Below, piece by piece: positions 1 to 64,000 of a stretch of 64,000 nucleotides of DNA. Each line of letters starts with the position of its first letter. The stretch's first letter is position 1. Origin of the DNA: Planctomycetota bacterium (GTDB lineage Bacteria > Planctomycetota > Phycisphaerae > Phycisphaerales > Phycisphaeraceae); contig CP066225.1 in the NCBI GenBank assembly GCA_016350165.1, positions 2,790,001-2,854,000 of the forward strand, given 5' to 3'. The notes beneath the pieces were generated by a model that ran no database searches, was not told the origin of the DNA, and was given only the letters and a program-made list of their open reading frames with translations. Both the position numbers and the translations under genes were made by a program.

Positions 1-53
1 CCATCTATTCAGTTGATTGATTGTTGTCTAAGCGGTTGGCAAGGTGGTTGACA

Positions 54-683
54 ATGGCCGAAGAAAATACTCCCGATAAACAAAACATACCTCATCCAAA
101 TTCTTCACACCCACTCCATCCAACCAAAGCAGCTCGCGGCTGGTTCATCGCCCTCGGCATCATCTTCCTCGTCCTCGGTACTCTCGCCATCCTTCTCCCC
201 GGTCTCGGCACCATCGGCGCAACACTCTTCATCGGTTGGCTGCTCATCGTTTCCGGCATCCTTCAATTCGCTCACGCTTTCGCAACACAACAAGGCGGCC
301 ACAAAGCATGGCAAATTGTCATCGGTATCCTCGGCCTCATCGCCGGTTTTCTCCTTGTTTTTGAGCCAATTCAAGGCGCATACGCCGTCACACTTGTACT
401 CGCCTTCTATTTTATTTTCATAGGAGTAGCACGTCTCTCAGCCTCCTCCAAACTCAAAGCACACCAACGCATAGGCTGGATCATCGCCTCTGGCATCATC
501 GACATTCTCCTCGCCATTCTCATCATCATCTTTTGGCCATCCGATGCCCTCTGGGTACCCGGACTAATCGTCGGCATCGAACTCATCTTCTCTGGCTGGT
601 CAATGATTATGCTCGGCAACGTCCCCGTTGGTATTATCGCTGATCTCACAGGGCAGGGCATGTCTCCCGAAGATTCTAATTAA
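54..683 (+). CDS. HdeD-like (DUF308) membrane protein
   Basis: A 209-residue integral membrane protein. After a polar N-terminus of about 30 residues it has roughly six hydrophobic segments arranged as short paired helices with small loops, such as a GIIFLVLGTLAILLPG-type helix. This is the layout of the HdeD/DUF308 family, whose Escherichia coli member is linked to acid resistance; the molecular role is unclear. I chose the ATG at 54 because an AAGGTGG ribosome site sits 6 bases upstream; the in-frame TTG at 21 would add 11 residues. The stop codon lies inside a CTAAY-N5-RTTAG palindrome and a terminator follows at 878. Confidence 0.75.
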   Translation: MAEENTPDKQNIPHPNSSHPLHPTKAARGWFIALGIIFLVLGTLAILLPGLGTIGATLFIGWLLIVSGILQFAHAFATQQGGHKAWQIVIGILGLIAGFLLVFEPIQGAYAVTLVLAFYFIFIGVARLSASSKLKAHQRIGWIIASGIIDILLAILIIIFWPSDALWVPGLIVGIELIFSGWSMIMLGNVPVGIIADLTGQGMSPEDSN

Positions 684-690
684 CCATTAG
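676..690. repeat. CTAAY-N5-RTTAG palindrome, site 1
   Basis: CTAATTAACCATTAG; it spans the stop codon of the HdeD-like gene. Confidence 0.6.
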
Positions 691-877
691 AAATACACGT
701 ATTTGATCCGAGTTTATCGAAGTGTTTAGTGAAAAATATCAGTAGTCATTCACTTTCAGTAGCAAGTGAAGCATAACGACATACTGGTCAACGCGCTAGA
801 TGCTAAAAGAGACTCATCAAAAAATCCCAAACCCACAACTATGCTCGGCAACATCCGGGGACGTGCCGGGAGACGTG

Positions 878-908
878 AAAAGGGTCAGCGTAATGCGGAC
901 CCTTTTTT
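878..908. terminator. Rho-independent terminator, probably bidirectional
   Basis: A GGGTC/GACCC stem extended by AAAA/TTTT flanks, with an 11-base loop and a run of six T on the + strand. It lies between the + strand HdeD-like gene and the convergent squalene-hopene cyclase. Confidence 0.75.
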
Positions 909-931
909 ATCTAATGACCACAATCACCATT

Positions 932-2971
932 CTACCCCTTTATTTTACCTACCAATCGGCCCATCGCCATGAGCGGAAAATAATGACGATACATGTTGTA
1001 ATTAATCATGAACCCACGCGCAAGCTCCTTGCCTTGATCCATGAAGCCCATCTGCTTCGTCACATCCGTTCGCTCGCCAATACCATAGCCCGGGAAACCC
1101 GTCCCAGTATAGTAAGGCTCATACCACGTCCCATCTCCCTGCGTCCGAAGTAAATACTGTACTCCCTCACGTATACTATTGCCATATCTCTCCGCATCAA
1201 TCGCTTCAAGTGTCATCAACGCCCACCCTGTTTGCGATGCTGTTGAGGGACCCTTACCCCTTAATTCATCATCCATATAAGAAGCGCACGTTTCACCCCA
1301 GCCCCCATCTTTATTCTGGTGCGCAACAATCCAATCACCTGACTTTATAACATACGTGCTACTCATATCCTCACCCGCCGCTCTAAGCGCTGGCAACACC
1401 GCGCCACATCCATAAATGTGATTCACACCCCATCTGCCAAACCATGATCCTTCTTCTTCTTGTTCCAATTTTACATAATCCACCGCTTTTTTAAGGGCAG
1501 GATCATTCTCCTGTGTATGACCCAACTCTGTTAAAGCCTCAATCACATGGCACGTCACATCAACCGAAGGTGGGTCCAAAACTTCACCAAAATCGCAGAA
1601 CGGTATCTTTGTCACAAGCGCTTTACAATTATCCTTATCAAACGCGCCCCAACCCCCATTCTTACACTGCATCGCTCTCACCCATAGCTCCGCTCTCGCA
1701 ACGGCATCATCTATCCTGCGCTTCGTCACATCATCAACATACTTCTTCGCTTTCACTAAAACCAAAATCGCTACAGCCGTATCATCCACATCCGGATACA
1801 ACTGATTCGCTCTTTCAAACGCCCAGCCCCCCGGCTCAACATTCTTAAGCACAACCGACCAATCACCTTTAATTGTAATTTCTTTCGATAAAACCCAATC
1901 AATCGCGCGTTTCATCGACTCTTCTTTACCAGCATCCAAACCGCAATCAAGCATCGCTAGTAACGATAGCACCGTATCCCAAATAATCGAATCCGATGCC
2001 TGTAAAAACGTTCCGTCCTCACGCTCAATCTTCCAGTGAGTATTAAACGCTTCCAGCCCCGACTTCACATTCATCTGATCCAGCGCATACCCCTCACACC
2101 GCATCGCCATCAAACTATAAATCCAAGGCGGTTGAATCCCACCCCAAGCACCATCCCAATCCTGATGCTTCAAGATCCATTCCATGCATGTTTTAATCGC
2201 AAGTTCACGCATCGGTTTAACAGGCGACTTCACATATACATTCAAAAACTTATCTGCTAAGACAAAAAAGTTTTCAATCGAAAATGCCTTTACATCTACC
2301 TTCAATTTGTAATCAAACTTGTCTCGACCTTCCGGGAACAGCTCGTCTAATCGAGCATTAGCCGGCAATGGTTTTACATATCTTCTTGCAGATAAAATAC
2401 ACAGCGGCACAATCGTTGCTCTCCCCCATTGTGCAAACTGATAAATATTCATCGGCGCCCAGCTCGGCAGCAAAATCAGTTCCGGGGGCAACGTCGGACA
2501 ATCTTTCCATTTCCATTCACCAATCAATGACAGCCAAAACCGCGTAAATACACGCAATCGTTTCATCGCATCATTCTTAAAGATCCACTCCCTTGCCTTC
2601 ACCAATATCGGATCACTCGGCTCATACCCCGCCACTCTAAGCGCTGCATAGCACTCCACCGTCGTATTCACATCACCATGCGGCGCATCATAATATATCT
2701 CCCACGACCCATCCTCGCGCTGCATCGACAAAATCGATTGTATCACCCCATCATACTTTTCGTCCCGTGGCACCTCCATCACATGCTGCGCCAAAACCCA
2801 CTGCGCCTCCATGCATGAATTCGATTCCAACTGCCCAGCCCAGAAACCATCTTCATGCTGATTTTCACGCAGCCAATCAAGCCCTCTTTCAATCCCTTCT
2901 TCCAGTGAAGGAATCTGCTCTTCATTACCCATCACATCACGATCTTCAATCGGTGGATCAATTGTCGTCAT
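932..2971 (-). CDS. shc: Squalene-hopene cyclase
   Basis: A 679-residue class II triterpene cyclase that converts squalene to hopene/hopanol at the membrane, the committed step of hopanoid synthesis. The catalytic acid motif DVDD is at about residues 392-397. QW repeats occur throughout (QNKDGGWGETC and EDGSWEI types), and full length matches the family. No other hopanoid gene is adjacent. A TetR gene on the same strand ends 72 bases upstream, so regulation by or cotranscription with it is plausible but inferred. The start ATG follows a weak AGAG site. Coding-strand composition is G-rich because the + strand here is C-rich. Confidence 0.95.
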   Translation of the reverse strand: MTTIDPPIEDRDVMGNEEQIPSLEEGIERGLDWLRENQHEDGFWAGQLESNSCMEAQWVLAQHVMEVPRDEKYDGVIQSILSMQREDGSWEIYYDAPHGDVNTTVECYAALRVAGYEPSDPILVKAREWIFKNDAMKRLRVFTRFWLSLIGEWKWKDCPTLPPELILLPSWAPMNIYQFAQWGRATIVPLCILSARRYVKPLPANARLDELFPEGRDKFDYKLKVDVKAFSIENFFVLADKFLNVYVKSPVKPMRELAIKTCMEWILKHQDWDGAWGGIQPPWIYSLMAMRCEGYALDQMNVKSGLEAFNTHWKIEREDGTFLQASDSIIWDTVLSLLAMLDCGLDAGKEESMKRAIDWVLSKEITIKGDWSVVLKNVEPGGWAFERANQLYPDVDDTAVAILVLVKAKKYVDDVTKRRIDDAVARAELWVRAMQCKNGGWGAFDKDNCKALVTKIPFCDFGEVLDPPSVDVTCHVIEALTELGHTQENDPALKKAVDYVKLEQEEEGSWFGRWGVNHIYGCGAVLPALRAAGEDMSSTYVIKSGDWIVAHQNKDGGWGETCASYMDDELRGKGPSTASQTGWALMTLEAIDAERYGNSIREGVQYLLRTQGDGTWYEPYYTGTGFPGYGIGERTDVTKQMGFMDQGKELARGFMINYNMYRHYFPLMAMGRLVGKIKG

Positions 2972-2999
2972 TGTTGAATCTCTTTTATATTCACACCAT

Positions 3000-3014
3000 C
3001 TATTCGATGATTAG
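3000..3014. repeat. One-mismatch copy of the CTAAY-N5-RTTAG palindrome
   Basis: CTATTCGATGATTAG, in the 72-base gap between the TetR gene and shc; the left half-site has one mismatch. Confidence 0.35.
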
Positions 3015-3043
3015 TTATCTTCTCGAAATCCCAATTCAATAAG

Positions 3044-3709
3044 CTACGCGCCAGCACCATCCGTCATCAGCCGGATCATATCCCCCAAATACTTCTCATC
3101 AAACGCAGTATCGTCCCCCCCATCCCCCGCGTTACCATTTTCACCACCCAATCCCCGCATCATTTCCCGGTACCCATCCTTATGCTCGTTGTAAAAATAA
3201 ACCATCCCACCCATCATCACCATCAGCGACGCCGCCGGAATATCCTTGCGAATCAACCCCTCATCCTGAGCAATCTTCAATCGCTCCGCCGCCATCGCAA
3301 ACACTAGCTCCTGCCCTGGCCACATTTCCTCATCACCCTCCAACCGCGCCCATGCCATCAACCGAATCAATCGCCCATTCACGCGTAAAAATTCTGTTAA
3401 CGTCTTCAACCCATTCGCAATCAACCCCTCCACTTCATTCTCAACTTCCGCAGGCTCACCCACCTCAAACTCCGGCAACTTCCCAATCAACCTTTCGCGC
3501 ACCGCCAGATACAACTCCCGCTTCGTACCAAAGTGATGATGAATCAAAGGCTTGCTCGTCTCCGATACCTTCGCCACCTCACTCATCGCCGTCGCACTAA
3601 ACCCCTTCTCAGCAAACAACCCCTCCGCTGCATCCAAAATCCCTGCGCGCGTCATCTCCGCCTTGCTCATCAACCCATCACTGTTTGTTTTCACGCTAAC
3701 TTGGCTCAT
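3044..3709 (-). CDS. TetR/AcrR-family transcriptional regulator
   Basis: A 221-residue one-component repressor. The N-terminal helix-turn-helix is clear at about residues 22-68 (ILDAAEGLFAEKGFSATAMS, then a KPLIHHHFGTKREL recognition segment), followed by a helical ligand-binding and dimerisation domain. It lies directly upstream of shc on the same strand, so it may control hopanoid synthesis or itself (inferred). The C-terminal tail is rich in Gly and Asp. An imperfect GACCGATC-centred inverted repeat at 3875 could be an operator. Confidence 0.85.
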   Translation of the reverse strand: MSQVSVKTNSDGLMSKAEMTRAGILDAAEGLFAEKGFSATAMSEVAKVSETSKPLIHHHFGTKRELYLAVRERLIGKLPEFEVGEPAEVENEVEGLIANGLKTLTEFLRVNGRLIRLMAWARLEGDEEMWPGQELVFAMAAERLKIAQDEGLIRKDIPAASLMVMMGGMVYFYNEHKDGYREMMRGLGGENGNAGDGGDDTAFDEKYLGDMIRLMTDGAGA

Positions 3710-4041
3710 TCTAAATGTCTCGATTCACGATCACATTTTCCCAAAATACACAGATCAGTACACCAAACCATCACATGCTCCCAATACTCCACGTTTTTCT
3801 TAGCCCCTCCTCATCACGCGCACTTCACCAAAATTCTCCATCAAGTACCACAATCCTCATCAGGCGATCGAAAATTGACCGATCGACCAGTAAATATTCT
3901 CGTCATATCTCCTTCACAGTCAAAACAGGAGAATCCCTATCCACTTCAGCGCTACACATAGCTTCAGATCGCCTCCCTAATCATCCGCACTATCCTCATC
4001 CCACTTCACCATCTTCCCCTTCACCCAGTACAATCGCACTC
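3710..4041. other. Divergent intergenic region between tetR and the thioesterase gene
   Basis: A C-rich, T-rich region of 332 bases between divergent genes, so it should hold two promoters. I could not pick convincing -35/-10 boxes. The only distinct element is the inverted repeat at 3875-3890. Confidence 0.4.
3875..3890. promoter_or_regulatory. Possible TetR operator
   Basis: TTGACCGATCGACCAG, an imperfect palindrome around CCGATCG with TGRYC-type arms, a form common for TetR-family sites. It lies 166 bases from the TetR start and 152 bases from the thioesterase start. Nothing but location and symmetry supports it. Confidence 0.3.
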
Positions 4042-4443
4042 ATGGCCATCATCAACACCACACAAGTACGCGTCCGTTACGGCGAAACCGACCAAATGAA
4101 TACCTTCTACAACGCCGTCGCCCTCGACTGGTTCGAAGTTGGCCGCAACGAAGCCCTCCGCTCCATCGGCTATCCATACACCGATTGGGAATCGCAAGGC
4201 ATTTTTCTTCCAGTCGTTGAAGCACGCGTTTTCTATAAAGGACGCGCCAACTACGATGATCTTCTCAACATCACCGCCACTGTCACACTCGAAGGTCGCG
4301 CACGCATCCGCGCTGCCGTTGTCATCACTCGCCCTGAGCACAATGACGCCCCAGTTGCTGAAGGCTACACCATTCACGCCCTCGCCAACCCTGAAGGCCA
4401 TCCAATCCGCCCACCACAATGGGTCAAAGATCTCATCCCATAA
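4042..4443 (+). CDS. 4HBT/YbgC-like acyl-CoA thioesterase
   Basis: A 133-residue single hot-dog-fold protein. The N-terminal motif RVRYGETDQMNTFYN matches the 4-hydroxybenzoyl-CoA thioesterase/YbgC signature, with the catalytic Asp of ETDQM retained but Asn where many YbgC proteins have His. Family members hydrolyse acyl-CoA or acyl-ACP in the cytoplasm. The ATG at 4042 gives the usual family length; the reading frame is open further upstream but that part is low-complexity. It is transcribed divergently from the TetR gene. Confidence 0.8.
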   Translation: MAIINTTQVRVRYGETDQMNTFYNAVALDWFEVGRNEALRSIGYPYTDWESQGIFLPVVEARVFYKGRANYDDLLNITATVTLEGRARIRAAVVITRPEHNDAPVAEGYTIHALANPEGHPIRPPQWVKDLIP

Positions 4444-4678
4444 CCCAACTCGTCACCATCTCTCTAAATATCAACGACTTTTATTAGCATTCACTAGATA
4501 CAACAATGCCACATTAAGGTAATACCCATGGTTTTGCTTATTCTCTATTGATTTCAAATATCAATCATTCATAATCCCCACTTGCTTATGTTCGTCCATA
4601 GCAATTCCTGCCACATTTAAACAATTGAATTCCAGCAAACAGAATCACTCGAAAGATACTTCACTCGAAAGTTCAAAC

Positions 4679-5287
4679 ATGCTAAGACTTACCTCGCTCC
4701 TCGGTTTTACCGTGCTTACGCTATCCTTCATCACCACTTTTACTCACGCCGCACCCATTAACTACGGCAACGACACCACAAACTCCGCAGGCACGCACAT
4801 CTTCGGTGGTGACGCGCTCCTTGGCCTCAAAATCAACATCACACAAAACACCATCGCGACTCACATCGGTTCAATCTACAAAGGTACAGGCAGTCAAGTT
4901 CAATTCGGCATCTACACTGACAACAACAACGCACCCGACCAACTCATCGCTTCGACAAATCCGCACAACATCATCTATAACTCACACAATCTCATCCCAC
5001 TCACCTCAAACACGCAACTCAACACAGGCAACTATTGGCTCCTGTCCCTCTACGATGTCCAGGCAACTGGCGCTATGCGCGCTGAATCATTAACCATCCC
5101 ATTCATCCTCACAACATTCACCGGCACTATGCCCACAACATTCCCCACTTCACATCAAACCTATAACGGCGAATCTTTCAATTACTACATCGTCACCGAC
5201 ACCGCTCTAATCCCCGAGCCAGCCTCACTTTCCCTCCTTTCACTCACGCTCGCGCCACTTCTCTTCCGTCGCCGAACAATCGCATAA
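4679..5287 (+). CDS. PEP-CTERM sorting-domain secreted protein
   Basis: A 202-residue exported protein. It has a signal peptide (residues 1-25, ending FTHAA), a Thr/Asn-rich beta-type body, and a C-terminal PEP-CTERM tripartite signal (IPEPA, hydrophobic helix, RRR). Such signals are processed by an exosortase system and the proteins are usually surface- or matrix-bound. No function can be read from the body. The ATG at 4679 places the signal peptide at the start; a TTG further upstream is less likely. A strong terminator follows. Confidence 0.8.
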   Translation: MLRLTSLLGFTVLTLSFITTFTHAAPINYGNDTTNSAGTHIFGGDALLGLKINITQNTIATHIGSIYKGTGSQVQFGIYTDNNNAPDQLIASTNPHNIIYNSHNLIPLTSNTQLNTGNYWLLSLYDVQATGAMRAESLTIPFILTTFTGTMPTTFPTSHQTYNGESFNYYIVTDTALIPEPASLSLLSLTLAPLLFRRRTIA

Positions 5288-5311
5288 TACGCCATCCCAA
5301 AGCCAAACATC

Positions 5312-5342
5312 AAAAGCTCGGCACCATACCGGGCTTTTTTTT
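5312..5342 (+). terminator. Rho-independent terminator
   Basis: AAAGCTCGG pairs with CCGGGCTTT (one wobble) around a 7-base loop, followed by a run of eight T. It ends the PEP-CTERM gene. Confidence 0.85.
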
Positions 5343-5354
5343 GTATTCACACCA

Positions 5355-5420
5355 TCGACATAACCTCAAAACATGTCGAGTAAATCGCAAAATATCGACA
5401 TATTCTTGAAACATGTCGAT
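5355..5420. promoter_or_regulatory. Two inverted repeats exactly 40 bp apart
   Basis: TCGACAT-N11-ATGTCGA occurs at 5355-5379 and again at 5395-5419. Both spacers are 11 bases and end in AAAC. The identical arms, equal spacers and 40-bp phasing (about four helical turns) suggest paired operator sites for a dimeric regulator. They lie about 410 bases before the first PaaK gene. Confidence 0.5.
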
Positions 5421-5828
5421 CTGAAACACATATTCCTCGCTCTTTCTCTCTTTCAGATCACCCCTCACGACCCCTGTCGCAATTGACCCATCCTCACCAC
5501 CCCTCACACCTGTTTCCCCACCCTCTCCCCACTCAATTGAGACTCTTTCTCATTTCAAAATATATGCTAATCCTTTTATAATGTTCCTTAGCATCTACTG
5601 GTCTTTCCCTGTAGACGCGATCTGCCCGATCCTTACGCCTGTGGTTCACCTCATCATTGAGCACCGCACTACCGGAGGGACGGACATTTTCTGCCTGTGT
5701 TTTCGCCAGTTGTTGTTGCCTGTAACGCTGTTCAATTTGTGTTGTTACCTGTGTTGTGCGTCCGTGTTAGCCTGTGCTTGAACTGTGTTGTTTCGCCACT
5801 GAGAACTACTTACAACAGAGAACGCCCC
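5421..5828. other. Long leader region before the PaaK gene
   Basis: About 400 bases without a convincing gene. From 5600 it is rich in TGTTG/TGTGT tracts and open in one frame, but it does not read as protein. It may be a long 5' untranslated leader; no riboswitch class was recognised. Confidence 0.3.
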
Positions 5829-7166
<1,338 letters not shown>

Positions 7167-7168
7167 AC

Positions 7169-7214
7169 GTATTCCTGCAACTCAAGTAGCCGCCGATCCA
7201 CGATCGGCGCACTC
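7169..7214. repeat. REP-like double-element repeat R1
   Basis: It starts with a degenerate GTATTCCTGCAACTC arm, followed by a perfect 8-bp hairpin CGCCGATC-CAC-GATCGGCG (7191-7209). It lies just after the first PaaK stop codon. Related copies are at 7787, 7876, 9328 and, inverted, 12691. Confidence 0.6.
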
Positions 7215-7269
7215 AAAACCTCATCCCTCCACTCCTCAATTAAAAAGCCTGTTTAAACCAAAAACCAAC

Positions 7270-7284
7270 CTAACTAACAGTTAG
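7270..7284. repeat. CTAAY-N5-RTTAG palindrome, site 2
   Basis: CTAACTAACAGTTAG, ending 19 bases before the ACT protein start codon. Confidence 0.6.
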
Positions 7285-7303
7285 ACATTACAAGAGACCA
7301 GAC

Positions 7304-7762
7304 ATGAAAATCCAACAACTCTCAGTCTTTCTCGAAAACAAGCCCGGACAGATGGCCGGCGTCTTCGACATCCTCGGATCAAACGGCGTCAACATCATCA
7401 CCATGTCCACCGCTGACACCGAACAGTTCGGCATCCTTCGCATCATCACTCGCGAATGGGAAAAAGCCAAAACCGTTCTCGAAGAAGGTCAGTTCGTTGT
7501 GAATCTCACACCGGTCGTCGCCATCCAGGTCCCACATAAGCCCGGCGGTCTCTCCTCAATACTCGCAATCTTCCAAAAGCAAAACATCAACATCGAGTAC
7601 ATGTACGCATTCCCATGTGCACACACCACCGAAGCCGTACTCATCGCTCGCTTCGAAGATCCTGACGCAGCAATCAAAGTTGTCCGCGAATCAGAAAACT
7701 TTAAAGCACTCACCGAGGAAGACGTCTTCAAAGAAAAGAAGGCCTGCGAAATCCAATCCTAA
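7304..7762 (+). CDS. Tandem ACT-domain protein
   Basis: A 152-residue protein made of two ACT domains (about residues 1-70 and 71-140). The first begins with the typical QLSVFLENKPGQMAGVFDIL pattern and the second with PHKPGGLSSILAIF. ACT domains bind amino acids and act as sensors. Stand-alone double-ACT proteins often accompany aryl-acid CoA ligases and IorAB, which fits its place between two PaaK genes, so sensing an aromatic amino acid is a reasonable inference. Its stop codon sits in a CTAAY-N5-RTTAG site. Confidence 0.85.
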   Translation: MKIQQLSVFLENKPGQMAGVFDILGSNGVNIITMSTADTEQFGILRIITREWEKAKTVLEEGQFVVNLTPVVAIQVPHKPGGLSSILAIFQKQNINIEYMYAFPCAHTTEAVLIARFEDPDAAIKVVRESENFKALTEEDVFKEKKACEIQS

Positions 7763-7773
7763 TCACCGATTAG
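7759..7773. repeat. CTAAY-N5-RTTAG palindrome, site 3
   Basis: CTAATCACCGATTAG; its first half contains the TAA stop of the ACT protein gene. Confidence 0.65.
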
Positions 7774-7786
7774 ATTGACAATAAAC

Positions 7787-7830
7787 GAGTTCCTGCAACT
7801 CAAAATAGCCGCCGATCCACGATCGGCGCG
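7787..7830. repeat. REP-like double-hairpin repeat R2
   Basis: First hairpin GAGTT-CCTGC-AACTC (7787-7801), then an 8-bp hairpin CGCCGATC-CAC-GATCGGCG (7810-7828), followed by a CT-rich tail shared with the other copies. Confidence 0.65.
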
Positions 7831-7875
7831 CTCACTCCCTCACCCCTCCTTCTCCTCATTAAATTGACATCCAAC

Positions 7876-7918
7876 GAGTTCCTACAACTCACAATAGCCG
7901 GCGATCCATGATCGCCGG
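7876..7918. repeat. REP-like double-hairpin repeat R3
   Basis: GAGTT-CCTAC-AACTC (7876-7890), then a 9-bp hairpin CCGGCGATC-CAT-GATCGCCGG (7898-7918). Compared with R2 the stem sequence differs on both sides, so pairing is kept by compensatory change. Confidence 0.65.
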
Positions 7919-7983
7919 AAACTCTCACCCCTCATCCCCTCCACACCTCAATTATTTAAACGAAACAAATAAAGTGCCCAGCC

Positions 7984-9324
7984 ATGACACAACTAGCAAC
8001 CGAACAAACAATCTGGGATAAAAACGAATCCCTCCCTCGCGAAGAACTAGAAGCCCTCCAAGCCAAACGCTTGAAGGAAGCTGTTGCCCGTGTCTATCAA
8101 AACGTTCCTTTCTATACCAAGAAATTCGACGACCTCGGAATCTCCGCTGACGACATCAACTCAATCGAAGATGTCCGTAAACTTCCATTCACCGTAAAAA
8201 CCGACCTCCGCGATAACTACCCACTCGACCTACTTGCCGTACCTCGCGAAAAACTCGCACGCCTTCACGCATCCTCAGGCACCACCGGCAAACCTACCTT
8301 CGCAGTCTTCACACAAGAAGACCTCGATACATGGTCAGACCTCTGCGCTCGCTTCCTCTACGCAGGCGGCCTTCGCAAAAACCAATTCGCACACGTCGCG
8401 TTCGGTTACGGCCTCTTCACTGGCGGTTTCGGTCTTCACTACGGCATCGAACGTGTCGGCGCAGGTGTCATCCCCGCCGCCTCCGGCAACACACGTCGTC
8501 AGATCTCACTGCTCCGCGACCTCAACACCGAAACACTCATCTGCACACCTTCATACGCACTCAACATCGCAGAAGTCGCCCGTGAAGAAGGACTCGACCC
8601 AGCTAAAGACCTGCCCATCAAGTTTGGCCACTTCGGCGGCGAACCTTGGACAGAAGACATGCGTGAAGCCATCGAAGCTGAACTCGGCATCACCGCTTAC
8701 AACAACTACGGTCTCTCAGAAGTGCTCGGCCCTGGCGTCGCTGGCGAATGTCCTTGCCGCAACGGCATGCACCTTCAGGAAGACCACTTCCTCTTCGAAC
8801 TCGTCGATCCACAAACAGATGAGCCTGTAAAACCAGGTGAAGTCGGCGAACTCATCATCACAAACCTCACCAAACAAGCGACAACACTCCTCCGCTACCG
8901 CACACGTGACCTCTGCGTCATCCATGAAGATGTTTGTGATTGTGGTCGTACAACCCGCCGCATGGGTCGCGTCATCGGCCGATCCGATGACATGATGATC
9001 ATCCGTGGCGTCAACGTCTTCCCATCGCAAATCGAAGAAGCACTTCTCTCCGTCGAAGGCACAACCCCTCACTACATGATCGAACTCGATCGCCCCGGCA
9101 ACCTCGACCGCGTTACCGTCTCAGTCGAAATTCAGCCGCACATGTTCTCCGACAAGATGACCGAGATGAACATGCTCAAACGTGCCATCGATAAAGAAAT
9201 CCGCACAATTACCGGCATCGGTGTAACGCTCAACCTCGTACAACCTCAAACCCTCGCCCGCTTCGAAGGTAAAGCGAAACGTGTCATAGACAACCGCTTC
9301 ACCAAAGAGGAACTAGAAAAATAG
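7984..9324 (+). CDS. Phenylacetate-CoA ligase family protein (copy 2)
   Basis: A 446-residue PaaK-family aryl-CoA ligase with the SSGTTGKP adenylate loop at residues 97-104 and the same FTVKTDLRD, FGYGLFTGG, CDCGRTTRRM and IRGVNVFPSQIEEALL blocks as the copy at 5829. The two are diverged paralogs flanking the ACT gene, so they may prefer different aryl acids, for example phenylacetate and indoleacetate (inferred). Start ATG at 7984 follows AAAGTGCCCAGCC. It is followed by hairpin repeat R4. Confidence 0.9.
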   Translation: MTQLATEQTIWDKNESLPREELEALQAKRLKEAVARVYQNVPFYTKKFDDLGISADDINSIEDVRKLPFTVKTDLRDNYPLDLLAVPREKLARLHASSGTTGKPTFAVFTQEDLDTWSDLCARFLYAGGLRKNQFAHVAFGYGLFTGGFGLHYGIERVGAGVIPAASGNTRRQISLLRDLNTETLICTPSYALNIAEVAREEGLDPAKDLPIKFGHFGGEPWTEDMREAIEAELGITAYNNYGLSEVLGPGVAGECPCRNGMHLQEDHFLFELVDPQTDEPVKPGEVGELIITNLTKQATTLLRYRTRDLCVIHEDVCDCGRTTRRMGRVIGRSDDMMIIRGVNVFPSQIEEALLSVEGTTPHYMIELDRPGNLDRVTVSVEIQPHMFSDKMTEMNMLKRAIDKEIRTITGIGVTLNLVQPQTLARFEGKAKRVIDNRFTKEELEK

Positions 9325-9327
9325 AAC

Positions 9328-9378
9328 CGTGAGTCAAACCAACTCACGCACCAATAGCCGGTGATCCGTGATCGCCGG
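9328..9378. repeat. REP-like double-hairpin repeat R4
   Basis: First hairpin CGTGAGT-N7-ACTCACG (9328-9348), second CCGGTGATC-CGT-GATCGCCGG (9358-9378, one G-U wobble). It begins 3 bases after the second PaaK stop codon. Confidence 0.6.
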
Positions 9379-9444
9379 AAATTCTCACCCCTCATCCCTC
9401 TACCCCTCAATTAATAATTTAGTCAACTCCACAACCCCTCAACC

Positions 9445-9459
9445 CTAATCACTGATTAG
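9445..9459. repeat. CTAAY-N5-RTTAG palindrome, site 4
   Basis: CTAATCACTGATTAG, intergenic, 109 bases before iorA. Confidence 0.65.
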
Positions 9460-9567
9460 CCTCACCAACCCCACAAAACCTCACCGCCTGTTAGGCATGA
9501 TGTGCATGCCAACTCAACACCCACACACTCATAACAATGATGTATATGTAACACAGAGATCATAATA

Positions 9568-11337
9568 ATGAGCGAATTAAAACAAGACCTACTCTCCGGC
9601 AATGACGCCTACGCACGCGGTGCGTGGGAAGCTGGCGTCACTGTAGCCGCCGGGTATCCCGGCACGCCTTCGACTGAAATCCTCGAAGCGCTCGCTGCAT
9701 ACAAACAAAAAGACCTGCACTGCGAATGGTCTCCAAACGAGAAAGTCGCGCTCGAAGTCGGCGCTGGCGCCGCACTCACCGGTGCTCGCGTTCTCGTCAC
9801 CATGAAGCACGTCGGTCTTAACGTCGCCGCTGACCCGTTTATGACACTTGCCTATACCGGCGTCGTCGGTGGGCTCGTCATTCTCGTCGCGGATGACCCC
9901 GGCATGCACTCCTCGCAAAACGAACAGGACACACGTCACTTCGCTCGTTTCGGCAAGGTTCCAATCCTCGAACCATCCGACGCGACCGAAGCAAAAGACA
10001 TGATGAAACGCGGTTTTGAAATTTCAGAACAATTCAAAACGCCCGTCATCGTCCGTTCCACAACACGTGTATCTCACTCACGTGGTCTGGTCGATCTCGT
10101 AGACCGTGAACTGCCCGACACAAAAATCGGCTTCGAAAAGAACCCGCGTCAGTTCGTTCCGGTTCCCGCGTTCGCTCGTCAGATGCGTGTCGATCTTGAA
10201 AAACGTCTCCACCAGATCAAAGACTTCGCCGAAACTGATTCTATCAATCGGATAGAGTACAACGACAAGTCACTCGGCATCATCACCTCTTCAACCTCAT
10301 ACCTCTATGTCAAAGAAGTTTGGCCGGAAGCATCCGTCCTCAAGCTCGGCATGGCATACCCATTCGCTGACAAACTCTTCAAAGAGTTTTCAGAGAACGT
10401 TGACAACGTTCTCGTCATCGAGGAACTCGACGACTTCTACGAAGAACACATCAAAGCACTTGGCATCAAGTGCGATGGTAAAAACTTCGTACCAAACATC
10501 GGCGAATTTACCCAATCAAAACTCGCCGTCATCCGCGCAAAATACGAAGGCAAAGAAGCACCCGATCTTTCACCCGTCGCAGAAGCAACCGGCCTCCCAA
10601 TGCGGCCGCCAACACTTTGCCCGGGTTGCCCGCACCGCGGCATGTTCACCGCCCTGCGTTATTTCGACTGTATCGTCACCGGCGATATCGGTTGTTACGC
10701 ACTCGGCGTTGCGCCACCACTTTCAAGAATTGACACAATTCTTTGTATGGGTGGCGGTTTCACGATGGCGCATGGTATGGATCGTTCGCCGGAGCCGAAA
10801 AAAGTTGTTGGGATTTTGGGTGATTCGACGTTCTTTCACTCTGGAATTACAGGGCTTTGTAACATTGCTTATAACAAGGGTGCGTCGATTATTATCGTGC
10901 TGGATAACAGGACGACGGCGATGACGGGGCATCAGGATCACCCGGGTACTGGGACGACGTTGATGGGCGATCCGACGGCGTGTTTGTCTATTGAGAAGAT
11001 AGGTGAAGCGTGTGGGATTAAGCGCATCTTCAGTGTTGATCCACGTGATATTGATGATAACGTTCAGCTACTCAAACAGGAGTTTGAGATTGATGAACCG
11101 ACGTTGATTGTTGCGAAGTACCCATGTGTGCTGAATGATAAATCAGTATGGGAAGAAGCTCGTGAGATTGATGAAGAGCTGTGCGTTTCATGTGGCAATT
11201 GTGTATCGCTTGGTTGCCCTGCGATTGAGTACAACGGTGATATACCGAAGATTGAACCTTTGATGTGTACGGGTTGCTCACTTTGTGAGAACGTGTGTGA
11301 ACTTGACCTGATTCATAAGCAGGGAGAAGAAAAATGA
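9568..11337 (+). CDS. iorA: Indolepyruvate:ferredoxin oxidoreductase, alpha subunit
   Basis: A 589-residue thiamine-diphosphate enzyme subunit. With IorB it oxidatively decarboxylates arylpyruvates (indolepyruvate, phenylpyruvate) to aryl-acetyl-CoA, passing electrons to ferredoxin. Visible parts are an N-terminal pyrimidine-binding domain, the CPGCPHRGMFTALR and GDIGCYALG segments of the TPP domain with GDSTFFHSG, and a C-terminal ferredoxin domain with CVSCGNCVSLGC and CTGCSLCENVC clusters. It overlaps iorB by 4 bases. Codon third positions change abruptly near 10740, from C-ending to T/G-ending (see findings). Confidence 0.95.
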   Translation: MSELKQDLLSGNDAYARGAWEAGVTVAAGYPGTPSTEILEALAAYKQKDLHCEWSPNEKVALEVGAGAALTGARVLVTMKHVGLNVAADPFMTLAYTGVVGGLVILVADDPGMHSSQNEQDTRHFARFGKVPILEPSDATEAKDMMKRGFEISEQFKTPVIVRSTTRVSHSRGLVDLVDRELPDTKIGFEKNPRQFVPVPAFARQMRVDLEKRLHQIKDFAETDSINRIEYNDKSLGIITSSTSYLYVKEVWPEASVLKLGMAYPFADKLFKEFSENVDNVLVIEELDDFYEEHIKALGIKCDGKNFVPNIGEFTQSKLAVIRAKYEGKEAPDLSPVAEATGLPMRPPTLCPGCPHRGMFTALRYFDCIVTGDIGCYALGVAPPLSRIDTILCMGGGFTMAHGMDRSPEPKKVVGILGDSTFFHSGITGLCNIAYNKGASIIIVLDNRTTAMTGHQDHPGTGTTLMGDPTACLSIEKIGEACGIKRIFSVDPRDIDDNVQLLKQEFEIDEPTLIVAKYPCVLNDKSVWEEAREIDEELCVSCGNCVSLGCPAIEYNGDIPKIEPLMCTGCSLCENVCELDLIHKQGEEK

Positions 11338-11951
11338 GTAACACAAACAGTGATAAAGTAACGAGTGTTGTCCTGCTTGGAGTCGGTGGTCAGGGTATTT
11401 TGCTTGCGAGTGAAATTATGGCCCGTGCGGCGATGCATGCTGGTTTTGATGTGAAAACCAATGAAGTGCATGGTATGGCGCAGCGTGGTGGATCGGTTAT
11501 CGCGCAAGTACGTTATGGCAAGAAGGTTTACAGTCCTTTGATTGCTGAGCGTACGGCAGATGTTTTGGCTTCTTTCGAGAAGGTTGAAGCGGTGCGTGGT
11601 GCTCATTATGTGAAGCCGGGCGGGTTGTGTGTTATTGCGAATACACAGATCATTCCGACGACTGTTTCTTCAGGGCTTTGCGATTATCCGAAGGATATTG
11701 ATGAGCGTTTGGCGAAGGCGTTTGATAATCTGAGTTTGATTGACGCTCAACAGAAAGCTGTTGAACTTGGGAACGTTAAGGCTGCGAACGTGGTTTTGAT
11801 GGGCGGCTTGAGTGTTGGTCTGGATTTGCCTTTGGAAGTTTGGCATGAGGCTGTGAAGACATCGGTGAAGCCGAAGTTTTTGGAGCTGAACTTGAAAGCT
11901 TTCGAAGAAGGTCGCGCGATGACATTGGCCTCACAGAGCGCTGGTGTGTAA
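11334..11951 (+). CDS. iorB: Indolepyruvate:ferredoxin oxidoreductase, beta subunit
   Basis: A 205-residue gamma-type subunit of the 2-oxoacid:ferredoxin oxidoreductase family, carrying the characteristic GVGGQGILLASEIMARAA motif at residues 16-33 and the MAQRGGSVIAQVRYG segment. It forms the arylpyruvate-oxidising complex with IorA. The ATGA overlap with iorA indicates translational coupling. A CTAAY-N5-RTTAG site and a terminator follow the stop codon. Confidence 0.93.
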   Translation: MSNTNSDKVTSVVLLGVGGQGILLASEIMARAAMHAGFDVKTNEVHGMAQRGGSVIAQVRYGKKVYSPLIAERTADVLASFEKVEAVRGAHYVKPGGLCVIANTQIIPTTVSSGLCDYPKDIDERLAKAFDNLSLIDAQQKAVELGNVKAANVVLMGGLSVGLDLPLEVWHEAVKTSVKPKFLELNLKAFEEGRAMTLASQSAGV

Positions 11952-12001
11952 GCGAATCGATTTGTGCGATTTTGATTTACTGAATGGTAAATCAAAACGT
12001 G

Positions 12002-12016
12002 CTAATCAATGATTAG
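12002..12016. repeat. CTAAY-N5-RTTAG palindrome, site 5
   Basis: CTAATCAATGATTAG, between iorB and its terminator. Confidence 0.65.
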
Positions 12017-12022
12017 ATTTTT

Positions 12023-12055
12023 AAAAGGTTCGTCGTGCAGCGGCGAACCTTTTTT
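12023..12055 (+). terminator. Rho-independent terminator of the paaK-iorAB locus
   Basis: A long stem AAAAGGTTCGTCG / CGGCGAACCTTTT with a short loop and a T-run on the + strand. Confidence 0.85.
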
Positions 12056-12867
12056 GTGCGCGCATTTTGGTGAGGTTTTGTACTTTGTGGTGATTGATGA
12101 AGGTGTGGGTTGGGAGTGTATTTTTTTGTGTTTACCTATTGTGTGCTGCGCCGGGTTTGGTTGTGAATGTGTGGGGAAAGGGGCGGTTGGGTGGCGCGTA
12201 AGTGTGGTTGGTGATTGGGGTCGTGATTTTTAGTTGTCATTTTGAATTGGGTTTGTGAGATACGCAGAACGCGCGCACAGTTTGAAGCGAAAATTACAAA
12301 ATGACTAAGCGCTGATTAGGGTTTTGGTATAGATTTTGCGTGTTTGTGCGCACGAAAGCGGTTTTGTGTGAGAAAAAGGGGGTAAAGAATGGTCAGAAAC
12401 GGCGCGGTTTGGGTTGGAAATGGTTAAAAACGGAGCAAAACAAGGAAGTTTTGGCGTGTTTTTGATGGGTAGAAATGGTTGTTGATTCAGGTTGTGCGCG
12501 CATTTGGGGGTGATTGTGTTGTATGTGAAATTGTTCACAATCATAAAATCTAAGTCTACTGAATGAACGGTAGGTACATTTTGGATTAATCGTGATTGTG
12601 TGTGGTAAGAGAAATGAATTAAGAAGAAATGGGGAGTGTATCAGAAGAATGCTTTGTGGCTGTGTTTATTTCGGGAGGTTTGAGCATTTCGATGATCTTG
12701 GATCGGCGGCTAATTGGTGAGTTGTTGTACTCGAGCGTATCGTTGGTTGTTATGGGATGGGTCTGTGGTAGATTGGGTAATGGGGGGTAGCGGAGGATGG
12801 GGAGGGGTGGTATTTTTAGTTAAGTTATTGATGTTAATTTGGATTTATTGGATTTGGGACATTTTTT
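12056..12867. other. Gene-free region with modules shared with 42.4-43.1 kb
   Basis: No plausible gene. It contains TTGTGCGC at 12054, 12344 and 12492, a 16-mer GCGTGTTTGTGCGCAC at 12338-12353, and an 18-mer at 12406-12423. The last two recur exactly at 42578-42593 and 42688-42705. An inverted composite repeat lies at 12691-12748. A near-palindrome CTAAGCGCTGATTAG is at 12305. Confidence 0.5.
12691..12748 (-). repeat. Composite repeat R5 (inverted, joins two repeat families)
   Basis: The left part (GATC-TTG-GATCGGCGGC, then a GAGT-TGTTGT-ACTC hairpin) is the reverse complement of the R1-R4 type. The right part (12719-12748, ending CGTATCGTTGGTT) matches the four copies at 42921-43093. It is therefore a bridge between the two sets. 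Confidence 0.55.
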
Positions 12868-14649
12868 ATGTTTATGGTCTTTGCGATATTTTCTGGGTTG
12901 ATGTTGGTTGTGGGTTTGTTGGTTGTGGTTTTGGGGGTAAAGGGGAAGCGGTTGGATCGGCATGCGCTTTGTGGGAAGTGTGGGTATGACTTGTCGGGAG
13001 TGGATGTGGATGGTGAAGCGATTGTGGAGCTGAGGGGGAAGGTGTGTTCTGAGTGTGGTTGTGAGGTAGGAGTGAGAGGTATGGGAGATGGGGTCGTGAT
13101 TGGGAATCGGGAGAGGCGTCGTTGGAAGTGGGTTGTTGGTTGTGTGATGATTTTAGTTGGATTGCTGCCGGGGGTGATGATGTTGGGGGTGGTGGATGTA
13201 CAGCAATACAAATCTAATCAACTGTTAGCATGGGAGATTTTGCATCCACAGTTTAGTTTGGATGTTGATGGGGCGACTGATGAGTTGATTGATCGGTTTA
13301 ATCAGTTGAAGGTGGGTAAGGAAGTTGCTTCTGATTTGGGTGAATCTATCTTGCAATTAGGTGAAGATGAGGAAGTGGTTTGGGATCAGAGGTGGGGGAG
13401 GATTTTGTTTGAGATACATAAGGATGGGGGATTGGATAAGAAGCAGCGAGGCAGGTGGGTGGAGATGATGACGAAGGAGTGGGAGTTGGGGAGGCCGGGG
13501 CGCGTATCGCCTGAGCATTTGGATGATGTTTTGGTTTGGTACAAGTTGTGGCCTTGCGAGGATTATCGTGGTTGGTTTTATGATGATCCTAAGCCGACGA
13601 CTAGAGGGGGAAGATCTTATAGCTGGATGGGTTTTATCAAGCGTGTGTATTTGGATGATTATGTGCTGATTAATCGAGGTAGGGATGGGTATAGTGGGGA
13701 TATGATGCAGCGCGGTTTTCATGTTGGAGGAAATTTGTTTGAGGGTTCTGGGAAACGTTTAAATGAGATTCGTGAGGAGGCGGGTAAGGATGAATTTCGA
13801 TTGGTGATTGATTTTGAGGTTGAGGTGTTTAGTGGTGGCGGGAATATGAGTTTTAAGCATGTGGTGAAGCGAGATATGGGAGAGTTATTGTTGGTGGATG
13901 AGGAGCCACGTGCGAGGTTGTTGAAGGATGAAGAGAAGTTAAAGCGGGTGCAGCGGATGATTAGGCCTAGTGGTCAGACTCGGTTTCATACGTTATATGT
14001 AGGCGGGCCAGGTGGGAGATATTATGAGCCGTTTACATTGAAGGGCGAGTGGTTTGAGCCTGAGCGGTATTTATCTGCTGAAGAGTTTGAGAATGAAGTG
14101 AATCGGAATGGTCGGATATTTGAGCGGCATATTAATTTTGCAGTGGTGTTTGATATTGATAGTAGGGCAGCGAAATATCGTTTGCCATCGTTAGAGCTAT
14201 TTAGTGGTTATGAGTTTGTGGAGGGGCCAATGATGTATGAGGTTATTTTGAGGATTAATGGCAAGGAGTATGAGCAGGGAATGTATGTTGGTGAGAAGCG
14301 ATTGAAGGCGAGAGGAGAGCAGGGTTGGCGGGGTAATGGGTTATGGTTGCCACGTGGGTTGATGCGCGTGAAGGGGAATGTGGGAGATGTGATATTAAGG
14401 CCTGCGGCGGGTTATGCGTATCGTCATGAACACTTGGAAGAAATATTGGATGGTGAAATTGTTTTTGAGAATGTGAAGTTGTTGCGTTTGGATTATGGGG
14501 AAGTGGTGCAGGCGAGAACGCAGGGGAGATCGGGGTGGATTGATTTGAGGGATCGCGCGAAAGCGTTGATGGTGGAGTTGGGTGAGTTTGAGAGTGTGGA
14601 GGCGGTGGAAGCGTATTCGGAGGAGAAGCGTGAGGAGAAATTGAAGTGA
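12868..14649 (+). CDS. Zinc-ribbon membrane protein, tandem paralog A
   Basis: A 593-residue protein I cannot assign to a named family. TM1 is at about residues 2-24. A four-Cys zinc ribbon has C35, C38 (CGKCGYDLSG) and C60, C63. A basic stretch precedes TM2 at about 88-108. The large remainder is probably extracytoplasmic. It has the family signatures VQQYKSNQLLAWEILHP (just after TM2), a W..RILFEIHKDGGLD helical element, PFTLKGEW, EYEQGMYV and a DVILRPAAGYAYRHEHLEEI block near the C-terminus. It is the first of five paralogs reaching 21353. Coding-strand base use is extremely G-rich and C-poor. Confidence 0.75.
   Translation: MFMVFAIFSGLMLVVGLLVVVLGVKGKRLDRHALCGKCGYDLSGVDVDGEAIVELRGKVCSECGCEVGVRGMGDGVVIGNRERRRWKWVVGCVMILVGLLPGVMMLGVVDVQQYKSNQLLAWEILHPQFSLDVDGATDELIDRFNQLKVGKEVASDLGESILQLGEDEEVVWDQRWGRILFEIHKDGGLDKKQRGRWVEMMTKEWELGRPGRVSPEHLDDVLVWYKLWPCEDYRGWFYDDPKPTTRGGRSYSWMGFIKRVYLDDYVLINRGRDGYSGDMMQRGFHVGGNLFEGSGKRLNEIREEAGKDEFRLVIDFEVEVFSGGGNMSFKHVVKRDMGELLLVDEEPRARLLKDEEKLKRVQRMIRPSGQTRFHTLYVGGPGGRYYEPFTLKGEWFEPERYLSAEEFENEVNRNGRIFERHINFAVVFDIDSRAAKYRLPSLELFSGYEFVEGPMMYEVILRINGKEYEQGMYVGEKRLKARGEQGWRGNGLWLPRGLMRVKGNVGDVILRPAAGYAYRHEHLEEILDGEIVFENVKLLRLDYGEVVQARTQGRSGWIDLRDRAKALMVELGEFESVEAVEAYSEEKREEKLK
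13214..13228. repeat. CTAAY-N5-RTTAG palindrome, site 6 (in coding sequence)
   Basis: CTAATCAACTGTTAG, encoding part of SNQLLA right after TM2 of paralog A; sites 7 and 9 sit at the same protein position in paralogs B and D. Confidence 0.6.
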
Positions 14650-14759
14650 GGGGGTGAAGGTGAGTCGTTTAGTGTTGTGTTTCGAGTGAGCAGTTAGGAT
14701 AATTGTTGTTGTGATTTTGGTGTGAGGATTTTTAAGGTTGTTTTTAGCCGGGGTTATCG

Positions 14760-15800
14760 ATGATTGCTTATATTTATATTGTTTTTGTAGGGTTATTGGC
14801 GGTGGGTGGTGTTGCGGTGGCTGTGAAAGCGTTATTTGGAAAGCAGATTGATGATCATGGGTATTGCTGGTCGTGTGGTTATGATTTGACTGGTAAGGAT
14901 TTGGTGAAGGGGAGTGAAGAAGCTGAGGAGATTGTGAAGGGGTTGATGGGGCGTGCGTGTCCGGAGTGTGGTGATGTTTTTGAGGATGGAAGTGGGCTTC
15001 AGGTTGGGAAGCGAGCACATCGCAGAGGGTTGTGGGTTTTGAGTATTGTGATGTTTTTGCCGATGGGGGTGATGTTTAGTGATACGGATTGGCAACAGTT
15101 GATGCCTAACCGTGTGTTAGTGTGGGAAATGAAATCGCCTGAGATGATATATAACTATGATCGGGCGATTGGTGAGCTGGAGGCACGCGTGGTTGGTGGT
15201 GGAGTGAGTGATGCGATGATGGAAGAGTTGGTAGAGTATGTGCTTGAGGTATGTGAGGATGGGCGGATGTATAACAGCCGATGGGGAACGTTGATGATTG
15301 ATCTATATGAGGCTGGGGGGATGACTAATCAACAGATAGAGCGCTGGATTGAAGTGCTTGCGAAGGGTTGGGCGTTTAATGTGCCTGAGCGGGTGGGAAT
15401 GAGTGAGATAGATGAGGCGATGGTGGGGTTTGAATTTCATGCAGGGGAGAATGGGCGGGGGTGGTGGCACTCGATTATGGATGTGAAAATGCGGCGGGAG
15501 TGGGAGGTAAAGTTGTTGAAGGTGCGTTTGGGTGAACGTGTTGTGAAAGAAGGGGATATTTCGTGGTCGCGATTGATGATGAAGGCGGAATCGGGGGTGA
15601 TAGCGAATCACTTGCTATTCAGGAATACAGGGGATGATGTGGTGGAAATGATGGCGGAGAAGGGAAACGGCGAGTTTGAATTGTGGCTGACGTTTGAGGT
15701 GGAGCTATTTTGTGATAAGCCTGGAGAGAGTTATAAGCATGTGGTGGAAGTAAAGGCAGGGGATGTGGTATTTTATGATGATGAAATGGATGAAGAGTGA
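14760..15800 (+). CDS. Zinc-ribbon membrane protein, tandem paralog B (short)
   Basis: A 346-residue paralog of the gene at 12868. TM1 is about residues 3-25. The zinc ribbon has C36/C39 (CWSCGYDLTG) and C67/C70 (CPECG), and TM2 is about 90-108. The WQQLMPNRVLVWEM motif and the RWGTLMIDLYEAGGMTNQQIERW helical element are present. It ends after the first beta-type region (LTFEVELFCDKPGESYKHVV) and lacks the PFTLKG and DVILRP blocks of the long members, so it is either a naturally short form or C-terminally truncated. Function unknown. It starts 110 bases after paralog A and ends 48 before C. Confidence 0.72.
   Translation: MIAYIYIVFVGLLAVGGVAVAVKALFGKQIDDHGYCWSCGYDLTGKDLVKGSEEAEEIVKGLMGRACPECGDVFEDGSGLQVGKRAHRRGLWVLSIVMFLPMGVMFSDTDWQQLMPNRVLVWEMKSPEMIYNYDRAIGELEARVVGGGVSDAMMEELVEYVLEVCEDGRMYNSRWGTLMIDLYEAGGMTNQQIERWIEVLAKGWAFNVPERVGMSEIDEAMVGFEFHAGENGRGWWHSIMDVKMRREWEVKLLKVRLGERVVKEGDISWSRLMMKAESGVIANHLLFRNTGDDVVEMMAEKGNGEFELWLTFEVELFCDKPGESYKHVVEVKAGDVVFYDDEMDEE
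15106..15120. repeat. CTAAY-N5-RTTAG palindrome, site 7 (in coding sequence)
   Basis: CTAACCGTGTGTTAG, in the PNRVLV codons of paralog B. Confidence 0.6.
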
Positions 15801-15848
15801 GTTGTTGTGAAGGTGCGAATGATTTAATAGTGATTTCGGGATAAGAAG

Positions 15849-17666
15849 ATGATATTGATATTGACGATGATTGTTAGTCTGATTGCGATTGTGGGCTTTG
15901 TGCTTGTGGTCGTGGGATTGTTTGGTGTGAAGGTGGATGGTCATGTTTATTGCAGCGAGTGCGGTTATGATCTTTCGGGGTTGAGTTTGGAAATGGATAA
16001 AGGTGAGGTGAGGAAGGGGAAGCAGTGTAGTGAGTGTGGGTATAAGTTTCAGGGGTGGGGTGGTGAGGTGAGAGTTGGAAAGCGAAAGAAGCGTAAGGGG
16101 GTGGCGGTGATGGGGTTGGTGATGATCGTGATTGGCTTATTGCCAGTGGTTGGTTCTTTGATGAGTGTGAGTTGGCAGCAGCATAAGCCGAGCGAGTTGC
16201 TTGTGTGGGAGGTTGGGCATCCTGAGTTGAGTATGGATGTGAAGGACGCACAGGAGGAATTGCGTGAGAGAATGAATGGTGGGAAGTTGTCGAAGGGGAT
16301 CATGTCGGATTGGGCGCGGGCAATTTTGCGATCAGGTGATGCGGATGTAAATAATATGGATCTAGGTGTTTGGAGTGATTGGCTTGCGCTGCATCATGCG
16401 GGTGGATTGGATGATGAGCAGAAGCGTGGTTTTGTTGAGTTGATGTTTGCGTATGAATTGAAGGTGCCACGGCAGTTGTCGGTTGAGCATTTGAAGGGTG
16501 TGAAGTATGGGTTTGGTGTGCCAGCAGGGCGAGACCGGATTGAACATACGATTTTTGAAGCGCATATGCAGTGGGGGAAAGCTGGTGGTACGTATTATGA
16601 GCATGAGCTTCGGGTGTTGGATGTGATGGTGAATGGGAAGAAAGTTTTTGAGGTTGAGGAGGATGAGTCAGAGCGGAACAAATTGAGTTTGAATAGTCCT
16701 GTTGTTTATAGTGGTTTGGATCTGATGTTGCCTGGGCTGGAGAGATTGGGGAGTGAGATTGAGAAGGCGATGGGTGATGAGAAGGAGGGGGAGTTGGGGG
16801 TGAGGATGCGTGTGAAGATGTTTGCTGGTGTGAAGGGGATGGAGTTTGAGCATGATATTTTGGTTGAGGGTGGGAGGTTTGAATTGGTGGATGAATTGCC
16901 TCGTGCGAAGTTGGTGAGGGATGAGAAGAAGTATGAGGAGGTGAGGACGAGGTTGTGGCCTAGCAGTACGATGCAGTTGAATGCGTATAATGCGAATGGT
17001 CAGAATCAGTATTTTGCGCCGTATACGATGAAGGGGATTGCGTGGGAGCCTAATCAATGGTTAGGGAGAAGGTTTTGGGAGGGCGAGTATTATCGCGAGA
17101 ATAGAGATCATGAGAATCATTTGAATTTTTTGATGGTTTACGAAGAGCAGGTGGGGGTGGAGCGACCTGAGTGTGTGAGTGATTGGGGGTTTGTGACGTT
17201 GAATGGGGAATTGGATGGGCCGATGTGTTACAGGGTGGTGTTGCGCGTTGATGATGTGGAGTATGAGCAGGATGAATGGGTGGTGGTGAAAGAGCATGGG
17301 CGATTTGGTGGGAGCTTTATGCGGAAGTTGTTTTTGCCTGCGGAGGTTGAAGCTGAGAAGGCGGATGTGATTTTGAGGCCTGACGAAGTGAGGGCGATGA
17401 ACCGTGAGTATATGGATGAGATTTTGGCTGGTGAGCTTGTTTATGAGAATGTGAATCTGATTCGTATTTCGGTTGATGAAGTGAAGCGGTTGAAGGAAGA
17501 GCATGAGAAGGTACGAAAGCAGAATAGTGCTAAGGGGGAATGGCGGACAGATTATTGGGAGCAGTATCGGGATGTGGCGAAGCAGCGGTTGGTGGATGAT
17601 GGTGTGTTTGGGAGTTTGGAGGTATTGGAAGGGTATATTGATGAGGTGAAGGGGGAGAAGGAATGA
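15849..17666 (+). CDS. Zinc-ribbon membrane protein, tandem paralog C
   Basis: A 605-residue long-form paralog of the gene at 12868. TM1 is residues 2-24. The zinc ribbon has C35/C38 (CSECGYDLSG) and C60/C63 (CSECG). The basic GKRKKRKG precedes TM2 at about 85-105, followed by WQQHKPSELLVWEVGHP. It keeps the helical W..WLALHHAGGLDDEQ element, PYTMKGIAW, EYEQDEWV and DVILRPDEVRAMNREYMDEI. The SELL variant removes the palindrome found at this point in A, B and D, but another palindrome is at 17050. It overlaps the next gene by 4 bases (ATGA). Function unknown. Confidence 0.75.
   Translation: MILILTMIVSLIAIVGFVLVVVGLFGVKVDGHVYCSECGYDLSGLSLEMDKGEVRKGKQCSECGYKFQGWGGEVRVGKRKKRKGVAVMGLVMIVIGLLPVVGSLMSVSWQQHKPSELLVWEVGHPELSMDVKDAQEELRERMNGGKLSKGIMSDWARAILRSGDADVNNMDLGVWSDWLALHHAGGLDDEQKRGFVELMFAYELKVPRQLSVEHLKGVKYGFGVPAGRDRIEHTIFEAHMQWGKAGGTYYEHELRVLDVMVNGKKVFEVEEDESERNKLSLNSPVVYSGLDLMLPGLERLGSEIEKAMGDEKEGELGVRMRVKMFAGVKGMEFEHDILVEGGRFELVDELPRAKLVRDEKKYEEVRTRLWPSSTMQLNAYNANGQNQYFAPYTMKGIAWEPNQWLGRRFWEGEYYRENRDHENHLNFLMVYEEQVGVERPECVSDWGFVTLNGELDGPMCYRVVLRVDDVEYEQDEWVVVKEHGRFGGSFMRKLFLPAEVEAEKADVILRPDEVRAMNREYMDEILAGELVYENVNLIRISVDEVKRLKEEHEKVRKQNSAKGEWRTDYWEQYRDVAKQRLVDDGVFGSLEVLEGYIDEVKGEKE
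17050..17064. repeat. CTAAY-N5-RTTAG palindrome, site 8 (in coding sequence)
   Basis: CTAATCAATGGTTAG, in the PNQWLG codons of paralog C; the same 15-mer recurs at 48161. Confidence 0.6.
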
Positions 17667-18109
17667 GGTTTATTTGGTGTGTGCTAAAGGTTTTGATGTG
17701 GGTTCACATGATGGGGATGCCGACGGTTGTGATGGGGTATTTTTTGGCAGCGACTTATTCTGGACGATCGTTAGATCAGTTGGGGTGGACGAGGATGGTT
17801 GTGCATTTAATTGCGGTGCTGCTGATGATCGGGCTGATGATTTATGTGGTTATTCATGATGTGTTGTGTGGTGGGAAGAGAGTTGGGATGTTGAGCGAGC
17901 AGGGCGTGAGCCGATTTTGGTTGATGGCTTTGATTGGTGGGGGAAGTTCGATGTTATGGTGGTCTGTTTTTGTAGTGTTTATGATGGGTGGATTGGGTTA
18001 TGGGGGCGGTGTTATGGTTTTTGTGGTTTGGCTATTAACGGCTGTGGTGACGATGGGGATGTTGAGGTGGAGTCATTACATTGGGTGGTATCATGGGGGG
18101 AAGGCGTGA
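17663..18109 (+). CDS. Small multi-pass membrane protein
   Basis: A 148-residue protein with about four transmembrane segments (around residues 5-30, 45-65, 88-110 and 115-135). It overlaps paralog C by 4 bases, so it belongs to the same operon. No family was recognised. Its TGA stop at 18107 is followed in the same frame by 45 codons encoding a zinc ribbon of the type attached to many planctomycete membrane proteins. The predicted protein may therefore be missing its C-terminal domain (see next entry). Confidence 0.65.
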   Translation: MRFIWCVLKVLMWVHMMGMPTVVMGYFLAATYSGRSLDQLGWTRMVVHLIAVLLMIGLMIYVVIHDVLCGGKRVGMLSEQGVSRFWLMALIGGGSSMLWWSVFVVFMMGGLGYGGGVMVFVVWLLTAVVTMGMLRWSHYIGWYHGGKA

Positions 18110-18247
18110 CACTGCATGGGGTGTGGTTATGATTTGAAGGGTACGATTGCAGCGGGTTTTGAGCGGTGTCCTGAGTGTGGACTGGGGCATGGGAAGGAAA
18201 GGTACCGGGAGTATATGAAGGATTTGATCAGTAAAGAAATTGGTTGA
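18110..18247 (+). pseudogene. Zinc-ribbon tail, in frame after a TGA stop
   Basis: Directly after the TGA at 18107-18109 and in the same frame as the preceding membrane gene, 45 codons read HCMGCGYDLKG ... RCPECGLGHG and end at a TGA at 18245. Spacing and sequence match the Cx2CGYDL...CPECG ribbons of the neighbouring paralogs. An internal ATG at 18116 would lose the first Cys. It may be a nonsense-mutated C-terminus, a read-through product or a sequencing error. The maintained codon pattern argues the loss is recent or that the segment is still translated. Confidence 0.55.
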
Positions 18248-18274
18248 TCCTGATTGAGTGATGGAGTGATTCGG

Positions 18275-20128
18275 ATGATTTTGATTGCTGGTTTGATTGT
18301 TTTAGGTTTGCTTGCGGTGGTGGGGCTTGTTTTGTTTGTGAAGGGTCATCGTGGTGTGAAGGTGGATGATCATGCGCATTGTGGTGGGTGTGGATATGAC
18401 TTGTCGGGGATGAGTAAGGACATGAAGGTTGAAGAGAATAGGGTGGGGGAGGTTTGCGCGGAGTGTGGGGCGGCGCTTGATGGGGGGAAGGGTGCGGTTT
18501 GGAATGGGAAGTGGGAGAAACGTAGTGGGATGTTGATGGGCGGTATGGGATTGATGTTGCCGATGGTTGTGGTGGTTTGTGTATGGGGGTGGAGTTCATC
18601 GCGTGACGTAGATTGGAATCAATATAAGCCTAACCGATGGTTAGTGTGGGAGGTTGTGCATCCGAGGATGAGTGGTGATGTGAAGGCGGTGATGAATGAG
18701 ATATTGCAGCGGGAAGCTTTGGGGGAGATTGATCTGACGAAGTATGAGGGGCTGGGTGAGTCTATATTGGCTTTAGGTGATGATGAGGGATTGGAATGGG
18801 AGGATGTATGGGGGGATTTGTTGGTGCGGCTGCATGAGCGGGAGGGTTTGAGTGAGCGGGCACGTCAGCAGTGGGTTGCGCTATTGTCACGTGATTGGGG
18901 AATTGTGATGCAGGAAAAGATGGGGCTTGAGAGTTTGGATCAGGTTTTGGTGTGGGTGAAATCGATCAATAATGATCGAGCGGGTGGTGTGAGTATGTCG
19001 AATTCGCCAGGCGGGCGGCCTACTTTTAAGCTTGAGGTTGTGGAGATGTCGGTTGATGGTGAAGTGATTGGCGTGTTGGAAGGTTTGGAGTTGAGCCGAT
19101 CACCGATGAGGCCGGATTATTGCCATGTGAAACTTGAAGGTTGGGAGCAAACGCATGATGAATTGAAAGATATTTATTTGCGAAGGGGAGAAGAGGCTAA
19201 TCATGAGTTAGAAGTAAGGTTGTCGGTGAAAATGTTTGATGGTGAGCAGGGATTGGATTTTGAAGATGAGGTTGTGCTGAGGAGCGGGGAATTTAGGTTG
19301 TTGGATGGGGTAGTTGGTTCGAAGTTAGTGAAGGATGAGGGGAAGCGTGATGCGGTGAAGCGAGAGGTGATGCCTTGCAGTTTGGGTGCGGTGGAGACAA
19401 GTGGGCAGTTCATTAATAATTCTGAGTATATTGTGACGCCATATACGAAGCATTTGATGGATCAGGTTGAGGGGCGCGCGTTTGTTGAGCCAGATAATAC
19501 GACTTGGGATGGATCGCGCTCGAGATTTGAAACAATCAATGCGCATGTTGTTTATGTTTGGGAGCAGGAAACGAAGGAAACACAGTTGTATTTTTCGCAG
19601 TTTATAGGTTTTAAGGGAGTGGGGATGCCGTTTTGCTATAAGCCTATCATACGGATAGATGGGGAAGAATATGAGCAGAGCGGGCGAGTAACAGGGGAAG
19701 GCAGTATCCATACTTATGAATGGGTACGTAAAGAGTATGCCAAGAATGCTGCTGTGGTTTGGAAGGATGAACCGATGCGGTTGCCTCGGGAGGTGATGGC
19801 GAAGCATGGGATGCGCGGGATGCGAGCGGATTTGATCTTGCGAGCTGATCCGGTGTATGCATATAACGCAGAGCATATGGATGAGATTGTGGGTGGTGAT
19901 GTTGTTTATGAAGATGTGCTGCTGCTGTTTGTGAGAGAGCAGGAGATGCGTGATGCGAAGATGTATGGCACGCGTGGTTATGGAACGCGAGGTGAGGAGA
20001 CGGATGGGTTTATTTCTGAGCGGGTGAAGCGGCTATTGGTGAAAGAAGATGAGTTTGAGAGTGTGGCGGTGCTTGAGGCGTATGTGGATGGGAAGCGTAA
20101 GGATCGAGGTGATGTTTCGGAGGATTGA
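18275..20128 (+). CDS. Zinc-ribbon membrane protein, tandem paralog D
   Basis: A 617-residue long-form paralog. TM1 is residues 1-23. The zinc ribbon has C36/C39 (CGGCGYDLSG) and C61/C64 (CAECG), and TM2 is about 85-108. NQYKPNRWLVWEVVHP follows, then the helical WGDLLVRLHEREGLSERARQQW element, TPYTKHL, EYEQSGRV and DLILRADPVYAYNAEHMDEI. The ATG at 18275 matches the start of paralog C; an in-frame TTG at 18254 would add seven residues. Two CTAAY-N5-RTTAG sites lie inside. Function unknown. Confidence 0.74.
   Translation: MILIAGLIVLGLLAVVGLVLFVKGHRGVKVDDHAHCGGCGYDLSGMSKDMKVEENRVGEVCAECGAALDGGKGAVWNGKWEKRSGMLMGGMGLMLPMVVVVCVWGWSSSRDVDWNQYKPNRWLVWEVVHPRMSGDVKAVMNEILQREALGEIDLTKYEGLGESILALGDDEGLEWEDVWGDLLVRLHEREGLSERARQQWVALLSRDWGIVMQEKMGLESLDQVLVWVKSINNDRAGGVSMSNSPGGRPTFKLEVVEMSVDGEVIGVLEGLELSRSPMRPDYCHVKLEGWEQTHDELKDIYLRRGEEANHELEVRLSVKMFDGEQGLDFEDEVVLRSGEFRLLDGVVGSKLVKDEGKRDAVKREVMPCSLGAVETSGQFINNSEYIVTPYTKHLMDQVEGRAFVEPDNTTWDGSRSRFETINAHVVYVWEQETKETQLYFSQFIGFKGVGMPFCYKPIIRIDGEEYEQSGRVTGEGSIHTYEWVRKEYAKNAAVVWKDEPMRLPREVMAKHGMRGMRADLILRADPVYAYNAEHMDEIVGGDVVYEDVLLLFVREQEMRDAKMYGTRGYGTRGEETDGFISERVKRLLVKEDEFESVAVLEAYVDGKRKDRGDVSED
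18630..18644. repeat. CTAAY-N5-RTTAG palindrome, site 9 (in coding sequence)
   Basis: CTAACCGATGGTTAG, in the PNRWLV codons of paralog D. Confidence 0.6.
19197..19211. repeat. CTAAY-N5-RTTAG palindrome, site 10 (in coding sequence)
   Basis: CTAATCATGAGTTAG, in the ANHELE codons of paralog D. Confidence 0.6.
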
Positions 20129-20159
20129 TGGGTAAGCAAGGGATGAAGGCAGGGCTGAT

Positions 20160-21353
20160 ATGGTGTATCTATATATAGATAAGATTTTGATTCTGATTGC
20201 AGGTGGGATGTTGTTGCTGCTGGTTGGGCTGCGCGGCAGAAGGGTGGACGATCACGTGCTTTGTGGTGCGTGTGGGTATGACTTGTCGGGGTGTAAAGTA
20301 GAGATGAATGATGCAGAAAAGCGGGCGGGGCAGCAGTGTCCGGAGTGTGGGAAATGGTTTACGAAGAAGCAGCGTGAGGTGAAGGTTGGGAACCATGTGA
20401 AAAGGACGTGGATGATCTGGTGTGGGAGTGTGATGGTGGGATGCGGCTTGTTGTTTGGCGCTTACGTGGTGAATGGCGTTCAGTTGCGGCAGTGGAAGAG
20501 TAATGGGGTGCTGATCTGGGAGATGAGTCATCCTGGTGTGAGCGTGAATTCTGGCCAGGTGGGTGCGGAGCTGGTGGCGCGGATGTGGCGGGGGGATTTG
20601 AATGCAGATGAACTTGAGGAGCTAAAAGAGATTGTATTTGTTGATGGGCTGGAGGATGAAGGGGGTGTGTGGAAGCAGGGGATGCGGATTTTGTTTGATG
20701 CGTTGTGGGAGAGCACATTAACGGCGGAGGAGATGGAGTCGGCAGCGGAGCGGATTTTGGTGAGAGCGGAGCGGGAGGAGATGCTTTGGGAATCATGTTG
20801 GGCGGATTTGCTGATGGGGTTGCATGAAAAGGGGCGACTGAGTGAAGGCCAGAAGCGGCGGTGGGTGGAGATTATGGCAAAGGATTGGGAGGTTGTGCTT
20901 GTGACGGGGCGTGAGGAAGTGAGGATTGAAAGGGTGGGTGAGTTGTGGGTGGTGGAAGGTGATCCGGGGCTGGTGATGATCGATTTTGGATGGACAGGAG
21001 TGAATTTTACTCATGGTTGGAATGCGGGGAATATGAAATTGAGGTTTGTGGAGATGGAAGTGCGGGTGAAGGAGTTATGGGTGAATGGTGAGATGGTGGA
21101 GAGGGTTGATGAGGATGAGGTGTATTCGGAGCGCGCTGGGCCGAATTATAAGGAGGCGACGAATCTGGGGTTGGTGAGTGAGGAGATTAGAAGTGTGATG
21201 ATGGAGGATGTGAATAAGGGTGAAGGAGTTGAGTTGGGTGTTGTTGTTGAGGTGAAACTATTTGCAGGGGATGAGAAGCTGGAGATTGTGAAACGTGCAG
21301 CGTTGGAGCCAACGTCTGTCGTGCTTCAGGAGAAGGGTGAAGCTGAGGAGTGA
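20160..21353 (+). CDS. Zinc-ribbon membrane protein, tandem paralog E (short)
   Basis: A 397-residue paralog. TM1 is residues 5-24. The zinc ribbon has C35/C38 (CGACGYDLSG) and C60/C63 (CPECG), and TM2 is about 80-100. RQWKSNGVLIWEMSHPGVS follows. The helical element occurs twice in tandem (WKQGMRILFDALWESTLTAEEM and WADLLMGLHEKGRLSEGQKRRW), so this copy carries an internal duplication. Like paralog B it stops before the PFTLKG and DVILRP blocks. It starts 31 bases after paralog D and is the last gene of the array. Function unknown. Confidence 0.72.
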   Translation: MVYLYIDKILILIAGGMLLLLVGLRGRRVDDHVLCGACGYDLSGCKVEMNDAEKRAGQQCPECGKWFTKKQREVKVGNHVKRTWMIWCGSVMVGCGLLFGAYVVNGVQLRQWKSNGVLIWEMSHPGVSVNSGQVGAELVARMWRGDLNADELEELKEIVFVDGLEDEGGVWKQGMRILFDALWESTLTAEEMESAAERILVRAEREEMLWESCWADLLMGLHEKGRLSEGQKRRWVEIMAKDWEVVLVTGREEVRIERVGELWVVEGDPGLVMIDFGWTGVNFTHGWNAGNMKLRFVEMEVRVKELWVNGEMVERVDEDEVYSERAGPNYKEATNLGLVSEEIRSVMMEDVNKGEGVELGVVVEVKLFAGDEKLEIVKRAALEPTSVVLQEKGEAEE

Positions 21354-22008
21354 GTGTATAACTTGTCGTGTTAGTCGTTTAAAGGGTGGGTTGCGGAATT
21401 AAGTGGTATTGAATGGCTTATTATTCGCTGTGTGTGATGAATTGAGGGTGTTAGGGAAGAGATTTATTGTGTAAGTCTTTGAAATATTCTGTATAATAGT
21501 AGTTAATCTTATATCACTCTTTCAGTGCATATGAATGATCTGGCTAATCGGTCCGTTTGGGGTAAAGCGGGCGGTGAGATGGTGCAGATGTGATTGATGC
21601 ATAACAGGTGGAGTGGTGTTCAGTGGGTCTTGTAGCGATCGGTGTTTGGATTGCCTGTAGAGGTTTAATCGAACACACATTGGCTTGAGTTGTATGGGTG
21701 TGCCGTTCTATTGGTTGCTGGTATTTTGCTGGCGGCTGATGGTGAGGTGATACCTTTGTCGCTTCATTTATTGAGCTTGAGGGATTGTTTTACAGATTCT
21801 TTTGGCGTGTGAAGCGGTAAGAAGAAGTAGTGACTATGGCTGCATCTGTGAAATGTGTAGGACAGATGCTTGAGCGTCGTAAGACAAGGCCCGGACCCGG
21901 TCCCGGAAGTTGAGAAGCTTGCATGGCTGCGAGTTTTTCGGTGGGTTGTTGGATGGCTAATCAAGAGTTAGTTGTTTGGCAAGCAGGTCCATTTTGAAAT
22001 TCAGGTGA
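21354..22008. other. Intergenic region before the symporter gene
   Basis: About 650 bases without a credible gene. It contains a good -10 box TATAAT at 21492 without a clear -35, a GGACC-C-GGTCC palindrome near 21895, and a CTAAY-N5-RTTAG site just before the symporter. No RNA class was recognised. Confidence 0.35.
21957..21971. repeat. CTAAY-N5-RTTAG palindrome, site 11
   Basis: CTAATCAAGAGTTAG, 37 bases before the symporter start. Confidence 0.6.
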
Positions 22009-24297
22009 TTGCCCGTGAACATTGTTATAGGGAATATGTACCTCTTGGACTGGATATTGGTCGGCATTTTGCTGGTCGGTATCATTGGGTTGGCGTATTA
22101 CACGAAGCGGTATACGAAGAGTGTGGCGGACTTCTTGGCGGCGAACCGTTGTGCGGGTCGTTACTTGCTGGCGGTATCTGAGGGGATGGCTGGTCTTGGC
22201 GCGATTTCAGTTATCGCACAGTTCCAGATGTTCTACAACGCTGGCTTTACGGCGACATTCTGGTCGTTAGCGTCGGCACCTATCTATATTATGATCACGC
22301 TGTCGGGGTATGTGATTTATAGATATCGTGAAACGCGTGCGATGACGTTGGCTCAGTATTTTGAGATGCGTTACAGCAAGGGCGTTCGTATTTATGCGGG
22401 TATTCTGGCTTGGGTTGCGGGTATCGTGAACTTCGGCATCTTCCCGGCAGTGGGTGCACGTTTCTTTATCTACTTCTGCGGCATCCCGCGTTATATTCTT
22501 GGTGATGCTGATCAGGGTGGTGGCTACATCGTTGCAACAAGTACAAAAGTAACTCACTATCTGGCGAGCGGCGAGGTTACGACATACGTTGGTGAAGCAC
22601 TTTCAAAAGTTGATTTGCAAGCACTCAGTTTCCATTTCTTGTTTGCACAGATTGACCTGACCTATATTGCAATCATGATCGGCTTGCTGGCTGTTTCACT
22701 GTTCTTTGTATTCATGGGCGGACAGATTGCTGTGATGGTGACCGACTTTGTGCAGGGTACATTCACATACATTGTCATGCTCGCGATTATCGGCTTCATC
22801 TTCTACAAGCTTTCATGGAGTGATATCACGACGACGCTGATTGAAGAAGCACCTGAAAAACAGAGCATGTTGAATCCGTTTGATACGGAGAAGACGGCAG
22901 GCTTTAATCCGTGGTTCTACTTCATCAGTATCTTCGGTATGCTTATCACCTACATGAGTTGGCAGGGCAGTGCGGCTTACAACAGTAGTGCTAAGAATGC
23001 TCACGAAGCAAGGATGTCGAAGATTCTTGGTTCGTGGCGTGCAATGATCACGACGATGGCGATCATGTTGCTGCCGATTGGTGTGTGGGTGTTAATGCGT
23101 TTTGGTACTTCAGATGCGGATGCATTAGCAGCGAACGTTGACAGTACGTTAGCGATGGTTGGTAACGAAAGTATTCAGAATCAGATGCGCGTACCTTTGG
23201 CTTTGACGCAAGTTTTGCCGATTGGCATCACGGGTATGTTCTGTGCGGTCATGCTTTTTGCTTTTATCTCGACACACGATACTTACTTGCATAGTTGGGG
23301 TAGTATCTTTATTCAGGACGTAATCCTGCCATTCCGTAAGAAACCATTTACGCCTAAACAGCATATTTGGTTGTTACGTTTTTCAATCCTGTTTGTCGCA
23401 TTCTTTATTTTCCTGTTTAGTCTTTTCTTCCAGCAGAGTCAGTATATTTTGATGTTCTTTGCGATTACCGGCGCGATTTATGCTGGTGGCGCGGGGCCGA
23501 TCATTATCTTTGGCCTTTACTGGAAACGTGGTAGTGTTAAAGCTGCTTGGGCATCACTCACGATTGGTTGGGCAACTGCAATTACAGGCATGATCCTGCA
23601 GAATGGCTGGGAAAGCTGGTGGCATCCATTCTTAACTAATTATGCACCAGGTGTTCTTAGTGGGTTGGATTCACTGTTCGCTTTGATTCGAGAAAACGTG
23701 TGGGGTATCAACTGGGAAATCACACCTAAAAAATTCCCGATTGATGGACAGTGGTTCTTCTTCTTCTCAATTATTCTTTCGCTTACAACCTATATCACGC
23801 TTTCGCTGATGGATGCATACATCTTTGGTAAGCCTGCTCATAACATGAAACAGCTCCTTCACCGCGGTGAATACCGCATCGAAGATGATCATTCATCGAA
23901 AGAAGCACCTCCAAGTGGCTGGCGTGCGATCCTTCCAAGTTCAGAATTTACTTGGCGTGATAAGCTTGTTTACTGGGGTAACTTCGCTTGGGTTATGATT
24001 TGGTTTGCAGTCTTCCTGTTCGTCATCATCTCCAACTTCGTTATTGATAATAAATTCAGCGATGAAAACTGGGGGATGTTCTGGGCGATCCAGGTTGGCG
24101 CATCGATTCTTCTCTGTATCTTCACCGTTATCTGGTTCCTCATCGGTGGCGTGCGTGATATGATCGAAATGTTCAAGACGCTCTCAACTGCTAAACGCGA
24201 CGCTATGGACAACGGTATGGTTCACGATGGTCACAGCCTTGTTGATGATGAACTTGTTGAACATGCTGAGGAAGTTGAAGAAGCTACTAACGCCTAA
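22009..24297 (+). CDS. Sodium:solute symporter family transporter
   Basis: A 762-residue inner-membrane transporter of the SSS family, driving uptake of a small solute (sugar, amino acid or organic acid) with Na+. The N-terminal pattern YTKRYTKSVADFLAANRCAGRYLLAVSEGMAG and the RETRAMTLAQYFEMRYSKGVRIYAG block are typical. There are about 13-14 transmembrane segments with a long C-terminal extension. Substrate cannot be read. Start is uncertain: TTG at 22009, GTG at 22015 (better placed after AGGTGA) or ATG at 22036. The next gene encodes a secreted carbohydrate-binding-like protein, so a sugar-related substrate is possible. Confidence 0.85.
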   Translation: MPVNIVIGNMYLLDWILVGILLVGIIGLAYYTKRYTKSVADFLAANRCAGRYLLAVSEGMAGLGAISVIAQFQMFYNAGFTATFWSLASAPIYIMITLSGYVIYRYRETRAMTLAQYFEMRYSKGVRIYAGILAWVAGIVNFGIFPAVGARFFIYFCGIPRYILGDADQGGGYIVATSTKVTHYLASGEVTTYVGEALSKVDLQALSFHFLFAQIDLTYIAIMIGLLAVSLFFVFMGGQIAVMVTDFVQGTFTYIVMLAIIGFIFYKLSWSDITTTLIEEAPEKQSMLNPFDTEKTAGFNPWFYFISIFGMLITYMSWQGSAAYNSSAKNAHEARMSKILGSWRAMITTMAIMLLPIGVWVLMRFGTSDADALAANVDSTLAMVGNESIQNQMRVPLALTQVLPIGITGMFCAVMLFAFISTHDTYLHSWGSIFIQDVILPFRKKPFTPKQHIWLLRFSILFVAFFIFLFSLFFQQSQYILMFFAITGAIYAGGAGPIIIFGLYWKRGSVKAAWASLTIGWATAITGMILQNGWESWWHPFLTNYAPGVLSGLDSLFALIRENVWGINWEITPKKFPIDGQWFFFFSIILSLTTYITLSLMDAYIFGKPAHNMKQLLHRGEYRIEDDHSSKEAPPSGWRAILPSSEFTWRDKLVYWGNFAWVMIWFAVFLFVIISNFVIDNKFSDENWGMFWAIQVGASILLCIFTVIWFLIGGVRDMIEMFKTLSTAKRDAMDNGMVHDGHSLVDDELVEHAEEVEEATNA

Positions 24298-24367
24298 TCA
24301 TTAAATAAATATTCAGTCTGCTTGCAGTTAACGCTGTGAGCAGATTTTTAGGGTGAGGGATGATTGA

Positions 24368-24382
24368 CTAATCGACAGTTAG
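24368..24382. repeat. CTAAY-N5-RTTAG palindrome, site 12
   Basis: CTAATCGACAGTTAG; its right edge overlaps the AGGAG ribosome-binding site of the CBM9-like gene. Confidence 0.6.
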
Positions 24383-24393
24383 GAGTCATCAGG

Positions 24394-25167
24394 ATGAAAT
24401 CGAAAATGACGGGATTACTAGGTGCAGGCCTTGTGCTGGGTGGTTTTGCAATGAGTACTGTTTTTGCAGAACATGAGAAAGTTGAAGTCCAGCCTCGCGA
24501 CACTCTTGTCGAGGGTTTTTACGCTTTCTATACCAGTGAAGAAATGAAAATGGACGGCGATCTTAACGAAGATGTTTGGAAATTCGCTGACACTGTTCCA
24601 ATCAAATACATCTTCAGGCCAGAAAACTTTGAAGACGATATCAGCAAAACGACTGCGAAGATTGTCTGGAACGATGAATATCTCTTCGTTGCACTCGAAT
24701 GTGCAGACAAGGACATCAAGTCTTTCAGCACCAAGCATGACGACACACTTTGGGACGGCGACGTTGCAGAATTCTTCATCAAACCAACTGATGAAGCAGG
24801 TCGTTACACAGAAATCGTCATTGCTCCAAACGGCACACATTACGATGGTGCATACGATGCACGTTGGAAGGGTGGCGAGTCAGGCGGACGCGATTGGGAA
24901 AGCGAAGTTGTCATCGGCACCAAGATTGATGGCACTGACAATGATTCATCCGACGACGACACCGGCTACGTTGTTGAGTTCAAAGTGAAACTCGACAAGA
25001 TCACCAATAATAAGCCTGCTGTCGAAGGCGACGTTTGGCGATTCGGTGCATTCCGTTATGACTACGCCAAGCAATGGGAAGAACCGCTGCTGCTCATGAA
25101 CATCCCAGAATCCAAAGCTGGCTTCCATTATCACGAAGGTTACCTGCCTCTTCGCTTCGTCAAATGA
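24394..25167 (+). CDS. Secreted CBM9-like carbohydrate-binding domain protein
   Basis: A 257-residue exported protein. It has a signal peptide (residues 1-25, ending STVFA), then a single beta-sandwich domain with the DGDLNEDVWKFAD opening, KIVWNDEYLFVALEC and WDGDVAEFFI blocks seen in family-9 carbohydrate-binding modules and related sugar-binding domains. No catalytic domain is attached. The ATG at 24394 has AGGAG 8 bases upstream. It follows the SSS symporter and may capture or sense a ligand at the cell surface (inferred). A hairpin terminator follows. Confidence 0.75.
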   Translation: MKSKMTGLLGAGLVLGGFAMSTVFAEHEKVEVQPRDTLVEGFYAFYTSEEMKMDGDLNEDVWKFADTVPIKYIFRPENFEDDISKTTAKIVWNDEYLFVALECADKDIKSFSTKHDDTLWDGDVAEFFIKPTDEAGRYTEIVIAPNGTHYDGAYDARWKGGESGGRDWESEVVIGTKIDGTDNDSSDDDTGYVVEFKVKLDKITNNKPAVEGDVWRFGAFRYDYAKQWEEPLLLMNIPESKAGFHYHEGYLPLRFVK

Positions 25168-25203
25168 TCACATTATCCATGTGATGCCAAATAGATCTAA
25201 ACC

Positions 25204-25236
25204 AACACCTGCGACTCACATCGTGGGTGTTTTTTA
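25204..25236 (+). terminator. Rho-independent terminator
   Basis: AACACC pairs with GGTGTT, with weaker inner pairs (GCGA/TCGT), followed by a run of six T. Confidence 0.65.
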
Positions 25237-26049
25237 TGAGCATTGTTAGCATGGCCTATATTTGATGTGAACTAGCCGGGGAAAAGTGGAATCAAACAAG
25301 AAACTGATAACAAGAGTAAAAAGATTTTTATATTACGCCCATACATGTTAGAGACGTTGTAAAGAGATATGACAATCTTTTATTCCACTGTTAGTGCGAA
25401 TTAGCACCCATGCCCCTGATTGCACCTCCCGCCCCTTATCTAATTAGTACCTCGCAGGTGCGAGTAAGTGCTTAATTAGCAAAGTGATAACCCTAGATAT
25501 TGGGCTTCCGATCATGTATCTTGAGCAGTGTAGATGCTTTGTTTTATGGTTGAATGCCAGCCATAAGATATTATCATCTTGAGATTAATGAATCTGGAGT
25601 GGTATATTTCGTAAGGATTCATTTGGTGTTGTCAGACGTGTTGACCAAAGGTCAGCCGAGGATCGTGCCAGTAAGCAACATTGCCGCACATGAGGAGTCG
25701 TGCAGCGGTCGAGCGAGTTGGCGAGAAATCATGAGAAACGCTGCTTGTGTTAGCAATTTCATGTTTGGATTCAGCTTCAAGTTTTTACATATTTAGTTGA
25801 GTAAGCAGCTGCCTTTGCTGCAAGTTATTCTTGCACACTTTATGCAGCCGTTGATTAGACCATTCTTCCGGATTTAGTTTTAGCTGAACCAGTCACGATC
25901 GTTGGTGTCTTTAGTTTTGGTTTACATGTTGCAGACAGAAGAGTATTAACGTGCTGACGGGCAGTGCTGTCGGTGGACGTTTTTGATACGAAGGTTGATT
26001 CGGCGCCCATGTTTCGGATCACCAACGCGAAGAAACAGGAACGGTTGTT
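25237..26049. other. Long gene-free region before the cbb3 operon
   Basis: About 810 bases. It holds a strong 40-nt hairpin at 25440-25479 and a second hairpin TGCAAG-TTATT-CTTGCA at 25819-25835. A frame at 25554-25796 stays open but its translation shows no protein character. No FNR-type TTGAT-N4-ATCAA box was seen. It probably contains the cbb3 promoter and a long leader. Confidence 0.4.
25440..25479. other. Long nested hairpin in non-coding DNA
   Basis: CTAATTA/TAATTAG, then GTAC/GTGC (one wobble, one bulged T), then CTCGCA-GG-TGCGAG form one nearly continuous stem with a 2-base tip and a TAA bulge. There is no T-run, so it is not an ordinary terminator. Confidence 0.5.
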
Positions 26050-28464
26050 ATGACGAACGACACGGTACTGGGTAAAGATTCTGCTCCACAAGTGAGCGAA
26101 GACCAACTCGAACACTTTAGCTACGACGACAAAATCGTACGTATGTTCCTTACAGCTATGCTGGTTTGGGGCATCGTCGCTTTCCTCGTTGGCCTTATCG
26201 TTGCGATCGAGCTCTTTCTCCCATCACTCAAAGAGTCACTGCTTAACGGTGTACTTGCCAGCATCCTCCCAGCTGTCTTTTCTGACATGTTTGTCAATCT
26301 CATCGACAAATTCTTCAGCATCGAATACCTCACATTCGCACGACTGCGTCCACTGCATACCAACGCAGCCATCTTTGCATTCGCAGGCAACGCTATTTTT
26401 GCTGCTGTCTATTACTCCACACAACGCCTTTGTAAAGCACGTATGTGGTCAGATAAACTCAGCAAGATGCACTTCTGGGGTTGGCAGCTCATCATCGTTT
26501 CTGCTGCACTGACACTTCCACTGGGCATTACCCAAAGTAAAGAATACGCTGAACTAGAATGGCCAATCGATATCGCAATAGCCGTTGTTTGGCTCGGTAT
26601 CTTTGGCGGCAACTTCATGATGACCGTTCTCAAACGTCGTGAACGTCACATGTATGTTTCAATCTGGTTCTACATCGCAACCATCGTCACCGTTGCACTG
26701 CTCCACGTCTTCAACAACCTCGTTGTCCCCTCCGGCTTCCTCAAGAGCTACCCAATCTATGCCGGCGTTCAAGACGCTTTCATGCAGTGGTGGTACGGTC
26801 ACAACGCCGTCGCATTCTTCCTCACCACACCATTCCTCGGGCTCATGTATTACTTCCTCCCCAAAGCCGCCGACAGACCAGTCTTCTCATACAGACTCTC
26901 AATCATTCACTTCTGGTCACTCGTCTTCATCTACATCTGGGCCGGCCCGCACCACCTTCACTACACCGCATTACCTGACTGGGCATCATCACTTGGCATG
27001 CTCTTCAGTCTCATGCTTTGGATGCCTTCATGGGGTGGCATGATCAACGGTCTCCTCACACTCCGCGGCGCTTGGCATAAAGTACTTTCCGATCCAGTCC
27101 TCAAGTTCTTCGTCGTTGCTATAACCTTCTATGGCATGTCGACATTCGAAGGTCCTCTACTCTCAATCAAATCAGTCAACGCACTGTCACACTACACTGA
27201 CTGGACCATTGCTCACGTTCACGCGGGCGCACTCGGCTGGAACGGCTTCATGGCCTTCGGCATGCTCTACTGGCTCGCACCACGTATTTTCCAAGCAAAA
27301 CTCTGGTCACAAAAAATGGCCAACGCTCACTTCTGGATGGCAACCATCGGCATCCTCCTCTATGTTCTCTCCATCTACGTTGCAGGCCTGACCCAAGGTT
27401 TGATGTGGCGTGCGATTGATGACAACGGCCAACTTCAATATGCCGACTTCATCGTCACCATCGATTCAATCATTCCAATGTACTACGTCCGTGCTCTCGG
27501 CGGCGGGCTTTTCCTCGTCGGTGCACTCGCTTGTGCATTCAACTACTTCATGACTTGGAAAAACCGTCCAGCTAAATATGACGAACCAACATACGCAGCT
27601 GCACCACTTAAGAAAGTTTATGAAGGCAAAGAAGCTACTGCTGAAGCACGTCTCGAAGGCGTCGCAGACATGGCCAAAGCAATTGATAAATTCAATCAAT
27701 TCAAATGGCACCGTCGTTGGGAACGTCTCCCAGTTCGCTTCACCATCTTCGTCGTCATCAGTGTTGTTGTTGCATCTCTCTTTGAGATCATCCCAACCTT
27801 CCTCATTCGCTCTAACGTGCCAACCATCGCTAGTGTAAAACCATACACGCCACTCGAACTCGCTGGTCGTGACGTTTACATTGCGGAAGGTTGTTACAAC
27901 TGTCACTCACAGATGATTCGACCTATTTTTGCTGAGGAATTACGTTACGGCGAATACTCCAAGCCAGGCGAATTTGTCTACGATCACCCACACCAATGGG
28001 GCTCACGCCGCATCGGTCCAGACCTCGCACGTGAGGGTGTCACCCGCCCATCAGCAGTCTGGCACTATCGCCACTTCCTCAACCCACCAGACACCTCGCC
28101 GCGTTCTGTCATGCCGCCATATCCATGGTTGTTTGAAAAGGAACTCGCATGGTCATCAATCAAAACTCGTGTCTGGGCAATGCGTGCTCTCGGCGTCCCA
28201 TACTCTGACGAAGAATATGCAAACGCTCGCGAACTTGCAGAAGAGCAAGCCAAAGATGTCGTCGCAAAACTCGTAGCCGACGCGCCTTCACTCGCACGTA
28301 AAGCGAAAGACCTCGAGAAAACTGAAGGTATCGCACTTATCGCATATCTCCAACGTCTCGGCACAGACATCACGAAAGAAGTTGATGAAGACGCAGCCGA
28401 TGTCAAAGATACAGCAAATGAAGTTGCATCAGACAAGGAAGCTAAGCCGGAAGTCGGCGGCTAA
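26050..28464 (+). CDS. ccoNO: Fused cbb3-type cytochrome c oxidase subunits I and II
   Basis: An 804-residue fusion of CcoN and CcoO, the catalytic core of the high-affinity cbb3 terminal oxidase in the inner membrane. CcoN part (about 1-500): haem ligands H103 and H389/H391 (HVHAG), CuB ligands H251 (YGHNAV) and H301/H302 (PHHLHYT), about 12 membrane helices. CcoO part (about 560-790): one membrane helix, then c-haem motif CYNCH at 615-619 and IRPIFAEELRYGEYS. Separate genes are the norm in proteobacteria. It is first in the operon ccoNO-Q-P-G-H-safE-I-S. Confidence 0.95.
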   Translation: MTNDTVLGKDSAPQVSEDQLEHFSYDDKIVRMFLTAMLVWGIVAFLVGLIVAIELFLPSLKESLLNGVLASILPAVFSDMFVNLIDKFFSIEYLTFARLRPLHTNAAIFAFAGNAIFAAVYYSTQRLCKARMWSDKLSKMHFWGWQLIIVSAALTLPLGITQSKEYAELEWPIDIAIAVVWLGIFGGNFMMTVLKRRERHMYVSIWFYIATIVTVALLHVFNNLVVPSGFLKSYPIYAGVQDAFMQWWYGHNAVAFFLTTPFLGLMYYFLPKAADRPVFSYRLSIIHFWSLVFIYIWAGPHHLHYTALPDWASSLGMLFSLMLWMPSWGGMINGLLTLRGAWHKVLSDPVLKFFVVAITFYGMSTFEGPLLSIKSVNALSHYTDWTIAHVHAGALGWNGFMAFGMLYWLAPRIFQAKLWSQKMANAHFWMATIGILLYVLSIYVAGLTQGLMWRAIDDNGQLQYADFIVTIDSIIPMYYVRALGGGLFLVGALACAFNYFMTWKNRPAKYDEPTYAAAPLKKVYEGKEATAEARLEGVADMAKAIDKFNQFKWHRRWERLPVRFTIFVVISVVVASLFEIIPTFLIRSNVPTIASVKPYTPLELAGRDVYIAEGCYNCHSQMIRPIFAEELRYGEYSKPGEFVYDHPHQWGSRRIGPDLAREGVTRPSAVWHYRHFLNPPDTSPRSVMPPYPWLFEKELAWSSIKTRVWAMRALGVPYSDEEYANARELAEEQAKDVVAKLVADAPSLARKAKDLEKTEGIALIAYLQRLGTDITKEVDEDAADVKDTANEVASDKEAKPEVGG

Positions 28465-28475
28465 TCAGCGATTAG
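28461..28475. repeat. CTAAY-N5-RTTAG palindrome, site 13
   Basis: CTAATCAGCGATTAG; contains the TAA stop of ccoNO. Confidence 0.65.
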
Positions 28476-28553
28476 CCTTCAGATTTCCAAACGTTTATTT
28501 GATTCATAACGCCGCTGTGTCCAGTACAGCGGATAGATAGATGGAAACAACCA

Positions 28554-28793
28554 ATGTTTAAAGATGTGCTCAACAGCTTAGGCGACTACACAATCTTTGC
28601 TGAAATTGCGCTAGTCATCTTTTTCATTGTCTTCGTAGCCGTCGGTATCAAAGTCATGATCAATCCACGTAAAGATATGGATCACATGGCTGATCTTCCC
28701 AACGAACACGACGATGGTCCTGTTGGTGAAGAAATGCGCGACGAACTCGAACAAAAAGAAAAAGAAAAGGGCAAAGATCACGACGCCCAGTGA
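28554..28793 (+). CDS. ccoQ: cbb3 oxidase subunit CcoQ-like
   Basis: A 79-residue protein with one membrane helix (about 16-36) and a charged C-terminal tail (DEL..KEKEKGK). Size, topology and position between ccoNO and ccoP match CcoQ/FixQ, a small subunit that helps keep CcoP in the complex. Sequence similarity within this family is low, so the call rests mainly on context. Confidence 0.75.
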   Translation: MFKDVLNSLGDYTIFAEIALVIFFIVFVAVGIKVMINPRKDMDHMADLPNEHDDGPVGEEMRDELEQKEKEKGKDHDAQ

Positions 28794-28833
28794 TCCCTTT
28801 TTGATTTTATGAACTGCTATGAGGAGCAGTTAA

Positions 28834-29433
28834 ATGGCTGATGATAAGAAAAAAGATATCGACAACCTGACCGATCACAATTACGACGGCATCATGGAAT
28901 ATGACAACCCGCTACCCGGTTGGTGGGTTTGGCTATTCTGGGGAACCATCGTTTTCTCGATCATCTACTTTTTCATCGTAACCATGGCTCAAGGTGAACT
29001 CAGCCCACACGGTCAACTTCGCCGCGAAAAAGCACATTGGGCTAAGGTCAAACTCGACAAACTTGGCGAAATGGAACCTTCTGAAGCAACACTCGTTCGG
29101 CTTATGCACGAACCGGAAATGCTCGATCAAGGTCGCAGCCTCTACGTCGGTAAGTGTGCCGTCTGTCACGGCCAAAACGGTGAAGGCATCGTTGGCCCTA
29201 ACATGACCGATGAAAAATATCGCAACGTCAAAGACCTTATGGGTATCTTTGAGGTCGTTAAAAACGGTGCAGGCAACGGTTCCATGCCAGCATGGAAAAC
29301 GCAGATGATGGAGCCTGACATGCTCATGGTCTCTGCCTACGTCGCCTCACTACGTGGTAAAAACCTGCCAGGTAAGTCAGTCGAGGATGCCGATGTTGAC
29401 ATCGCGCCTTGGCCGCAACCTGAAAAGAAATAA
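28834..29433 (+). CDS. ccoP: cbb3 oxidase subunit III, single c-haem
   Basis: A 199-residue membrane-anchored cytochrome c that passes electrons to CcoO. The N-terminal YDGIMEYDNPLPGWWVWLFW is diagnostic for CcoP and one helix follows. Only one haem-binding motif, CAVCH, is present (about residues 107-111), with the downstream NGSMPAW Met ligand; classical CcoP is about 300 residues with two haems. This is therefore a short mono-haem form. The start follows an AGGAGCAG ribosome site. Confidence 0.92.
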   Translation: MADDKKKDIDNLTDHNYDGIMEYDNPLPGWWVWLFWGTIVFSIIYFFIVTMAQGELSPHGQLRREKAHWAKVKLDKLGEMEPSEATLVRLMHEPEMLDQGRSLYVGKCAVCHGQNGEGIVGPNMTDEKYRNVKDLMGIFEVVKNGAGNGSMPAWKTQMMEPDMLMVSAYVASLRGKNLPGKSVEDADVDIAPWPQPEKK

Positions 29434-29757
29434 ACCTCTTGGGGTAATGGTTGGACTAACAGTGCAGTTGTACTGTTAAACGTATGCAGTCTGTGTTGAG
29501 GAACAATTTTGTTTCGAGACTAGCATGCACAAGCTGTTTGGGAGGGAACGGGGTACAGCGAGGATCATGGGATTCTGCAAGAAGTTCTGCAGCTTGCGTA
29601 AAGACCTGCTGAAGAGTCCAAATCAGGACAACAGCAGGGCAACGACAGATGGTTTGTAAAAACTCAATAACCTATGGGTTAACGAGAACGTCTGTCTGAA
29701 ACGCATTAAATGCGTGCGAGTAACATGAGACGAACTGTAATATAGAGGAACCTACAC
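29434..29757. other. Intergenic region between ccoP and ccoG with several inverted repeats
   Basis: 324 bases without a gene. It contains TAACAGT-N8-ACTGTTA at 29457-29478 just after ccoP, and around 29600-29635 a CTGCTG..GTCC / GGAC..CAGCAG nested pairing. It may be a processing or attenuation region inside the cco cluster, or hold a second promoter for ccoG. Confidence 0.4.
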
Positions 29758-31191
29758 ATGACAGAGGCAGAGCGAAGTGATGCGCCAATGCCCCTGCAAT
29801 CGCCTGAGCAGGTGTTAACAACCTTAACCAAAGAAGGCAAACGCGCTTGGATGTTCCCGCGCCTATCCAAAGGTCGCTTCCTTTCCATGCGTCGTGTTGT
29901 CGCATACCTACTCATTGCCATCTTCGGCATCATCCCCTACATCAAAGTTGGCGGCAAACCATTCGTCCTTCTCGACATCGTTCACCGCAAGTTCACCATC
30001 TTCTTCTACACATTCCTACCCACTGACACCATTCTTCTTGCTATGGTGATCATCAGCTTCTTCGTCGGCATATTCCTCATCACTGCTGTTTTTGGTCGTG
30101 TCTGGTGTGGCTGGGCATGTCCGCAAACCGTCTACATGGAATTTCTCTACCGGCCTATTGAGCGCTTAGTCATGGGCACAAAAGGCAAAGGCGGTAAACC
30201 ACGCAATGCCGGTGGCGGACGTTTCCTCCTCCTCTACTTCCTATACTTTATCGCATCTTGCTACATCGCTCATGTTTTTATTGCATATTTTGTAGGCGTT
30301 GACGCACTCTGGCAATGGGTCTGGGGTTCACCATTCAAACATCCAGTCGCATTCCTCGTCATGGCAGCTGTCACCGGACTTATGATGTTCGACTTCGCAT
30401 TCTTCCGCGAACAGATGTGCATCATCGCCTGTCCCTATGGCCGCTTTCAGTCCGTCCTACTCGATAAAAATAGTCTTATCGTCACATACGATCCAAATCG
30501 TGGTGAACCACGCAAACAAAAAGGCAAAAAGAAAGTCTCACTAAAAGTCGTCGAAGGTGAGCCAGAACCTCAACAAAAAGAAGGCGATTGCATTGATTGC
30601 AAAATGTGTGTCACCACATGCCCCACCGGCATCGACATCCGCAACGGCCTTCAACTCGAATGCATCTCCTGCACACAATGTATCGACGCATGCGATGCCG
30701 TCATGGAAAAGATCGGCAAACCACGTGGCCTCATCCGTTACAGCTCACGCGCAAATATCGATGGCGAATCACAAAGCTTCTTTCGTCCTCGCGTTATCAT
30801 CTACCCATTCATCATCCTCATCCTCCTCAGCGTTTTTGTCCTTTTCTTTATCAGCAAACAACACGCTTACGTCAAGGAACTCCGCCAAATCGGCAACCCA
30901 TATTCAATCAACGAGCAAGGCAACATCGTCAATATTAAACGCTTTAAACTCATCAACCGTGACGACGTTGCACACATTTACACATTCAAAGTTCTAGACG
31001 AAAAAGACGTCAAGCTCATTCTCGGCGAAGAGCCTATTAAACTCGAACCAGGTCAGGCAACCGAAGTGAGCTTGCGACTCGTCATGCCAATCAACCTATT
31101 CGAAAATGGAAAGCACCGTTGCAAAATCCGTATCTCTGATGACGGTGCTTTTAGCAAAGTTTACACCTCACGGCTATTGGGGCCTATGTGA
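29758..31191 (+). CDS. ccoG: Cytochrome c oxidase accessory protein CcoG/FixG
   Basis: A 477-residue membrane ferredoxin-like protein needed for cbb3 assembly, probably reducing Cu(II) for insertion. It has about five membrane helices, the WCGWACPQTVYMEFLYRPIE block, two 4Fe-4S clusters (CIDCKMCVTTCP and CISCTQCIDAC, about residues 280-320), and a C-terminal Ig-like FixG domain. It sits 5' of ccoH with a 13-base gap. Confidence 0.95.
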   Translation: MTEAERSDAPMPLQSPEQVLTTLTKEGKRAWMFPRLSKGRFLSMRRVVAYLLIAIFGIIPYIKVGGKPFVLLDIVHRKFTIFFYTFLPTDTILLAMVIISFFVGIFLITAVFGRVWCGWACPQTVYMEFLYRPIERLVMGTKGKGGKPRNAGGGRFLLLYFLYFIASCYIAHVFIAYFVGVDALWQWVWGSPFKHPVAFLVMAAVTGLMMFDFAFFREQMCIIACPYGRFQSVLLDKNSLIVTYDPNRGEPRKQKGKKKVSLKVVEGEPEPQQKEGDCIDCKMCVTTCPTGIDIRNGLQLECISCTQCIDACDAVMEKIGKPRGLIRYSSRANIDGESQSFFRPRVIIYPFIILILLSVFVLFFISKQHAYVKELRQIGNPYSINEQGNIVNIKRFKLINRDDVAHIYTFKVLDEKDVKLILGEEPIKLEPGQATEVSLRLVMPINLFENGKHRCKIRISDDGAFSKVYTSRLLGPM

Positions 31192-31204
31192 TTGGGAGCT
31201 AGTT

Positions 31205-31732
31205 ATGAGTGACCTTCAGAAAAAAGAGAGTCGCGCAAAATGGCTTTGGGCAGGCATCATCGTCGCCCTGCTTGGTGGGCACATGACCATCATGATATTT
31301 GCCGCCTATCTCGCGCTTAGTGATCGTTCTCACGCTGTTATGCCTAACTACTACGAAAAGGCAGTCAAGTGGGATCAAACCAAAGCTGAACGTAAAGCAA
31401 GTAAAGAACTCGGCTGGAAAGTCACTTACAATTTCACTGATCCTGACATCACCGGCCAACGTAATATGACTGTTAGCGTTATCGATAAAGACAGTAACCC
31501 CATCGACAACATCATCGGCGACGTTCAGTTCTTCAGTCACAAACAAGCCGGACGCCAATTCGCAGCTGCATTCCAATCCAACCAACCCGTCAGCGTGCAG
31601 TTACGTGAAAGCGGCCTCTGGACCTTCAACCTCCGCAGTTCAGCGACCATCGGCAACCAAAACCAAACATTCGTCGATGAACAGCAACTACACGTCAAAG
31701 ATTGGCGTTCAGGAAAAATTAAAAGGTTCTAA
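31205..31732 (+). CDS. ccoH: FixH/CcoH-like cbb3 assembly protein
   Basis: A 175-residue protein with an N-terminal helix (about 12-36) and an extracytoplasmic beta domain. The AVMPNYYEKAVKWD segment is the FixH hallmark. FixH/CcoH assists oxidase assembly and copper delivery with CcoG and CcoI. The ATG at 31205 follows TTGGGAG. Confidence 0.88.
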   Translation: MSDLQKKESRAKWLWAGIIVALLGGHMTIMIFAAYLALSDRSHAVMPNYYEKAVKWDQTKAERKASKELGWKVTYNFTDPDITGQRNMTVSVIDKDSNPIDNIIGDVQFFSHKQAGRQFAAAFQSNQPVSVQLRESGLWTFNLRSSATIGNQNQTFVDEQQLHVKDWRSGKIKRF

Positions 31733-31785
31733 AACCCCTATGTATTAAGCCTTTTTATTCACCATCAATATGAGATAATAACCAT

Positions 31786-32580
31786 ATGGTCGCACATGAA
31801 ATCATCCTCGCAGTCTTCGTAGCCAGCATCCTTGGCTCGCTTCACTGTGCCGGTATGTGCGGTGCATTTGTCATGTTCGCTGTAGGTATGCCCGGTGAGG
31901 AACACGCTGGTTTCTGGGCCAACCGCAATGTTCTTAACGTCATCTATCATCTCGGCCGCCTCATCACTTACACATTGTTAGGCGTCATCTGCGGCGCTCT
32001 CGGCTACATGCTCGACCTCAGTGGTAGCTTTGCCGGCATACAAAACCTCGCCGCTTCACTTGCCGGTGGCATGATGGTCATCCTTGGTATCGTCATCCTT
32101 CTTCGCTGGCGTGGCATCAAAATCAAAGAATTCAAAGCACCGGGCTTCATGCAGAAAGCAGTCGTCAACGGTCAACGCATCGCGATGGGATGGCATCCTT
32201 TCGCACGTGCCGCTGTCATCGGCCTCCTCACAACGCTCCTCCCATGTGGCTGGCTCTATCTCTTCGCTGTATTCGCAGCAGGTACCGGAAGTGCTCTCAT
32301 GGGCGGCGCTGTCATGGCTGCTTTCTGGCTCGGCACAGTACCCATCCTCGCAGCCCTCGGCATCGGTGCAGGTTTTCTCTCGCAAAAATTCGGTGCGAAA
32401 ATGCCTGTGATTTCAGGTGTGATCATTATTGTGATTGGGCTCTATACGGTTATGAGCCGAGTCGGGATCGACACGGATGCATTCGCAGATCAGACTAACC
32501 TCAAGTTAGGTGCTGATCAGTCACAGATTGAGCAGATCAAGAATCTGGATAGTTCAGATTTGCCCTGCTGCTTCGAGTAA
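31786..32580 (+). CDS. SafE/UreH-type membrane protein in the cco operon
   Basis: A 264-residue membrane protein of the sulfite-exporter TauE/SafE (UreH-like) group, about six helices. The first helix carries LHCAGMCG and a later one LPCGWLY. These Cys/Met-rich motifs recur in homologs within cbb3 operons, where they are thought to handle copper for CcoN; that role is inference here. The C-terminus ends DLPCCFE, a further Cys pair that could bind metal. Start ATG at 31786; ccoI begins 13 bases after the stop. Confidence 0.85.
   Translation: MVAHEIILAVFVASILGSLHCAGMCGAFVMFAVGMPGEEHAGFWANRNVLNVIYHLGRLITYTLLGVICGALGYMLDLSGSFAGIQNLAASLAGGMMVILGIVILLRWRGIKIKEFKAPGFMQKAVVNGQRIAMGWHPFARAAVIGLLTTLLPCGWLYLFAVFAAGTGSALMGGAVMAAFWLGTVPILAALGIGAGFLSQKFGAKMPVISGVIIIVIGLYTVMSRVGIDTDAFADQTNLKLGADQSQIEQIKNLDSSDLPCCFE
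32495..32509. repeat. CTAAY-N5-RTTAG palindrome, site 14 (in coding sequence)
   Basis: CTAACCTCAAGTTAG, in the TNLKLG codons of the SafE-like gene. Confidence 0.55.
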
Positions 32581-32592
32581 AGGTGTGCCACG

Positions 32593-35235
32593 GTGGTTTC
32601 CTCTCAAACTGATAATCAGCAAACCAAATCTAGCGCTAAGCCTGTCGCATGTGATCACTGCGGCCTCCCTGTTCCACGCGGACTCATCAACGAATCTGCC
32701 GACAAACAATTCTGCTGCAACGGTTGCAAAACTGTCTACGAAGTCATCCATGCCTGCGGCCTCGACCCCTATTACTCAATTAGACAACGCGCCGAAGATA
32801 CAGGCCAACTCAAAAAACAAAAAGCATCAACCTCATCACGTAAATACAGCGAGTTTGATGACGACAAATTCTACGAACTCTACTGCCAACGCTTAGACCA
32901 ATTACGCGCAATCACAGAAACAGAATCACAAGAAGACATGGACGAAACAAGCGGAGGTCGCTTCGCAATCGATTTTTACTTAGAGGGTGTTCACTGTGCT
33001 GCTTGTGTTTGGCTCATCGAAAAACTTCCCATGGTTTGTGATGGCGTCCTCGAAGCTCGCCTCAACCTTGGCAAATCACTTGTCCGTATTACATGGGATC
33101 GCGATACCGTCGAACTCTCAAAGGTCGCGCGCATGCTCGACTCTTTAGGCTACGCTTCACACCCCGCGCAAGGCAGCGAAGCACGACTCATCCGCACACG
33201 CGAAGACCACAAGTTCCTCATCCGTATCGGCGCTGCCGCCGTCTGTGCAGGCAACACCATGCTCATCGCCTTCGCACTCTATGCCGGCATGTTCAGCTGG
33301 ATGGAAGATCAGCACCGCGAACTTTTCCGTTGGCTCAGCCTTGCCATCGGCGTCGTCGCCCTCGCTTGGCCCGGCCAAATCTTCCTCCGAGGCGCATGGG
33401 CTGCTATCAGAACCAAAACACCTCACTTAGACCTGCCCATCGCTGTCGCCCTCGTCGCAGGTACCATCGCAGGCGCAGCACACACCTTCCGTGGCGTTGG
33501 CGAAATCTACTTCGACTCACTCAGCGTGCTCATCCTCCTCCTCTTAGTCGGCCGCTGGTTCCAACATCGCCAACAACGCAACGCCGACGACGCCGTTCAA
33601 CTCCTCTTCTCACTCACACCACGCAGTGCACGTCTTGTCGATTGCAAAGAGCAAGACGAATCAAACATCACGCAGCTTTTCGATAATTCCGAATGCGAAG
33701 TGCGCGAAGTACCCATCGAAGGCATCAACGAAAACGACATCGTCGAAGTCCGAGCTGGTGGCGTCTTCAGTGTCGACGGTGACGTATTCGCAGGCAAATC
33801 AAGCGTCAACGAAGCTATCCTCACAGGCGAGTCTCGTATGCGTGATCTCGTTGTAGGCGATCATGTCTGTGCAGGCACCGTAAACGAATCGGCAACCGTT
33901 TGGGTCAAAGTCCGTCAGGCAGGTGAAGGCACGCGTATTGGCAAGCTCATGCAGTTCGTCGAAAAATTTGCACGTGAAAAATCGCCAAGCGTCGCGCTCG
34001 CTGATCGCATCGCTGGCTATTTCGTCGTCATCGTCATCGCCATCGCGACCCTCACTTGGTTAAGCTGGATGTTCATCGACAGCACCGTCGCAACCGAACA
34101 CGCAATCGCACTCCTCATCGTCGCATGCCCTTGTGCCCTCGGCCTCGCAACACCACTCACCATCGCCTCCGGCATCGGTAAAGCTGCAAAACTCAACATC
34201 CTCGTCAAAGGCGGTAGCGCACTCGAAAAACTCGCCAAGCCCGGCCGTATCTATCTCGACAAGACCGGCACCATCACCAAAGGGCAAACAACCCTCCGTT
34301 CATTCAGTACTACTTCAACTCAAAATAAATCCTTCACAGACACACAACTCAAAGCCGCAATCCTACTCATTGAACAACAATCTTCGCATCACATCGCAAA
34401 AGCATTCGTCGAAGCATTTTGTGCAGACGACTCAATCGTCGATGCAAGCTACGACCTGAAACTCGGCGAAGTCGAACAACTCCCCGAAGGCGGAATTGTC
34501 GCTGAAATCAACAACAAGCAAATAGTCATCGGTGCAAAACGCTTCATCGAATCACGTAACATCACCACAAACACAAACGTCGATGAGTACGTAAATAGCA
34601 TAATCAACGAAGGACTCACCTGCGTCGTTATCGCAGCTGATAACAAGATCACTGCCGTCGCAGGTTTTGGCGATGGTATCCGCAATGACTCTGCCGACGC
34701 GATTACGCAACTCAAACAACTCGGTTGGCAAGTTGGCATCCTCTCAGGCGATGGCCAAGAGATCGTCGATGAAGTCGCTCAACACGTCGGCTTGAATGAT
34801 CGAAATACTAAAGACGAAATTAAGGGGGGGATGAGCCCTGAAGATAAACTCAATGTCGTTAAAGATCACGAGCAGTCAGACGCATTAACCGTCATGGTCG
34901 GCGACGGCGTCAACGATGCCGCAGCGCTCGCTGCAGCCGACGTCGGTATCGCAGTCAACGGCGGCGCCGAAGCATCGCTCAGTGCAGCAGATATCTATCT
35001 CGCGCAACCCGGCCTCACCGGCATCGTCGAACTGCTCGTCCTGGCAAAACGCACAACAAAAATCATTCGCAAGAATTTGTTGATCTCACTGAGTTATAAT
35101 GTCATTGCAGTCTTGCTCGCAGCATTTGGTTTAATCAATCCACTCGTTGCAGCAGTACTCATGCCGATCAGTTCATTAACAGTGATTTCACTCGCCGTCG
35201 GCGGCATCTGGATCGGTGGCAAACGCCGCTTGTGA
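32593..35235 (+). CDS. ccoI: Copper-translocating P1B-type ATPase
   Basis: An 880-residue heavy-metal ATPase supplying copper for cbb3 assembly. The N-terminal Cys-rich region CDHCGLPVP...CCNGC is typical of FixI/CcoI. An HMA domain follows with HCAAC at 134-138, then eight helices with the CPC metal site near residue 512 ([12 protein letters not shown]), the phosphorylated Asp in DKTGTITKG near 556, and [13 protein letters not shown] start at 32593 follows AAAGGTG. It overlaps or abuts ccoS. Confidence 0.95.
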
Positions 35236-35252
35236 TCAAAGGGGATAATGTT

Positions 35253-35450
35253 ATGTCAGTGATATATATCGTTTTGCCTTTGGCACTTGTTCTCGCCCTC
35301 GTCGCGCTCGGCGCATTCATATGGTCAGTCAAGGGCGGCCAATTCGACGATCTCAGCACCCCTTCCTTGCGAATGCTCCACGACGATGAGCAGATACGTA
35401 AAGCAGATGAAGACGATGAAAATGATGCGGATGAAGCAAAGAAAAATTGA
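35253..35450 (+). CDS. ccoS: cbb3 oxidase maturation protein CcoS
   Basis: A 65-residue single-helix protein. It has the CcoS pattern of a hydrophobic segment followed by [21 protein letters not shown], and an acidic tail. CcoS is needed to insert haem and copper into CcoN. The ATG at 35253 has AAGGGG 8 bases upstream; a GTG at 35232 overlapping the ccoI stop is possible but less likely. It is the last gene of the operon. Confidence 0.9.
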
Positions 35451-35549
35451 ATCATCATCAGGGCAGCATGTCCTATGATGCAGGTTAAGAGGTTTTAATA
35501 GGGGTATATCTAAGGTGGGCCCATATCTTTGGGGTGAATAGTTCTTAGT

Positions 35550-35588
35550 GATATAGATCAGGACACGTCTGCGACGAATGATATAGAT
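35550..35588. promoter_or_regulatory. GATATAGAT direct repeat, 30-bp spacing, before catalase
   Basis: GATATAGAT at 35550-35558 and 35580-35588, about three helical turns apart and about 100 bases before the catalase start. It may be an activator or repressor site. Confidence 0.35.
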
Positions 35589-35683
35589 ATGACGTGCGCA
35601 CATTTAACGGCAAAACTCAGCCGTAAAAGCGCGGTGGTTGATAACAAACAGATAACGTGTGTGAGAAACAAAGGAGCTTCCGG

Positions 35684-37198
35684 ATGATCCGTAAGCCAGA
35701 CGATAATAAGAAGCGTAAACTGACAACAGCCAGTGGCATTCCTGTTCCGGATAACCAAAATTCAGTCACAGCAGGTGAGCGTGGCCCGGTCCTCATTCAG
35801 GACTACCACATGATGGAAAAACTCGCTCACTTCAACCGTGAGCGCATCCCCGAACGTGTCGTGCACGCCAAGGGCTCCGGCGCCTACGGTACACTCACCA
35901 TCAATCACGACATCACGAAATATTCCAAAGCTAAAATCTTCGAGAAGATTGGCAAGAAAACAGATTGTTTCCTGCGATTCTCAACTGTCGGCGGCGAACA
36001 AGGCAGCGCCGATGCTGAACGTGATCCACGCGGTTTCGCGCTCAAGCTCTACACTGATGAAGGCAACTGGGATATCGTCGGCAACAACACCCCGATCTTC
36101 TTTATCCGTGACGGCATCAAATTCCCCGACTTCATCCACACACAAAAACGTTGCCCCGCCCGTCATACGAAAGATCCAAACATGATGTGGGACTTCTGGT
36201 CACTCTCACCAGAATCACTCCACCAAGTCACAATCCTCTTCAGCGATCGCGGCATACCCGCAACCTATCGACACATGAACGGCTACGGCTCGCACACTTT
36301 CAGCCTCATCAATGACAAAGGCAAACGTGTTTGGTGCAAGTTCCACTTCAAAACAAACCAAGGCATCATGAACCTCAGCGCAACTCAAGCCGAACGCATG
36401 AAAGGCGAAGACCCAGATCATGCACAGCGTGATCTCTTTGATGCTATCGAACGTGGCGAGTTCCCAACTTGGCGATTCTGCATTCAAGTCATGAGTGAAG
36501 AAGAAGCTGAAAAAATAGACTTTAATCCGTTCGATCTCACAAAAGTTTGGTCACACAAACAGTGGCCTCTCATTGAAGTCGGCACACTCGAACTCAACAG
36601 AAACCCTGTAAATTATTTTGCAGAAGTTGAACAATCAGCATTCAGTCCAAGCAACGTCGTGCCCGGCGTCGGTTTTAGTCCAGACAAAATGCTCCAAGCA
36701 AGGATCATGAGTTATCCCGATGCACATCGCTATCGTCTTGGAACAAACTATCAGCAACTGGACGTCAACAAACCAAAATGCCCATTCGCTAACTATCAAA
36801 GAGACGGCGCAATGAGCCAAGGTATTGGCGGCGACGAAGTGAACTACGAACCCAATAGCGTAAACAAAGCGCCTAAGGAAGATCATAGCTACGATGAACC
36901 GCCTTTGGATCTGGGTAAGGTGAGCATCGATCGTTACGATCACCGCAAAGGTAACGACGATTACACTCAGGCAGGTGATCTTTACAGGCTAATGACACGT
37001 GATGAGCAAGGCCGTCTCATCGAAAACATCGTTAGCTCGCTCGGCAACACAAAGAAAGCATTGCAAGAACGTCAACTTGAGCATTTCTACAAAGCAGATC
37101 CACAATACGGCGAGCGTATCGCCCATGCACTTGGTCTCAAAATCAATAGCAGCGCAAAGTCCGGGACCAAAAAAGACATCAAAAGTGGAGTGAAATAA
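35684..37198 (+). CDS. katA: Monofunctional haem catalase
   Basis: A 504-residue small-subunit catalase that converts hydrogen peroxide to water and oxygen. The active-site His lies in [16 protein letters not shown], the Asn in [19 protein letters not shown], and the proximal haem Tyr in [11 protein letters not shown]. The length fits the small-subunit clade. The ATG at 35684 is preceded by AAGGAG. It lies directly after the cbb3 operon, which suits protection of a micro-oxic respiratory chain (inferred). Confidence 0.96.
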
Positions 37199-37258
37199 TC
37201 TTCACTTTTATTTCTAAACCGAACGCAAACAGAATTCGTGATAAGCACGATGAAGCTG

Positions 37259-37288
37259 GAGCACGCCAGGAGGGCGTGCTTCTTTTTT
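37259..37288 (+). terminator. Rho-independent terminator after catalase
   Basis: AGCACGCC-AGGA-GGGCGTGCT stem followed by TCTTTTTT. Confidence 0.85.
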
Positions 37289-37645
37289 ACACCTAATGTA
37301 TGAAATGCAGGTAACTTAGATTGTTAATGTGAACAGGTTATTGCACAAATATTCGATCATGATGATTTCAAACCATAAGATTTCTTTGAATTAACAAAAT
37401 GCTTTATATATGAAAAAATACTAGTTTTACCGAATTTTCTTGACATAAAATTCAAATCGTTTATTTCTATATTATTAGTTTGTGTGTAAATGGGTACATT
37501 TATAGGGCAGGGATAATTTGTTCATTTCTGTGGTAGTTATTCTATACCTGTAGTTATTCGTGACACTTTAGTTTCAGAGTAGAGGAGAAAGAGTTAGATC
37601 TTTTGTTCTATCAACTTTCTATCTGAGATACAGGAGTCCCTCACG
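37289..37645. other. AT-rich region before the first GH-A-like gene
   Basis: About 357 bases with a marked AT-rich core at 37370-37480. A TTGACA box at 37440 is followed by TA-rich sequence, but no -10 at standard spacing is convincing. No gene. Confidence 0.4.
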
Positions 37646-38794
37646 ATGTTTAACTTCCTTTCAGCTAATGGTTCGCGCAGTTTGAAAATTATGTGTGTGG
37701 GTATGTGCTTGAGTTGCACGATGATATTAAGTGGTTTACTTAATGCAGAAACAATCGCTGATTCACCTTACATCTATGGCATGCATGATCCGGGCGGTGA
37801 GCATTTGATGGGCGATAAAAAAGGGTGGATCGTACACACAGAAGGGATTGGATTAGAAAAAACAGGCGGGAAGGATTATACGCCGTGGAGTAATCAAGGT
37901 ATCTCAAATATTGTTCGCTTGAACTATGGTTATTATGCCCAAGGGACGTTGCCATATCAGGACAAGTATGATGCGTATGCGGAAAGAGTAGCAGATTATG
38001 TGAAGAACTCGCCGGGTGTAAATTATTGGATTATTGGTAATGAAACAAATTTACCACGCGAGTGGCCGGGGAACACAACTGGTGATACATATACCGGACA
38101 ACCGATATCGCCGGTCGATTATGTAAATGCATATAACAAGTGTTATGACGCTATTAAAGCAGTTGCTCCTGATGCAAAAGTATGTCCTGCACCGGTTGGA
38201 ACATGGGCTCCTTATTATCCCTGGCATGATGTGAGTCCATTTGATGAGTATTGGGTAAGAACGCTTAAAGGGATTGGTGCTGGTCGAATTGATGGACTGC
38301 CCATTCATGCGTATACACACGGCGCAGATGTTTGGCGGGTAACGTCCGATGAAAAAATGCAAGGCGATGTTTACAAAGATCGCATTTACTATGATTTTCG
38401 TGTTTATAAAAACATGATGGAAATCATTCCGGAGGACATGAAGGATATTCCAGTGTTTATCACGGAAGCTGATCAGGGCTCTGAATCAGCAGACCCAAAC
38501 ACGAACCCGAAAGATGCGTGGCGTAATAAAAATGAAGGTTGGATGAAGGCAGTCTATAAAGAAATTGATGAATGGAATCAGGCGAATGATCATAAGATAC
38601 GTTGTGTCGCAATGTTTCGCTGGCCTGCCGAAGTTGAAGGTGAAGTGACATATGGTTTAGAGCATATGGATAAGCTACATGAAGATTATCAAGAAGCGGT
38701 TGAATTTGGTTACACTTGGCGAGAAATACCTGAACCAACAACATTAATGCTTCTGGGAATCGGCGGGTTAATGATGATGAAAAGAAGATCTTAG
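37646..38794 (+). CDS. Secreted clan GH-A-like glycoside hydrolase with PEP-CTERM tail
   Basis: A 382-residue exported protein. It has a signal peptide (about 1-36), a TIM-barrel-like body and a C-terminal PEP-CTERM signal (IPEPTTLMLLGIGG...KRRS). WIIGNETNLPREWP contains the Asn-Glu pair typical of the acid/base in clan GH-A, and VFITEADQG offers a Glu at the expected nucleophile strand. Exact GH family and substrate are not identifiable by eye. It is a close paralog of the next gene. GGAG lies 8 bases before the ATG. Confidence 0.7.
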   Translation: MFNFLSANGSRSLKIMCVGMCLSCTMILSGLLNAETIADSPYIYGMHDPGGEHLMGDKKGWIVHTEGIGLEKTGGKDYTPWSNQGISNIVRLNYGYYAQGTLPYQDKYDAYAERVADYVKNSPGVNYWIIGNETNLPREWPGNTTGDTYTGQPISPVDYVNAYNKCYDAIKAVAPDAKVCPAPVGTWAPYYPWHDVSPFDEYWVRTLKGIGAGRIDGLPIHAYTHGADVWRVTSDEKMQGDVYKDRIYYDFRVYKNMMEIIPEDMKDIPVFITEADQGSESADPNTNPKDAWRNKNEGWMKAVYKEIDEWNQANDHKIRCVAMFRWPAEVEGEVTYGLEHMDKLHEDYQEAVEFGYTWREIPEPTTLMLLGIGGLMMMKRRS

Positions 38795-38817
38795 ATTTAA
38801 ATGATAATGGTATGTGT

Positions 38818-38849
38818 AAAAGCTCGGCGTTTATTCGTCGAGCTTTTTA
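38818..38849 (+). terminator. Rho-independent terminator
   Basis: AAAAGCTCG pairs with CGAGCTTTT, with T-run, between the two GH-like genes. Confidence 0.8.
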
Positions 38850-38982
38850 AGTGATTATGCAAAAACTTGTAGAATATGTCTGTGTTGCTTTTACATTTGA
38901 GTTGTCAATCAAAAATGAAGAATATGTTGGGTAGATTGTGACTTCACAAAATCAGAACACAGTCACAAAAGATAGTTTAGGT

Positions 38983-38997
38983 CTAACGTTTGGTTAG
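38983..38997. repeat. CTAAY-N5-RTTAG palindrome, site 15
   Basis: CTAACGTTTGGTTAG, 28 bases before the second GH-like start codon. Confidence 0.6.
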
Positions 38998-39025
38998 ACA
39001 ATTAATTTCGATGGAGTCCCTCACA

Positions 39026-40090
39026 ATGTTTAGTTTTATTTATTGCCGCTACTTGGGTGTATTAATCTGTACATGTTTGATGATGAGTTTTGGTGGACTC
39101 GTCAAAGCAGAATCTGAATATATTTACGGGATGCATGATCCGGGTGGCGAACGATTGATGGGTAAGCATAAAGGTTGGATCGTTCACACCGAAGGGATTG
39201 GCATTAAAGGCAGAGGTGGTAAGAATTTCAGCAAGTGGAGTAGAGCAGGGTACACGAACATCGTTCGGCTCAATTATGGGTACTACGCAAAAGGTACATT
39301 GCCTTTCGAAAAAGATTACGACGCCTTTGCAAAACGATGTGCTGCGTACGTAAAAGCATCAAAGGGTGTTGAATATTGGATCATTGGGAATGAAACGAAT
39401 TTAGCGCGTGAATGGCCGGGCAATACGACAGGTGACCAGACCACCGGCCAGCCAATCACTGCAGAACGATATATCAAAGCATATTTAAAGTGTTACGAAG
39501 CAATCAAGAAAGTCGCGCCGAAGGCAAAGGTGTGTCCATCACCGGTTGGAACATGGGCGCCGCCGTTTCCCAATAAGGGGATTGATGAATTTGATGAGTA
39601 TTGGGTTAAAACGCTCGAGGGGATTGGTGCGGCAAAAATCGATGGTTTAATTTTGCATGCGTACACACATGGCGCTGATCCGAAGCTTGTCAGAAGTGAA
39701 CGTAAAATGGGACCTCCATACGAAGATATTAATTATCACTTTCGTGTGTATCGTAATTTGATGTCGGTCATCCCTTCAGACATGCGTGATAAGCCGGTGA
39801 TGATTACCGAGTGCGATCAGAATATCGAGAGTGCGGATAATTCAAAACCACGCAATGCGTGGGTGAACAAAAACACCGGCTGGATGAAAGAGATCTACGA
39901 AGAAATCAATGATTGGAATCTGAATAACGATCAGAAAATTCGTTGTGTCGCGATGTTCCGTTGGCCTGCTGAAAAAGAAGGTGAGTACACTTACGGCATT
40001 GAAAAGATGAGACACCTACAAAAGGATTTCAAAGAAGCAGCTCGCAAGGGGTATAAGTGGACCGTTAAAACAAAGCAGAAAAAGAAGTGA
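39026..40090 (+). CDS. Secreted clan GH-A-like glycoside hydrolase, tandem copy without PEP-CTERM
   Basis: A 354-residue paralog of the gene at 37646. It has the same signal-peptide layout, the YIYGMHDPGGE opening, WIIGNETNLAREWPGNTTGD with the putative acid/base Glu, and MITECDQN with the putative nucleophile. Instead of a PEP-CTERM it ends in a basic tail (TKQKKK), so this copy may be released rather than surface-bound. Its ribosome site and start (GGAGTCCCTCACAATGTTTA) match those of the first copy almost exactly, which fixes the start. Confidence 0.72.
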   Translation: MFSFIYCRYLGVLICTCLMMSFGGLVKAESEYIYGMHDPGGERLMGKHKGWIVHTEGIGIKGRGGKNFSKWSRAGYTNIVRLNYGYYAKGTLPFEKDYDAFAKRCAAYVKASKGVEYWIIGNETNLAREWPGNTTGDQTTGQPITAERYIKAYLKCYEAIKKVAPKAKVCPSPVGTWAPPFPNKGIDEFDEYWVKTLEGIGAAKIDGLILHAYTHGADPKLVRSERKMGPPYEDINYHFRVYRNLMSVIPSDMRDKPVMITECDQNIESADNSKPRNAWVNKNTGWMKEIYEEINDWNLNNDQKIRCVAMFRWPAEKEGEYTYGIEKMRHLQKDFKEAARKGYKWTVKTKQKKK

Positions 40091-40140
40091 ATTAGTTCTA
40101 ATCAATGGGGTGTCGAGGTATTGAGCACTTGGGGTACAGT

Positions 40141-40178
40141 AAAAAACCCCAGTTGTGCAGCTGAGGTTTGTCTTTTGA
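40141..40178 (+). terminator. Weak hairpin terminator
   Basis: AACCCCAG / CTGAGGTT with one mismatch, then TTTGTCTTTT. Confidence 0.45.
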
Positions 40179-40214
40179 TCCCGTGTTCAGGGATTTCAAT
40201 TTTCGTTGAATGAT

Positions 40215-40229
40215 CTAACCGAATGTTAG
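40215..40229. repeat. CTAAY-N5-RTTAG palindrome, site 16
   Basis: CTAACCGAATGTTAG, 4 bases beyond the 3' end of the zinc-ribbon gene on the minus strand. Confidence 0.6.
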
Positions 40230-40233
40230 TCGG

Positions 40234-41100
40234 TTATTTTGTTTTCATTTTGATTTTGGTTGGTGCAAGCAACGCTTTGAGTTGATCGAAGGCGGGGCCG
40301 GAGAGTCGAACCATCCGCTGACGTGTCGGTCCTTTGAAGAGTGATAGGGTGTATGAGTCAGCTTCCTGTTTGGCTTGGATCATCGCTTCGCCATCTTCGA
40401 GATAGACCGACCCTTGATGATGATATTTGCGGTAGCAGAGGCGTTGTGAGGTGAGGACGATACCTGCGGTGCCTTGCTCAGCATGAGTGATGTCAGCATC
40501 GGGGATGTATTCCTGAATGCCTTCATCGGATTGGATACCCGCCCATTGATTGATTTGGGTCAACGTTTGTTCAGGGAGTGTGGGGTTGTGTTGTTTGGCT
40601 TGTTTTTTACGGAGACGCGATTCTTTGCGTTTTTTACGTTCTGCTTCTTCGTCGATGAATGAGATTTCGATGTCGTCGATGTTGGTGTCATCGAGTGCAG
40701 GAGCGTAGTCGCCGAGCGAGTCATCATCGAGTGAGAGTGAATCTTTAGCGACTTCGGGTTTTGGCGCGACGGGTGGTTTTTTGAATGGGATGCGTCGTTT
40801 ACGGTTGGATTTTTCAGCACGATCTTTGTCGGTGAGCTGTTTTTCCTTTTGAGATTTTTGATATGACTTCATCTCACGGAGTTTGCGTTCGTGTTCTTCG
40901 TGGGCTGCGATTTCTTGCTGCACGGATTGTTCGTAATCTTCTTCGAGCCAGGATGAGAAGGTGTCGTCGTTGAGATTGTCATCGGCGACGGGTTCGGGTG
41001 CGATGAAGACGTGGTTACAGAGCGTGCATTTCACTTTTTTGCCAACGACTTCGGGTGGGCCGATGAGGACATTGTCGCAGTTTGGGCAATCGATATTCAC
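40234..41100 (-). CDS. Zinc-ribbon protein of unknown function
   Basis: A 288-residue soluble protein. An N-terminal MJ0042-type zinc ribbon (C5, C8, C25, C28) is followed by about 130 residues of charged, Lys/Glu/Asp-rich low-complexity linker (likely coiled or disordered). The C-terminal domain, about 205-288, contains GIVLTSQRLCYRKYHHQGSV, resembling bacterial PH-like or GRAM-type beta domains. This zinc ribbon differs from the Cx2CGYDL type at 12.9-21 kb. Function unknown. Confidence 0.7.
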   Translation of the reverse strand: MNIDCPNCDNVLIGPPEVVGKKVKCTLCNHVFIAPEPVADDNLNDDTFSSWLEEDYEQSVQQEIAAHEEHERKLREMKSYQKSQKEKQLTDKDRAEKSNRKRRIPFKKPPVAPKPEVAKDSLSLDDDSLGDYAPALDDTNIDDIEISFIDEEAERKKRKESRLRKKQAKQHNPTLPEQTLTQINQWAGIQSDEGIQEYIPDADITHAEQGTAGIVLTSQRLCYRKYHHQGSVYLEDGEAMIQAKQEADSYTLSLFKGPTRQRMVRLSGPAFDQLKALLAPTKIKMKTK

Positions 41101-41693
41101 TTTTAACCTCCCAAAAAATCATATGAAGGGCGCGTTAGGTGTATGTAAATAGACGGTCGTTGTGAGAGAGGAGGGGCGTGAGGTGAAGTGTTTGGATTAG
41201 TTGAGTTGAACAGTCTGTGAGATCGATCAGCAGAGATGTTGGGTGCGATGAGTTGATGTGCGTGAGGGGTGTAAGTATGAGATTGCTGAAGGATTTACGA
41301 TTCAAGAATTAGGTTGTCTGCAACTGGGAGATGTGTGATGGGTGATAGAGGATGGGTGACGGTTGCTGAGTAAAACGACGTAGTAAGTAGATCTAGTAGA
41401 ACCAGATGACAGGCTTACGATTGGGTTTGTCGATGCTTAGATAAAATAAAACGTTAGAAGTAGGTCTTAATTGCAAAGTATCAATCGTTTGCCTGAGAAT
41501 ATTTTAACGGATATGAGCGCGAATTCCGACAACTTTTTCGATGTGGGAGAGATGTGGGAATGTCGGATATGGGATGTTCTATTGAGAATACGATCTGTGC
41601 TGGGGTGGGATTGGTGAGGATGTGGGATGAGTGAAAGTGAAAAGTGATGGTGGTGCGGATGATGTAAGGGGTGATTTTAGAAGCGTTTGGGTG
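41101..41693. other. Gene-free region
   Basis: About 590 G-rich bases without a credible gene. The only structure noted is a TCCGACA/TGTCGGA inverted repeat at 41525-41567 with a long loop. Confidence 0.35.
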
Positions 41694-42335
41694 TTATGAG
41701 AGGGATTGGATCTGGGTGAGGAGCCAGGGGGCGAAGTCGGTTTTGGGCATGGGGCCGGGGGCGGTGCGCTGACCGGCGGCGGTGATGAAGGTTGGGTTGA
41801 TTGAGTCGGACTCCATGGTGCCGAGCGGGTTGGCGAGGATGGCATCGACTTTTTTGCGTTTCATTTTGGCGGTGGCGCGTTCGATGAGGACGGATGGTTC
41901 TTCGAGCGCGAAGGCGATGATGCGCTGGTTGGGTTGTTTGAGTGGCGCGAGGTTGGCGGTGAGGTCGGGGGTGGGGGTGAGTTCGATGGTGAGGGTTGCG
42001 GATTTGTCTGCAGAACGGGGGAGTTTGCCTTGATGTTGGGTTTTTGGGGTGTAGTCGGCGACGGCGGCGGCCATGATGAGGATGTCGGTGGTGGGGAAAT
42101 GGGTGGTGAGGAGAGACTGGAGATCGGCGGTGGACTCGAAGTGGATGAGGTTGATGTTGGCGGGGAATGATGGGGGGATGGTGATGCCGGGCCCGAGGAG
42201 GAGGGTGACGTTGTGGTTTTGGGATGCGGCGGTGGCGGCGAGAGCGAGTCCGACTTTACCACTGGAGCGGTTGCCGATGAAACGGACGGCGTCGATGGGT
42301 TCGCGCGTTGGGCCGGCTGTGATGAGGATGTTCAT
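41694..42335 (-). CDS. coaB: Stand-alone phosphopantothenate-cysteine ligase
   Basis: A 213-residue CoaB domain, the coenzyme A pathway enzyme joining cysteine to 4'-phosphopantothenate. It opens with ILITAGPTREPIDAVRFIGNRSSGKVG, the nucleotide-binding signature, followed by MAAAVADYTP and a KRKKVDAILANPL block with the conserved Lys and Asn. Most bacteria have a CoaBC fusion; here no CoaC decarboxylase is adjacent, so the activities are split. The start ATG is at 42335. Confidence 0.92.
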   Translation of the reverse strand: MNILITAGPTREPIDAVRFIGNRSSGKVGLALAATAASQNHNVTLLLGPGITIPPSFPANINLIHFESTADLQSLLTTHFPTTDILIMAAAVADYTPKTQHQGKLPRSADKSATLTIELTPTPDLTANLAPLKQPNQRIIAFALEEPSVLIERATAKMKRKKVDAILANPLGTMESDSINPTFITAAGQRTAPGPMPKTDFAPWLLTQIQSLS

Positions 42336-42920
42336 GGGAGGGCTCCGTCGTGTGGGGTTATGGGTTCATTTTAGCGGAAAAGATGGGGTGGTGGTGATGT
42401 TGAAGTGGTTTTGGTTTAGAGGTGGCGGCGGTTTTGTGCGCACGTTTGGGATGGAAGTTGGTTTTTGAGATGGTCTTAAATGAGTGGTTTTGAAATTGAG
42501 TTGTGCGCGTTGTGGCCAAAATGGTGAGCGGTATTGTTAAGTTTGGCGGAAAGTAAAGGAGTTATGAATGGGAGGCGGCGTGTTTGTGCGCACGGATGTG
42601 AAAGTTGATCGATTTTCGGTGACTTTCCCGTAGCAGGAAATGGGCTGAAATGGTGAGTTTTGTGCTGGAATGGATGAGTTTTGGGGTGGTTTGGGTTGGA
42701 AATGGATCGTGTTTTGGGAGGCGATTGCGTGTTTGTGCGCGCGGATTGATCGGGGGATGGGTTTGGTATGTGGTTTGCTTAGGGGTTGAATCATAGGAAG
42801 AGTAAATTGCTGGGTCCTCTAGGAGGCCGGACCGGCCATTGCGGTTTGAGCGAAGAATTTTGGGTTGTTGGGGTGGCGGTGTGAGGGGATGTGGGCTTTT
42901 GGTGAGGGTTGAGGGGTGAC
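42336..42920. other. Gene-free region with modules shared with 12.0-12.75 kb
   Basis: TTGTGCGC occurs at 42433, 42501, 42584 and 42733. GCGTGTTTGTGCGCAC at 42578 and an 18-mer at 42688 match 12338 and 12406 exactly. A near-identical GCGTGTTTGTGCGCGC is at 42727. No credible gene. It continues into the repeats at 42921-43093. Confidence 0.5.
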
Positions 42921-42950
42921 GAGTTGTTTCACTACAGCGTATCGTCGGTT
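42921..42950 (+). repeat. GAGTTGTT...CGTATCGTYGGTT repeat, copy 1
   Basis: A 30-bp unit starting GAGTTGTTTCACTAC and ending GTATCGTCGGTT. Four copies lie within 173 bases here and one at 12719-12748. Confidence 0.65.
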
Positions 42951-42962
42951 TGAGAATGGTTT

Positions 42963-42992
42963 GAGTTGTTGCACTTGAACGTATCGTTGGTT
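42963..42992 (+). repeat. GAGTTGTT...CGTATCGTYGGTT repeat, copy 2
   Basis: A 30-bp unit starting GAGTTGTTGCACTTG and ending CGTATCGTTGGTT. Confidence 0.65.
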
Positions 42993-43020
42993 GTAGGTGT
43001 GGTGTGGTGTGGGGGGAGAT

Positions 43021-43048
43021 GTTGTTTAAATTGTGTGTATCGTTAGTT
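43021..43048 (+). repeat. GAGTTGTT...CGTATCGTYGGTT repeat, copy 3
   Basis: A more diverged copy, GTTGTTTAAATTGT ... GTATCGTTAGTT. Confidence 0.5.
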
Positions 43049-43063
43049 GGATAAGAGGGAGTG

Positions 43064-43093
43064 GAGTTGTTTCACTGTAGCGTGTCGTTGGTT
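43064..43093 (+). repeat. GAGTTGTT...CGTATCGTYGGTT repeat, copy 4
   Basis: GAGTTGTTTCACTGTAG ... CGTGTCGTTGGTT; it shares TTTCACT with copy 1. Confidence 0.6.
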
Positions 43094-43327
43094 GGGGGTA
43101 TGTGTGGAGAGGGAGTGTCGTTGAAGTGTGGGGGAGTGGATGTGTGTGAAAGTATATGGGTTGTAGGAGGTGTGGGGGTTGGGGAGGCTGGGGCGTGGTG
43201 GGGTGAGGGAATCTGGGTTATGTGGTGGAAATGGAGTTGTCTTTTTATTGATTGGTTTGCATGGTTGTTGTTGCGGAATGGGGTGGTGGCGATACAGGTT
43301 GTTTTTGTGTGGTATGGATCTTTTGAA
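43094..43327. other. G-rich non-coding stretch before the pilin-like gene
   Basis: It is open in the frame of the following gene, but the translation is a Gly/Val/Trp-rich run typical of G-rich non-coding DNA. I read it as the leader of the next gene. Confidence 0.35.
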
Positions 43328-44011
43328 ATGTTGGAGGCGGGGTTTAATAGAAGTATGCGAATTTTACTGGACATCATGATTGGGGCGATGCTGATTGCGA
43401 CGGTGTGTTTTGTTGTGATGTATCGGCATGGTAACAGTGCGCGGGAGCAGCGGTGTGAGCAGGTGAATGATGCGCTGGTGGAGTTGCGTGAACAGATGTT
43501 GTATCACACGTCGTTGGGTGAAGCGGTGGTGACGGAGAGTGGGTTCCCGGATTATGTTGATGCGGGTTGGTTTACGAGGGGGTTGCCATTTAATCAGATG
43601 GCTGGGAATGGGCGGCCTTGGATAGATATTGCGCCGAAGGGTGATTGGAGCGATCAGCCGCCGGACCCGGTGATTGTGTCGGATGCACAGGCGGGGATTT
43701 GGTATAACCCGAATTTGGGTGTCTTTAGAGCGCGTGTGAAACAGCAGGTATCAGCGGTTGAAACGTTGAAGCTATATAACAAGGTGAATCGACTTGAGTT
43801 GCGGGGATTGCGGCGGGATAAGAAGGAGAGGCGGATGCCGATTGCGATGCGAGCGCCGAGTGGTGAAGCGACGTATGCCTCGGTGAAGGTTGGCGAGATG
43901 AAGGTGATCATGCCACAGGTTAAGCGTGAGGTTGTGGTTGAAGAGAAGATTGAAGTGGTTGAGCCTGAGCAGAAGAAACGATTGCAGTTGAGTGATGTGC
44001 TATCTAACTGA
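43328..44011 (+). CDS. Single-pass membrane protein, possibly pilin-like
   Basis: About 227 residues. A hydrophobic segment near the N-terminus (ILLDIMIGAMLIATVCFVVMY) is followed by a polar body containing NGRPWIDIAP and GIWYNPNLGVFRARV segments and a Lys/Glu/Val-rich tail. The short basic N-terminus plus long helix and the late WYNP...FRARV strand recall type II secretion pseudopilins, but no clear prepilin peptidase site is visible. Start is uncertain: ATG at 43328 or 43355. The stop lies inside a CTAAY-N5-RTTAG site and a strong terminator follows. Confidence 0.5.
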   Translation: MLEAGFNRSMRILLDIMIGAMLIATVCFVVMYRHGNSAREQRCEQVNDALVELREQMLYHTSLGEAVVTESGFPDYVDAGWFTRGLPFNQMAGNGRPWIDIAPKGDWSDQPPDPVIVSDAQAGIWYNPNLGVFRARVKQQVSAVETLKLYNKVNRLELRGLRRDKKERRMPIAMRAPSGEATYASVKVGEMKVIMPQVKREVVVEEKIEVVEPEQKKRLQLSDVLSN

Positions 44012-44018
44012 TGATTAG
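44004..44018. repeat. CTAAY-N5-RTTAG palindrome, site 17
   Basis: CTAACTGATGATTAG; contains the TGA stop of the pilin-like gene. Confidence 0.6.
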
Positions 44019-44040
44019 AGTGGTGAATGGCATAATTGTT

Positions 44041-44071
44041 ATAACCGTTACAGGCGTAACGGTTATTTTTG
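44041..44071 (+). terminator. Rho-independent terminator with perfect 11-bp stem
   Basis: ATAACCGTTAC-AGGC-GTAACGGTTAT followed by TTTTT. Confidence 0.9.
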
Positions 44072-44277
44072 TATGTAGAAAGTCGTTTGAGGCGTTTTGG
44101 AGTGGCTGTAGGGAGGGGTGTTCCGATAGGTGTGTGAAAGGGTGGGAGGGTTTACCCGTCTGGATGGTGAGTGTGTGGTGGAGGGTGGCTATAGTTGGTT
44201 GAAAGTCGTGGTAGGAGCAAGGGGCAAGTTGCGCTATAACGCGGTGTTCAGGTAAGAAAATAAGGCGTAGGTGAGTT

Positions 44278-44643
44278 ATGGATCAGGGACATTTGGATCA
44301 ACGTTGGCGGGAGGTTTATGGGGGTGATGGTCCGATTTATTCGACGTTGCCGGATGGGCCTGATGAGCGAGAGTTGTTGAGTTTTTTTGTGGGTGAGATG
44401 ACACATCATATCAAGGGTTTGGAAGAGGGGATGCGTGAGGGCGATATGCAGAAATTGAAGATGCATGCACATCAGATTAAGGGAGCGGGTGGAAGTTTTG
44501 GTTTTGATATTCTGACTGATTTAGGACGAGAGTTGGATGATTTACTGCGAGGTGAGGTGACGAGTGAGGATGAGATTGCGGATGCAACGGAGCGGTTGTT
44601 GGGTGTGTGCAGGCGAGTGAGTGTTGGGCATGAAATGGGATAG
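44278..44643 (+). CDS. Histidine phosphotransfer (HPt) domain protein
   Basis: A 121-residue four-helix HPt protein that relays phosphate between a kinase and a response regulator. The phospho-acceptor is H65 in AHQIKGAGGSFGF. It ends 6 bases before a response regulator with a GGDEF domain, so the two probably form a phosphorelay controlling c-di-GMP; the sensor kinase is not in this window. Confidence 0.85.
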   Translation: MDQGHLDQRWREVYGGDGPIYSTLPDGPDERELLSFFVGEMTHHIKGLEEGMREGDMQKLKMHAHQIKGAGGSFGFDILTDLGRELDDLLRGEVTSEDEIADATERLLGVCRRVSVGHEMG

Positions 44644-44649
44644 TTAAGC

Positions 44650-45561
44650 ATGAGTAAACGGGCGAAACTTTTGGTGATTGATGATTCGGAGATGACGCAT
44701 CAATTGATCCGCGCGCATCTGAAGAGTTTGCCTGTGAAGATATATTTATCTAACAATGGATTAGATGGTTTTGAGAAGGCGATGAAGATCAAGCCTGATG
44801 TGTTGTTGTTGGATGTGAATATGCCGGGGGTTAATGGATTTGATATTTGTGCGATGATCAAGAATGAGACGCAGTTGCGTGATACTCGTGTGATTTTTTT
44901 AACGGGGCAGGATGAGATTGTTGATAAGGTTCGAGGTTTTGATTTGGGTGCGTCGGATTATGTGACGAAGCCGTTTGATCCGGTGGAGTTGAAGATGAGG
45001 GTGAGTTCACATTTGGAGACGAAGCGATTGATTGATTTGCTGGCGAGGGAAGCGAATCTGGATAGTCTGACGGGACTGCATAACCGTAAGTATTTTGATG
45101 AGCGGATGGATCAGGAAATGCATCGATTGAATCGGCGGTATCGCGAGCTAGGCTTGCTGTGCATTGACATTGATAATTTTAAGGCGATCAATGATATGTA
45201 TGGGCATCCGGTTGGTGATGATGTGATGCGAGGTGTTGCGGATTTGATATTGAAGACGGGGAGGCGATCGGATGTGGTGTGTCGATATGGTGGTGATGAG
45301 TTTGTGATGATCTTGCCTGACACGAATGCGAAGCAAGCGACGAGGGTGGGTACACGTATTGTGGAGGTGGTGCGTGAGGATGATGAATTGCCGAAATTGG
45401 TCGAGCAGGGGGTGACGGTGAGTGTGGGGGTTGCGGCGTTACTGGAAGGCGAAAGAGCTGATATTAAGGATTTTATGAAGCGTGCGGATGAGGCGTTGTA
45501 TATATCGAAGCGAGGTGGGAAGGATTGTGTATGTGTGGCGAAGATGAATGAGTGGGAGTGA
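44650..45561 (+). CDS. Response regulator with diguanylate cyclase (GGDEF) domain
   Basis: A 303-residue PleD-like protein. The receiver domain (about 5-122) has D55 in LLLDVNMPG and K107 in YVTKPF. The GGDEF domain (about 135-298) has an intact GGDEF at 214-218, so it should make c-di-GMP from GTP. An RRSD inhibitory I-site at 205-208 lies five residues upstream, which implies product feedback. It is paired with the HPt gene just upstream. Confidence 0.93.
   Translation: MSKRAKLLVIDDSEMTHQLIRAHLKSLPVKIYLSNNGLDGFEKAMKIKPDVLLLDVNMPGVNGFDICAMIKNETQLRDTRVIFLTGQDEIVDKVRGFDLGASDYVTKPFDPVELKMRVSSHLETKRLIDLLAREANLDSLTGLHNRKYFDERMDQEMHRLNRRYRELGLLCIDIDNFKAINDMYGHPVGDDVMRGVADLILKTGRRSDVVCRYGGDEFVMILPDTNAKQATRVGTRIVEVVREDDELPKLVEQGVTVSVGVAALLEGERADIKDFMKRADEALYISKRGGKDCVCVAKMNEWE
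44750..44764. repeat. CTAAY-N5-RTTAG palindrome, site 18 (in coding sequence)
   Basis: CTAACAATGGATTAG, in the SNNGLD codons of the receiver domain. Confidence 0.55.
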
Positions 45562-45614
45562 AAGTTTTGTGAAGGGTGTGTCAGGTTGAGCGCGTTGCGA
45601 TACAATGCGTGGTT

Positions 45615-46841
45615 ATGGATCAGATCTACGAAACGAAGTTGTCGAATGGTATTGTGTTATTGGGTGAGCCGATCGCTGGAGCGGGGTCGTTGGCGATGTC
45701 GATGATGGTGCCTGGTGGGTTGGCGGCACAGCCGAGCGATCAGGAGGGTGTTGCGTCGGTGTTGTCTGAGATGATCTGCCGAGGGGCGGGTGGAATGAAT
45801 GCGAGGGAACACAGTGAGGCGTTGGATATGTTGGGTGTTGAACGCGCGACGCATGTCGATACGCATCATATGAAGCTGTCGGCCACAATGATTGGGACGA
45901 AGGTTGGAGAGGCGTTGCCGATGTTGGTGGATATGGTGAGACGGCCTACGTTGGAGGAAGATGCACTGGAGCCGACGTTGCTGTTGGCGTTGCAGGCGCT
46001 TGAGGCGTTGAAAGATGATCCGCAGCAGTATGTGGTGAAGGAACTTCGGAGAAGGCATAACCGTTTGCCGTTTGGTCGGTCGTCGTTGGGTGAGGCGGAG
46101 CATTTAAAGAAGATGACGATTGGAGATGTGAAGAAGTTTTGGGAGGAGAGGTATCAAGCGGGTGGTACGATTTTGTCGTTTGCCGGCGCGTTTGATTGGG
46201 ATGAGTTGGTGAAGTTGGTTGAAGCGCAATTGGGTGATTGGGGTGGTGAAGCGAAAATGGTTGAGGCGGAGAGTGAAGGGGAGCGGGGATATGAGCATTT
46301 GAAGGCAGAGACATCGCAGACACATATTGCACTGGCGTATGATTCGGTTGCTGATGTTGATCCTGAGTCGATTTATCAAAAGGCGGCTGTGCAGGTTTTG
46401 TCGGGTGGTATGTCGGGCCGATTGTTTACGGAAGTTCGTGAGAAGCGTGGGCTATGTTATTCGGTTTATGCTTCGTATGGATCGCAGCGTGATCGTGGGA
46501 TGATGTTCTCTTATGCGGGTACGACAACGGCGCGTGCTCAGGAGACGTTGGATGTGCTGGTGGAAGAATTGAAGCGATTGAGTGAGGGGATTGATCAGAG
46601 TGAGTTTGATCGCGCGGTTGTTGGGATGAAGTCACGGTTGGTGATGCAGGGTGAGTCGAGTGGAGCGCGTGCGAATGCGATTGGAGCGGAGACGTTTTTG
46701 CGAGGCAAGGCGATGACGCTAGATGAGTGGGCGAGTTGTGTGGATGGGATCACGATTGAAAAGTTGAATGCGTATTTGAAGAAAAGTTTGCCAGGGGAGA
46801 TGACGATCGTGACGATGGGTGAGGATGAATTGAAAATATAA
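45615..46841 (+). CDS. M16-family protein lacking the zinc-binding motif
   Basis: A 408-residue protein with the two-lobe M16 (insulinase/mitochondrial processing peptidase-like) fold. Where catalytic members have HxxEH, this one reads VASVLSEMICRGAGG, so the metal ligands are lost. The C-terminal SGRLFTEVREKRGLCYSVYA segment with the conserved Arg/Tyr is intact. This pattern marks the non-catalytic partner of an M16 heterodimer, but no catalytic partner gene is adjacent. Start ATG at 45615; an upstream in-frame start is less likely. Confidence 0.85.
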   Translation: MDQIYETKLSNGIVLLGEPIAGAGSLAMSMMVPGGLAAQPSDQEGVASVLSEMICRGAGGMNAREHSEALDMLGVERATHVDTHHMKLSATMIGTKVGEALPMLVDMVRRPTLEEDALEPTLLLALQALEALKDDPQQYVVKELRRRHNRLPFGRSSLGEAEHLKKMTIGDVKKFWEERYQAGGTILSFAGAFDWDELVKLVEAQLGDWGGEAKMVEAESEGERGYEHLKAETSQTHIALAYDSVADVDPESIYQKAAVQVLSGGMSGRLFTEVREKRGLCYSVYASYGSQRDRGMMFSYAGTTTARAQETLDVLVEELKRLSEGIDQSEFDRAVVGMKSRLVMQGESSGARANAIGAETFLRGKAMTLDEWASCVDGITIEKLNAYLKKSLPGEMTIVTMGEDELKI

Positions 46842-46849
46842 TTGAAAGA

Positions 46850-46864
46850 CTAATTGGTGAATAG
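46850..46864. repeat. One-mismatch copy of the CTAAY-N5-RTTAG palindrome
   Basis: CTAATTGGTGAATAG, 8 bases after the M16-like stop codon. Confidence 0.35.
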
Positions 46865-46871
46865 ATAAAAG

Positions 46872-46899
46872 AAAAGCCCTTCAAATGGAGGGCTTTTTT
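46872..46899. terminator. Bidirectional terminator
   Basis: AAAAGCCCT-N8-AGGGCTTTT with T-runs both ways, between convergent genes. Confidence 0.88.
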
Positions 46900-46918
46900 A
46901 GTTGGTGATGGTGTTTGG

Positions 46919-47935
46919 TTATTGGCTTGGTTGTGAGGATATTTTTGAGGGGAGCCCTGAATAGGTGATTTGTGATGCGGCGTTTTTGAGCATTTGAAGG
47001 TAGTTGCCACGTTCGTATGCGCGGGGGTCGGATGCGTGTTTGAGGTTCATGCAGCCTCGGATTTCATCGAGTGAATCGATTTCGTGTGATTCGCACCATT
47101 GTTGGATTTGGTTGACGATTTGTGTGAGGAAGGTTGGGCCTTGCTCGAGGAGTGGTGTGACGACTTGGCAGACGGTTGCGCCGGACATGACGGCTTTGAT
47201 GACGTCTTCACCGGTTTTGATGCCGCCTGTTATGGCGAGTGGGAGTGGTACGTGTGTTGAAAGGATGGCTGCCCAGCGGAGGCGGAGCATGAGTTCGTCA
47301 GGTGTTGAGGGTTGGAGGCAGTAAGTGAGGGTGCGATGTTCGATGTCGATGTTGGGTTGAAGGAAGCGGTTGAAGATGACGAGTGATTGAGCGCCGGCTT
47401 CTCGGATTGCTTCTGCGTAGTTTGAGATTGCTGAGTAATTGGATGAGATTTTGACGGCAAGTGGGACGGTGATGCGTTTAGAGAGTTCACTGATGATTTG
47501 GATGTCTTCGGCTTCGATGTCTTCTGAGGTGAGGTCGGTTTCGGAGGCGATGCGGTAGATGTTTAGTTCGATGGCATCGGCGCCGGCGTCGATTGCTTGT
47601 GTTGCGTATTTGACCCATCCGCCGGGCGTGGAGCCGTTGATTGAGGCGACGATTGGGACGTGGGCAAATTGTTTGATTTCGGTGAGACGTTTGAGGTAAT
47701 CATTGGGTTCGATGATGGGTTCGGAGGCGATGTGAGGCGGGAGTTTGTAGTTTGTGCCGTTGTTGCGGAAGTTGTTGATGCGTATGTCTTCTTCGAAGAG
47801 AGATCGAAGAACGATCATGGGTGCGCCGGCATCGAGGAGTCCTTGGACGAGATCGATTTCGTAGCACAATGGGGATGCGCCCGGAATGACTGGGTGATCG
47901 AGTTGGAATCCCATGTAGTTGGTTTTCAAATTCAT
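46919..47935 (-). CDS. Dihydroorotate dehydrogenase-like protein
   Basis: A 338-residue FMN-type TIM-barrel protein of the PyrD-like group. It opens with MNLKTNYMGFQLDHPVIPGA and contains GADAIELNIYR, PLAVKISSNYS and LAITGGIKTGEDVIKAVMSGA phosphate-binding motifs. Proteins with this opening are often annotated as DHOD-like rather than true PyrD, so pyrimidine synthesis is not assured. The start at 47935 follows the family start; an upstream extension of 26 residues is open but unlike the family. Confidence 0.82.
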   Translation of the reverse strand: MNLKTNYMGFQLDHPVIPGASPLCYEIDLVQGLLDAGAPMIVLRSLFEEDIRINNFRNNGTNYKLPPHIASEPIIEPNDYLKRLTEIKQFAHVPIVASINGSTPGGWVKYATQAIDAGADAIELNIYRIASETDLTSEDIEAEDIQIISELSKRITVPLAVKISSNYSAISNYAEAIREAGAQSLVIFNRFLQPNIDIEHRTLTYCLQPSTPDELMLRLRWAAILSTHVPLPLAITGGIKTGEDVIKAVMSGATVCQVVTPLLEQGPTFLTQIVNQIQQWCESHEIDSLDEIRGCMNLKHASDPRAYERGNYLQMLKNAASQITYSGLPSKISSQPSQ

Positions 47936-48073
47936 CGCTTCCAGTTTACACGATGAAAGAAAGTCACACATCAGAATTTTTCGGTATAAGTGTGCAAAAA
48001 TGCGGTGTTTCAAAGAGTTTCGTGTGCGCAGATTGGAATGAGTAGCGTTTATGTGTGGAAGGGTGGTGGAATA

Positions 48074-48110
48074 ATAAAACGCTATTCGGAGGGTCTAGGT
48101 CCGAATAGCG
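48074..48110 (-). terminator. Terminator with perfect 11-bp stem
   Basis: CGCTATTCGGA-N9-TCCGAATAGCG. On the minus strand the stem is followed by GTTTTATT, so it serves the NagD-type gene. Confidence 0.8.
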
Positions 48111-48160
48111 TTCACAGTCAGCACAACTGCAATGCGTTGACTGCTTATTTGGAGGTAAGT

Positions 48161-48175
48161 CTAATCAATGGTTAG
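48161..48175. repeat. CTAAY-N5-RTTAG palindrome, site 19
   Basis: CTAATCAATGGTTAG; overlaps the stop codon of the minus-strand NagD-type gene. Confidence 0.6.
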
Positions 48176-48975
48176 AAGGTTGTCAGGAGTTCCTTGTCTT
48201 GAATGTGCTGGTGTGGGTTGAGCGGGTCGAGGTCGGCGATTGAGTTCAGGATGATGTCGGGTTGGTATGCGTAGTTTGGGAGGTCGGTTTGTTGGGTGCC
48301 GCCTGAGAGAACGAGGACGGTTTGGTAGCCGAGTTGGACGCCGCCGATGATGTCGGTGGACATGGTGTCGCCGATCATGAAGGTTTGGTCTGCAGAGAGA
48401 TTGAGCTCTTTGCGAGCGGCACGCATCATGATGGGGGAGGGCTTGCCGAGTGAGAAGGCTTGGGTGCCTGTTGCTTTTTCGAGTAGTGCGACGATGGCGC
48501 CGCATCCGGGTCTTGTACCTGAGGAGGTTGGGCAGTTTGGATCGAGGTTGGTGGCGATGAGTCGTGAGCCTTGGAGGATCATGTTGGTTGCGGCTTCGAG
48601 CATTTCGAAGGAGAAAGTGCGTGTTTCACCGACGACGACGTAGTCGGGATTTTTGTCGACGATGGAAAAACCGTTGCGGTGCAGGGCGGTGGTGAGTCCT
48701 GAGTCGCCGATGACGTAGGCGGTGCCTTGTGGTTTTTGATTGGCGAGGAATCGCGCGGTGGCCATGGCGCAGGTGAAGACGTGGTCTTCACTGATGTTGA
48801 TGCCCATGAATCGAAGTTTCATGACAATGTCACGGCGCGATCGCTGTGAGTTGTTGGTCAGGAAGAGGAAGGGGATGTTGTTTTGGAGTAGTGAGTGGAT
48901 GAAGGCGTCGGCACCGTGGATGAGTTCGCTTCCACGATAGATGACGCCGTCCATGTCGATTAGGTAGCCATGCAT
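48172..48975 (-). CDS. HAD-IIA family phosphatase (NagD-like)
   Basis: A 267-residue haloacid-dehalogenase-type hydrolase. Motif I is DMDGVIYRG near residue 8, motif II FLTNNS, motif III Lys in LGKPSP, and motif IV MIGDTMSTDIIGG. The large C2 cap between motifs II and III identifies subfamily IIA (NagD, p-nitrophenyl or nucleotide phosphatases). Substrate is not predictable. It has its own terminator, and a palindrome lies on each side of the gene. Confidence 0.9.
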   Translation of the reverse strand: MHGYLIDMDGVIYRGSELIHGADAFIHSLLQNNIPFLFLTNNSQRSRRDIVMKLRFMGINISEDHVFTCAMATARFLANQKPQGTAYVIGDSGLTTALHRNGFSIVDKNPDYVVVGETRTFSFEMLEAATNMILQGSRLIATNLDPNCPTSSGTRPGCGAIVALLEKATGTQAFSLGKPSPIMMRAARKELNLSADQTFMIGDTMSTDIIGGVQLGYQTVLVLSGGTQQTDLPNYAYQPDIILNSIADLDPLNPHQHIQDKELLTTF

Positions 48976-49006
48976 GATAATCTCCTGCTGTGTTGATGGC
49001 TGCTGT

Positions 49007-49021
49007 CTAACTGGTGATTAG
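49007..49021. repeat. CTAAY-N5-RTTAG palindrome, site 20
   Basis: CTAACTGGTGATTAG, 31 bases upstream of the NagD-type start on the minus strand. Confidence 0.6.
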
Positions 49022-49046
49022 ACGTGAGTAAGAAAGAAAAACGAAT

Positions 49047-49090
49047 GGCATCACGTTCGTTGTGATGCCTCGCTGCTTCGTTGTGAAGCA
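49047..49090. other. Two adjacent hairpins
   Basis: A perfect 8-bp stem GGCATCAC/GTGATGCC is followed after 4 bases by a 6-bp stem TGCTTC/GAAGCA. There is no gene around them. On the minus strand the first is followed by a T-rich run. Confidence 0.45.
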
Positions 49091-49199
49091 AGTTCGCTGG
49101 TCTTAATGCAATCGCTGTGCCAAGATGGGCGGTGTGTGTGAAAAGTGAATGAATGATGAAGAGATTGATGAAAAGGATGGGAAATATTGAGGTCATGAG

Positions 49200-49307
49200 A
49201 TGAATGGGTGGTTGGGTGAGGCGGCGCGTGTGCTGAAAGAATGCGCACTGATTAGTGGTTTGCCTAAGGTTTGGTCGACGATATTGAATGGTGAGTGGCG
49301 CGGGTAA
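49200..49307 (+). CDS. Possible small protein of 35 residues
   Basis: ATG at 49200 with GAGG 7 bases upstream. It reads MNGWLGEAARVLKECALISG and ends WRG-stop, with a balanced composition. No family was recognised and there is no supporting context, so it may be chance. Confidence 0.2.
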   Translation: MNGWLGEAARVLKECALISGLPKVWSTILNGEWRG

Positions 49308-49589
49308 TGAGAGAAATTGATCTGTTGTTAATTGTGTGTGTGTGACAATTTATGACGATATTTCGCTATACGGATTGATGATTCCAGCTATTGGGCTGAT
49401 GGTTGTTGAAGAGTGTGGGGAGGCGTGTGAGTGGGATTTTTGGTGAATAACCTGCTACCATGAGCGAATCTGAGGTAGTCTAAAGATAGTGGGAGGTTGC
49501 CTTGGAGGGAGGGAGATCGCTGGTCAGGAGAGCGACGTGAGGACCTGCCAGTGGGATTGGTATTAGAAATTTCACAGGAGCACAGACAT

Positions 49590-50870
49590 ATGGCAATCGA
49601 GATAACGATGCCTCGCCTTTCGGACACGATGGAGGAAGGCACACTGGTCAAATGGCACGTGAGTGTCGGTGATAAGGTTGCATCAGGCGATCACCTTGCG
49701 GACGTTGAGACGGACAAGGCGACGATGGAATTGCAAGCTTTTGATGATGGCACGATTGCGAAGTTGGCGTTGCAGGATGGTCATACGGTGCCGGTTGGAT
49801 CGTTGATTGCAGTGTTGGCTGAGGATGGTGAATCGGTTGAAGATGCGGCGGCATCGGCTGGTGGTTCAGCGTCTGCATCTGCGGCGGAAGCTCCTGCTGC
49901 TGGCGTAGCGGAAGCGGTTGGTGCGGCAGTACCTGCTGCGAGTGCTCCGGCTGGAGGTGGTGGTCGCGTGTCGCCGTTGGCGCGTAAGTTGGCGGTGGAA
50001 CATGGCGTTGATCTTGCGGCGGTTGTTGGAACTGGGCCAGATGGGCGCATCATTAAAAGAGATATTTTAGCGGCAGCGAAGGGTGGCGCGAGTGCTGCTC
50101 CTGTGGCGGCTGCTCCTGCTCCTGTTGCTGCAACACCTGCAGCGACGATTGCATCGGTTGCATCTGAATTGAAGGCTGAGGAAGTTCAGCTGAACAATAT
50201 GCGTAAGACGATTGCGAAGCGATTGGTTGAGTCGAAAACAACGATACCTCACTTCCAAGTGACGGTTGCGGTTGATATGGACCCGATACTCGAACTTCGT
50301 AAGACGCTTAATGCACAGTTGGAAACGCAGGGCGTGAAGCTTTCGGTGAACGACTTTATTGTTCGGGCATCGGCGCTTGCATTGGTGCAGCATCCAGTCG
50401 CTAACAGCTCATGGGCTGGCGATAAGATTATTAAGCATGGCACGGTGAATATTGGCGTTGCGGTTGCGTTGCCAGAAGAGCGCGGCGGCGGACTGATTGT
50501 GCCGACGCTTCGTGATGTGCATGTTAAGGGTATGCGTCAGATTAGTGCTGAGACGAAGACGCTTGCGAAGAAAGCTCGTGAAACTGGTCTTACACCTGAA
50601 GAAATGGGTGACGGCACGTTTACGATCTCGAACTTGGGTATGTACGGCGTTGAAGCATTTACAGCGATCATCAGCCCGCCACAGAGTGCGATTTTGGCTG
50701 TTGGTGGTGCAGTACAGAAGCCAGTGGTTAAGGATGGCGAGATCGTGATCGGCCATGTGATGAACGCAACGATTTCCGCAGACCACCGCGTGCTTGACGG
50801 GGCAGTTGCTGCGGAGTTCATGAACACGCTCAAGGGACTGCTTGAAAATCCAGCGGGTCTGCTTGTGTAA
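49590..50870 (+). CDS. pdhC: Dihydrolipoamide acyltransferase (E2) of a 2-oxoacid dehydrogenase
   Basis: A 426-residue E2 core protein. One lipoyl domain (1-78, lipoylated K43 in ETDKATMEL), an Ala/Pro linker, the E3/E1-binding domain (126-160, SPLARKLAVEHGVD...GRIIKRDI), a second Ala-rich linker and the catalytic domain ending with DHRVLDGA. It transfers the acetyl group to CoA, most likely in pyruvate dehydrogenase, because DTMEEGTLVKW resembles PDH-type E2. E1 and E3 genes are not adjacent. CAGGAG precedes the ATG at 49590. Confidence 0.9.
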   Translation: MAIEITMPRLSDTMEEGTLVKWHVSVGDKVASGDHLADVETDKATMELQAFDDGTIAKLALQDGHTVPVGSLIAVLAEDGESVEDAAASAGGSASASAAEAPAAGVAEAVGAAVPAASAPAGGGGRVSPLARKLAVEHGVDLAAVVGTGPDGRIIKRDILAAAKGGASAAPVAAAPAPVAATPAATIASVASELKAEEVQLNNMRKTIAKRLVESKTTIPHFQVTVAVDMDPILELRKTLNAQLETQGVKLSVNDFIVRASALALVQHPVANSSWAGDKIIKHGTVNIGVAVALPEERGGGLIVPTLRDVHVKGMRQISAETKTLAKKARETGLTPEEMGDGTFTISNLGMYGVEAFTAIISPPQSAILAVGGAVQKPVVKDGEIVIGHVMNATISADHRVLDGAVAAEFMNTLKGLLENPAGLLV

Positions 50871-50896
50871 TTGATTGAACAAGTGAACAAATGATT

Positions 50897-50929
50897 AAAG
50901 CTCGGAGCTTTTGGCTTCGGGCTTTTTTT
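50897..50929 (+). terminator. Rho-independent terminator
   Basis: AAAGCTCGGAGC pairs with GCTTCGGGCTTT (wobbles), with a run of seven T. Confidence 0.8.
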
Positions 50930-51096
50930 GTTGATTGTGACTGATGGTGGAGTCGCTATGATGTGACTGATGCGACAGGCATCAGTGGGAGCAAATACTG
51001 CACGATTCGGTGGCAAAATCACCTCGCAATGTGATTCAGAATCCGGCTGAACATGCTCAATATTTATTAGCTATAAAAACATAACAGGGTTTATCT

Positions 51097-52644
51097 ATGC
51101 GCACACCTAAAATGAAATTTGGCAGATCAGTTGCAGCGATTGTTACAGCAGCGGCGGCGATGAGTTGTTCGGCGAGTTTGTATGGGGGAGATTTGACGTT
51201 TACTACTGATTCTTCGTTAACTGTTTACATTGATGGTGAAATCAGTCCGTATGATACATACACAATAATTAATCCACCTGATCATCAGATGGTTTTTCTT
51301 GATAATAATAATGTGTACATGAATTCATTCGTTGGATATGAATTCGAAACAGAGACAGTTGGCAATAGTATGACTGTTATAGTTGTGCCTGTAGATTATA
51401 CGGAAGTTACTTTGTTGGAGGCACGAAATAAGTCTATTGCTCAAGCGCTTAATAACGCACGATCTGGCACTAGTGAATTGGGAATACTGGCTAGTTCATT
51501 GGGCACGTTGGAGATAGGTGAATTCAATTCCGCTCTTCAAACTCTTTCCCAAAACAGCCTTGCAACCCAAACCACGATTGCGTCAAACATCAGCACAAAC
51601 AACGCAGGTATGATGCACTTCCGTGCGAACAATCCGACGGCTGGGGTGAACCTTTCAGCGAATGCAGTGTCATCGGATCGGTTGGCTCGTGACTTTGAGG
51701 ATGAGTCGTTTAACTATGCGACATTCCTGCAAGATGAGGAAGCGATTAATAATGATGAGATGACTGGTTCGCCGATTTTTGACTGGTTCTCTGATAGCGA
51801 GGCTGGGGTTTATTTGTTGACGGGTTATACGCAGACCGATGTTGATGCGACGTCGAATCATGTGGGTTCTGATTCCAAACAGATGGATATTTTGTTCGGT
51901 GGTGACTTCCTGTATAACGAAAATCTGCGACTTGGTGGTGCGATTGGTTATGCTGCGATTGAGTCGGATGCGGAGTTGGATCTTGGCAGTACGGATGTTG
52001 ATGCGATCAGTTTGTTGAGTTATGCGAACTACCATGTGACGCCGAAGCTGCGTTTGGATGCGTCGGCTGGTGTGACGTTCAGTCAATATGATATTGAGCG
52101 TAACATTTATATTGGTAGTACAAAATCAACAGCGACTGCTGAAACAGATGCACGGCAGTATACGCTTGAGGTTGGTGCGAATTATTTGATTGATGAGTTG
52201 CCGATTGCCAATCTGACGGTGTCGCCGTTTGGATACTTGCGTTATAGCAAGGTGACGATCGATGGTTATAGTGAGTCGGGAGCTGGTGCTGCGAATCAGA
52301 AGGTTGGAGAGCAGGATGAGATATCGTTTGTGAGTTCGTTGGGTGCGCTTTTGAGTTATAAGTTTGAGTATGGTGAGAGTGTGATTGAGCCGTTTGTATC
52401 GGCGAGCTATGAACATGAGTTTGATGATGGTGGTCGTGAGGTAAAGGTCGCGTTTACGGCTGATCCGTCGAATCCATTCAAGGCGACGGTTGATGGGTTG
52501 GATGAGAATTATTACACGGTGTCGGTAGGCTCGTTGTTCACTTTAGGTGAGCGAATGGTGGGACAGGTGAACTATGAGACGTCGCTGGGGAATGATGATT
52601 ATGATTCGCAGCGTATCTCGGCTGGTCTGCGGTTGAATTTCTAA
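51097..52644 (+). CDS. Autotransporter-type outer-membrane beta-barrel protein
   Basis: A 515-residue exported protein. It has a signal peptide (about 1-31), a passenger-like N-terminal region with Thr/Asn/Ser-rich strands (to about 200), and a C-terminal barrel domain (about 240-515). The barrel shows alternating hydrophobic strands, paired Gly-Asp turns and a terminal ...ISAGLRLNF. The terminal Phe is the outer-membrane assembly signal, which implies a diderm envelope. No function for the passenger can be read. Confidence 0.82.
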   Translation: MRTPKMKFGRSVAAIVTAAAAMSCSASLYGGDLTFTTDSSLTVYIDGEISPYDTYTIINPPDHQMVFLDNNNVYMNSFVGYEFETETVGNSMTVIVVPVDYTEVTLLEARNKSIAQALNNARSGTSELGILASSLGTLEIGEFNSALQTLSQNSLATQTTIASNISTNNAGMMHFRANNPTAGVNLSANAVSSDRLARDFEDESFNYATFLQDEEAINNDEMTGSPIFDWFSDSEAGVYLLTGYTQTDVDATSNHVGSDSKQMDILFGGDFLYNENLRLGGAIGYAAIESDAELDLGSTDVDAISLLSYANYHVTPKLRLDASAGVTFSQYDIERNIYIGSTKSTATAETDARQYTLEVGANYLIDELPIANLTVSPFGYLRYSKVTIDGYSESGAGAANQKVGEQDEISFVSSLGALLSYKFEYGESVIEPFVSASYEHEFDDGGREVKVAFTADPSNPFKATVDGLDENYYTVSVGSLFTLGERMVGQVNYETSLGNDDYDSQRISAGLRLNF

Positions 52645-52669
52645 GAAGTGGCATATATTGACGTTAGAG

Positions 52670-52701
52670 AGCCCGATGCGGAAGTGTCGGGCTTATTTTA
52701 T
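52670..52701 (+). terminator. Rho-independent terminator
   Basis: AGCCCGA-N10-TCGGGCT followed by TATTTTATT. Confidence 0.75.
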
Positions 52702-52805
52702 TGGGGTGCTGACGCGATTTTTTGAGCGATTTGAATTACAATTGCCTTGTCCCGTCGAAAGCGACGATGTGGCTGTGATAAACCATAAAGAGTGAGCAAA
52801 AAATC

Positions 52806-53333
52806 ATGATGAACCTCATGAATCTTGAACAGTTGATTGCGAACGTGCCCGATTATCCAAAGCCAGGTGTGCAGTTTAAGGACATCACACCGTTGCTGGG
52901 CGATCCGGCTGGTTTGGCGATGGCTGTGGAGATGATGGCATCGCCGTTCCGTGGCAAGGGGATTGAGGTGGTATGTGGTGCTGAGTCACGTGGGTTCATT
53001 TTTGGGACAGCGATAGCTCAGGCGTTGTCGGCAGGTTTTTGTCCGATTCGTAAGCCGAATAAATTGCCACGTGATACGGCGGCGATATCGTATGATTTGG
53101 AATATGGCACGGATACGCTTGAGATTCATAAAGATGCAATTCAGCCTGGACAGAAAGTTTTGATGGTGGATGACCTGCTTGCAACAGGTGGTACGATGAA
53201 AGCTTGTTGTGATTTGGTTGATGGTTTGGGTGGTGATATTGCTGGGGTGACGGTTTTAATTGAGTTGAAGTTTCTTGAAGGTCGTAAGGTATTGAAGCCT
53301 TATGATAATATTCATCCTGTACTTCAGTACTAA
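52806..53333 (+). CDS. apt: Adenine phosphoribosyltransferase
   Basis: A 175-residue purine-salvage enzyme making AMP from adenine and PRPP. The NVPDYPKPGVQFKDITPLL opening, GAESRGFIFG, and the PRPP-binding loop VLMVDDLLATGGTMKA (about 117-132) are all intact. Full length. The stop codon lies in a one-mismatch copy of the window-wide palindrome. The CPBP protease follows 64 bases later. Confidence 0.95.
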   Translation: MMNLMNLEQLIANVPDYPKPGVQFKDITPLLGDPAGLAMAVEMMASPFRGKGIEVVCGAESRGFIFGTAIAQALSAGFCPIRKPNKLPRDTAAISYDLEYGTDTLEIHKDAIQPGQKVLMVDDLLATGGTMKACCDLVDGLGGDIAGVTVLIELKFLEGRKVLKPYDNIHPVLQY

Positions 53334-53344
53334 TCGTTGAATAG
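53330..53344. repeat. One-mismatch copy of the CTAAY-N5-RTTAG palindrome
   Basis: CTAATCGTTGAATAG, containing the apt stop codon. Confidence 0.4.
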
Positions 53345-53397
53345 ATAGACAGGAACACAACAGCTAGCCCCTTCAGCACACGCACAGGATCAATGGC

Positions 53398-54201
53398 ATG
53401 ACAAAGACTGGACGTCAGGCACAAGGTGAAGTCGGTTCACTGACGTCATACTGGGAACGCACACAGTGGCCATTCCAGGGACTCATCTTCCTTCTTCCGC
53501 TCATTCTTTTGTATGAAATCGGAACGATTCTGTATATCCGCAGTTATGGTGAAAATCTCCCAAACCTGCGCGCAGAACGTTTGTTATCCGAATTTTTTAA
53601 TCTCTTTGGTGTGTCTGGTGTTTACCTTCCGGGCTTGATTCTGGTTGTCGTACTTTTCTGTTGGCATCTGGTTCGCCGCGATCCGTGGAAGCCTGAGCCG
53701 AAGCTTTACTTTTTTATGTATGGCGAAGCGATTCTGCTGACGATACCTTTGCTTGTTTTTGCAGCGATTTTTATGCGTGAACAAAATATGGTTCAGGCGA
53801 TGGCGTTAGCGCAGGCTACGACTGAGAATGTTGCACAAAACACTATAAATGTAGCACAAACGTGGCAGGCGGGGATGTTGCTTTCGATTGGTGCGGGTAT
53901 TTATGAAGAGCTTGTGTATCGTTTGATTTTGATTGCAATGATTCACGCATTGCTTGTTGATTTGCTTGCGTTGCCGCCGTTTGTTGGGGCGATTGGTGCA
54001 GTGCTTGGGTCATCACTGGCTTTTGCTTGGATACATCCGACTGCGACATCTCTCGGCATCTTTAGCTTTTATACTGCGGCTGGCGTTTACTTTGCAATGA
54101 TTTATCTCTCACGTGGATTCGGAATTGTTGTTGCGACGCATGTGCTTTATGACATCATTGCAGTCTCATCAGTGTATTTCTACAACATGATGGGTGATTG
54201 A
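53398..54201 (+). CDS. CPBP-family intramembrane glutamic endopeptidase
   Basis: A 267-residue membrane protein of the CAAX prenyl protease 2/bacteriocin-processing (Abi) family. Motif 1 is YEELVYR with E170 and E171, a later helix carries WIHPT, and motif 3 is THVLYD. About seven membrane helices. Bacterial members cleave peptides within the membrane; substrates are unknown. It probably shares a transcript with apt. Confidence 0.88.
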   Translation: MTKTGRQAQGEVGSLTSYWERTQWPFQGLIFLLPLILLYEIGTILYIRSYGENLPNLRAERLLSEFFNLFGVSGVYLPGLILVVVLFCWHLVRRDPWKPEPKLYFFMYGEAILLTIPLLVFAAIFMREQNMVQAMALAQATTENVAQNTINVAQTWQAGMLLSIGAGIYEELVYRLILIAMIHALLVDLLALPPFVGAIGAVLGSSLAFAWIHPTATSLGIFSFYTAAGVYFAMIYLSRGFGIVVATHVLYDIIAVSSVYFYNMMGD

Positions 54202-54211
54202 TGTAAACGCA

Positions 54212-54724
54212 TTAATCATGCTTAGTACACCATTCAAATAACGCGATCCACTCTGCACGCTGAATTGCGATCAGCGTTGCATCTTTGTTGTCGTGTCGAT
54301 AATTTTGTTCAACCAGATCAACGAATAATTGCGGTTTGTAAGTTGTAATCTCGTTATCAGGCATATCAATTTGCTTCATGGCTGGATGCTGATTTGTGCG
54401 ACGATACCAGTAGTTAGAATTCCAGAACTCACCTTCACGTCTATGCATGATTGCGTGCCAAAACGAGCCAGTTGCTGTTTCAATGCTTTGGCTGATTGTG
54501 TGTGATCGATCAAGTTCATCGACGTACAGCCAAATGCCTGTAGCGAGTTCAGGCTTGCCTTTCAGGTTTGGTTCATTCAGAACACGTTCGACGAGTTTGA
54601 TTAGCTCATGATCTGCGTGCTCGTCTTTGTGCACCACTAAATTGGTCATGGCCTGATGCAATGGGAGCATTTTGAAAACAGGGTCAAACAGCTTCTGATA
54701 GGGTTTCGCAATCCGTAAACTCAT
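54212..54724 (-). CDS. Conserved hypothetical protein with WHAIMHRREG motif
   Basis: A 170-residue soluble protein, not assigned to a named family. The conserved-looking core TGSFWHAIMHRREGEFWNSNYWYRR contains His and Arg residues that could be catalytic or metal-binding. It is convergent with the CPBP gene, 10 bases apart. The spacing of aromatic and charged residues is that of a genuine gene, not a shadow frame. Confidence 0.65.
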   Translation of the reverse strand: MSLRIAKPYQKLFDPVFKMLPLHQAMTNLVVHKDEHADHELIKLVERVLNEPNLKGKPELATGIWLYVDELDRSHTISQSIETATGSFWHAIMHRREGEFWNSNYWYRRTNQHPAMKQIDMPDNEITTYKPQLFVDLVEQNYRHDNKDATLIAIQRAEWIALFEWCTKHD

Positions 54725-54900
54725 CGTTAACCTCTAAAAAGTCTCGACAGTCATCTGAACAGCTATTACATGATTCTAAACTGTATTATGAGCTAGATTC
54801 AATCGATATTTTCCCATCGCCAGCCTAGCACGACGATCCAATCTCATGATCCATTGGCTCCTCGCCCGTTGATCCACTAACATGATGGTGGAGATAACGC

Positions 54901-55536
54901 ATGAACGATTCACAAAACTCAGAACAGAATAAGTCCACAAATATCACTTGGCATAAGGGTGCGATTACGCGCGATGACCGTCACGCTAATCTTGGCCAAA
55001 AGGGATGTACGCTTTGGTTCACCGGCCTCTCAGGTTCAGGTAAATCGACCATTGCTTCAGCACTTGAGAAGGCGCTTATCAAGGAAGGTCATCACGCTTA
55101 TCGGCTCGATGGTGATAACATCAGGCATGGGTTGAACAGCAATCTTGGTTTTTCGCCTGAAGACCGTGATGAGAATATTCGCCGTATTGGTGAGGTTACA
55201 AAACTTTTTGCTGATGCTGGCATGATCAGTATTACATCATTCATTTCGCCTTATCGTGAAACACGTGACAAGATCCGAAAGCTTCATGAAGAAACGGGCA
55301 TTCCATTCTTCGAAGTGCATATTGATGTACCACTTGGTATTGCAGAATCACGTGATCCAAAAGGTCTGTATAAAAAAGCTCGTGCAGGTGAGATCAAAGA
55401 TTTCACAGGTATTCACCAGGAATTTGAAGCGCCGATTAAGCCAGACCTTCTGCTAAAAACACATGAGATGAAGGTGCATCAAAGTATTACAGCGCTACTT
55501 GAATTGCTTCGTGAAAACAATATTCTGAAGCCATAA
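54901..55536 (+). CDS. cysC: Adenylylsulfate kinase
   Basis: A 211-residue APS kinase that phosphorylates adenylylsulfate to PAPS. It has a P-loop GLSGSGKS at 42-49, the RLDGDNIRHGLN substrate motif, DRDENIRRIGEV, and FISPYRETRD. Full length with no fused sulfurylase. Other sulfate-assimilation genes are absent here, so it is a lone gene. A long-stem terminator follows. Confidence 0.95.
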   Translation: MNDSQNSEQNKSTNITWHKGAITRDDRHANLGQKGCTLWFTGLSGSGKSTIASALEKALIKEGHHAYRLDGDNIRHGLNSNLGFSPEDRDENIRRIGEVTKLFADAGMISITSFISPYRETRDKIRKLHEETGIPFFEVHIDVPLGIAESRDPKGLYKKARAGEIKDFTGIHQEFEAPIKPDLLLKTHEMKVHQSITALLELLRENNILKP

Positions 55537-55549
55537 CCTACGGATAAAT

Positions 55550-55583
55550 AAGAATGAGCCACACGCCTGTGACTCATTCTTTC
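55550..55583. terminator. Bidirectional terminator with long stem
   Basis: AAGAATGAG and CACA pair with TGTG and CTCATTCTT around one mismatch, with a CGCC loop. It lies between cysC and the convergent chemoreceptor gene. Confidence 0.75.
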
Positions 55584-55589
55584 CCCGCC

Positions 55590-55604
55590 CTAATCATCAG
55601 TTAG
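55590..55604. repeat. CTAAY-N5-RTTAG palindrome, site 21
   Basis: CTAATCATCAGTTAG, between convergent cysC and the chemoreceptor gene. Confidence 0.6.
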
Positions 55605-55618
55605 TGTATCATTATCTA

Positions 55619-57565
55619 TTAGCTTGCGATCTTGAATTTCTCAACCAAGGTTTCTAAAGCTTCTGCGCGTGAGGCGAGATTACGTCCCGCTGATGCTGCT
55701 TGTTCTGTGGCATCCTCAGACTGTTTTGTAACTTGATTGATTGACTCAACTGCGCGAGCAATTTGTTCAGAAGCTTTGGCTTGTTGTTCTGCCGCGGTCG
55801 CGATGCCTTCAACTTTTACTGCGACCATATCTGCAGACTGAACAATTTCTTCAAGATATTCACCAGCTTCACTTACATGTGTGACGCCAACTTCAACACG
55901 TTCGCAGCCTTCATTCATGAGTTCAACCGCATCAGCCGTTTCTTTTTGCATGGTCTTAATTGACTGGGCAATTTGATCTGTCGCTTTGGTGGTACGGTCA
56001 GCCAAGCTTCTTACTTCATCAGCTACGACGGCAAAACCACGGCCATATTCACCTGCTCTTGCAGCTTCAATTGCAGCGTTCAATGCTAGTAAGTTCGTTT
56101 GGTCTGCAATTTCATTAATAAAGGTTAGGATCTCGCTGATTTGTTGGCCACGCTCACCCAATTGATTCACGGAATCAGCTCCTCGGCTAACCGATGACGA
56201 AACCTCATGGATATCATCGATCGTTTGCTTCACTGCTGCCCCACCTTGATTTGCCACTTCACCAGAACGTTTTGCTTCAATTGTTGCGTCATGACTTTGT
56301 GTCGCAACTTCCTCAACAGAAACGGACATTTCTTCAACAGCACTTGCTGTCTGTTCAATCTGTCTTGATTGCTCACGCATACCCTCAGCAATATCACGGC
56401 TCGTCGTTGCAACTTCCTCAGCTGCACACGCAACTTCATGAGACGATTCGCCAACCTTTGTAATTACGTGGCTAATCTCGTCTGCAAACACATTGTAACT
56501 TTGACGTAGTGCACCTATTTCATCACCACGTATATCTTCAAAGCGATAGGTCATGTCGCCGTCAGCCATTTTCTCCATCGCGTGAACGACTTCACCAATT
56601 GGTTTTTTAATCATCGCACGTAACAGCCAACTCGCCATCACAATACTAACGATCATGGTTAAACCACAGATGACCAGTGTTGCATATTGAATCTGTTTTC
56701 GATAGCCGACATATTCACCGCGATCTTTAACGATTTCTAATACACCAACTGTTTCGCCTTGATAATCTGTTACTAAAGCAGTTTTTACTGCTAAATATTG
56801 ACCAGATTTTTTAAGGTCATGTACAGAATCATCGCCTGCCAATGCGTTGATTAGATCGTCATTGCTCAGCAAACTTTCACTGCCATGTGTTGAAGCGAAC
56901 TGTTTAACGCCTTCACCATCTTTGATATACATCGCGATATCCATACCGCTTTCATCTTTCATCGTATCAAAGAAACTCTGGTCAATCGACATGCCAAATT
57001 CAACCGTACCGAGATGTTTGTCATCATAATACATCGGCACGACGCCACGAATGCCCAGACCCGCAATACCTTTTTCCAAGCCGCTAATCGGTTTCTTAGA
57101 TTCATTTGCACGTACGACAGTTTTACGGAATCCTGAGAGGTCGTCACCGAATTTTTTGGGTTTATGTATGCGAACAAAGCTCTCAGCTGGTGGTAAGTGG
57201 AATTGAAATTGCCTGACGCCGTAAACTTCTTTCATGCGCTTGAAAGATTCGCCGTACATATCAAGCAGTGCATCACGATCTTTAGCAGCAAACAATTTTT
57301 GGGCATGCTCATTACCTGCGACAACTTCAGCAAGTGAAACAGCTAAGCGTTCTTCAGCTCCAATTTTATTGAGTATCACATCTGCATGACCCTTCAACTC
57401 ATTTTTTTCAGCAGCGGTGATCACATGGTCAAGACGATTCAATGTAAAGCCTGTTAGTGCTGCACCACCAATAAATAAAATTGCTGCAATACCAAGCAAC
57501 AATTTTGTTTGCACAGACATACACTTGAACCCACAATTCGAGAAAATACGGTTGCCCACTTTCAT
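55619..57565 (-). CDS. Methyl-accepting chemotaxis protein with dCache-type sensor
   Basis: A 648-residue transmembrane chemoreceptor. TM1 is about residues 22-44. The periplasmic sensor (about 45-290), with [24 protein letters not shown] and [11 protein letters not shown], matches the double-Cache (dCache_3) type. TM2 is about 297-320 and HAMP about 320-375. The signalling hairpin has the tip [40 protein letters not shown]. Ligand unknown. No che genes are nearby, so it must use a remote pathway. Two starts are possible (57565 or 57517). Confidence 0.92.
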
Positions 57566-57915
57566 GCTCCTGGATCGAATATCGTATACACATAAACGAT
57601 GTACTTGATGCGTGCTTCGTTTACACGATTTGCTCTCATCTCTTGATTTGATACCGGAATAGATAGATCGCTATTTGGTACATATGAGATGTAATTAACT
57701 TGCCCACGATCCCACGCCCCAAACGACAACGACATTATATAAATGACATATTTGCCTGAATGATTTTTCGGGTACACTTTTAATGTACTTAAGAATGATT
57801 CTTCTATACGCGTATGTTTTTAGAAAAACTTATATAAGTTAAGCGCATACTGATACTTTAAGTATCGCATCAAAGAATACCTATATCCAAATTGTCGTTG
57901 TTAAAGTAATCTAAC
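57566..57915. other. Intergenic region with four adjacent palindromes
   Basis: 350 AT-rich bases between anmK (3' end) and the chemoreceptor gene (5' end). It holds AAGAATGATTCTT (57791-57803), ATACGCGTAT (57806-57815), AACTTATATAAGTT (57827-57840) and GATACTTTAAGTATC (57852-57866), each a perfect palindrome. Confidence 0.5.
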
Positions 57916-57925
57916 TTATGGATAG
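57911..57925. repeat. One-mismatch copy of the CTAAY-N5-RTTAG palindrome
   Basis: CTAACTTATGGATAG, overlapping the anmK stop codon. Confidence 0.35.
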
Positions 57926-59100
57926 ACCCATGCTCCAGCCAAGCCCGGCTTTTTCGCGCCGGTTACTTTTTCAAGCGTAGGAGAGATGCCATCTCGTGAC
58001 ATAGCACCGAGTACCGCAAATCCCATCGCTTCGCGTGCATCTGCTGGTATCCCCAACTCATCGCTTGTTTTAACGCGATATCGACCACCCCCTTCGATAT
58101 CAGCTATAGATTTAATACGCTCCACTAAATAGCTGTTTTTCGCACCGCCGCCTCCGAGAATAACTTCAATTTCTTCGTTCGTTGCATTTTCGCTCTGATC
58201 AGATTCTATCACGCTGTTGACGACGACATGTGCGACTGCTTCTGTGGCTGTGGCAACCTTATCCGCATCATTCATTTCTCTTGGCCACATTCCCATTAAC
58301 TGATCAAAGAATGCAGCATCAAAATCTTCACGCCCCAAAGTTGTTTTACCTTCAACTTTTAAATTGAACGCATCTTGTTTGAGTTGATCCCACAACCAAT
58401 CAGTCGCTTTGCCGGACCTCGCAACCGCCCCATCTTTATCATAACCTAGCCCCATTAATCTAGAGATAACACCATCTATCAATAAGTTAGAAGGTCCTTT
58501 GTCGCCGCCAGTAATTCCGTTCATGACCTCATTTGCGTCACGGCCACTTGGGATAGTTGAGATATTGCAAATCCCACCTTGGTTGATGACATGCTTTCTC
58601 AAACCAAGCTTGCCATACAGAAACCAATCAGCTGCAGGTGTAATTGGTGCACCTTCGCCACCTGCAATCAAGTCAGCCTGACGCAAGTCATAACACACCG
58701 TTGTTTTGCATTTACGAACAATCGGCCAAGGATCGAATAACTGCCAACTCAATTTACCAATTTCATCTTCTGGTGCATGCCAAATCGTTTGGCCGTGACA
58801 AACTGCGAAGTCCAATTCTTTACCTTCTGGCAAATATTGTTTACACACTTTACTCACCGCTTGAGCATATAACTCCCCCAATCGTCTAGCCGCTCGCATG
58901 AATTCAATTGGTTTGTGTGTTTTTCCACCCGCCATTTCAGCGAGTACTTCAGCCAAATCTCCTAAGCTCATGCTCACCATCCCCACATATGTCGGTCGCA
59001 TTTCCATACCCTTACCCTCAACATGTACCAAGGCAGCATCCAAACCATCCAAGCTTGTCCCTGTCATGCATCCGACGATATATCTGCTTTTTTTACTCAT
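57916..59100 (-). CDS. anmK: Anhydro-N-acetylmuramic acid kinase
   Basis: A 394-residue sugar kinase that hydrolyses and phosphorylates 1,6-anhydroMurNAc to MurNAc-6-phosphate in cell-wall recycling. The N-terminal GCMTGTSLDGLDAALV is the family signature; CHGQTIWH, GGICNIS and LGGGGAKNSYL are also present. Full length. Its presence suggests peptidoglycan turnover in this planctomycete-like organism. I prefer the ATG at 59100 over an upstream TTG at 59154 because the family starts close to the signature. Confidence 0.94.
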   Translation of the reverse strand: MSKKSRYIVGCMTGTSLDGLDAALVHVEGKGMEMRPTYVGMVSMSLGDLAEVLAEMAGGKTHKPIEFMRAARRLGELYAQAVSKVCKQYLPEGKELDFAVCHGQTIWHAPEDEIGKLSWQLFDPWPIVRKCKTTVCYDLRQADLIAGGEGAPITPAADWFLYGKLGLRKHVINQGGICNISTIPSGRDANEVMNGITGGDKGPSNLLIDGVISRLMGLGYDKDGAVARSGKATDWLWDQLKQDAFNLKVEGKTTLGREDFDAAFFDQLMGMWPREMNDADKVATATEAVAHVVVNSVIESDQSENATNEEIEVILGGGGAKNSYLVERIKSIADIEGGGRYRVKTSDELGIPADAREAMGFAVLGAMSRDGISPTLEKVTGAKKPGLAGAWVYP

Positions 59101-59320
59101 TTCAGAAGGATACGATATCCCGCACGACTTGCCCACCCCTTCCGCTGTTCTCAATATCTTTTTTTATCACCCCCACATCAATCCAAGCCATGTCACAATA
59201 ATCGCTACATATTTCACCTATTCATTCACCCCATTTCACATTTCGATAACGTTTAAAGCAGCTTCACACGCAACGCTCGCAATATCCACTTCCCGATAAC
59301 CAATTAAACCGGGTAGCAAT

Positions 59321-61174
59321 ATGTATAAGCTCGCTTTCCTAATTTCCGTTCTATCAGCTCTGTTAATACCTTTTACGATATTCGCACAGGATGCAGCAAC
59401 GCAATTGCACACAGATAATGATCAGGCTCAAAAAATAGCAGATCGTATTCGCCGCAAGATCACATATCTTGAGAGAGGCAATCTAAATTTTAAATACACC
59501 AATCATTTTCTACGTAACGCGCAACCTGTCATGGATGTCAATACGACAGGCCACTACATAAGAAACAACAAAAAATACTTTATTTCATTCAGTATCCCCA
59601 ATCAGAAATCACCCAATACGTATACACATGATGGCCAAATATACGAGTCACAAAATTATGATAACCCAACGGTCATGCAAACAAAGCAATGGCCAACTGA
59701 GAATGCACCATCATTCAGCTTAATTAGTTTCTTTGGACTCAATGAACTTCGTTGGCTTGGTGTTGCCCTCACTCACCCTAGCCACGCAATGGTTAAATCG
59801 TTTTCAAACGAAGGCAATATCTACACCATATTAATTGAACAAACTTTTATTGATGATAATCCTGGCAGACCAGTTATGGTCGAAACCGAGTATATATACG
59901 ATGACGATTTGGTTGCTATTATTAGCTATTCACAAAAAAAAGAAAACAAGATCAATAGTAAAGGTGAATACACGGATTTCTATAAAACCAACGGAGATGG
60001 TTTATCGTTTAGTATTCCACTTACTGTGAAGATTATGTTGTTTGACGATGGTAAAATTACAGATGATCAGCAGCAAATTATTGAACGTGAATCGATCAAT
60101 ATCGGAAAAGTTGCTTCTAATTCAGAACTAAAAATAAAAACAACATCATCAACTCCCATATTCGATTTAGATACAGCTGCGTACAAACAAAATCCGCCCA
60201 AATCAAATGATGACATCGTAAACGGTTTAGATGTTGAGCAGATCGTGAAGTTGATACAAGATAAGCTTTCACATCTCAACAGTATTGAGTTTGATTACAC
60301 AACGACGAACTATGCAACAGAGAATAAAAACGCAAGTGCCAAATTGAAGCCGTTAACTGGTATGTACATTGTGAATGGTACGATGATTTATAATCGCTCA
60401 GCAATCGATAATGGCAGCGATGCAAGTATTTATGCATACGATAACAACTTCAGCCAATACGGCGATAAAAAACACGGCAGTATCTCATTCAGCAAAGATT
60501 ACAACGCATTCTATCGAAGCGGTCTTGATGGAATACTTGGTTTGGATATTTTGCGTAAGCTTGTAACGCAGCTTTACAAGCTCAATGGTTGGGAAATTGC
60601 AGCTATAAACAAAGATTCTAATAACACATACACGATGAAATTTGAAAGAAAGCGTTACGATTTTCCATATGAATTATGGACGAATTTTTCTGAGACAATT
60701 CAGTTTAACACCGAACACGTTCTTGTAACTAAAGCGCAGTACTTTCTCGATAAAGCGCAACTCGGAACGTTTACAGTCGATAAAACTGCAGTAGTTAAAG
60801 ATCACAAAGGTCATTCGATAACATTTCCTGTTCAATCTAAGAAGAATTATGCAGGCATGTCTTTGCCGCAAACTTTCACGATTATTCCAAGTTCAATTAT
60901 CATTGGGCGTAACTATCCGATCTCGCAATTTCAGTTGCCGTTCAATAAAAAATCACGCCTCTTTGATTTGGATGCACCAGACTATGGCAAAGTCGATACC
61001 CCTGCGCCTCACGTTACCGCCCCAGTTCCAGAAACAGCCAGTGTGTCTCCAGCTTTACGTGATTACATCAACGATAATGTGCAAGCTTCAACCCCTTGGC
61101 AGAATCTCATGCTTTTTGGTTTGTTCATTGCTATCGTGCTTGCGGTAATTATTGTCCCCAGAGTGCGTCATTGA
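59321..61174 (+). CDS. Secreted, membrane-anchored protein with duplicated domain
   Basis: A 617-residue protein of unknown function. It has a signal peptide (1-22, ending IFA), two similar domains (about 30-260 and about 300-545), a short linker and a C-terminal helix (about 594-613) ending in basic residues, so it is probably anchored with the bulk outside the cytoplasm. Both domains begin with a helix followed by a strand (RKITYLERGNLNFKYTN and DKLSHLNSIEFDYTT), then KYFISFSIP or HGSISFSKD. The layout recalls LolA/LolB-like half-barrels, but this is tentative. Confidence 0.6.
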   Translation: MYKLAFLISVLSALLIPFTIFAQDAATQLHTDNDQAQKIADRIRRKITYLERGNLNFKYTNHFLRNAQPVMDVNTTGHYIRNNKKYFISFSIPNQKSPNTYTHDGQIYESQNYDNPTVMQTKQWPTENAPSFSLISFFGLNELRWLGVALTHPSHAMVKSFSNEGNIYTILIEQTFIDDNPGRPVMVETEYIYDDDLVAIISYSQKKENKINSKGEYTDFYKTNGDGLSFSIPLTVKIMLFDDGKITDDQQQIIERESINIGKVASNSELKIKTTSSTPIFDLDTAAYKQNPPKSNDDIVNGLDVEQIVKLIQDKLSHLNSIEFDYTTTNYATENKNASAKLKPLTGMYIVNGTMIYNRSAIDNGSDASIYAYDNNFSQYGDKKHGSISFSKDYNAFYRSGLDGILGLDILRKLVTQLYKLNGWEIAAINKDSNNTYTMKFERKRYDFPYELWTNFSETIQFNTEHVLVTKAQYFLDKAQLGTFTVDKTAVVKDHKGHSITFPVQSKKNYAGMSLPQTFTIIPSSIIIGRNYPISQFQLPFNKKSRLFDLDAPDYGKVDTPAPHVTAPVPETASVSPALRDYINDNVQASTPWQNLMLFGLFIAIVLAVIIVPRVRH

Positions 61175-61191
61175 TGATCTGTGAATAAAAA

Positions 61192-61217
61192 CAACCCGAC
61201 TCAAATGAATCGGGTTG
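61192..61217. terminator. Bidirectional hairpin between convergent genes
   Basis: CAACCCGA-N10-TCGGGTTG with A-rich and mixed flanks. Confidence 0.7.
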
Positions 61218-61223
61218 CTATTA

Positions 61224-61238
61224 CTAATCGTTGATTAG
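61224..61238. repeat. CTAAY-N5-RTTAG palindrome, site 22
   Basis: CTAATCGTTGATTAG, between convergent genes, 13 bases beyond the AraC-type 3' end. Confidence 0.65.
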
Positions 61239-61251
61239 GTGATGCCAAAAT

Positions 61252-62325
61252 TTATTGACTGCGATAGTTCGTCGGGCTTACACCCACCAAGCGGTGGAAT
61301 GTTGCTGTAAAGTGACCGTGACTGCTGAAACCTGCAGCTGTCGCAACTTCACCAACTGGCACGCGTGTCGCACGAAGCATCCACTTCGCAATCTGCAACT
61401 GCATACGCAGCAGGTAATGCTTCGGACTCAAGCCAACCTGACGTGAGAACAAGCGGTGGAAGTGGAACGGACTTGTGTAAACACTCTCCGCAACTTCACT
61501 CAAACTTGGGCTCTTTGCAAAATTGTCGGTCAGGAACGCAACTGCCTGTGCAATACGTTCGTCTTCCAACAAACCAACTGCCGGTACGTCATTCTCTCCA
61601 ACCGGGCGGCATTCAACATAAAGATGATTTCTGCCACTACCTGTAACACCACCCTTGCGGATACGCATCCAGGTTGCAACGCCTTCCATGTCTAACACGA
61701 CATCATGCATTGCATCGTCATCGAGATCTGACCATCGCTGCTTGATCACAGCCGGCAAAAGCTCACAGATCTGTTCCAGCAACTCAGGACGCTGCTTGAA
61801 CTTCACTTCACTACGCGGGTCTGCTAACAAAAGCCTGTTGTCACCATCGAGAATCAGACGCCCCATCTCCGATTCAGCAACGTGTGCAAATTCAACTTTC
61901 ATTAACTGAAGAAGTAACCCTGCAACTTGTGATTCAGCTTCATCGTAACCGCGATCTTTGCGGCCGACTGCTAAAAACCACATCACTTGGCCGTCTAACG
62001 AAGCCGGTAACATGTGAACCGTCGTGTTTAAGCCTTCAGGCAACGCACCGCATGCCGCGATCTGCCCAGAGGCCTCACCACTTTTCTTCGCTTCCTTGAA
62101 CAGATCGTCGATCACCAGAGCTTGTTCGCTCCAGTTCGCCAACGCTTCACCTGATGTTCCTTCTGCTACCAGAATCGCATCAGGCTTCACCGTACGAACA
62201 TCCACGACGCCCAACACAAATGCGTCCCATGTCAGATGCTCTTTAACCTGTTCCAGGAATTCGACCGGCGAAGTCAACCAGGGTACAACCCACCCGCTTG
62301 ATACGTCACCAATCTTTGAAAACAC
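61252..62325 (-). CDS. AraC-family transcriptional regulator
   Basis: A 357-residue regulator. The C-terminal AraC DNA-binding domain (about 255-357) has both helix-turn-helix units: SLSEVAESVYTSPFHFHRLF and VGEVATAAGFSSHGHFTATF. The N-terminal 250 residues have no obvious cupin signature; the region could be a GAF-like sensor but I cannot confirm it. The start is a GTG with GGAG about 7 bases upstream. An inverted repeat 50-85 bases upstream may be its own operator. Confidence 0.88.
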   Translation of the reverse strand: MFSKIGDVSSGWVVPWLTSPVEFLEQVKEHLTWDAFVLGVVDVRTVKPDAILVAEGTSGEALANWSEQALVIDDLFKEAKKSGEASGQIAACGALPEGLNTTVHMLPASLDGQVMWFLAVGRKDRGYDEAESQVAGLLLQLMKVEFAHVAESEMGRLILDGDNRLLLADPRSEVKFKQRPELLEQICELLPAVIKQRWSDLDDDAMHDVVLDMEGVATWMRIRKGGVTGSGRNHLYVECRPVGENDVPAVGLLEDERIAQAVAFLTDNFAKSPSLSEVAESVYTSPFHFHRLFSRQVGLSPKHYLLRMQLQIAKWMLRATRVPVGEVATAAGFSSHGHFTATFHRLVGVSPTNYRSQ

Positions 62326-62372
62326 CTCAGCGCTCCAAATATGTAATCAGTACCCAAATAGGGCAAATACAT

Positions 62373-62409
62373 ATCTCCCTTTCGGTGACTACTTAAACCA
62401 AAAGGAGAT
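62373..62409. promoter_or_regulatory. Inverted repeat upstream of the AraC-type gene
   Basis: ATCTCCCTTTCGGT and ACCAAAAGGAGAT face each other across 10 bases, nearly perfect. A candidate operator or leader hairpin. Confidence 0.4.
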
Positions 62410-62595
62410 TTACATCTCAACTCACTTAATAATATGACCCTAGGAATGAGGGTTAATACTAATAAGAATAGCGAGATTACACAACCAATTTTAGTGATCT
62501 GCCTACGACCCCGAATAGCAGATCAGTGAAATCAGGTTACCCTTTTTGCTTTAAAATGCAATCCAATAGTTCGAAAGCTGTTAATCTGGGCAATA

Positions 62596-63108
62596 TTATG
62601 ACCCGGATATAGCACTCGATGGCTGCTCTAAGTGCCACTCCAGCTTGCCTTTATGGCAATCGATGTGGGCCATGAAAAACTCCCCGCGAAATCTCCAAAA
62701 CAGTGGCCAAATCACCTCTCTGTCTGTTTCCGGGATCGAAAGGTCTTTAATTTCCTCAGGCTTTACCCAATCCAGTGTTCCCTCATCAAATGTCGTTCGC
62801 TCCACCTTCACCGGATGTTTTACCTCATACAAAAACATCAGCCAATGCATTCGATCATCAAACCCTGCCTCAGAAACAATACCCGTTAAATGCAGATCCT
62901 CAGCCTTAAGCTTCAAGCCCACTTCCTCGTGGATCTCTCGCAACGCGCATGACGTTGGCGACTCACCCACCGTTTGCTCCAGCTTTCCACCCGGGGGCGA
63001 ATACAAATGCTGATTTGGTGGCTTACGTCTATGCAACAACAACACATTCCCCGCCTCATCAAACATATAGCACAACGTCGCAATCTTGTACGGCAATTCA
63101 ATCCGCAT
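62596..63108 (-). CDS. Nudix hydrolase
   Basis: A 170-residue MutT-like enzyme hydrolysing a nucleoside-diphosphate-linked substrate. The Nudix box reads GGKLEQTVGESPTSCALREIHEEVGL. The E-x7-REx2EEx2 half is intact, while the Gly-to-Glu spacing is two residues longer than canonical Gx5E. The ATG at 63108 has GGAG 9 bases upstream; the in-frame ATG at 63123 lacks a good site. Substrate unknown. Confidence 0.88.
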   Translation of the reverse strand: MRIELPYKIATLCYMFDEAGNVLLLHRRKPPNQHLYSPPGGKLEQTVGESPTSCALREIHEEVGLKLKAEDLHLTGIVSEAGFDDRMHWLMFLYEVKHPVKVERTTFDEGTLDWVKPEEIKDLSIPETDREVIWPLFWRFRGEFFMAHIDCHKGKLEWHLEQPSSAISGS

Positions 63109-63279
63109 TCCGTTTAACTCCATCTCATCATTTATTTCTCAGGCCCATCCACAATACACCACACTCATCAACCCCACAAACTTCTCGATTTCTAAGTCAC
63201 TTGTCGTTTTAATTTATACATAACAATCCTATGCATAAGACGTAGTGCTATCCCTTGATCTTCATCATATGCGCAAACA

Positions 63280-63308
63280 AAAAGCCGAGTATAACCTCGG
63301 CTTTTTTT
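63280..63308. terminator. Rho-independent terminator
   Basis: AAAGCCGAG-TATAAC-CTCGGCTTT with a T-run on the + strand and A-run on the other. It lies between the Nudix gene and the 3' end of the prepilin-like gene, which reads towards it. Confidence 0.75.
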
Positions 63309-63326
63309 AACTCGTGATGTTTATTA

Positions 63327-64000
63327 TTAGCGTAGTTCAGGATAGCCTGAAGGACGATAGAACGAAGAGTGCCCATCGTTTGCTCTTGCAGCTTTTGCAG
63401 TTTCGGAATCAAAGAAGTAATCAATAAAATCAAGATCAGCATTATTAATTGATTCGAATGAAACACCTTCAGCATGGCCGTCAATAAAGACCATATTCGC
63501 AGTGTGACTTGGATGGCGATAAGCTACAATTCCTGACCATTTGTCATCATAATCATAATCTTCAGTTACATACTTAGCATGAGCTGCTGGACGAATCGCA
63601 TCACGTAAACCATCAGTCATGAAAACCAGTTGTGAAGATCTTTTAATAGAATCCAACTTTTGTGAACCAATGATCAAGCAATTGCTAGTTGACGCGTTGT
63701 AATGGACATAATCTTCCTGCGCAAAGCCAAAGGCACCATTAGCTTCATATCGAATCCAATAATCATAATTGTTCATTGAATATGACCAATACAAGCGGCC
63801 TTCACCTGTTAGGTCTAATGCTTTTGATGAATCTGGGCAAGTAAATTCATCTGTCCAGCCAACAGAAGCCACGCCATTAATAACATTGTCTTTAGAGTAG
63901 CCAGCACCTGATGCCATGTAGTTGGCAAAAGCTTTATTCAAAATCCAACGCTGATTAATGTAATCAATGCCGTCGTGAATTGTCCACCTTGAACTTACTG
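63327..64000 (-). CDS. H-X9-DG prepilin-like protein (5' end outside the window)
   Basis: The frame is open from the stop at 63327 to the window edge, so the N-terminus is missing; at least 223 residues are visible. Near the C-terminus RHPSHTANMVFIDGHAEGV matches the H-X9-DG signature of type II secretion/prepilin-type proteins that are greatly expanded in Planctomycetota. An N-terminal pilin-like helix is expected upstream but not seen. The first M of the visible frame is a TTG at 63941 and is probably not the start. Confidence 0.75.
   Translation of the reverse strand, partial: VSSRWTIHDGIDYINQRWILNKAFANYMASGAGYSKDNVINGVASVGWTDEFTCPDSSKALDLTGEGRLYWSYSMNNYDYWIRYEANGAFGFAQEDYVHYNASTSNCLIIGSQKLDSIKRSSQLVFMTDGLRDAIRPAAHAKYVTEDYDYDDKWSGIVAYRHPSHTANMVFIDGHAEGVSFESINNADLDFIDYFFDSETAKAARANDGHSSFYRPSGYPELR

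What the first reader, a model, noticed from the sequence alone, without database searches (positions are those of the whole stretch)
12868..21353. Five tandem paralogs of an unassigned zinc-ribbon/transmembrane protein family
Genes at 12868, 14760, 15849, 18275 and 20160 all have TM1, a Cx2CGYDL(S/T)G...CxECG zinc ribbon, TM2, a W-x-Q-x-(K/M)-x-N/S-x-L-(V/A)WE motif, a helical GGLS..Q..RW element and beta-rich C-terminal parts. Three are long (593-617 residues). Two (346 and 397) stop before the PFTLKG and DVILR blocks, and one has the helical element duplicated. Tandem amplification with domain loss suggests a diversifying surface or sensing system. I recognise no named family.
Basis: partly seen in the sequence, partly recalled or inferred. 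Interest (0 to 1): 0.8.

Follow-up and report, generated by a model that had tools for sequence, protein, structure and literature searches.

The report
Unnamed planctomycete membrane zinc-ribbon protein array
Five neighbouring genes in a deep-sea planctomycete encode old, highly diverged copies of a membrane protein with a probable zinc-binding knob and an outer domain, a family that appears to have no name yet; the DNA around them also shows an unusual repeating strand bias that deserves its own study.

Summary
Pfam, NCBIfam, PADLOC and PDB-sequence searches do not name the family, which in my samples occurs only in its own order; ZRK32 has at least 31 members and further arrays. Anatomy: TM1, CxxC...CxxC ribbon (predicted cytoplasmic), TM2, then an outer helical bundle, a partly modelled Ig-like sandwich and an unmodelled C-terminal part that two members lack. 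Most likely self-contained envelope receptors or scaffolds (inferred). They are not a recent amplification: deeply diverged, no supported clade, and absent at the syntenic P. corsica site. The claimed helix duplication in gene 5 is not supported. Much of the divergence follows extreme strand composition (third-position GC skew 0.84-0.88). Following this up showed a sawtooth of DNA-strand skew in both Poriferisphaera species: abrupt minus-to-plus jumps about every 45 kb, then slower decay, independent of gene direction, and absent from 200 kb of each of two other genera of the family. That side finding is unexplained and more surprising than the array.

The parts
12868..14649 (+). Gene A, long member, 593 aa
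12871..12942 (+). Gene A TM1 (residues 2-25)
   Evidence: hydropathy; helix 2-25 in AF2 model
12970..13056 (+). Gene A zinc ribbon, CxxC...CxxC (residues 35-63), predicted cytoplasmic
   Evidence: invariant cysteines; pattern in 47 of 50 tree members; positive-inside
13120..13191 (+). Gene A TM2 (residues 85-108)
13216..13473 (+). Gene A helical bundle (residues 117-202), predicted outside
   Evidence: AF2 block pLDDT 73-91 for residues 111-200
13480..13893 (+). Gene A Ig-like beta sandwich (residues 205-342), predicted outside; only partly confident
   Evidence: AF2 block pLDDT 72-88 for 251-270 and 291-340, 39-65 for 201-250 and 48-53 for 271-290; VIA Z up to 6.2
13903..14646 (+). Gene A C-terminal part (residues 346-593), absent from genes B and E; fold undetermined
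   Evidence: alignment; AF2 mean pLDDT 47.5
14760..15800 (+). Gene B, short member, 346 aa, stops after the first beta domain
15849..17666 (+). Gene C, long member, 605 aa
17663..18109 (+). ORF M, 148 aa, four hydrophobic segments, no match in 20 relatives or elsewhere in own genome
18254..20128 (+). Gene D, long member, 624 aa from TTG (617 aa from ATG 18275)
20160..21353 (+). Gene E, short member, 397 aa, with a ~45-residue insertion in the helical region
9568..11951 (+). Conserved left flank: two ORFs; the second is an indolepyruvate oxidoreductase beta subunit (NF005325 over its cut-off), the first presumed alpha, not scanned; syntenic in P. corsica
22009..24297 (+). Conserved right flank: sodium/solute symporter-like protein (TIGR00813, 96.5 bits, below its cut-off of 184); syntenic in P. 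corsica
10741..10741 (.). GC-skew jump (minus to plus) left of the array

Best explanation
The five genes are paralogs of a lineage-specific family of cell-envelope proteins. Shown by sequence: a two-TM hairpin holding a CxxC...CxxC ribbon, then a long soluble part. Inferred from charge: the ribbon is in the cytoplasm and the soluble part is outside the inner membrane. Predicted: the outer part starts with a helical bundle followed by an Ig-like sandwich, and long members add a second, beta-rich part. Inferred function: each protein acts alone as a membrane-anchored envelope receptor or scaffold, its outer domains contacting an envelope polymer or a partner protein, and its ribbon acting as a zinc-stabilised cytoplasmic anchor or docking knob. 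Several divergent copies give variants with and without the terminal domain. They work like, but are not members of, the zinc-ribbon/TM/outer-domain proteins of Firmicutes such as TcaA and YvbJ (recalled, no call).
For: Anatomy and homology. Ribbon in 47 of 50 tree members. Of 46 ribbon-bearing members that could be scored, 45 have two clear TMs and all 45 have more K/R in the ribbon loop than in the 60 residues after TM2 (mean 0.21 against 0.10). AF2 model good for residues 111-200, 251-270 and 291-340; the sandwich resembles generic beta sandwiches. At least 31 family ORFs in ZRK32, about half of them singletons or pairs whose neighbours did not recur by eye, which fits self-contained function. 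One ortholog pair at a site that looks syntenic by eye (L020/L066; 43% identity) and orthologs in G028 of three of the six G032 array members (starred branches) show long retention.
Against: No functional data. No fold match is strong (best VIA Z 6.2, Foldseek best E 1.3e-2). Part of the sandwich (201-250, 271-290) and the C-terminal half are poorly modelled. Array absent at the syntenic P. corsica site, so it is dispensable in the genus. Fast divergence and composition drift suggest weak constraint outside the core. One member pair (L011) lies beside ORFs that look by eye like a response regulator and a kinase, which would fit the sensor rival.
Confidence: 0.45

Rival explanations
1. Weakly constrained expansion: the copies are kept by slow turnover and drift, with only the membrane/ribbon core under selection and no dedicated role for the array.
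For: 26-36% identity within the array; amino-acid make-up follows strand skew (glycine 10.5 against 2.7%, threonine 2.1 against 8.4% in picked G-rich and C-rich members); absent at the P. corsica site; 32 matching stretches in ZRK32 (a lower bound, 33 of 62 candidates scored) against 8 in P. corsica.
Against: All five frames are intact over 8.5 kb with invariant cysteines; three members of the G032 array keep orthologs in G028, two at 52-55% identity and one at 28%.
Confidence: 0.3
2. Signal-transducing sensors: ligand binding outside changes the TM hairpin and the cytoplasmic ribbon binds a regulator or nucleic acid.
For: Topology; a conserved ribbon with flanking DxH and GNRxRR residues; the L011 pair lies beside ORFs on the opposite strand that look by eye like a response regulator and a sensor kinase (not scanned).
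Against: No such neighbours recognised by eye at the other listed places; no signalling domain in Pfam for the members.
Confidence: 0.15
3. Phage-defence or exclusion proteins at the envelope, diversified in arrays at a variable locus.
For: The site is variable between the two species, and the P. corsica version appears to hold transposase-like and Rhs-like remnants (read by eye, not scanned).
Against: No PADLOC family beyond one weak hit in 1 of 43 members (E 0.0066); about half of the members lie as singletons or pairs beside ordinary-looking genes.
Confidence: 0.1

Closest known systems
TcaA / YvbJ-type zinc-ribbon membrane proteins of Firmicutes (recalled)
   Same: Cytoplasmic zinc ribbon joined through the membrane to a large outside domain
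   Different: Two TMs with the ribbon between them instead of an N-terminal ribbon and one TM (layout of TcaA/YvbJ recalled); no TcaA-named Pfam match in 43 members
Generic Pfam zinc ribbons (DZR PF12773, Zn_ribbon_1 PF13240, Zn_ribbon_3 PF13248)
   Same: CxxC...CxxC spacing
   Different: Only sub-threshold scores (12-15 bits against cut-offs of 25-27.3)
Ig-like sandwich proteins (LEA14 1xo8, complement C5 domains, clostridial adhesin CPE0147) and STAT cores
   Same: Overall arrangement: sandwich of residues ~200-345 (Z 4.8-6.2; LEA14 row spans 151-345); STAT cores align over helices plus sandwich, residues ~122-345, Z up to 5.7
   Different: Z below 8, identity about 4-13%: may be only a common arrangement, no evidence of kinship

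Membership tests
Phycisphaerales two-TM zinc-ribbon family (defined here) | TM1 - CxxC...CxxC - TM2 - long outer part | tested here: met
   All five; 45 of 46 scorable members
Phycisphaerales two-TM zinc-ribbon family (defined here) | In the genomes sampled, found only in the same order | tested here: met
   7 of 196 phylum-wide genomes match at E 1e-5; all 7 are among the 10 listed of the same order; at most 8 candidates per genome were scored and 169 genomes without a match were not listed. 23 of 41 relatives at E 1e-3. A sample, not exhaustive
TcaA / YvbJ type | Single TM after an N-terminal ribbon (recalled) | tested here: not met
   A TM precedes the ribbon and another follows it
TcaA / YvbJ type | Match to its Pfam outer-domain models | tested here: not met
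   43 members: 5 Pfam families at E 0.01, each in one member, none TcaA-named
Pfam zinc-ribbon families | Score over the curated cut-off | tested here: not met
   Six proteins
Ig-like fold | Clear structural match of the outer domain | tested here: inconclusive
   Best Z 6.2, model mean pLDDT 62.3
Zinc binding | Bound Zn(II) | not testable with these tools
   Cysteine pattern only

The most novel reading that the evidence does not exclude
Poriferisphaera chromosomes carry, on top of the ordinary one-origin skew, an origin-like point source of strand-asymmetric mutation about every 45 kb, giving a sawtooth like the N-domains of human DNA at roughly a twentieth of their length. The array lies on the steep limb right of one such point, and the process shapes where and in which direction tandem arrays persist and even which amino acids the proteins use. 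If the sources are real initiation sites, this would be a bacterial chromosome with many dispersed origins.
Probability: 0.2. Interest if true: 0.92.

Novelty: new variant of a known kind. Interest (0 to 1): 0.5.

Why it matters
The family is an unnamed part of the planctomycete envelope with at least 31 members in one cultured species, so it is open to genetics. It also shows how strand-biased composition can remake paralogs until their kinship is hard to see: picked homologs differ about four-fold in glycine and threonine content. The sawtooth behind that bias does not fit the usual two-replichore picture of a bacterial chromosome and is directly testable in two cultured strains.

Tried and rejected
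Named families: Pfam on six proteins and on 43 members, NCBIfam (nine proteins of which five are family members; weak hits only for those), PADLOC on 43 members, PDB sequences with gene C (none) and with a 43-row profile (10 sequences up to E 1). The last gave an Aart zinc-finger hit, E 1.3e-10 over 22 residues around one CPECG, a consensus-finger hit (E 4e-6) and a DUF1610 protein (E 0.078); I take the first two as composition-driven, this being judgement and not a test. PHROGs was not searched.

Fold search: STAT cores head the Foldseek list (query TM-scores at most 0.18, rmsd above 12) and recur in the VIA list over residues ~122-345 with Z up to 5.7 and rmsd about 4.5-8; below the Z 8 that the tool's note asks for, so not used. 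The C-terminal part alone gave pLDDT 47.5, too poor to search.

Duplicated helix in gene 5: not supported. In the same call the helical element of gene C scores only 43 against a shuffle maximum of 52, so that element is weak in gene C taken alone. Promoter and terminator scans gave no more than chance (11 against 11.4, 5 against 4.3).

Sawtooth alternatives: gene direction (rejected); inversions (would give up and down jumps alike; up jumps dominate at 0.4 and above, though at 0.3 the counts are 16 and 12 in ZRK32); a shared motif at the jumps (one 7-mer, p 5e-7 before correction for 3191 tests, not convincing). Many origins remain open, but dnaA at 2.498 Mb and the sign change of the spaced samples around there show a one-origin layer underneath, which speaks against it.

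Papers: listings; nothing in those listings on the family or on a sawtooth in planctomycetes (only the top rows were listed). PMC10945688: passages. PMC12288469: passages. PMC3320577: passages. The TcaA search found no usable paper, so that comparison is recalled.
Full report
OBSERVATION. The five ORFs exist at the stated coordinates. They are homologous: gene A (12868) to C (15849) 32% over 621 aa, E 4e-74; A to D (18275) 30% over 620 aa, E 5e-64; B (14760) and E (20160) match the N-terminal halves. 32 columns are invariant in all five, including D30, H32, C35, C38, GYDL, C60 and C63 of gene A. B and E end after the first beta domain; tblastn found no remnant of the missing part just downstream. 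A 148-aa four-TM ORF (17663-18109) overlaps the end of C by 4 nt and has no match elsewhere in own genome or in 20 relatives. The claimed duplication in E is at chance level.

WHERE IT IS. The window is 2,790,001-2,854,000 of a single 5,234,020-bp contig. PMC10945688 gives exactly that length for Poriferisphaera heterotrophicis ZRK32 and 4,291,168 bp for P. corsica KS4 (passages), the length of the same-genus genome G001.

FAMILY. A profile of the five finds 48 matching stretches at E up to 0.1 in the own genome. All but two of those places were fetched or lie in the window; 31 non-overlapping ORFs of 150 aa or more at E < 1e-5 were counted there, out of 85 ORFs at E <= 0.01 over all loci then scanned. 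23 of 41 genomes of the relatives search, own included, match at E 1e-3; ZRK32 has 32 matching stretches (33 of 62 candidates scored, so a lower bound) and P. corsica 8. Phylum-wide, 7 of 196 genomes match at E 1e-5, all among the 10 listed of the same order; at most 8 candidates per genome were scored. The single genome-contig scan gave 4 loci from 90 pattern matches, all metagenome bins titled Phycisphaerales or Phycisphaeraceae. Tandem arrays occur elsewhere: three long members in L010; weaker relatives in pairs of unequal length in L053 and L057 and five in a row in L056 (E 1e-5 to 6e-3); six in G032 (L062), three of which have orthologs in a G028 array. No library searched names the family.

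NOT A RECENT AMPLIFICATION. In a 50-member tree (E < 1e-9; 35 of the 85 hits left out) the five fall in a weakly supported group (81/73) with L009, L010, L011 and L013 members of the same genome and two long-branched P. corsica rows. Of the five only A and B pair with each other (98/72); the five were one group in 0% of 200 bootstrap trees, though starred branches do not exclude one origin; median end branch 1.22. In P. corsica the same flanking genes (95% and 75% identical proteins) enclose ~9.8 kb with no family member by tblastn (best E 0.18). By eye, what is there includes transposase-like, Rhs-like, prepilin-like and chemotaxis-like ORFs (not scanned). So the site differs between species, by gain or loss.

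ANATOMY. Of 46 ribbon-bearing members that could be scored, 45 have hydrophobic segments on both sides, and all 45 have the denser K/R loop at the ribbon (0.21 against 0.10; net charge +5.6 against -1.3): ribbon inside, C-terminus outside, short N-terminus outside. Three of 50 tree members lack the CxxC...CxxC pattern. The AF2 model of gene A (8 rows) has mean pLDDT 62.3: blocks 73-91 over 111-200, 72-88 over 251-270 and 291-340, but 39-65 over 201-250, 48-53 over 271-290 and poor values after 350. The outer part is modelled as a helical bundle plus an Ig-like sandwich. VIA-align gives middling Z (6.2 for LEA14, 6.0 for NIS1, up to 5.7 for complement C5 and for STAT cores, the latter over helices and sandwich together), which by the tool's own note may be only a common arrangement. 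The C-terminal part alone failed to model.

MECHANISM. Shown: homology, anatomy, intact frames. Inferred: topology and zinc binding. Proposed: stand-alone envelope receptor or scaffold with a zinc-stabilised cytoplasmic knob, like TcaA/YvbJ in layout (recalled) but not a member (TM count differs; no TcaA-named Pfam match). Neighbours of singletons and pairs did not recur by eye; one pair (L011) lies beside response-regulator-like and kinase-like ORFs.

COMPOSITION AND THE SAWTOOTH. The array lies where GC skew is +0.57 to +0.64 per 2 kb; third-position skew of the five is 0.84-0.88. Homologs elsewhere in the genome range from +0.70 to -0.60 on the coding strand, and their amino acids follow (glycine 10.5 against 2.7%, glutamate 10.9 against 3.6%, threonine 2.1 against 8.4% in 9 G-rich and 10 C-rich members picked by me, three of the latter from P. 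corsica). The skew is a property of the DNA strand, not the gene: neighbouring ORFs in opposite orientation have correlated top-strand third-position skew (r 0.75, 106 pairs, ZRK32; r 0.78, 88 pairs, P. corsica), whereas in G009 of the same family it is -0.43 (44 pairs). Along 464 kb around the window it forms a sawtooth: jumps between adjacent 2.5-kb windows of at least 0.5, 7 up and 0 down; 0.4, 10 and 3; 0.3, 16 and 12. P. corsica, 400 kb: 8 and 0; 9 and 2; 11 and 5. G009 and G004, 200 kb each: none at any of these thresholds. 'Every 45 kb' uses the 0.4 threshold; a filter with sign conditions listed 9 for the same 464 kb. Single 3-20 kb samples of other family genomes reach at most 0.35. 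T goes with G (r 0.73). 90 matching segments (not filtered to one-to-one) keep the skew with r 0.70 and 78% same sign; the rest differ, for example P. corsica is clearly positive over most of what matches window 22-36 kb, where ZRK32 is near zero or negative. One jump lies in the same 345-aa gene in both species within about 100 bp (ZRK32 2668172, P. corsica 236649). For the jump at window 10741 a sign change lies in the same gene in P. corsica about 250 bp away (L078:4350, found by looking only in the first 6 kb), but the unguided detector puts the P. corsica jump about 4.5 kb further on, beyond a stretch of low skew, so that case is less clear. dnaA is at 2,498,075; ten spaced 20-kb samples before 2.4 Mb average 0.01 or less, and nine of ten after 3.1 Mb are positive: an ordinary origin layer lies underneath. 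The shape recalls human N-domains, where abrupt upward jumps mark predicted initiation zones (PMC3320577, passages). I cannot say what the bacterial sources are.

LINK. Arrays of three or more ORFs (E up to 0.01) are G-rich on the coding strand in 6 of 6 cases in ZRK32 (7 of 7 with one in P. corsica, whose four ORFs include two below the threshold), singletons and pairs in 4 of 14 (Fisher p 0.011 and 0.004, counts entered by hand and judged after the fact). G-rich coding means pointing away from the jump of that limb, but the jump itself was located for only two of the six ZRK32 arrays (window and L056). This is suggestive only.

VERDICT. The array is real, unnamed and moderately interesting; it is old and species-variable, not freshly amplified. 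The strand-skew sawtooth is the stronger surprise.

Noticed in passing
whole window; jumps at window 10741 and 37230; G000:C1:2590001-3054000; P. corsica 1-400000: Sawtooth of DNA-strand GC skew: abrupt minus-to-plus jumps roughly every 45 kb, then slower decay, independent of gene direction, in both Poriferisphaera species and not in 200 kb of each of two other genera of the family.
   Followed up: partly
G000 2668172 / P. corsica 236649; window 10741 / L078:4350; window 37230: One jump lies inside the same gene in both species within about 100 bp; the one at window 10741 is less clear in P. corsica; the one at window 37230 (found by cumulative skew) has no counterpart at the matching P. corsica segments. 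Several jumps fall inside genes that look like housekeeping genes by eye.
   Followed up: partly
window 17663-18109: 148-aa four-TM ORF overlapping the stop of gene C by 4 nt, without a match in 20 relatives or elsewhere in its genome.
   Followed up: partly
L053, L057, L069: Other arrays alternate ORFs of ~490-545 and ~340-355 aa in pairs, several of them weak or sub-threshold relatives of this family, with high coding-strand G skew.
   Followed up: no
L078:5436-15246 (P. corsica): The matching site in P. corsica holds a different set of genes between the same flanks, read by eye as transposase-like, Rhs-like, prepilin-like and chemotaxis-like.
   Followed up: no
L011:6482-11251: A pair of family members lies beside ORFs on the opposite strand that look by eye like a response regulator and a sensor kinase.
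   Followed up: no
G000:C1:2246839-2247315: A second DnaA-domain match (175.5 bits, open frame 546 aa) besides the one at 2498075.
   Followed up: no
window 26050-28464: A single ORF joins a COX1 domain and a FixO domain, that is, apparently fused cbb3-type oxidase subunits.
   Followed up: no
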